Shown here: in pieces, positions 1 through 20,912 of the stretch
Numbering within the stretch: the stretch's first letter is position 1
Layout: each line of letters opens with the position of its first letter
Virus record (IMG/VR): IMGVR_UViG_3300021963_000787
Coordinates: 1-20,912 of that record
Source: a virus
DNA: 20,912 nt
Strand: one strand, 5' to 3'
Made by a program: the position numbers and the translations under genes
Notes under the pieces: generated by a model
Database searches by the model: none
The model's input: only the letters and a program-made list of their open reading frames with translations
What the model was told of the DNA's origin: nothing

Positions 1-10
1 CGACGCGCCG

Positions 11-90
11 AGAGTGTTTGTGTTGGTGGCTATGTGGCTAGGCGGCTTCGGTATCCCTCAGCCAGCCACATAGCCACCAACACAAACTCT
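11..90. repeat. Long near-perfect inverted repeat (large hairpin)
   Basis: Positions 17-39 are the exact reverse complement of 64-86 (23 bp). The pairing continues outward with 11-14 against 87-90 after a 2-nt bulge, and inward with GGC/GCC after a 1-nt bulge, leaving a loop of about 18 nt. Neither side has a T-tract, so it is not a classical intrinsic terminator. It lies downstream of the leftward block that ends at 247 and could end or protect that transcript, or separate it from a gene beyond the window edge. The structure is plain in the sequence; its function is inferred. Confidence 0.85.
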
Positions 91-108
91 TCAGCTAAAT
101 GCAGAAAG

Positions 109-144
109 CACAAAGGGCAAGCGGGGAAGCGCCTGCCCTTTGTG
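109..144. repeat. Second hairpin downstream of leftward block
   Basis: CACAAAGGGCA (109-119) and TGCCCTTTGTG (134-144) form a perfect 11-bp stem with a 14-nt purine-rich loop. It sits 18 bp from the larger hairpin and about 100 bp past the stop codon of the leftward gene at 247. It may be a terminator or an RNA 3'-end stabiliser. There is no U-run on either strand. The rest of 145-246 shows no gene. Confidence 0.6.
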
Positions 145-246
145 GATAGTATTGTTAATCGGAAACTTCTTTCCTTGCCCGTCGCCTTCGTCTAGCGGGC
201 TCACTAGTGGTTTATTTATTGAGAGCGCTCCCACCTGCGCTCAGTT

Positions 247-498
247 CTAGTCATACTTAGGCTCGTAATAGTCCTCCTCTATTCTGCGTAGTTCATTGTC
301 AATGCGCTGTTGTTCATCAGCGCGGTCCCAAAGTTCCTTAGCAACCTTATGGTATGCATCTTTTATTAATCCTAGTTCACGCCTGTCGGGTTTCCACCTT
401 CCACCCTTCTTAGGAAGATAACCCATTGTAAGCCGCGTGAGCGCATATAACTCATCATCATTGAAAGTAATTGCTTCGGGCTTTCTAAGTCTAGGCAT
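247..498 (-). CDS. Small hypothetical phage protein (83 aa)
   Basis: Not recognised. It encodes 83 residues, highly charged, with a basic N-terminal half (MPRLRKPEAITF, then a KKGGRWKPDRR stretch) and an acidic, helical C-terminus rich in Glu, Asp and Tyr (RRIEEDYYEPKYD). There are no membrane segments or Cys pairs. It is the last gene of a leftward operon; its start overlaps the 3' end of the preceding zinc-ribbon gene by 8 nt, so translational coupling is likely. It could be a small nucleic-acid-binding or host-modulating early protein, but nothing in the sequence proves that. Confidence 0.75.
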   Translation of the reverse strand: MPRLRKPEAITFNDDELYALTRLTMGYLPKKGGRWKPDRRELGLIKDAYHKVAKELWDRADEQQRIDNELRRIEEDYYEPKYD

Positions 499-631
499 TT
501 ACCTTCTCCCTTTCCTCGTTAGCGCATGGATAGCAGATTTTTTCTATCCTATCCATGCAACCTAATATGAACGCATCCACGCCACTAAACACGATTCCTT
601 CTTTTGTTCCACATATTGAACATGTGTTCAT
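491..631 (-). CDS. Tiny zinc-ribbon-like protein (46 aa)
   Basis: Encodes 46 residues with a CSIC pair near the N-terminus (residues 4-7) and a CYPC pair near the C-terminus, the CxxC-x(n)-CxxC layout of a zinc ribbon. The frame stays open upstream, but the ATG at 631 is the likely start: GGAGGGGG lies just before it, and the ATG overlaps the upstream stop codon by one base (TAATG), as at many other junctions here. The upstream extension is Arg-rich and reads as antisense of its neighbour. Metal binding is inferred from the Cys spacing; the target is unknown. Confidence 0.7.
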   Translation of the reverse strand: MNTCSICGTKEGIVFSGVDAFILGCMDRIEKICYPCANEEREKVNA

Positions 632-909
632 TATTCCCCCTCCATGCTTCGGATAATTTCTAAGTTTTCCAACGCTTCTTCTGCGTCGCTTGTTACTCGT
701 TCTACATAGTGGCAATTCACATGTGAGCCGTCGCAACTAGAACAATCAGACCCGCTAACTGTGTAGCGGTTGCCATGGATAGTCACCTCGTGGCTATATC
801 CTGCGAGGTTGCCCTCGCTGTTGATGTAATACTCGTGGGAGTCTGGGCTCTGGAGTGCTTCATTTATTAGGTCAATCATTTCGGGGGTCAATACTAATTC
901 CTTAGACAT
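631..909 (-). CDS. Hypothetical Cys/His-containing protein (92 aa)
   Basis: Not recognised. The protein is 92 residues and acidic, with a helical N-terminus, a beta-rich middle and a central cluster CSSCDGSHVNCHY in which three Cys and two His could bind zinc. The C-terminus is a Glu-rich helix. It begins at an ATG overlapping the previous TAA (TAATG), so it is probably translated by reinitiation. It is the third gene in the order of transcription of the leftward operon, counting from the HNH gene. Confidence 0.75.
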   Translation of the reverse strand: MSKELVLTPEMIDLINEALQSPDSHEYYINSEGNLAGYSHEVTIHGNRYTVSGSDCSSCDGSHVNCHYVERVTSDAEEALENLEIIRSMEGE

Positions 910-1157
910 TATTCGTCCTCCCCCTCAGTAGATGGAGCAGAGTCTATCTGAACATAGAGAGTGCTCCAATGCTTATCTAATGGCGAGTCATCAACTCGGA
1001 ACTCGATAGCATAGGCAATAAGTCCGTCGCGGTCGTGTGATGGTCGGCGGTCTGCTTGCTTGATGATTCCTGCTAGTGGTCGTCCGTTGCGTGTGCGTGT
1101 GTCTGATATATGTAGTGTGCCGATTAGGGCGGTTGAGATGTTCATAACTTGTGCCAT
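909..1157 (-). CDS. Hypothetical early protein (82 aa)
   Basis: Not recognised. The 82-residue protein has a beta-rich N-terminus (ISTALIGTLHIS), a basic central part and an acidic tail ending in EGEDE. The start is well supported: the minus strand carries AAAGGA about 8 nt before the ATG at 1157. About 165 bp without a gene separates it from the upstream HNH gene, so it may head its own transcript with the three smaller genes to its left. Confidence 0.75.
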   Translation of the reverse strand: MAQVMNISTALIGTLHISDTRTRNGRPLAGIIKQADRRPSHDRDGLIAYAIEFRVDDSPLDKHWSTLYVQIDSAPSTEGEDE

Positions 1158-1321
1158 GTTCTTATCCTTTCCCGATAAGTGAGCCCCTTGCTCATGGATA
1201 AACTTAGGCTAAGCGCAAGAGATACGCAATAGATAGACACGGCGTGTCGCTCATTGTTATCTAATTGTTATAAACGACCCCCCCCATTAAGTTACTCGCC
1301 AGTAACAAAAGCCACCAGTGT
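1158..1321. other. Intergenic region with C8 tract and small inverted repeat
   Basis: No gene is seen. It lies between the HNH gene (stop at 1322) and the leftward gene starting at 1157, so it should hold the terminator of one and the promoter of the other. It contains a run of eight C (1278-1285) and a perfect 6-bp inverted repeat GTTACT-CGCC-AGTAAC (1291-1306). The repeat is just downstream of the HNH stop codon and could be a weak terminator or an operator. No convincing -35/-10 pair was found. Confidence 0.5.
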
Positions 1322-1987
1322 TTAGGCGTGAGTAGTGCTTATATTGCTAGGCAGTAGCCTAATTCCTTTTTCAATATTACATTTTGCATGTGCTAGTTTT
1401 ACATTTTCTAGCGTGTCATCGCCTCCAAGTACGAGGGGTATTACGTGTTCAATATGAGGGTATAGCTCCCATCCAGGCTGTCCTTGGTGGGTTGCTGCGT
1501 TAAAGTCAAGAGGGGTGTTGCAAAGGTAGCAGTCAGTACCATCGCGCTTAATAATCTGATTCCGTGTGTAGGCTCTATGTTTACCTCCTTTAACACGGTG
1601 TCGGTTTTTGTTATTGTGCCTTTTGTCGGGGTTGTTTTTATACCACTCTTTTTCTTTAGCTTTGTACTTAGGGTCTGAATGCCACAGGTCACGTACATAT
1701 TTTGCTGCAATTTCTTTGCAGGGGGTGCAGGCAGTTCCATTAACTTTTTTACATCTACCGTAGTCGCCTATTACGACTCCATGCTGGGTACTAAGTTCTT
1801 CTCTTTGTTTGGCCTTGGCATATCGTTTTATAGCTTTATGTAGCCTTTTTATAAGAATAAGGCGTTGGCGTTCTTCTCTGGCTAACTGCTCAGCTGCGCG
1901 ACGAGGTTCAAGAGCGGCTTTTCTTCGGGCAGTGGCTTCAGCAAAGTTTCGTTTGCCAGCCTCAATCGATTGCGGTGCTACTCTCAT
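1322..1987 (-). CDS. HNH endonuclease
   Basis: The 221-residue protein has three parts. Residues 1-65 are a very basic, helical, Arg/Lys/Ala-rich segment probably contacting DNA. Residues 75-92 carry a CKK...CTPC cluster that may bind zinc. Residues 145-210 are a canonical HNH nuclease: CYLC (153-156), HIEH (178-181), Asn195, His200 and CN (203-204). The paired Cys residues should hold a structural zinc, and His/Asn should bind the catalytic metal. It starts about 64 bp from the divergent gene at 2052. A 17-bp direct repeat lies in its last codons (residues 209-215) and again just upstream of its start, consistent with a homing-type cassette. Free-standing homing function is inference; the nuclease fold is well supported. 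Confidence 0.92.
   Translation of the reverse strand: MRVAPQSIEAGKRNFAEATARRKAALEPRRAAEQLAREERQRLILIKRLHKAIKRYAKAKQREELSTQHGVVIGDYGRCKKVNGTACTPCKEIAAKYVRDLWHSDPKYKAKEKEWYKNNPDKRHNNKNRHRVKGGKHRAYTRNQIIKRDGTDCYLCNTPLDFNAATHQGQPGWELYPHIEHVIPLVLGGDDTLENVKLAHAKCNIEKGIRLLPSNISTTHA
1345..1361. repeat. 17-bp direct repeat, copy A
   Basis: TGCTAGGCAGTAGCCTA, identical to copy B at 2025-2041 and sharing 13 bp with copy C at 2203-2215. The core TAGGC-AGTA-GCCTA is a short hairpin. This copy lies in the 3' end of the HNH gene and encodes part of its C-terminal tail. Confidence 0.9.
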
Positions 1988-2024
1988 AAAAAGAGACTAC
2001 CTTAATAAAATGAAGTTGTGCAAC

Positions 2025-2041
2025 TGCTAGGCAGTAGCCTA
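2025..2041. repeat. 17-bp direct repeat, copy B (divergent intergenic region)
   Basis: Exact second copy of the 17-mer at 1345, exactly 680 bp away. It sits between the divergent HNH gene and the gene at 2052. It could be one end of an inserted HNH cassette, or an operator read by both flanking genes. A GTTG-TG-CAAC palindrome lies immediately to its left. Confidence 0.9.
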
Positions 2042-2051
2042 TGATGCGGGT

Positions 2052-2507
2052 ATGCGAATCATGTGGGAATTGCGGGGGATGCGATTATTAATGGGTCGTG
2101 GGAGCTTTGATGACTATTGTGTCTATGTAGAGCGGGGGGACGGTTCAAGGTTTGCTCCTACAGATGAGTGGTACTTCGAGAAAATGAGTAAGTGGAAAGA
2201 CAAGGCAGTAGCCTACGACAAGTTCTGCAGGGTCTATGAAATGGCTGGGCCTGAGATTGATGATTTAGTCTGGGAGCTGATTGAGGGGATTGCTGACAGT
2301 GCCGAGGAGGCTTTAATACTAGGTATTCTCTATCTTGGAATGTATGCAGAGGAGAGGAAAGAAGGAGCTGTCCTAAAGAAGAGGATTAAGCGATTAGGCG
2401 TACACCAAGTCCTTCTGGACGGCTACCCCGCGAAAACCGCTGCCAATTTCTCACGCGGACAAAAAGTAGAGTATCTTACCCTTCAATGCCATCAGAGAGG
2501 ATTTTAA
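2052..2507 (+). CDS. Hypothetical protein (up to 151 aa)
   Basis: Not recognised. It encodes up to 151 residues with a helical, acidic middle (residues 60-105) and a basic C-terminus. There are no Cys pairs and only one moderately hydrophobic helix (EEALILGILYLGMY). The start is uncertain: ATGs at 2052, 2061 and 2091 are all in frame, and the last has GGGGG about 11 nt upstream. It is the first gene of the rightward block and is divergent from the HNH gene, with the repeat copy B directly upstream. Confidence 0.7.
   Translation: MRIMWELRGMRLLMGRGSFDDYCVYVERGDGSRFAPTDEWYFEKMSKWKDKAVAYDKFCRVYEMAGPEIDDLVWELIEGIADSAEEALILGILYLGMYAEERKEGAVLKKRIKRLGVHQVLLDGYPAKTAANFSRGQKVEYLTLQCHQRGF
2203..2215. 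repeat. 13-bp partial third copy of the repeat
   Basis: AGGCAGTAGCCTA occurs inside the coding region that starts at 2052, where it encodes Lys-Ala-Val-Ala-Tyr. It matches the inner 13 bp of copies A and B. No fourth copy was noticed elsewhere in the window. Confidence 0.85.
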
Positions 2508-2508
2508 G

Positions 2509-3096
2509 ATGTGGACCTACTCCCTTACAGTAGAAGAGGTAGCCCTTGTATGCCAAGTTGGCTACGAGCGTCAAGCAGAGATGTTTGGGCAACCCGAACG
2601 TAACGTAAACTACTATGAAGGCGACCACTGGGAGATGCTGCAACATACCATCTGTGCAGGTAGCGAATTAGCCTTTGCCCGAATGATTGGTATTAAAGAG
2701 TTCACCCCGCATGTCAACAAGTTTAAGACAGAGTTAGATGTAGATGGTTTTGAGGTCCGCTACACATTTCCACAGGGGTGTAACGCACCATGTTGCGCCT
2801 CGGAAAGTAGCAGAGGTCGCTTACGTATGACACGTAGAGATGATGATGACCAGATTTATGTTCTTATTGGTGGAGGTCTTGCAATTCGAACCAAGATGGA
2901 AACCCCGCCATACACAATGCCACCATACGTTGCACTTGGTTGGGCCTATGGACACGAGTGCAAAAAACCAGAGTTCATCTATAACGCAACCACATGGTAC
3001 GTACCTCGAGCAGAATTACATCCCATGGATACGTTAGACTTATCCAATGTGCAAGGAATGCGGCAGCTGCTCCAAGGAACACAGCAGAACAATTGA
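2509..3096 (+). CDS. Phage protein, possibly PD-(D/E)XK nuclease-like fold
   Basis: The 195-residue protein starts one base after the previous stop codon. The middle reads ELDVDGFEVR (about 75-84), then DDDDQIYVLI (about 111-120), ALGWAYG (about 142-148) and YVPRAELHPM near the C-terminus. From memory, phage proteins with an N-terminal helix, 'D-x-G-x-EVR', 'DxD-x-(Y/F)-x-LV' and a closing 'VP-x-x-x-L-x-PM' are often viewed as divergent PD-(D/E)XK nuclease-like proteins; I assign this only tentatively. A Cys-rich insert (CNAPCCASE, about 91-99) is unusual and may bind metal. No biochemical role can be read directly. Confidence 0.75.
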   Translation: MWTYSLTVEEVALVCQVGYERQAEMFGQPERNVNYYEGDHWEMLQHTICAGSELAFARMIGIKEFTPHVNKFKTELDVDGFEVRYTFPQGCNAPCCASESSRGRLRMTRRDDDDQIYVLIGGGLAIRTKMETPPYTMPPYVALGWAYGHECKKPEFIYNATTWYVPRAELHPMDTLDLSNVQGMRQLLQGTQQNN

Positions 3097-3145
3097 TGAT
3101 TCAGTTGATGAGGTTTTAGACTCTCCTATTTAGTACCCTTCATTC

Positions 3146-3373
3146 ATGAACTTCATGGATTGGCTTGCAGATAATATGGATGTACCTAGCCGAGTACAAC
3201 GCTGCGCCAAAATGCTTATAGCAGATGTAAATAATGGGTGTGGTTCACTCAGATATGACGCTATATCATGGAGAGAGCATTTTAAAGAAAAACACCCTGA
3301 TAACGCTAGTCAGCTAATTGACATGCTTTTAATTGCCTATTCGGAGTATATCCTTACTATAAAAGCCAAATAA
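3146..3373 (+). CDS. Small helical hypothetical protein (75 aa)
   Basis: Not recognised. The 75 residues are predicted by eye to be mostly helical and soluble, with amphipathic segments (MNFMDWLADNMDV at the N-terminus, QLIDMLLIAYSEYIL at the C-terminus). Two Cys (about residues 20 and 32) are not in a CxxC pair. No good Shine-Dalgarno precedes the ATG. The following gene begins 15 bp after its stop codon, with a promoter candidate overlapping this gene's 3' end. Confidence 0.65.
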   Translation: MNFMDWLADNMDVPSRVQRCAKMLIADVNNGCGSLRYDAISWREHFKEKHPDNASQLIDMLLIAYSEYILTIKAK

Positions 3374-3384
3374 GGGATACTTTT
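3353..3384 (+). promoter_or_regulatory. Candidate promoter (CTTACT-17-GATACTTTT)
   Basis: A -35-like CTTACT (3353-3358), a 17-bp spacer and a -10-like GATACT (3376-3381) followed by TTT lie just before the ATG at 3389. The same arrangement with CTGACT and an identical GGATACTTTT 10-mer precedes the gene at 20291. If transcription starts about 7 nt after the -10, the message would be nearly leaderless. This is an inference from one shared motif. Confidence 0.35.
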
Positions 3385-3388
3385 AGGT

Positions 3389-3625
3389 ATGAGTAAAGAT
3401 AGAGCCCGCGACCCAAAAAGAGTCATCAATCTAGATGTATTTCGTACAACTAAAGATGTTCTTGGTAAAGGTTTACGTGTAGAAGCAAAACCCGACTCCC
3501 CCGAGCTTACAAAGCATGAAGATGAAGCAATCGCTCTTGGAAACTCTGGAACAGAACGTAAGGGACCTAAGCTAATTGCAGGCCCTGGTTGGATGGGAGA
3601 AAATAAAAAGAATGACAATAACTAG
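3389..3625 (+). CDS. Hypothetical protein (78 aa)
   Basis: Not recognised. The 78 residues are hydrophilic, with a basic N-terminus (MSKDRARDPKRVINLDVFR), an acidic middle and a Gly/Lys/Asn-rich C-terminus. There are no Cys residues or membrane segments. Its end overlaps the start of the next tiny zinc-finger gene by 14 nt. There is no clear Shine-Dalgarno; a candidate promoter sits immediately upstream, so a leaderless or very short leader is possible. Confidence 0.7.
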   Translation: MSKDRARDPKRVINLDVFRTTKDVLGKGLRVEAKPDSPELTKHEDEAIALGNSGTERKGPKLIAGPGWMGENKKNDNN

Positions 3626-3716
3626 ATTTTGTATAAAATGTAAGCATGAAGTTAAGCATGGTCTTTGCATCGTTGACGAATGCAACTGCCTATGCAGAGA
3701 CCAGATTGTAGACTAA
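3612..3716 (+). CDS. Tiny zinc-finger-like protein (34 aa)
   Basis: A 34-residue gene with six Cys in the pattern FCIKC...GLC...DECNCLC plus two His (KHEVKH), which can form one or two zinc sites. It starts inside the tail of the gene before it (14-nt overlap), and its TAA overlaps the ATG of the next gene (TAATG at 3714-3718). GGGAGA lies about 11 nt upstream. The dense conserved-looking Cys pattern and the exact coupling to the next start make it credible despite its size. Its partner is unknown. Confidence 0.65.
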   Translation: MTITRFCIKCKHEVKHGLCIVDECNCLCRDQIVD

Positions 3717-3937
3717 TGGAAGACGCAGCCCTTGGTAAGTCCCGCGCAGAACGTGCAGGGTTTAAAAAGGGTGTAACCACCAAAAAAACCCCTTCGTCGA
3801 AGCGAAGTCGCGTAAATGAATTTAGAAATACCAATGTTGGTATGTTTGCGGGTCCCCGTCCAACATACGGAAGATACAATGTATCTGAACAAGCATCTGA
3901 TGTTTTAAACAAATCGCTCAATAAGAAGACGAGGTAA
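3716..3937 (+). CDS. Small basic hypothetical protein (73 aa)
   Basis: Not recognised. It encodes 73 residues, Lys/Arg-rich in the first half (FKKGVTTKKTPSSKRSRV) and then Asn/Gly-rich. The frame is open upstream to 3680, but the ATG at 3716 is chosen because it forms a TAATG junction with the preceding gene. It heads a run of similarly small basic genes, which suggests a family of nucleic-acid-associated or virion-packaged peptides (inference). Confidence 0.7.
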   Translation: MEDAALGKSRAERAGFKKGVTTKKTPSSKRSRVNEFRNTNVGMFAGPRPTYGRYNVSEQASDVLNKSLNKKTR

Positions 3938-3941
3938 AAAA

Positions 3942-4139
3942 ATGGCAGCAGCAGCAGGAATACTTGCACGTTTGGCACCAATGGTTGCACGAGTTGGCGG
4001 CTCTGCAGTAGGTCAAGCAGCAAAGCGCGGAGCAGTAGCAGGCGTTGAAGGCCGTGTACAAAACATGGTTCAAGGTCGCAAAGACGGTAGTGGCGAAGGC
4101 AACTCCATTGATAACTGGACTTCTTCTTACAAAGGTTAA
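3942..4139 (+). CDS. Ala/Gly-rich small protein (65 aa)
   Basis: Not recognised. The 65-residue protein has an Ala/Gly/Val-rich, basic amphipathic N-terminal half (MAAAAGILARLAPMVARV) and a polar C-terminal half. The hydrophobic stretch is interrupted by Arg, so membrane-surface association is more likely than a transmembrane helix. GAGG lies about 9 nt before the ATG. It starts 4 nt after the previous stop codon and 2 nt separate it from the next gene. Confidence 0.7.
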   Translation: MAAAAGILARLAPMVARVGGSAVGQAAKRGAVAGVEGRVQNMVQGRKDGSGEGNSIDNWTSSYKG

Positions 4140-4141
4140 TA

Positions 4142-4330
4142 ATGGCTAAGACAATAAAAGCTGCTGGAGAAAAGCACACCATTAAGAAAAATAAAAAGGG
4201 TGAAGTTATTGTCGACCATGCAGGAAAAAAAGACAAGTACGATAAGATTAACTTGACTAAGAAAGCTGGCGCTAAGACTATTAAGCAAGGCATAAAAGCT
4301 ACTAAGGATTGGCACAAGAAAAATGGCTAA
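4142..4330 (+). CDS. Lys-rich small protein (62 aa)
   Basis: Not recognised. Lys makes up close to a third of its 62 residues, with scattered Gly and Thr and no Cys. Such a charge suggests DNA or RNA binding or charge neutralisation in the capsid (inference). Its last codons overlap the next start by 8 nt. It shares the MAK-T opening with the next gene, but the rest is unrelated. Confidence 0.7.
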   Translation: MAKTIKAAGEKHTIKKNKKGEVIVDHAGKKDKYDKINLTKKAGAKTIKQGIKATKDWHKKNG

Positions 4331-4586
4331 AACACCAGCTTGGCAACGTAAAGAAGGACAAAACAAAGAAGGCGGACTAAATGCAAAAGGTCGTGCTTCT
4401 GCTAAAAAAGAAGGGCATAACCTTAAACCCCCTGTATCATCAGAACAAGCTAAGAAGTCTCCTAAGTCTGCAGCAAGACGTAAGTCATACTGTGCACGTT
4501 CAGCTGGACAAGCTAGACAATTTCCAAGCGCAGCTAAAGACCCTAACAGTCGCTTGAACAAAGCACGTAGAAAGTGGGATTGTTAA
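4323..4586 (+). CDS. DUF6321-like small basic protein
   Basis: The 87-residue protein opens MAKTPAWQRKEGQNKEGGLN and continues with AKGRASAKKEGHNLKPP, SAARRKSYCARSAG and a closing NKARRKWDC. This order (AWQRKEG, GGLN-KGR, LKPPV, RRKS-x-CAR, RKW-x-C) matches the family I recall as DUF6321, common in phages of aquatic bacteria and in other large viruses. Its function is unknown. The two conserved Cys (CAR motif and C-terminus) may pair or bind metal. It overlaps the previous gene by 8 nt and is joined to the next by TAATG. Confidence 0.85.
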   Translation: MAKTPAWQRKEGQNKEGGLNAKGRASAKKEGHNLKPPVSSEQAKKSPKSAARRKSYCARSAGQARQFPSAAKDPNSRLNKARRKWDC

Positions 4587-4879
4587 TGGCTGAGACAAAG
4601 AAGTTTGGACCGTACAAAGGTTCTAAAGAAAATGGTGGACGCCCTATCTACGTCTATAAGAAAAAAGTAGGCGATAAGTGGGTTACTACATCTAAGAACA
4701 AAGCCCGTGCTGATTATGAGTCTAAGAATGGCAAGATTAAGTCTAAGGACACAACTGTTGACCATAAGGACAATAACCACAATAATGACTCCAAGGGAAA
4801 CCTCCGCGCTATCTCACGCAGTAAGAACACTGCTAAAGAGAATAAGCGACGTGCAGGCAAGAAGGAGAATGAAAAATAA
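4586..4879 (+). CDS. Small HNH-type endonuclease (97 aa)
   Basis: The 97-residue protein has an N-terminal beta part (GGRPIYVYKKK, KWVTTSKNKARADYES) and a C-terminal HNH core: VDHKDNNHNND (58-68), GNLRAISRSKN (71-81), TAKEN. This is the DH...N...N layout of mini-HNH nucleases in phages. It has no zinc-binding CxxC pairs. The start at 4586 is chosen for its TAATG junction; an ATG four codons upstream is possible. It could nick DNA during packaging or be a homing-type gene. It is not next to the terminase here. Confidence 0.8.
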   Translation: MAETKKFGPYKGSKENGGRPIYVYKKKVGDKWVTTSKNKARADYESKNGKIKSKDTTVDHKDNNHNNDSKGNLRAISRSKNTAKENKRRAGKKENEK

Positions 4880-5136
4880 TGCCTATTTACCGCAAAGGGG
4901 AAGACCAATTCCCACTGGCTATGGAAGCCTTTACTCAATCTTTAGATTATAAACCTGGTAATTTAGAGTCAGCTTTACGTACATTAAAAAGCCCAGTTTC
5001 AAAACTAGATAATGTTTCAGTACGCGGTGGCGATATTGCTGTTTTAAAAGATATGGGTAAGCTTCCACAAGATAGAGCTTTACCTAAAAATGTAACTAAT
5101 TTAAACAATTATAAATTAAAAAAGGGAAAACAATGA
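4879..5136 (+). CDS. Hypothetical protein (85 aa)
   Basis: Not recognised. The 85 residues are soluble and mixed in charge, ending in a Lys-rich tail. It begins at a TAATG junction with the mini-HNH gene, and its TGA overlaps the next ATG (ATGA). The tight coupling on both sides argues for a real gene of the small-protein cluster. No motif was found. Confidence 0.7.
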   Translation: MPIYRKGEDQFPLAMEAFTQSLDYKPGNLESALRTLKSPVSKLDNVSVRGGDIAVLKDMGKLPQDRALPKNVTNLNNYKLKKGKQ

Positions 5137-5309
5137 TTAATCGTCATCAGGACCCTGCATCTAAACGTGAAGAAGAGTTTCAGTGGCAAGTCACTCAAGC
5201 TCGTCAAAGCCCTGAAGCGATGGAAAAAGCAACACCTGAAGTAAAAGAGGCGGCTACCCGTCAAGCAAATTTTGCAGAAAATCGTAAGAAATACCTAGGA
5301 GGCATATAA
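5133..5309 (+). CDS. Short charged helical protein (58 aa)
   Basis: Not recognised. The 58-residue gene opens with ATGATTAATCG, overlapping the upstream TGA. The product is rich in Glu, Lys, Gln and Ala and looks like one long helix (KREEEFQWQV, then KEAATRQANFAENRKKYLGG). Its last codons contain AGGAGG, the Shine-Dalgarno of the next gene, and its TAA overlaps that gene's ATG. It is probably a coiled-coil or scaffold-like peptide, though that is inference. Confidence 0.7.
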   Translation: MINRHQDPASKREEEFQWQVTQARQSPEAMEKATPEVKEAATRQANFAENRKKYLGGI

Positions 5310-5686
5310 TGGCTAATGAACATGTAGATAAACGTAATGCAAATCAATTTGCTGCAGTTGGTACTACAGTTATTGCTCCCGTAGGTCCTGTAGGTAATTG
5401 GAGTACTAAAGCAGGCTCAATGCGTACCTATGCGGGAACCCCACAAGATGTAATAAAAAACGTTGCTTCTACTGGTAGATTATTTGAGGGTCACAATAAA
5501 AAACCTGACCACTTAAAACCAGAAGGTGTACCAAATTGGGGAGTATTAGCATCAGCTAGTACCCGACCTGGGGGTCCAACTCAAGACGTTGCAACTAAAG
5601 AAGGTCGCTCTCAAATCTCTAAAGATTTAGGTTTGCCTAATAAAAAAGAATTTCGTGCTAAAAAAGCAGCTAAGAAAGGTAAGTAA
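5309..5686 (+). CDS. EHVDKRN-tagged small protein 1 (125 aa)
   Basis: Not recognised. The 125-residue protein starts MANEHVDKRNANQF, almost the same opening as the next gene, and then diverges completely: a Gly/Pro/Val-rich middle and a basic C-terminal tail (KEFRAKKAAKKGK). AGGAGG lies 6-7 nt before the ATG, one of the best ribosome sites in the window, so strong expression is likely. The shared opening suggests a sorting, assembly or cleavage tag common to both proteins (inference). Confidence 0.75.
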   Translation: MANEHVDKRNANQFAAVGTTVIAPVGPVGNWSTKAGSMRTYAGTPQDVIKNVASTGRLFEGHNKKPDHLKPEGVPNWGVLASASTRPGGPTQDVATKEGRSQISKDLGLPNKKEFRAKKAAKKGK

Positions 5687-5688
5687 TA

Positions 5689-5934
5689 ATGGCTGAAGAA
5701 CACGTAGACAAGAGAAATGAAGCTCAGTTTCCTGATGAAAGGTCTCGTCGTCGTGCACATTTAGCTGCTGGTGGAACTATTGCTAATTATGACCGTTCAC
5801 ACTATCCTAAGAAGAACGAGAACAAAGACCCCTATGATGGTGGTGAAGACCCAAATTACGCTTGGACATCTGAATCACAGGACGAGATGGCAAGTCATTA
5901 TGAGAAAGAACATAATGACAAAGAAAAAAAATAA
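5689..5934 (+). CDS. EHVDKRN-tagged small protein 2 (81 aa)
   Basis: Not recognised. It opens MAEEHVDKRNEAQFPDE, matching the preceding protein over about 14 residues even though the DNA differs at many third positions (CAC/CAT, GAC/GAT, AAG/AAA, AGA/CGT). That pattern points to selection on the peptide. The remainder is unrelated: acidic, Asn/Asp/Glu/Lys-rich and probably disordered. It starts 2 nt after the previous stop codon. Confidence 0.75.
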   Translation: MAEEHVDKRNEAQFPDERSRRRAHLAAGGTIANYDRSHYPKKNENKDPYDGGEDPNYAWTSESQDEMASHYEKEHNDKEKK

Positions 5935-6133
5935 ACACGCTCAACACAAACATATAAATTTAAATAGCCAACTAGGTTTACGAGTTGGCGGTATAGTTGT
6001 TCCTTATTGGCCCGCCTATTGGGGTGGGGTTGGTGGTGGAAGTGTTCACAATGGACAGACAACCGAAGGAGAGCATAATGACAACAGTAGCTCAGACTCA
6101 GCAGCGGGAGCTGACTCTGGAGGACAGATGTGA
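5915..6133 (+). CDS. Possible overlapping small membrane-associated protein (72 aa)
   Basis: An ATG at 5915 inside the tail of the previous gene opens a 72-codon frame: a basic His/Lys-rich start, a short hydrophobic aromatic centre (VGGIVVPYWPAYWGGVGGG) and a Ser/Asp/Gly-rich end. It covers the otherwise empty 5935-6077 but overlaps the next gene by 56 nt, longer than any other overlap among the rightward genes. It may be real or a chance frame. GAGAAAG lies about 8 nt upstream as a weak ribosome site. Confidence 0.45.
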   Translation: MTKKKNKHAQHKHINLNSQLGLRVGGIVVPYWPAYWGGVGGGSVHNGQTTEGEHNDNSSSDSAAGADSGGQM

Positions 6134-6284
6134 CGCTTGCAGCGCAGCTGCACAAATTGTCGTTACTTTTCTTAATGGTGAGCTAATGTTTTGCGGTCAC
6201 CACGCAAAAAACAATTTTGATTCTCTTAAAGTTAAATCTGTAAGTATCTTTGACCCTAATAATTATTTAAATCTTATACAATAG
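6078..6284 (+). CDS. DUF7455-like zinc-ribbon protein
   Basis: The 68-residue protein reads MTTVAQTQQRELTLEDRCDA followed by CSAAAQIVV, then NGELMFCGHHAKNNF. The RCDAC...FCGHH layout (CxxC plus CxHH) matches the small actinobacterial and actinophage family I know as DUF7455. Two Cys, one further Cys and two His can hold one zinc ion; the role is unknown. The start at 6078 is chosen because GAAGGAGAG lies 5-6 nt upstream and family members start with MTT. The open frame extends further upstream without a ribosome site. Confidence 0.82.
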   Translation: MTTVAQTQQRELTLEDRCDACSAAAQIVVTFLNGELMFCGHHAKNNFDSLKVKSVSIFDPNNYLNLIQ

Positions 6285-6312
6285 AAGTACCTATTAGGAG
6301 AGAGAAGATAAC

Positions 6313-8856
6313 ATTCTTCCACTGCGTTTATTCGCAGCATTATTCCTTACATTATTTCTTTATTTATTAGGGCAACAATCTGCCTACGCTGAAGAGCCTG
6401 CCACCGAGCAGGGGGTGACTCCTACTCCAAACAATTCTGATACTTCTACAGCTACTACCGCTGAGCCAGTAGTAACTATTGCAACTATTGAGACAAAAAT
6501 TGATACTGCTACAGCTACTGTACAGACTGCAGTTACTAATGCAGAAACAGCTGTCGCTACACTCTTACCTACTCCAGCAATAGCACAAGCTGTTGCTGCG
6601 GTTCCAGAGGTAGTTCAAGCAGTTACTACAGCTACTACCAAAGTAGAAGTAGCTACTACGGCTATTGCTGCTGCTCAGACAGCCGTAGACAGTGCAACTG
6701 CAACAATTCAAGCCGTTGACTCTCAAACAGCAGTAGTAACGCAAGCCGTTACTAACGTGGATTCAGCCACAGCGGTTGTTATAACTGCAATAACCGCAAT
6801 GGATTCTCAAACAGCGGTAGTAGCAACAGATACAGCTGCAGTAGCAACAGCCACAACTGCTTTACAAGTAGCAACTACGCTACCCGCTAACGCTATTACC
6901 TATACAACACCTGGTTATGTAGCCCCAGTTGCCCCAGCCGTTCCTACTGTTACAACAACAGTTCTTCCAGCAATGGGAGATGACGCTGCAAAAATAACAA
7001 CCCCGTTTGATATTAAAATGGGAACAACAGTATTTGAAGGACAAGGTACCGCAAGTCAGATATATGTAAGCCCTAAAGGAATTATTTCATTTGGTGGAAA
7101 AGATTACACATACTGGGACTGGCCTAATATGAAACCAAATGGTATTTATGTATTTCAATCTGATTTTATGAGCAGTGGTAAAGATGCAAAAATTACCGTT
7201 ACAACAACAGAGACCACTTTAAGTGTGGATTGGGATGTGCATAAATGGGGAGATAGCCAAGGCCCTCTTACTAATATAAACTGGGATATGACAGTTAACC
7301 CAGCAACAGGTGAGTGGACTGGCATAGGAACCATGTCTGGAAGCACTGTTGTATACGGTGGGCCTAGAAGCGGTGTTAGACAAGACGGAGTTTTAACTCA
7401 ACTAACCGCAGTAACTAATACTCAAAAAGAAGCCATAGTTGCAACCGCTACAACTACTTTAGCAACTGCTCAAACAACTCTTACTGCTGATACTGCCGTT
7501 CTTGCAACGCTTACAGAAGCGAAAACAACAGCAGTGACAGTACTTGCAACAGCTCAGTCCACATTAACAACAGAAACTCAAACATTAACTAACCTCCAAT
7601 CAACATCTAGTGCAGCAGTTACTACCGCTAATCAACTAGCAGATACTGCAATTATAAAAGCAAATGAAGCCAAGACTGCATTAGAGACAGCAACTACGAC
7701 AGTCTCCATTGCTGCTTCTCAGTATGCTGCCGCTCAGCTTCAGTTGCAAGCTCAGCAAAATGCTGCTGCTGCTGCTGCTCTTTTAGCTGCTCAGCAAGCT
7801 GCTGCTCAACAAGCTGCTTCTTCTTCAACGCCAACTGCGCCTGTAGTTCCAGAAACTCCACCGTCTCCTTCTGTCGATGTTCCAACCACTCCTCCTCAGA
7901 CAAGTCCTGAAAGTCCATCTATTGAGTCACCCACAGTAGAGCCATTACCACCCACAGAGCCGCTACCACCCGTGGAAGAGCCTTCAGAGCCACCCGTAGC
8001 GCCCGAGGAGCCTCCTGTGGAAGCCGAGCCACCTGCGGAAGAACCACAAGAACCACCGACACTAGAGCCAGAGCCACAAAATCCGATAGAAGAACCATCA
8101 CAACCTCCTGTTGAAGAACCACCTGCAGAAGAACCTCCTGCAGAGGAGCCGCCTGCAGAAGAGCCTCCTGCAGAAGAGCCACCAGTAGAGACTACACCTG
8201 TTGAGGAGCCTCCTGCAACTGTTGAAGAGGCTGTTACAGAATCTGTAGACAACGCTTTAGCTGATGGAAAACTTTCTGCCTCTGATGCTGTTGCTATTTT
8301 AGAATCTTTAAACGCAGATGGAAAAGTTACTGCAGAAGAAGTATCTGCATTATCTGAAGCGCTATCAGCAGATGGCAAACTTACTACTGCCGAAAAAGAA
8401 CTTGTGGCAGAAGCCCTTATTGAATCTGTAGCTCCAGGCGAAACTCTTACAAAAGAGCAGATTCAAGATGCTGGAATTGCTTATCAGGACCTTCCACCAG
8501 AGACTCCTGTAGAGGTTAGGCAGGATGAAAACGGTAATGAAGTTATAATTACAGCAGACGTTGCCGCAGCTCTTGTGCTACTAGAGAACCCAGCGGAGTT
8601 AATTGGCGCAATATTTGATGACCCTGGTCAAGCCCTTAAAGCACTTGGAAGTATCGGTGCTGATATGTCCACAGAAGAACGTGAAGAAGCAACCAAAATG
8701 GTAGTTGCTGCCGTTATTGCTGGTGGCGCCGCACTTAATGCTGTTGGCGCTGCTGCAGGAGCTGCTGGTGGAAGCACTGGTGGTTCAAGCGGTAGAGGAA
8801 GTTCTGGAGGCGGAGGCGCCTCTGGCGAATCAGGATATAGGAGACGTAAGCCATGA
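6313..8856 (+). CDS. Large exported modular protein with apparent non-standard start
   Basis: From the GTG at 6415 this is 813 aa, but the same frame upstream encodes a textbook signal peptide (LPLRLFAALFLTLFLYLLG... ending SAYA before EEP), back to a stop at 6295. No ATG, GTG or TTG lies there; ATT at 6313 (about 10 nt after an AGGAGAG) or CTG at 6322 would give about 847 aa. Order: signal peptide; Ala/Thr/Val-rich coiled-coil-like region; a Trp/Gly-rich beta domain (about 219-361); a second Ala/Thr coil; poly-Ala/Gln; a Pro/Glu-rich stalk (514-636) with EEPPA repeats; three 'ADGK-L/V-(S/T)' EF-like repeats (646-702); a hydrophobic Ala/Gly helix (796-819); a Gly/Ser tail ending in RRRKP. Probably a cell-surface or adhesin-like protein; its role is unknown. 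It is coupled by ATGA to the lysis genes. Confidence 0.8.
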   Translation: MLPLRLFAALFLTLFLYLLGQQSAYAEEPATEQGVTPTPNNSDTSTATTAEPVVTIATIETKIDTATATVQTAVTNAETAVATLLPTPAIAQAVAAVPEVVQAVTTATTKVEVATTAIAAAQTAVDSATATIQAVDSQTAVVTQAVTNVDSATAVVITAITAMDSQTAVVATDTAAVATATTALQVATTLPANAITYTTPGYVAPVAPAVPTVTTTVLPAMGDDAAKITTPFDIKMGTTVFEGQGTASQIYVSPKGIISFGGKDYTYWDWPNMKPNGIYVFQSDFMSSGKDAKITVTTTETTLSVDWDVHKWGDSQGPLTNINWDMTVNPATGEWTGIGTMSGSTVVYGGPRSGVRQDGVLTQLTAVTNTQKEAIVATATTTLATAQTTLTADTAVLATLTEAKTTAVTVLATAQSTLTTETQTLTNLQSTSSAAVTTANQLADTAIIKANEAKTALETATTTVSIAASQYAAAQLQLQAQQNAAAAAALLAAQQAAAQQAASSSTPTAPVVPETPPSPSVDVPTTPPQTSPESPSIESPTVEPLPPTEPLPPVEEPSEPPVAPEEPPVEAEPPAEEPQEPPTLEPEPQNPIEEPSQPPVEEPPAEEPPAEEPPAEEPPAEEPPVETTPVEEPPATVEEAVTESVDNALADGKLSASDAVAILESLNADGKVTAEEVSALSEALSADGKLTTAEKELVAEALIESVAPGETLTKEQIQDAGIAYQDLPPETPVEVRQDENGNEVIITADVAAALVLLENPAELIGAIFDDPGQALKALGSIGADMSTEEREEATKMVVAAVIAGGAALNAVGAAAGAAGGSTGGSSGRGSSGGGGASGESGYRRRKP
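8113..8187 (+). repeat. 15-bp coding repeat (EEPPA)
   Basis: Five consecutive 15-bp units of the form GA(A/G)GA(A/G)CCnCC(T/A)G(C/T)A encode EEPPA four times and EEPPV once in the Pro/Glu-rich stalk of the exported protein. The units differ mainly at third codon positions, so the array is older or better fixed than the nearly identical minisatellite at 13051. Confidence 0.8.
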
Positions 8857-9023
8857 GAGTAATTAGAGACATGATTGACCAACTATGGACACTGCTTGGC
8901 ATGTTCATTGCATGGGTGGTACTAGATGGTTCCGCTAAGACCGTTGTGGGGTACGCAATTATTGCAACTTTAATCGCTTGGGCAATTACATATCCATTAA
9001 GAAACCCAAAGGATGATGAATAA
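8853..9023 (+). CDS. Two-TM small membrane protein, holin candidate (56 aa)
   Basis: The 56-residue protein has two hydrophobic helices: LWTLLGMFIAWVVL (11-24) and TVVGYAIIATLIAWAITYPL (30-49), joined by a short polar turn (DGSAK) and ending in a charged tail NPKDDE. The size and topology fit a class II-type holin or an accessory membrane protein. It begins at an ATGA overlap with the exported protein and ends in a TAATG junction with the next holin-like gene, placing it in the lysis cassette. Holin function is inferred from context. Confidence 0.75.
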   Translation: MRVIRDMIDQLWTLLGMFIAWVVLDGSAKTVVGYAIIATLIAWAITYPLRNPKDDE

Positions 9024-9355
9024 TGAAAATGACAGGTAATATTTTACTTCGTATCGTTGCAACATTTGCAGCTAGCGGTTTAGGAGTTATTGGTGCTGGT
9101 TCTATTGCTGGCATCTCAGTAGCAAAGGCAGTAACAGTTGCTGGACTTACAGCAGTTGCCGCAGTCGTAGAGAAGCTTGCACGTGGCTTTATGAATGATG
9201 GCAGACTTTCATTAGATGAAATTAACTCAGCTTTTGCTGCAGTTGATGTAAATTCTAAGACAGCAGCTGACCTACAGGTTGAAGCTAATCAATCAGGTAC
9301 AGCAATTACAATTGCACCAAAAGATAAAAAAGAAAACGACCCAGACTATAACTAG
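9023..9355 (+). CDS. Holin-like membrane protein with EF-like motif (110 aa)
   Basis: The 110-residue protein has an Ala/Gly/Val-rich N-terminal region (residues 7-48, two helices around GAGSIAGISVAKAVTVAGL) like holins that precede endolysins in actinophages. Residues 57-70 read MNDGRLSLDEINSAF, an EF-loop-like 'DG-(K/R)-L-S-x-x-E' motif also present three times in the exported protein two genes upstream. The C-terminus is hydrophilic and charged. It lies 8 bp before the endolysin. It would make the membrane lesion that releases the endolysin. Membrane topology is clear; the holin role is inferred. Confidence 0.78.
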   Translation: MKMTGNILLRIVATFAASGLGVIGAGSIAGISVAKAVTVAGLTAVAAVVEKLARGFMNDGRLSLDEINSAFAAVDVNSKTAADLQVEANQSGTAITIAPKDKKENDPDYN

Positions 9356-9363
9356 GAGTTAAA

Positions 9364-10107
9364 GTGGCGGAAAAAGGAACAGCAGCTGCTCTTATTGAAG
9401 TTGCACAAAAAGAAGTTGGGACTATTGAAGGTCCTAAAGATAATGAGACAAAGTACGGCGCTTTTACAAAAGCTAACTTCTTAGCATGGTGCGGCAGCTA
9501 CGTAATGTGGTGTGCCAACCAGGCTGGGGTTAAGGTTCCTAATACTGTTTCTACAGTGGCAGGTGCTGCAGCTTTTAAGAAGATGGGCACATGGTTCGAA
9601 GCTGACTGCGGTCAATCACCACAGCCAGGAGATATCCTGTATTTTGATTTCCCAGGAGACGGCGTCGATAGAATTTCTCACGTAGGTATCTGCAAAGGTA
9701 TTGATTCTGATGGCGTAGTAACCACTTTAGAAGGAAACACATCTTCTAAGAAAAAAGGAAGCCAACGCAATGGCGGCGAAGTTTGCGAACAAATTCGCGC
9801 TTACAAGGCTAACAAAAAGAAAGTTATGGTTTCAATTGTTGGTTGGGGTCGTCCTAATTACAATGGAAACGAAGTAACAGCAACAATCCCTAAAGTTAAA
9901 GCTCCAGCATTTCCAGGACAGATTCGTCCAGGAGATAAAGGCGAAGGCGTTAAAGTGGTACAACGTGCCCTTGGTCTTCTAGCTGATGGAGATTACGGCC
10001 CAGCTACAAAGAAAGCAGTTATTGGTTTTCAAGATAACCACGATGTAGTTGACTCTAATGGAATCATTGGCCCTAAGACTTGGGCTGAATTGGTTAAATT
10101 CCTATAA
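9364..10107 (+). CDS. Endolysin: CHAP amidase/endopeptidase with peptidoglycan-binding domain
   Basis: The 247-residue protein starts at GTG, with AGGAG 5-8 nt upstream. Residues 8-155 form a CHAP (NlpC/P60-like) domain: catalytic Cys43 in AWCGSYV, His106 in ISHVGIC and the third polar residue in LEGNTS (122-127); PGDILYF precedes the His as is usual. Residues 185-247 are a PG_binding_1 domain: GDKGEGVKVVQRALGL, DGDYGPATKKAVIGFQ, NGIIGPKTW. It should cleave peptide bonds in the host wall at lysis, after holin action. There is no signal peptide. The next small membrane gene starts inside its stop codon (TAATG). Confidence 0.95.
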   Translation: MAEKGTAAALIEVAQKEVGTIEGPKDNETKYGAFTKANFLAWCGSYVMWCANQAGVKVPNTVSTVAGAAAFKKMGTWFEADCGQSPQPGDILYFDFPGDGVDRISHVGICKGIDSDGVVTTLEGNTSSKKKGSQRNGGEVCEQIRAYKANKKKVMVSIVGWGRPNYNGNEVTATIPKVKAPAFPGQIRPGDKGEGVKVVQRALGLLADGDYGPATKKAVIGFQDNHDVVDSNGIIGPKTWAELVKFL

Positions 10108-10202
10108 TGTACTATTTGACTCACATTACATTCCAAGGGGTATTTTTAGTAACGCTAGTCGTTATTACTGCCCTTGGAATGTGGTGGGCAGAGCGTGGAT
10201 GA
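10107..10202 (+). CDS. One-TM micropeptide after the endolysin (31 aa)
   Basis: A 31-residue gene joined to the endolysin by TAATG. It has a short polar start (MYYLTHITFQ) and one hydrophobic helix (GVFLVTLVVITALGMWW, 11-27), then AERG. It may be a small holin partner or antiholin, since it sits in the lysis cassette, but no family was recognised. Confidence 0.65.
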   Translation: MYYLTHITFQGVFLVTLVVITALGMWWAERG

Positions 10203-10311
10203 TAAAGAGCGGTTAAAGCGCTGGACCTGCGCTTTATGCAATAGGCGTTACGTAGTCCCTGATTTAGCAAGAATGTGCGAAGAAAAGCACCTACAATCAG
10301 AGTATGAGTAA
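10195..10311 (+). CDS. Tiny zinc-knuckle protein (38 aa)
   Basis: A GTG at 10195 opens a 38-codon frame with RWTCALCNRRYVV followed by MCEEKH: a CxxC-x(12)-C-x(3)-H zinc-finger-like pattern. It overlaps the one-TM peptide by 8 nt and the next gene by 8 nt, filling the space between them. No strong ribosome site is visible, so translational coupling is likely. It resembles the other small Cys-pair proteins in the window in size only. Confidence 0.65.
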   Translation: MDDKERLKRWTCALCNRRYVVPDLARMCEEKHLQSEYE

Positions 10312-10870
10312 ATCAGTCCAGGCTACCTCAGATAATGTATTAAGAGCTCAGGCTTTGTCCTCCGCTCCAAAAAAGGCTGTCTTTCCGACTATTCGCAAAA
10401 TTAGAACGATATCCCCAAAGCTTAAGGGACCTAATCAAATTGCAAATGAAAAAGCTAAAGCTGCAAAAGAAGCTGCGCCTAAAAAAGTTAAAGCTTCAAG
10501 AACTGACGGAAAGTCCCCACAATCTCCTCGCTCTCGTGAGCCTAAGATTTACGATGCCGAGATTGTTGAAGAAACAACTTCAACCTCCGCAGCTAAAAGA
10601 ACTGGAAGTAGCAGAACGTTTGTTCCTTCAAGTCCTATTCAAAAGACGCAACCATCAGTATCTTCAAGAGCACCGCGTTCTATTGGCGCTCCAAAATCTA
10701 AAAAATCTAGAACCCCTAAACCCCCTGGAGCAAAACGCGAGAGTGGGCCACGTGCTCCAAAACCTCCCAAAAGTCCTAAAGTCGGGAAACAGTTCTACTC
10801 TGTAGACAAAGGCGGGGAAACCACTCCTCTGGTTCAAACTAAATTTGGTCCAGCAGTTAAGTTGGAATAA
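10304..10870 (+). CDS. Basic, disordered Lys/Pro/Ser-rich protein (188 aa)
   Basis: Not recognised. The 188 residues are almost all low complexity: an N-terminal KKAVFPTIRKIRTISPKLKG segment, then Lys/Ala-rich and Ser/Pro/Arg/Lys-rich tracts (PKPPGAKRE, PRAPKPPKSPK), and a more ordered C-terminus (QFYSVDKGG...TKFGPAVKLE). It is strongly basic and probably disordered, so it may bind DNA or RNA or act as a linker in the virion. It starts inside the end of the zinc-knuckle gene and ends in a TAATG junction. Confidence 0.78.
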   Translation: MSKSVQATSDNVLRAQALSSAPKKAVFPTIRKIRTISPKLKGPNQIANEKAKAAKEAAPKKVKASRTDGKSPQSPRSREPKIYDAEIVEETTSTSAAKRTGSSRTFVPSSPIQKTQPSVSSRAPRSIGAPKSKKSRTPKPPGAKRESGPRAPKPPKSPKVGKQFYSVDKGGETTPLVQTKFGPAVKLE

Positions 10871-11037
10871 TGAAGAAGAGTAAAAAGGTCGGGATAACCG
10901 CAGAAATAAAATCTTCCGTAACTTCAGATGTAAAAGGCATTAAAAGTCGTCAGTTTAGAGATAAACTTACCCGTGTTACTGCTCCTATAAAAGGAAAAGA
11001 AACACACGCATTGCAATGGAATAGGTGGTCTCCATGA
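10870..11037 (+). CDS. Small basic hypothetical protein (55 aa)
   Basis: Not recognised. The 55 residues are Lys/Arg-rich at the N-terminus (MKKSKKVG) and end in HALQWNRWSP. It opens at a TAATG junction and closes in an ATGA overlap with the next gene, so it is coupled on both sides. There are no Cys residues or membrane segment. Confidence 0.65.
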   Translation: MKKSKKVGITAEIKSSVTSDVKGIKSRQFRDKLTRVTAPIKGKETHALQWNRWSP

Positions 11038-11192
11038 GATTACTAGATTTCAAACAAGCTGTTACAAAGCCTCTTACGGTCAAAGATTCACGCTTTGGCT
11101 TAAGAAAGATGTTTTTAACAGATAAAGAAAAGCCGTCCATTAGTGTTTTTGCCAGTCCAGGCAGGGGACCTAATGGGGAGTCACAGAATTAG
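11034..11192 (+). CDS. Small hypothetical protein (52 aa)
   Basis: Not recognised. The 52 residues are basic in the first half (VTKPLTVKDSRFGLRKM) with a Gly/Pro/Ser end (FASPGRGPNGESQN). It begins in the previous gene's stop (ATGA). The tail-fibre-like gene follows 11 bp later with its own GAGAGG ribosome site. Confidence 0.65.
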   Translation: MRLLDFKQAVTKPLTVKDSRFGLRKMFLTDKEKPSISVFASPGRGPNGESQN

Positions 11193-11203
11193 AGAGGCCT
11201 ACA

Positions 11204-11986
11204 ATGACAGCATCATATCCAGGTTCCGTTAAGGTATTTACTACCAAATCAAACGTTACAGATACCGTAGACGCTTCCCACCCAAACTCCGTTCAAGAAG
11301 AAATTGTAGCAATTGAAACTATTCTTGGAGCTAGCCCAAACCAATCTTCTGCCGCTAACTCATCGGGTACTTTTAATGCTTCCTCAACTGCTTTTGGAAC
11401 TGTAACTGCACGTATTGCAAATATAGAAACTGGCGTTGTTGCTGATTCTCATACGCAGTATATTAGAAAAACAGCTGATTCTAACAACACTATTATCCCT
11501 ACCAACATAAACACAAATGGTTTGGTAATCAAAGGCTTAGGCAGTCAATCAGCGGCACTTCAAGAGTGGCGTTCAGAGATTAACCAAGTTCTAGCAGCGG
11601 TTACCCCAACTGGTCTTTACACAGGAACAATTAGCGCATCTAATGTTATTGGCTCTATTTCTGCTGTTCCTATTGATAATACTGTAGAACAAAAAGCTGA
11701 AAGCTTTTCACTTACTCTTATTGATAAAAACAAAGTTTTTTACTGCGTTAACACAAGCGCTACTGTTACAGTAACAGTCCCCCTAAACGCATCTCAAGCA
11801 TTTCCTTTAGGCTCACAGATTCACTTTGTGCGAGGAGCTGCTGGTGCGGTTGTATTTCAAGGAGTATCAGGAAGCGTAAGTGTTAATGCATCACCTGGAG
11901 CTAAATTAAGAGCTACATGGTCTGCTGCAACTCTTATGAAACTTGCAGAAAATACTTGGGTGCTACTTGGCGATTTGAGTGCCTAA
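11204..11986 (+). CDS. Tail-fibre-like / receptor-binding structural protein (260 aa)
   Basis: The 260-residue N-terminus reads PGSVKVFTTKSNVTDTVDAS then HPNSVQEEIVAIETILG. This 'F-x-x-K-x-(D)-x-x-D-x-V-DASH-x-N-x-x-Q-(D/E)E-(I/V)-VAIE' pattern is typical of tail-fibre or minor tail proteins in many phages and probably attaches the protein to the tail. A low-complexity Ser/Thr/Asn centre follows. The last 90 residues form a beta-rich domain (TVTVTVPLNASQAFPLGSQI, VVFQGVSGSV, LAENTWVLLGDLSA) like trimeric C-terminal head domains. It probably contacts the host surface. It is coupled by TAATG to the FN3 protein. Confidence 0.8.
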   Translation: MTASYPGSVKVFTTKSNVTDTVDASHPNSVQEEIVAIETILGASPNQSSAANSSGTFNASSTAFGTVTARIANIETGVVADSHTQYIRKTADSNNTIIPTNINTNGLVIKGLGSQSAALQEWRSEINQVLAAVTPTGLYTGTISASNVIGSISAVPIDNTVEQKAESFSLTLIDKNKVFYCVNTSATVTVTVPLNASQAFPLGSQIHFVRGAAGAVVFQGVSGSVSVNASPGAKLRATWSAATLMKLAENTWVLLGDLSA

Positions 11987-13239
11987 TGCCATTAGTTCCT
12001 GGAACTGGGGATTCCCAGAGGAAAACTAAGCCTACTGCACCAATAATCACGTCACAATCTGATTCTGGTTCTGGTAGAAGCTTTGACAATGGCGCTGCTT
12101 ATTTAACATTTAATGCTCCCGATTACACGGGAAAATTACCAATTACTGAGTACATTATTACCGCTGCTGCAACAGACGCCTCAAACACCGTAACTTCAAC
12201 TATTTCATCTTCATTATCTACATTTGTTATTGAAGGTTTAAAATCTGGTAAGCAATATAAATTTAAAATAAAAGCTAGAAATTTAGTTTATGACTCTGAT
12301 GACTCTACCGAAGCTGGTCCAGTTGATGCCACCACAGTTCCAGGGACTCCAACAAGCCTTAGTGGAAATGATTTAAAAAATGGTGGTGGTCTTACTCTTA
12401 GTTGGGTTGCACCACCAAATGCGGGTTCTGCAGTTACTAGTTACACAATTACTCCAAGTTTTGGGGCTGTCGTTAGTACTGGTAATAACTCAACAACTTA
12501 CACTTTTTCTGGTTTAGAGGTTAATAGGGGTTACACATTTACTGTACAAGCGGTTAATGCAAACGGCCCTGGATTGACCTCAACCCCATCACCAACACTT
12601 ACTCCTACGTTATATGTAGCACCAACTCCTCCACCAACTGTAGGCACAACTGTAGGCACAACTGTCGGCACCGTAACTGTAGGTTCTTCTGTTACTTGCG
12701 GAGCTTGCCAAGATGTATCTGGAACAGTAACTGCACCTACCTGTAACGGAGAAGACTCTTATACAGGTTATTATCAAAAGAGAGCTCAGGTATGTTCTGA
12801 TGGAACCCAGATAGCGTGTAGTCCTGGTGGGCTAATTTCATTTGGTTCGGTAATTCAATATTGTAATGCAAGTTGCGGCTGTGTAAGAACCGTGGGTGGC
12901 GGCCCTGTTTGTGCTAGACCAGACTTAGTTGGAACCGTGTGCGGAACCTACTCTGCGGGGTGTGGGTATACAGGAACCTATAACTGTGATGGAGCATGTG
13001 TTGGTATTGTCTGTGGAGGCTGTTGCCAGTGTACTAACTCTTGTACTGGAACAACCGTTGGCACTACAACCGTTGGCACTACAACCGTTGGCACTACAAC
13101 CGTTGGCACTACAACCGTAGGTGCTACAACCGTAGGCGGGGCAGAAGGTACTCCTACATCCCCTTCTACCCCTACATGTGGACAGGCATGTCAATGTCGT
13201 GCAGCTGGCGGTATCTGGAGAGTTATCGGATGTATCTAA
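11986..13239 (+). CDS. FN3-domain and Cys-rich surface protein with TTVG repeats (417 aa)
   Basis: The start at 11986 is a TAATG junction; the open frame reaches 69 nt further upstream over the previous gene. Residues 15-110 and 112-205 are two fibronectin type III-like domains (PITEYIITA...FVIEGLKSGKQYKFKIKARN; LTLSWVAPPNAGSAVTSYTI...YTFSGLEVNRGYTFTVQAVN is the second). A Pro/Thr/VGTT linker (about 205-232) leads to a domain with about 25 Cys (235-355), then a TTVG repeat (356-385) and a last Cys cluster (CGQACQC). FN3 domains decorate many tail proteins and bind carbohydrate or the cell surface. The Cys-rich part would need disulfides or metal and is not recognised. Adhesion is inferred. 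Confidence 0.85.
   Translation: MPLVPGTGDSQRKTKPTAPIITSQSDSGSGRSFDNGAAYLTFNAPDYTGKLPITEYIITAAATDASNTVTSTISSSLSTFVIEGLKSGKQYKFKIKARNLVYDSDDSTEAGPVDATTVPGTPTSLSGNDLKNGGGLTLSWVAPPNAGSAVTSYTITPSFGAVVSTGNNSTTYTFSGLEVNRGYTFTVQAVNANGPGLTSTPSPTLTPTLYVAPTPPPTVGTTVGTTVGTVTVGSSVTCGACQDVSGTVTAPTCNGEDSYTGYYQKRAQVCSDGTQIACSPGGLISFGSVIQYCNASCGCVRTVGGGPVCARPDLVGTVCGTYSAGCGYTGTYNCDGACVGIVCGGCCQCTNSCTGTTVGTTTVGTTTVGTTTVGTTTVGATTVGGAEGTPTSPSTPTCGQACQCRAAGGIWRVIGCI
13051..13140 (+). repeat. Six-unit 15-bp minisatellite in coding sequence
   Basis: Four identical units ACAACCGTTGGCACT (13051-13110) are followed by two variant units (13111-13140), encoding TTVGT-type repeats. Each unit is 15 bp, so slipped-strand gain or loss keeps the frame. 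The exact identity of four units suggests recent expansion. Confidence 0.95.
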
Positions 13240-13244
13240 TACTG

Positions 13245-13250
13245 TATACT
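13245..13250 (+). promoter_or_regulatory. Candidate -10 element (TATACT) before 13270 gene
   Basis: TATACTTT lies in the 30-bp gap after the FN3 gene and 20 bp before the next ATG. It matches TATAAT at five of six bases. The -35 position (GTTATC at 17-bp spacing) is poor, so this is a weak candidate. Confidence 0.25.
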
Positions 13251-13269
13251 TTAAGCAAAGGAGTAATAA

Positions 13270-13485
13270 ATGAAGCGTAAATTTGCATTTGTAGCTGAAG
13301 GTGACGTTTTTATGGTCTGGACTTTTGATAGCGAAGATACTGAAGGCGCATCAGATGAAAAAGTAGAGATGATTTTAGCTGGAATGTCTTCAAATCCTAA
13401 AGTTATTGAATTTATGCCTAACCAAGATATTGGAGAAGGTTGGACTCACGACGGTATAGGGTTTGTAAGACCAAGACAACAATAA
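13270..13485 (+). CDS. Hypothetical acidic protein (71 aa)
   Basis: Not recognised. The 71 residues start with a beta-rich part (KRKFAFVAEGDVFMVWTF), then an acidic helix and a C-terminal GWTHDGIGFVRP. There are no Cys residues or membrane segment. AAAGGAG lies 6-8 nt before the ATG, and TATACT sits upstream as a possible -10. It leads a three-gene set with the Cys-cluster protein and the oxygenase. Confidence 0.75.
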   Translation: MKRKFAFVAEGDVFMVWTFDSEDTEGASDEKVEMILAGMSSNPKVIEFMPNQDIGEGWTHDGIGFVRPRQQ

Positions 13486-13495
13486 GGAGCAGAAT

Positions 13496-13768
13496 ATGAC
13501 AACGCCTGAAGAGGGTAAGCTAAGTCCTTGGAAACAATGGAAGAAAAACCTTGGTGAAACAAGACCTTGGGATTTAGTAAATCCAAACGTTGAACGTGTT
13601 TCAGATGAAATTCAAAAAACTAGGTACGACATGTGCTTGTCATGCCCAGAGTTAATTGGACTTACTAAACAATGTAAAAAATGCGGCTGTTTTATGCCAG
13701 AAAAATCAAAATTAGCTAAAGCTGAGTGCCCTCTGCATAAATGGGGTCAAGTAGAGGTAGCACAATAA
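13496..13768 (+). CDS. Zinc-ribbon protein of the DUF6171-like type (90 aa)
   Basis: The 90-residue protein has an N-terminal SPWKQWKKNLGETRPWDLVNP segment and then a compact Cys cluster: YDMCLSCPEL (about 43-52), KQCKKCGCFMPEKSKL (about 58-73), AECPLHKW (about 75-82). The pattern C-x2-C(P)...C-x2-CGCFM-x2-K...CP-x-x-KW is known in phages of aquatic bacteria, and I recall it as DUF6171-like; the name is less certain than the zinc-ribbon fold. In those phages it often stands beside a 2OG-Fe(II) oxygenase gene, as here (TAATG junction). AAGGAGC precedes the start. Confidence 0.78.
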   Translation: MTTPEEGKLSPWKQWKKNLGETRPWDLVNPNVERVSDEIQKTRYDMCLSCPELIGLTKQCKKCGCFMPEKSKLAKAECPLHKWGQVEVAQ

Positions 13769-14385
13769 TGGAATTTAACCGCGAAGAGCTAGCCCCAGGT
13801 ATTTGGGCTTATTACGATGTTATGGAGAACCCACAAAGTTTTATAAGTGACATAGAAGGCCTTGTAGAAATAAAACAACTTGCTTGGCAACTTGGTACTA
13901 TTGGAAATGTTGGTGATACCAGCACTGGTTCTTATAAAGTTAACACCGATATAAGAGTTGTTGAAACTATTGGGCTGCACGGTTTTGATAGAAACCCTAG
14001 TTTAAGAAACGCTAATTTTGGAGCAGGTGTTCAAGTACACGACCTTTTAAATGAAAAATTGCAGCCAACTATTTTAGATTACGCTACTAGTCATGGGTGC
14101 CAACCGTATGCTACGGGGGAATCCTGGCAAATTTTAAAATATGGTAAAGGCCATCATTTTGAAAACCACGTAGACGATAATAAGAGCATGCCTAGAACTT
14201 TTTCCATCTCTTACTACCTCAATGATGACTATGAGGGTGGGGAGATTGAGTTCCCACGTTTTGGATTAAAGATTAAACCTAAGGCAAATATGGCTATCCT
14301 CTTTGCTGCCAATTACGTCTATAATCACAAGATATATCCAGTGACTGAGGGCTTGCGTTATACGGTAGTCAATTGGTTTGAGTAA
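13768..14385 (+). CDS. 2OG-Fe(II) oxygenase (prolyl 4-hydroxylase-like)
   Basis: The start at 13768 forms a TAATG junction and gives 205 residues. The C-terminal half is a double-stranded beta-helix: HVD (134-136) and His187 supply the iron-binding HxD...H triad, and Arg197 in GLRYTVVNW should bind 2-oxoglutarate. FSISYYLNDDYEGGEIEFPR (about 145-164) is the hallmark P4H segment. It would hydroxylate a protein residue, or possibly a nucleic acid base, using O2 and 2-oxoglutarate. Phage P4H-like enzymes usually lie among structural genes; a substrate among the neighbouring fibre proteins is possible but unproven. Transmembrane and signal sequences are absent, so it acts in the cytoplasm. Confidence 0.92.
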   Translation: MEFNREELAPGIWAYYDVMENPQSFISDIEGLVEIKQLAWQLGTIGNVGDTSTGSYKVNTDIRVVETIGLHGFDRNPSLRNANFGAGVQVHDLLNEKLQPTILDYATSHGCQPYATGESWQILKYGKGHHFENHVDDNKSMPRTFSISYYLNDDYEGGEIEFPRFGLKIKPKANMAILFAANYVYNHKIYPVTEGLRYTVVNWFE

Positions 14386-14488
14386 AACCCCGAGTTTCGC
14401 CTGACAATAGGTAAATCCTCTTGGAGAATAGTGATAGCGCCCCCGATATCAGGCGTAATTACCACTCTAGAGAAAACAGGTACTTTTA
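14386..14488 (+). promoter_or_regulatory. Intergenic leader before putative major virion protein
   Basis: This 103-bp stretch has no gene. It holds separated inverted arms CGCCTGA (14398-14404) and TCAGGCG (14449-14455), plus short palindromes (GTAATTAC, CTCTAGAG). It probably contains the promoter and leader of the strongly biased gene at 14489. The exact -35/-10 could not be fixed. The ATG follows GGTACTTTTA with no obvious Shine-Dalgarno. Confidence 0.35.
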
Positions 14489-15436
14489 ATGGCAACAGAT
14501 ACATCAGGTCAGCAAGCCGTTGACTTTGTATGGGGTAACTTCCCTATGCAGCCAAATGATGACCGTGCTGCGGCAGTGACCCCAGCAAACATCGGCGGCT
14601 CAACAGGCGATTACGCTTGGGCAGCTACTACACGTGTAGCAGCTGACCGTTTAGACGCAGCTCTTGACAACCACGCAAACGCAGAAGCAGGTTGGTCAGG
14701 ATTCCCAGCATTTACAGCTGGTACAGGCAATTACATCATCACAGCAGTTTCAGGTAACGGCACAACTGTTACTTACACATCACAGAACAGCCTTGCAGTT
14801 GGAGACTCTGTAAACATTACAGGCCTTTCAATCGGCGCTTACAACCTTTCAGCAGCAACAGTTGCTACAGCTAACGCACTTAGCTTTACAGTAACTAACG
14901 CAGCTAATGGTGGAGCTATCACAGGCCAGTACGGCAAGGTTCAGCTAACAACTGCTCTAACAGCAGCTGATGGCGCTGGAATCGGCTACATCAACGTACC
15001 TTCAGTACTTGGTGACACACTAGCAGTAGCTCTTGATGAGCTTAAGGATGCTGGTTACGAAGCAGCTAACATCACAACTGCAGCAGCAGCAACAAACGCA
15101 GTTTCAACAATTACAGCAGTTGCACGTACAGGCACAGCAGCAACAATTACCTCAGCAGGTTCTGGTGCTAAGTACCCAGTAGGCACAAAGATTACAGTTG
15201 CATCTCTTGTAGCTCCAAATGATGTACTTAACGGTACCTACACAGTTACAGCAGTTGCTACAAACACTGTTTCTTACACAACCACAACTTCAGGAACACT
15301 ATCAACATCAGGTCTTTCTGTTGCTGGTCTTTCAGGTGTTGCTGGCACAATCAAGACTCAGTCAACAGCAGCAGGCGCTGCAACAATTGCTACAACAGCT
15401 ACAATCACAATCACACCATTTGCGGCAGTTTCTTAA
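14489..15436 (+). CDS. Putative abundant virion protein with two Ig-like repeats (315 aa)
   Basis: The 315-residue protein is Ala/Thr-rich. Residues 1-75 (DFVWGNFPMQPNDDR, AWAATTRVAADRLDAALDNH) look like an N-terminal virion-attachment segment. Residues 80-150 and about 205-275 are two related beta domains sharing 'ITAV...GT-x-x-T-x-TS...VG-x-x-(I/V)-x-(I/V)...Y-x(n)-TAVAT-N-x-(V/L)-(S)-(Y/F)-T', an Ig-like repeat common in phage decoration and tail proteins. Codons are strongly biased to GCA, ACA and TCA, more than in neighbours, as expected of a highly expressed gene. A strong terminator follows 11-12 bp after the stop. It may be a decoration or tail-tube-associated protein; the exact class is uncertain. 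Confidence 0.78.
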   Translation: MATDTSGQQAVDFVWGNFPMQPNDDRAAAVTPANIGGSTGDYAWAATTRVAADRLDAALDNHANAEAGWSGFPAFTAGTGNYIITAVSGNGTTVTYTSQNSLAVGDSVNITGLSIGAYNLSAATVATANALSFTVTNAANGGAITGQYGKVQLTTALTAADGAGIGYINVPSVLGDTLAVALDELKDAGYEAANITTAAAATNAVSTITAVARTGTAATITSAGSGAKYPVGTKITVASLVAPNDVLNGTYTVTAVATNTVSYTTTTSGTLSTSGLSVAGLSGVAGTIKTQSTAAGAATIATTATITITPFAAVS

Positions 15437-15446
15437 ACTCCCAAGC

Positions 15447-15479
15447 AAAAAGCCCCAGCCAATTGGCTGGGGCTTTTTT
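15447..15479. terminator. Strong bidirectional intrinsic terminator
   Basis: AGCCCCAGCC (15451-15460), loop AATT, GGCTGGGGCT (15465-15474): a perfect 10-bp GC-rich stem with an A-tract on the left and a T-tract on the right. It lies between the rightward gene ending at 15436 and the leftward WhiB gene ending at 15482, so it can end both transcripts. Confidence 0.95.
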
Positions 15480-15481
15480 AT

Positions 15482-15766
15482 TTAAATTTTTCGTCTTTTT
15501 ATCGAATGTCTGTCTTTCTCGTCAGTGCCCGCCCAGATACCAAGTTCTTGGTTATCAAGCGCCCACTGTAAGCACGGGTTTTGAAAGCTACAACTCCCAC
15601 AGACTGTCTTTAGAAACCGTTTGGATTCCAATAACCGTTCTGGGGCTGGAAAAAACATCTCAGTATCCATTCCTTTGCAGGGTTGGGTACCGTCAAAATT
15701 TGGTGCGTTAGTACCACTTGTTATTCTGCCAGAATCTCCAAGCATTACATGCGCCATTTGGCTCAT
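15482..15766 (-). CDS. WhiB-family iron-sulfur transcription regulator
   Basis: The 94-residue protein has the four WhiB cysteines: Cys30 in QPCKGMDTEMFFP, then Cys56, Cys59 and Cys65 in VCGSCSFQNPCLQWAL. The turn GIWAG (76-80) and the basic tail DRHSIKRRK complete the family layout. WhiB proteins bind a [4Fe-4S] cluster, contact region 4 of the primary sigma factor and alter transcription. The ATG at 15766 is preferred because GGGAG lies 5 nt upstream, although TTG at 15790 is open. The gene begins inside the 3' end of the transglycosylase gene (59-nt overlap). Phage WhiB homologues can block host WhiB targets such as septation genes; that role here is inferred. Confidence 0.95.
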   Translation of the reverse strand: MSQMAHVMLGDSGRITSGTNAPNFDGTQPCKGMDTEMFFPAPERLLESKRFLKTVCGSCSFQNPCLQWALDNQELGIWAGTDEKDRHSIKRRKI

Positions 15767-16265
15767 TTTCACTCCCATATCTTTTTTCAATATAACGAAG
15801 CCCGTATTTTATTTGAAGTTGTGCACTTTCTGTTTTTTCTACCTTGTAGTTGCCCCACGTTGAGGGCATGAACTGTGCAATTCCGTAAGCACCAGAAGAC
15901 TTATTTAAAGCCTTAGGGTTAAAGTGGCTCTCTTTAGTCCACAGGTTACGGAGACATGTCCATTCGCCAATTGACCAATCTTTTGTATAGACGGTCAGAA
16001 AAGCGAGCGCTTCAGCGTCAAAGTATTTGACGGTGTCACTTGCCAAGGCGGCCTTGGCTGCTGATTTTGTTGTTACTACTTTAAGGCGGGAAAGCGATAC
16101 GGTTATAGGCTTTTCATTGGCTACCAAGAATTTCTGCTCGGCATCCTTTGTACTGCTTAGTGCGTATGCTGGGGTAACTATATGTGACAAGATTAAAAAC
16201 CCTGCCATTACAGCTGCTCCTACCTTCTTTAAATCAACTGTTAGATTGATTCTGATATTAAGCAT
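15708..16265 (-). CDS. Exported lytic transglycosylase, APF/Rpf-like C-terminal domain
   Basis: The ATG at 16265 has GAGAGGAG 7 nt upstream and gives 185 residues; a further-upstream ATG at 16301 lacks a ribosome site. Residues 1-35 are a signal peptide (DLKK, hydrophobic GAAVMAGFLIL, TPAYA before LSS). Residues 100-185 are a goose-lysozyme/SLT-like domain with WTKESHFNPKALN (catalytic Glu112), SGAYGIAQFMPSTWGNY, QIKYGLRYIEKRYG and NAWRFWQ; Cys104 and Cys173 may pair. It matches the 'aggregation-promoting factor' transglycosylase type common in Actinobacteria. It should cut glycan strands outside the membrane. It is not part of the lysis cassette and is probably host-derived. It is transcribed with WhiB. 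Confidence 0.9.
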   Translation of the reverse strand: MLNIRINLTVDLKKVGAAVMAGFLILSHIVTPAYALSSTKDAEQKFLVANEKPITVSLSRLKVVTTKSAAKAALASDTVKYFDAEALAFLTVYTKDWSIGEWTCLRNLWTKESHFNPKALNKSSGAYGIAQFMPSTWGNYKVEKTESAQLQIKYGLRYIEKRYGSENEPNGACNAWRFWQNNKWY

Positions 16266-16288
16266 TTGATTGCTCCTCTCAGTGCGAA

Positions 16289-16310
16289 AAGCCACCATCA
16301 CTGGTGGCTT
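16289..16310. promoter_or_regulatory. Perfect hairpin in transglycosylase leader
   Basis: AAGCCACCA-TCAC-TGGTGGCTT is a perfect 9-bp inverted repeat about 24 bp upstream of the transglycosylase ATG, just before its Shine-Dalgarno. On the minus strand it is followed by TT and then CGCACTGAGAGGAG. It could be an operator, a transcription attenuator or a leader stabiliser. Confidence 0.6.
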
Positions 16311-16364
16311 ATCACCTACAAGGTTGCCACAGCCTTACAGGGTAAGTCAAGTGCAAACAGAAAA

Positions 16365-16393
16365 ATTTAAATATTTTTATTTTAATGAGACAA
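16365..16393 (-). promoter_or_regulatory. Candidate leftward promoter for the transglycosylase-WhiB island
   Basis: On the minus strand, TTGTCT (16393-16388) and TTAAAT (16370-16365) are separated by exactly 17 bp in a very AT-rich stretch. Each matches four of six consensus bases. It would give a leader of about 90 nt carrying the hairpin at 16289-16310. A rightward promoter for 16494 should also lie in 16400-16490, but none stood out. Confidence 0.35.
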
Positions 16394-16493
16394 ATGGGGT
16401 ATTTACCTATTTAATTATGTATTACATCACGCTTGTTTTTATCATATGGACGACATAACGCGCTAATCAAATTTAAACTAGGATTGGTATATT

Positions 16494-16739
16494 ATGTCAT
16501 TAGCAGAGTGGGCTGGCACATTAGCTGGATTTGCAGCTTTTGGTGCAGCAATTATTACAGCCACATCATGGGTATTAAAATCATACCTAAAGAATTTTGT
16601 ACACGAGCTTAAGCCCAACGGAGGCAGCTCGATGAAAGATACCGTAAATAAAATTCACACTGAGATGGTAGACCTACGCATCTCTATTGCTCGTCTTGAG
16701 GGTCGCTTTACACAGCACCTAGACGAAACCGAAAAGTAG
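16494..16739 (+). CDS. One-TM membrane protein with C-terminal coiled coil (81 aa)
   Basis: The 81-residue protein has an N-terminal transmembrane helix (LAGFAAFGAAIITATSWVL, about 10-28), a basic stretch, then KPNGGSSMKDTVNKIHTEM and a heptad-like helix (VDLRISIARLEGRFTQHL). This layout, with the 'KPNGGSS-(L/M)-(R/K)D' linker, is common in actinophage proteins near lysis genes (DUF2746-like holin or lysis accessory). The ribosome site is weak (AGGATT). It is divergent from the transglycosylase gene. Confidence 0.75.
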   Translation: MSLAEWAGTLAGFAAFGAAIITATSWVLKSYLKNFVHELKPNGGSSMKDTVNKIHTEMVDLRISIARLEGRFTQHLDETEK

Positions 16740-16786
16740 GAGTACTCTTTTACTATCCCCACACACATAGGGATAAAAGGAGAAAC

Positions 16787-16981
16787 ATGAATAAAGAACA
16801 ACTTATCTCAGCTCTTGGCACCTATCTACGTGCTTCAGCTGCGTCAGTCGCTGCTCTATACATGAGCGGCATCACAGACCCAAAGACTCTGCTAAATGCT
16901 TTCATTGCTGGTCTAGTCGGTCCACTTGCTAAAGCGCTAAATCCTAAGGATAAGGCGTACGGAATCGGCTCTACTAAGTAG
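16787..16981 (+). CDS. Holin-like small membrane protein (64 aa)
   Basis: The 64-residue protein has a hydrophobic helix YLRASAASVAALYMSG (13-28), a second one TLLNAFIAGLVGPLAKAL (34-51), then NPKDKAYGIGSTK. The 'AF-(I/A)-AGL-x-(G/P)-P-x-x-(K/R)-x-(L)NP-x-DKA-(F/Y)G' ending is shared by many small holin-like proteins in phages. AAAGGAG lies 6-7 nt upstream. With the upstream one-TM protein it makes a second membrane-active pair far from the endolysin at 9364. Confidence 0.78.
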   Translation: MNKEQLISALGTYLRASAASVAALYMSGITDPKTLLNAFIAGLVGPLAKALNPKDKAYGIGSTK

Positions 16982-16987
16982 AATAAG

Positions 16988-17011
16988 GGGAGGCGGGTAA
17001 CTCCGCCTCCC
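16988..17011 (+). terminator. GC-rich hairpin, possible terminator or attenuator
   Basis: GGGAGGCGG (16988-16996) pairs perfectly with CCGCCTCCC (17003-17011) around a 6-nt loop, 6 bp after the holin-like stop codon. The downstream sequence ACTATT is not a T-tract, so it is either a leaky terminator or a 3'-end stabiliser. A strong AGGAGG for the next gene follows directly. Confidence 0.65.
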
Positions 17012-17028
17012 ACTATTAGGAGGATATT

Positions 17029-17262
17029 ATGGCAAACGTAAAATGCGACAACTGTGAAACTAATGCAGACTATACCTGCGCTGACCCTGGCGTAAACCCA
17101 GTTAACTACTGCTCTACTTGTTTGCCAGCATGGCTTCGTGACCGCGCTAACTTGGGTCACTTCCCATTAGTAGAGGCTATTGATGAAAAGCCTGCTGATA
17201 AATCTGCAAAGAAAAAAGCAGAGCCAAAAGCGGACGAAGTAGCCGCGGATGAAAGTAACTAG
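17029..17262 (+). CDS. Zinc-ribbon protein with Lys/Glu/Ala tail (77 aa)
   Basis: The 77-residue protein has VKCDNCETNADYTC (4-17) and NYCSTCLPAWLRDRAN (26-41): two CxxC pairs plus one further Cys, a small zinc ribbon of the type found in many actinophages. The C-terminus (52-77) is a low-complexity acidic/basic tail (KPADKSAKKKAEPKADE). AGGAGG precedes the ATG by 7 nt. Its end overlaps the next gene by 14 nt. Confidence 0.8.
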   Translation: MANVKCDNCETNADYTCADPGVNPVNYCSTCLPAWLRDRANLGHFPLVEAIDEKPADKSAKKKAEPKADEVAADESN

Positions 17263-17512
17263 ACGACAAGCAGTTCAAGTTCATCCAGTTCCAGATTCAG
17301 TCGTAAACCCGCAAGGACCTTTTCCAAGCGAACTATTTAGGGAATCCCGAATAGTTACTGATTATGACTCTCCTCAAGATGAGGATGGCTCAGACTTTGA
17401 ATTAGGCGCTACTGCTCAAAATAATTACAACCCACCTAAGTATCTTCGCTGCGCTCGTTGTTTTGCACGTGTTTTAGAGACTGAGACTCAGTTACATAGC
17501 TGTGAGGAATAA
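17249..17512 (+). CDS. Hypothetical protein with C-terminal zinc-binding motif (87 aa)
   Basis: Not recognised beyond its motif. The first 60 residues are Pro/Asp-rich and polar; the end reads YLRCARCFARVLETETQLHSCEE, giving CxxC plus H-x-C, which can hold one zinc. It is coupled to both neighbours: its start lies within the preceding gene, and its TAA overlaps the next ATG (TAATG). Confidence 0.75.
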   Translation: MKVTRRQAVQVHPVPDSVVNPQGPFPSELFRESRIVTDYDSPQDEDGSDFELGATAQNNYNPPKYLRCARCFARVLETETQLHSCEE

Positions 17513-17970
17513 TGGCTACAAAAAAACAAAAAGAGACAATATCTTCTCGCTTTAAAGAGGTTAGCGACGAATTACAAAGAAAAAACGACTTTGACTCTAG
17601 AGTTCCAAAAGACGTTACTGAAGCTGGTACTAAACTAGAAACAGCTCCTACCAGTAACCCACCAAGACCGCGAGCAAAGAGTATTGGTTATAACGCTAAC
17701 TCTAGGACCCTGTATGTTGTTTTTAGAGACAACACTTGGTGGGAATATAGAAACGTCCCTACACAAATATGGGTAGGACTTCAAAACTCTTCATCTACTG
17801 GAAAATACCTAAAAGAATCTGGTTTAGACACTTGGTCTGATATGGGACCTGCAAACTTAGACACGATGTCTACAGAAGCTAAAACACGCATGAGTGATAA
17901 CGCATCTAAATCTGATAAAATTCAAGGATTGCCCACCTTAGACGATTACTTGTTTGGACCTAAAAAATAA
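17512..17970 (+). CDS. KTSC-domain protein (152 aa)
   Basis: The 152-residue protein carries a KTSC domain at about 55-105: AKSIGYNANSRTLYVVFRDN, then WWEYRNVPTQIWVGLQNSSS and TGKYLKE. The 'S-x-x-I-x-x-(I)GY...TL-x-V-x-F...Y-x-Y-x-NVP...S-x-GK-(Y/F)' pattern is diagnostic. The domain is small, occurs in many bacteria and phages, sometimes fused to nucleic-acid enzymes, and its exact function is unknown. The N-terminal 50 residues are charged and helical; the C-terminus (DYLFGPKK) is polar. Confidence 0.88.
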   Translation: MATKKQKETISSRFKEVSDELQRKNDFDSRVPKDVTEAGTKLETAPTSNPPRPRAKSIGYNANSRTLYVVFRDNTWWEYRNVPTQIWVGLQNSSSTGKYLKESGLDTWSDMGPANLDTMSTEAKTRMSDNASKSDKIQGLPTLDDYLFGPKK

Positions 17971-17971
17971 G

Positions 17972-18262
17972 ATGAAATCATACGGACCACTATACGGAGG
18001 AACTCTAAGGTACTGGCACAAGAAAGCTTTACCTGTAATTGAAGTAGGAACTACCCAAGAAATTGAACACCCGTACCGTTTAGGCAAATGCCTAGTTTTT
18101 AGAGTACCATTTACAAACCCTGGTTTCTATTTTGGGGTTTGGATTAATAACCCAAACGTTAACCCTGATGATGACGCAAGGGTAGATGAGATATTAAAAG
18201 GAGCTATGAGAGGGCGAACTGCCTGGAAACCAGAGGACGGGGCATATGATGAGTTTTTTTAA
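17972..18262 (+). CDS. Hypothetical beta-rich protein (96 aa)
   Basis: Not recognised. The ATG at 17972 lies one base after the KTSC gene's stop codon; the frame extends six codons upstream but without support. It encodes 96 residues, aromatic and Gly/Pro-rich (YGPLYGGTLRYWHKKALPVI, VPFTNPGFYFGVWINNPN) with an acidic C-terminal part. No Cys pairs or membrane segments. It overlaps the next start by 17 nt. Confidence 0.72.
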   Translation: MKSYGPLYGGTLRYWHKKALPVIEVGTTQEIEHPYRLGKCLVFRVPFTNPGFYFGVWINNPNVNPDDDARVDEILKGAMRGRTAWKPEDGAYDEFF

Positions 18263-18494
18263 AGATAAAAAGCCGTGGGTAAAACCATTTTCTGAAAAAG
18301 TGGCAAGACGTGTATCTAAGATACCTACTGGTGAATTAGAAATGTGGTCAGAACAGGCCCTAATTGATATATCTAGATGTCTATCGTCTTACTCTAAAAA
18401 TAGAGACATGGTATTTTTAAATGAAGCCCTGCAAGGTTCCGAAGCTTTGCATGCCGTTGTAAACGAGTTGCACACCAGAATGAAAAGCCGTTAA
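18246..18494 (+). CDS. Hypothetical helical protein (82 aa)
   Basis: Not recognised. The 82-residue protein has a basic start (FFKDKKPWVKPFSEKVARR) and a helical body with repeated acidic and hydrophobic positions (WSEQALIDISRCLSSYSK; LNEALQGSEALHAVVNELH). It begins at one of two adjacent ATGs (18246 or 18249) inside the previous gene. It is the last gene before the terminase terminator/leader. A small-terminase role is imaginable from position, but the sequence does not support it. Confidence 0.68.
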   Translation: MMSFFKDKKPWVKPFSEKVARRVSKIPTGELEMWSEQALIDISRCLSSYSKNRDMVFLNEALQGSEALHAVVNELHTRMKSR

Positions 18495-18566
18495 ATCTAT
18501 TTGTCGATTTTATGCTAAACTTTGTTCTGCCTCTCTTCCTCTCCCCGTGTGGTGGCATCAAAAGGT

Positions 18567-18596
18567 CCTGGGTATAACTGCCCAGGCTTTTTGTTT
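18567..18596 (+). terminator. Intrinsic terminator upstream of terminase gene
   Basis: CCTGGG (18567-18572), loop TATAACTG, CCCAGG (18581-18586), then CTTTTTGTTTT. A 6-bp GC stem with a T-rich tail, ending the rightward operon and leaving 20 bp before the terminase ATG. It may be read through or serve as an attenuator. Confidence 0.78.
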
Positions 18597-18616
18597 TCTA
18601 TTAAACTAAGGTTAAT

Positions 18617-20209
18617 ATGGACAACAACATTGTTTTAGAAGAAGATGACGAAGAGTTTTTCCCTGAGGATGAACTCGAAGACGAGGACGCCCTTCCCGAA
18701 GAAGAGGAAGAAGAACTTGATGAGTTATCTAAAGAGTTTGTTAAGAAACTAGTTGACCGTTGCATTCAATTTATGGATGCTCTTGTAGGTCACACCCTTC
18801 ACCCCTATCAAATGCCGCTTGCTCGCCGCATTATTGAATCTGTACTTATTAATGATGGTGAAGAAGTAACCGCACTTGCTGCACGTCAGTCAGGTAAATC
18901 AGAAACTATTGCTAACACTGTAGCTACACTTATGGTACTTCTCCCAAGACTTGCGAAAATGTACCCAGACCTACTTGGTAAGTTTGAAAATGGTATTTGG
19001 ATTGGTATGTTTGCTCCTGTTGAAGGTCAGGTAGAAACCCTTTTCGGTCGTACTGTTAATCGTCTTACATCAGAGCGAGCGCTTGAGATTCTTGGTGACC
19101 CAGAGATTGATGACTCGTTAGGTAAAGTTCCTGGTGTTACACGACAGATTAAATTAAAGAACTCTGGTTCATCTTTAATGATGATGACAGCTAACCCTAG
19201 AGCTAAAATTGAATCTAAGTCTTTCCATCTTATCGTTATTGATGAGTGCCAAGAAGCAGACGACTTTGTGGTATCTAAGTCTATTTCACCTATGTTGGCG
19301 TATTACTCAGGAACAATGGTGAAGACTGGCACTCCTACTACTCATAAGAATAATTTTTATCGTTCGATACAGTTAAATAAGCGTCGTCAAACGGGAACAC
19401 GAGCAAGGCAAAATCACTTTGAGTGGGATTACCGAGATGTATCTAAATGCAACGTTAACTATGCAAAGTTTATTAAAAAAGAGATGCTTCGTATTGGAGA
19501 GGACTCAGATGAATTCCAAATGTCCTACTGTTGTAAATGGTTGCTGGAGAGAGGGATGTTTGTCACATCCACAATCATGGACGAACTTGGAGACACCTCA
19601 CAAGAGTTGGTTAAAGCTTGGCATCGTTCTCCAGTTGTGGTCGGCATCGACCCCGCTCGCAAATTGGACTCGACGGTCGTCACGGTTGTCTGGGTAGACT
19701 GGGATAGGCCAGATGAGTTTGGATACTACGACCATAGAGTTTTAAATTGGTTAGAGATTCAAGGCGATGACTGGGAAGACCAGTATTTTCAAATAGTTAA
19801 CTTTCTTGGAAGTTACGATGTACTTAGTGTAGGTGTTGACGCTAACGGTGTGGGTGACGCAGTTGCTCAAAGATTACGGTTGTTACTTCCTAGAGCCGAA
19901 GTGCATTCAATTGGCAGTAGCCAACCAGAACAATCAAAACGTTGGAAACACCTTAAAGCGTTAATTGACCGACGTATGGTTGGTTGGCCTGCTCACGCAA
20001 AAACACGACGGTTACGTACTTGGAAGCGGTTTTACCAACAAATGACAGATTTAGAAACCAAGTTTACTGGTCCTAACTTTCTTGCCCATGCCCCAGATGA
20101 AGCCCATGCCCACGATGACTACGCCGATAGCCTAGCTATTGCTTGTGCACTAACCCTAGATTTAACCATGCCTATGGTTGAGGTCTCTAGCTCTCCATTC
20201 TTTAAATAG
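18617..20209 (+). CDS. Terminase large subunit
   Basis: The 530-residue protein has an acidic, Glu/Asp-rich N-terminal tail (5-40), an ATPase domain and a nuclease domain. Visible motifs: AARQSGKSE (88-96, deviant Walker A), LIVIDE (205-210, Walker B with catalytic Glu), TGTPT (237-241, coupling motif), then VVVGIDPARK (Asp345), SVGVDANGVGD (Asp408) and HDDYADSLAIAC (499-510), the acidic residues of the RNase H-like nuclease. It packages DNA into the prohead with the portal and cuts the concatemer. Its length is usual for phages. No small-terminase gene was recognised nearby. A GGTTAAT leader gives only a weak ribosome site. Confidence 0.97.
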   Translation: MDNNIVLEEDDEEFFPEDELEDEDALPEEEEEELDELSKEFVKKLVDRCIQFMDALVGHTLHPYQMPLARRIIESVLINDGEEVTALAARQSGKSETIANTVATLMVLLPRLAKMYPDLLGKFENGIWIGMFAPVEGQVETLFGRTVNRLTSERALEILGDPEIDDSLGKVPGVTRQIKLKNSGSSLMMMTANPRAKIESKSFHLIVIDECQEADDFVVSKSISPMLAYYSGTMVKTGTPTTHKNNFYRSIQLNKRRQTGTRARQNHFEWDYRDVSKCNVNYAKFIKKEMLRIGEDSDEFQMSYCCKWLLERGMFVTSTIMDELGDTSQELVKAWHRSPVVVGIDPARKLDSTVVTVVWVDWDRPDEFGYYDHRVLNWLEIQGDDWEDQYFQIVNFLGSYDVLSVGVDANGVGDAVAQRLRLLLPRAEVHSIGSSQPEQSKRWKHLKALIDRRMVGWPAHAKTRRLRTWKRFYQQMTDLETKFTGPNFLAHAPDEAHAHDDYADSLAIACALTLDLTMPMVEVSSSPFFK

Positions 20210-20222
20210 TCGTTACTTTAGC

Positions 20223-20254
20223 CTGACTTTAGATTCAAATCGCAGGATACTTTT
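20223..20254 (+). promoter_or_regulatory. Candidate promoter (CTGACT-17-GATACTTTT)
   Basis: CTGACT (20223-20228), a 17-bp spacer and GATACT (20246-20251) followed by TTT lie in the 81-bp gap after the terminase. The 10-mer GGATACTTTT (20245-20254) is identical to that upstream of 3389, where the same spacing to CTTACT is seen. It would drive the head-protein gene at 20291. Confidence 0.45.
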
Positions 20255-20290
20255 CTACGAGGTCCTCAACCCTTATAAGGAGTAATAAAA

Positions 20291-20689
20291 ATGGCAATTG
20301 CCCCAACACCAAAGTTTCCTGAACGTCCAGGCAACACTTACGACCGTAAGATGTCCCCTGCAACTCCAGGACAACGCGGCCCTCTTCGCTTTGAAGAAGG
20401 TCTTGCAACAGACACCGACATTCCACAGGAATTTACTAACGGTGCAATGCAGGGATACGAACCTGCAGCAGGTCGTCCTAACCGTAACAAGCCAGTCCAC
20501 ACAAAGACAGCTGAAGAAACAATGCGCGAGCGTGCTCACGTAGGTTCAGCAGCTTGGGTAGAAGCACCAGCAAACTTGTCAGAATTTTCTGCTGGCGCAT
20601 TTGCTGACCATGGCGATAACCGCTTTGAGGAAGTTTTCCGTAGCGGCGCTAATCAAAAAGCATCTAACCCTTCAGTCGTAAACGATTAA
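20291..20689 (+). CDS. Probable head-associated structural protein (132 aa)
   Basis: Not recognised by family. The 132-residue protein is Pro/Gly/Ala-rich and mostly polar with few hydrophobic runs: PKFPERPGNTYDRKMSPATP near the start, AEETMRERAHVGSAAWVEAP and FADHGDNRFEEVFRSGANQK near the end. Its codon bias resembles that of 14489 (GCA, CGT, CCA), so it may be abundant. AAGGAG lies 8 nt upstream of the ATG. Its position after the terminase and its own promoter and terminator suggest a structural role (inference). Confidence 0.75.
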   Translation: MAIAPTPKFPERPGNTYDRKMSPATPGQRGPLRFEEGLATDTDIPQEFTNGAMQGYEPAAGRPNRNKPVHTKTAEETMRERAHVGSAAWVEAPANLSEFSAGAFADHGDNRFEEVFRSGANQKASNPSVVND

Positions 20690-20697
20690 TTAGGTTT

Positions 20698-20753
20698 CCT
20701 ACCCCCGTTTTTCTACAGGCGTTTAACATACCTGGCGGGGGTAGGTTCCTTAT
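20698..20753 (+). terminator. Terminator-like hairpin after head-associated gene
   Basis: CCTACCCCCG (20698-20707) and CGGGGGTAGG (20736-20745) form a perfect 10-bp stem around a 28-nt loop, followed by TTCCTTATTT. The long loop is unusual for a terminator, but the GC-rich stem and T-rich tail support termination or attenuation between this gene and the next. Confidence 0.65.
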
Positions 20754-20770
20754 TTATAAAAGGATTTGAT

Positions 20771-20912
20771 ATGGCATTAATTAGAGGTAAAGAAGTAAAG
20801 GAAACGGAAAATCGGGAAGCCGCTAATCCTAAGCTTTGGAACATGATTACTGCTCAAGCAGGAACAAAGTTTTCTAAAAACTCTCCCGCCCGTGGTCACT
20901 GGATTCATGCCA
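20771..20912 (+). CDS. Start of a further phage gene (partial, 47 aa visible)
   Basis: Only the first 47 codons are present; the frame is open to the window edge. AAAGGA lies 6 nt before the ATG. The visible part is polar and mixed in charge (LIRGKEVKETENREAANPKL, FSKNSPARGHWIHA). The gene after a terminase and small head protein is often the portal, but this opening is not diagnostic of a portal and I do not assign it. Confidence 0.7.
   Translation, partial: MALIRGKEVKETENREAANPKLWNMITAQAGTKFSKNSPARGHWIHA

Follow-up and report, generated by a model that had tools for sequence, protein, structure and literature searches.

A conserved leftward unit in the late region of a phage clade joins a predicted exported wall hydrolase to an optional WhiB gene with a nested start

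Judged by its sequence, a fixed junction in the late region of a clade of phages is a conserved slot, and not the site of a one-off acquisition, for a leftward cassette that joins a predicted exported lysozyme-like enzyme, of either of two catalytic types, to an optional WhiB-like regulator. Phage WhiB genes have mostly served as markers of actinobacterial infection, and only that of mycobacteriophage TM4 has been function-tested during infection (PMC8612146). Here we describe this cassette in one window, the whole of a 20.9-kb virus record, and in its relatives, and propose, with about an even chance of being right, that it is an independently expressed wall-remodelling unit with optional control of host transcription. 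With a fixed neighbour, a defined start and relatives that naturally have or lack WhiB, it makes the role of WhiB testable by comparison.

The unit occupies the minus strand at 15482–16310 and comprises two genes, the hydrolase upstream and whiB downstream, which overlap out of frame by 59 nt (15708–15766, from the hydrolase stop to the whiB ATG). Both flanking genes run rightward on the plus strand: a late gene with a weak PASTA match (14489–15436) converges with the island, and a gene for a small holin-like membrane protein (16494–16739; phrog_15431 ‘holin’, 2e-5), conserved in position, diverges from it. The island and the convergent late gene share a bidirectional intrinsic terminator at 15447–15478, with a 14-bp stem, T-runs on both sides and shuffle z-scores of −5.0 (plus strand) and −3.6 (minus strand); a comparable hairpin lies downstream of almost every relative island. 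The overlap, the antiparallel orientation and the strong terminator closing the pair, all named in the original prediction, were confirmed, and its picture of an autonomous leftward unit joining a secreted wall enzyme to WhiB is supported, with export predicted. Purifying selection on both genes (median dN/dS 0.17 for the hydrolase and 0.16 for WhiB) and the recurrence of the pair in dozens of contigs argue that these are not chance open frames. A second leftward block is present elsewhere in the window, at 247–1987. A contig of 78.7 kb (L001) has genes near-identical to those of the window, and the longest relatives measure 100 kb; to judge by these, the record is a piece of a larger genome.

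The upstream gene (15708–16265, minus strand) encodes a 185-residue lytic-transglycosylase-like hydrolase, laid out as a signal-peptide-like N terminus, a linker and a C-terminal domain. Its open frame extends over 15708–16301, with an ATG at 16265 behind GAGAGGAG; this ATG is likely to be the true start because all relatives begin with ML/FNIR there, and a start at the GTG at 16301 was rejected on the same grounds. The Shine–Dalgarno sequence, GAGAGGAGC, lies at 16272–16280, and ACTGAGAGGAGC is nearly invariant in 64 leaders. Residues 1–35 (16161–16265) form a predicted Sec signal peptide that opens with MLNIR, continues through a hydrophobic core and closes with PAYA, a conserved AxA-like ending. 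The C-terminal domain matches NCBIfam AggPromo_Cterm (NF052397; 4e-21, 75.2 bits against a cut-off of 40) and Pfam SLT (PF01464; 2e-9, 37.5 bits against a cut-off of 21.3), and the protein belongs to the phage family phrog_15428 (3e-30). Lysozyme profile matches are weak (E of about 0.08), and the AlphaFold model is poor in the catalytic lobe, with no match in a Foldseek search using that model. Glu112 (codon 15930–15932, counted from the ATG at 16265 and numbered alike in the original prediction), the catalytic glutamate by family, is invariant in 28 of 28 aligned members of this enzyme type (type A), as its predicted conservation would have it. Streptomyces phage SLT/APF-C proteins (Endor1, Joe and phiCAM; NF052397, phrog_15428) share a homologous C-terminal SLT/APF domain, and the Endor1 protein also has a signal-like N terminus. 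Unlike the gene in the window, that of Endor1 belongs to a forward operon close to thyX and a serine integrase, has no WhiB and encodes a Pro/Thr-rich linker; its location indicates that such secreted enzymes are not bound to lysis cassettes.

The downstream gene (15482–15766, minus strand) encodes a 94-residue WhiB-like regulator (PF02467, 5e-15; Pfam Whib score of 56.2 bits against a gathering cut-off of 23.6). Its four cysteines (Cys30, Cys56, Cys59 and Cys65; C..CxxCx5C) are invariant in 23 aligned members, in line with what had been predicted of them. The glycine and tryptophan of the following turn are also invariant, the window reading GIWAG and others GIWGG, GAWGG or GTWGG, and the C-terminal tail is basic. 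The best matches among solved structures are 8dy7, 8dy9, 5oay and 6ono, the nearest being the chains named WhiB in 8dy7 and 8dy9, and WhiB1. Other Wbl proteins bind the primary sigma factor and bias transcription. The window protein resembles the sigma-A-binding members (WhiB1, WhiB7 and Streptomyces WhiB) in its four cysteines, G[I/V]W turn and basic tail, and by this likeness would bind the host primary sigma factor and bias host transcription; unlike them, it has WAG in place of the WGG turn. WhiBTM4 of mycobacteriophage TM4 is likewise a phage-encoded Wbl protein with a four-cysteine core and a plausible regulator of host transcription. The window WhiB differs from it in coming from the downstream gene of a leftward pair, which follows the gene of a predicted exported hydrolase and starts inside it, and the larger relatives of the window differ from TM4 in bearing another WhiB elsewhere (L129, L130, L132, L134 and L135, from G001–G005). 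In L130 this extra gene adjoins a RecA-like gene and a nuclease-like gene. One of these relatives (G003; 97,993 bases) has WhiB matches at both contig ends, 8–172 and 97863–97991, one cut by the end, which suggests that the genome, of about 98 kb, is circular or permuted.

The start of whiB lies within hydrolase codons. A TTG at 15790 was rejected as the start because relatives keep the ATG at 15766, which is preceded by a Shine–Dalgarno sequence, GGGAG, at 15772–15776 (minus strand) that is made by an AGN serine codon of the hydrolase frame. Among distinct type A sequences, an ATG or GTG at −59 from the hydrolase stop is present in 19 of 21 with WhiB and 1 of 9 without (Fisher p 6e-5), and a GGAG-type Shine–Dalgarno sequence, achieved through an AGN and not a TCN serine codon, in 14 of 21 and 0 of 9 (p 0.0009). 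In an independent second set the corresponding figures are 6 of 8 against 1 of 9 (p 0.015) for the start codon and 5 of 8 against 0 of 9 (p 0.009) for the Shine–Dalgarno sequence; all of these p values ignore the relatedness of the sequences and are optimistic, although the pattern recurs in divergent members. The start codon and ribosome-binding site thus appear, in two sets, to be written into the hydrolase frame where WhiB is present, a clear case of nested gene evolution. The overlap showed no excess synonymous constraint (0.56 versus 0.60). A nested ATG with its own Shine–Dalgarno sequence inside the hydrolase gene makes it probable that WhiB is translationally coupled, and a single mRNA would yield both proteins in about half of the phages. 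In type B islands with WhiB, the gene begins just past the hydrolase stop in three of four; in one (L119), its open frame extends 31 nt back. One further copy (L018, match at 6001–6567) diverges past its final conserved cysteine and stops early, in the manner of a frameshift, and reads as decaying.

The slot is more constant than its contents. Relatives of the hydrolase are encoded by 41 viral contigs; direct reading of the corresponding place in 16 further terminase relatives, in most of which no copy had been detected, found a leftward gene beginning with ML/FNIR in all 16. Every complete cassette found through its leader encodes, with the ML/FNIR start, a predicted exported enzyme that is lysozyme-like and belongs to one or other of the two catalytic types. 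Type B combines the start and leader of type A with another lysozyme-like domain (Pfam SLT_3, 1e-17), in which Glu88 is invariant in 14 of 14 aligned members; its structure model is likewise poor. Absence of the hydrolase from some relatives was rejected, the slot there holding the other catalytic type. WhiB, scored as absent where no FDG[TSA]QxC motif was found, so that a very divergent one could escape, accompanies 29 of the 39 type A islands of the first set (of the others, 8 are without it and 2 continue directly into the terminator) and 4 of its 17 type B islands (13 without); the 35 new islands of a second set, identified through a DNA pattern, divide into 8 with and 9 without for type A and 2 with and 9 without for type B, with 7 truncated. 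The contigs come from metagenomes, and related sequences are among those counted. The pair thus recurs in relatives, as had been predicted (29 of 39 and 8 of 17 type A islands in the two sets), but is not obligate: WhiB is an optional rider present in about half, and its dispensability in half of the clade indicates that the pairing with the hydrolase is not essential. An apparent restriction of the pair to five near-identical contigs was rejected as an artefact of protein-search sensitivity, direct reading having found WhiB in many more, and a WhiB finder based on cysteine spacing was discarded for false matches on the antisense strand of a tail gene.

A terminase tree with 38 rows requires about ten changes among the four island states; the enzyme and WhiB have therefore been repeatedly exchanged or lost while the slot has stayed. 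The group of the window (type A with WhiB, three rows) has support of 100/98 and adjoins a type B group without WhiB through a moderately supported join (88/80). The terminase is 53–55% identical to those of Streptomyces phage BRock and its allies, in which no such island was found in the annotated terminase neighbourhood. WhiB supports an actinobacterial host, and the literature on freshwater actinophages makes a freshwater Nanopelagicales host plausible (PMC6802176, PMC10202952). Eight relatives of 43–100 kb contain no tyrosine integrase or serine recombinase, although these are fragments and one may lie outside them.

Upstream of the island is a promoter-like site that, like the leader hairpin described below, did not figure in the original prediction. 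In the window it spans 16321–16351 on the minus strand, with CTTGACT at 16351–16345, a conserved TGTAAGG in the 18-nt spacer at 16339–16333, and TGg followed by CAACCT, the −10 hexamer, at 16326–16321; the 40 nt upstream are 81% AT, compared with 56% in the window. The leader consensus across islands is CTTGAC-N6-[T/C]GTAAC, with an 18–19-nt spacer followed by TGn and a hexamer resembling an extended −10 element, and TTGAC-N5-7-GTA is present in 57 of 64 first-set and 32 of 35 new islands. The closely defined motif occurs in 76 loci and is single-copy in 75 of them, with a second match in L080, and it lies at the island wherever the site was read; a general phage promoter was therefore rejected, the occurrence being essentially island-only. 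The −10 match is weak. In one group of type A islands, WhiB-less where visible (L020, L022, L024, L025, L026 and L038), the TTGAC hexamer, and with it a good −35, is lost while the hairpin and Shine–Dalgarno sequence are kept. We infer that the site acts as a sigma-A-type promoter.

We propose that the cassette is a moron-like, autonomous leftward transcription unit that large actinobacterial phages of one clade keep at a fixed late-region junction. Transcription from a sigma-A-type promoter, with AT-rich DNA upstream of it, would give an mRNA that opens with a hairpin and is most likely made independently of late transcription; the hydrolase, exported via Sec, would cut peptidoglycan from the outside through its lysozyme-like domain, and the resulting wall remodelling may bring growth arrest, easier release or fewer superinfections, with host gene expression also altered where WhiB is made. 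Consistent with this are the unit’s own promoter-like site, leader hairpin and terminator in a conserved slot, the two catalytic types behind one leader and start with some ten changes of state, the invariant glutamate of both types, the invariant cysteines and tryptophan of WhiB and its nearest solved structures, purifying selection, and a nested start and Shine–Dalgarno sequence that track the presence of WhiB in two sets; by analogy, the Endor1 enzyme, encoded away from a lysis cassette, and the effects of TM4 WhiB also point this way. Against it we count the weak −10 match, the one WhiB-less group without a good −35, the adjacent holin-like genes, the CHAP endolysin found near the unit in six relatives, the poor model of the catalytic lobe and the dispensability of WhiB in half of the clade.

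The morons of temperate phages, lambda bor and lom among them, are independent units with their own promoter and terminator among late genes. The unit described here would similarly be independent of the late operon, against which it is set, its terminator and orientation being seen directly and its promoter by conservation only. It differs in being conserved across a clade in which no integrase was found, in its exchangeable catalytic part, and in its nested regulator gene and structured leader. Absence from close relatives, by which morons are recognized, does not apply, since the ML/FNIR hydrolase is in the slot of all 16 extra relatives and of every complete leader match.

After wall remodelling, the favoured reading, comes auxiliary lysis, in which the hydrolase would be a secreted second lysin, divergent from the lysis genes, that weakens the wall from its outer face, the CHAP endolysin coming into action once the holin has opened, with WhiB as a passenger; these confidences are not exclusive, and we hold this reading to be plausible but tentative. 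The unit is adjacent to and divergent from two small holin-like membrane protein genes (at 16494 and 16787), and in L060, L061, L062, L089, L102 and L104 a homologue of the CHAP endolysin of the window (9364–10107) is inside the holin-like cluster adjoining the unit; both circumstances speak for a role in lysis, and swaps of the catalytic module with the export signal kept are lysin-like. Yet the unit is not in the operon of the holin but on the opposite strand with its own promoter-like element, the window has a separate endolysin 5–6 kb away, the Endor1 relative is encoded outside a lysis cassette, and the hydrolase would be co-transcribed with a transcription regulator. The original placement of the enzyme outside the lysis cassette therefore holds by strand and operon and fails by neighbourhood, and is misleading, since the genes from which the unit diverges are holin-like and include a CHAP endolysin gene in six relatives.

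Superinfection exclusion overlaps both readings and can be regarded as a special case of wall remodelling: the exported enzyme would alter the wall or receptor layer and WhiB would shut down host functions. TM4 WhiB competes with host WhiB2, downregulates host whiB2 and has been linked to resistance to secondary infection (PMC8612146, PMC6282962), and the exchange of enzyme types among close relatives fits phage–phage conflict. With half of the members lacking WhiB, we consider it rather unlikely. Doubtful too is a bolder reading, in which the unit would be an early takeover cassette for wall and transcription, conserved and exchangeable in lytic actinobacterial phages, expressed from a host-type promoter, with RNA controlled or stabilized by the phage-specific hairpin and WhiB dosed by nested coupled translation, that blocks superinfection or arrests growth.

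The leader hairpin, AAGCCACCA-GTGA-TGGTGGCTT, lies at 16289–16310 (minus strand), about 23 nt before the hydrolase ATG. A stem of at least 7 bp is found in 45 of 48 distinct leaders compared with 59 of 960 shuffles, its length being 7–12 bp and longer in a few leaders, and the hairpin is present in 31 of the 35 new islands. Among four-base loops, 28 of 31 are GNRA and 2 of 31 UNCG, whereas 12 of 14 five-base loops are CACAA; GNRA- or UNCG-capped stems occur in 30 leaders and in 1 of the 960 shuffles. Each arm pairs with its own partner at 126 of 126 positions (100%), compared with 65% when arms are swapped between tetraloop islands; because the hairpin search itself favours pairing, a fair comparison is one with such shuffles and swaps. 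The hairpin shows strong covariation with compensatory changes. No Rfam family matched the leader, even at E 5, and a riboswitch or known RNA there was rejected on that basis; with its GNRA loops and compensatory changes, this is a clean RNA element outside the families of Rfam.

If the promoter reading is right, the mRNA has the hairpin at its very 5′ end, a position in which RNA structures usually serve in stabilization, and the hairpin most likely protects that end. That it is instead an attenuator or terminator, with the unit on only when the hairpin is disrupted, is improbable: a G+C-rich stem followed by a short T-run is seen in many members, but this run is not conserved (L109, L112, L123 and L125), which together with its shortness makes a terminator unlikely, the hairpin would sit almost at the inferred transcription start, and no Rfam family matched there.

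Recent capture of host genes that confer little function is very improbable and already largely refuted: WhiB is an actinobacterial host family and a truncated copy exists (L018), but no close host homologue of the hydrolase was found in the genome scan described below, both genes are under purifying selection, and the leader and overlap are conserved clade-wide. The claim that the island was probably taken from a host is thus unsupported, the enzyme belonging to a phage family (phrog_15428) and the slot being common to a phage clade; an ancient capture of the genes is conceivable. A profile scan of 84,980 species genomes returned 52 relatives, the best at 76% over 63 residues and the remainder short SLT matches, with no close homologue of the hydrolase apart from this one fragment, on a chimeric-looking contig. 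As a host source the 76% match was rejected, since the contig (L137) is betaproteobacterial and the junction reads as an assembly chimera. At 3001–3189 of this contig, from a public betaproteobacterial metagenome-assembled genome, the phage hydrolase fragment is fused to a general-secretion-type gene. Another contig, L169, has a GC content of 66%.

Elsewhere in the window, an inverted repeat, nearly perfect and with each arm about 25 nt long, lies at the left end (20–83), matched by shape only to unrelated microRNA models. A 440-residue cysteine-rich frame with repeated VGTTTVGTT units, its first half fibronectin-like in look, extends over 11917–13239, and the late region also contains a 2OG-Fe(II) oxygenase-like gene (13741–14385; phrog_61, 3e-27).
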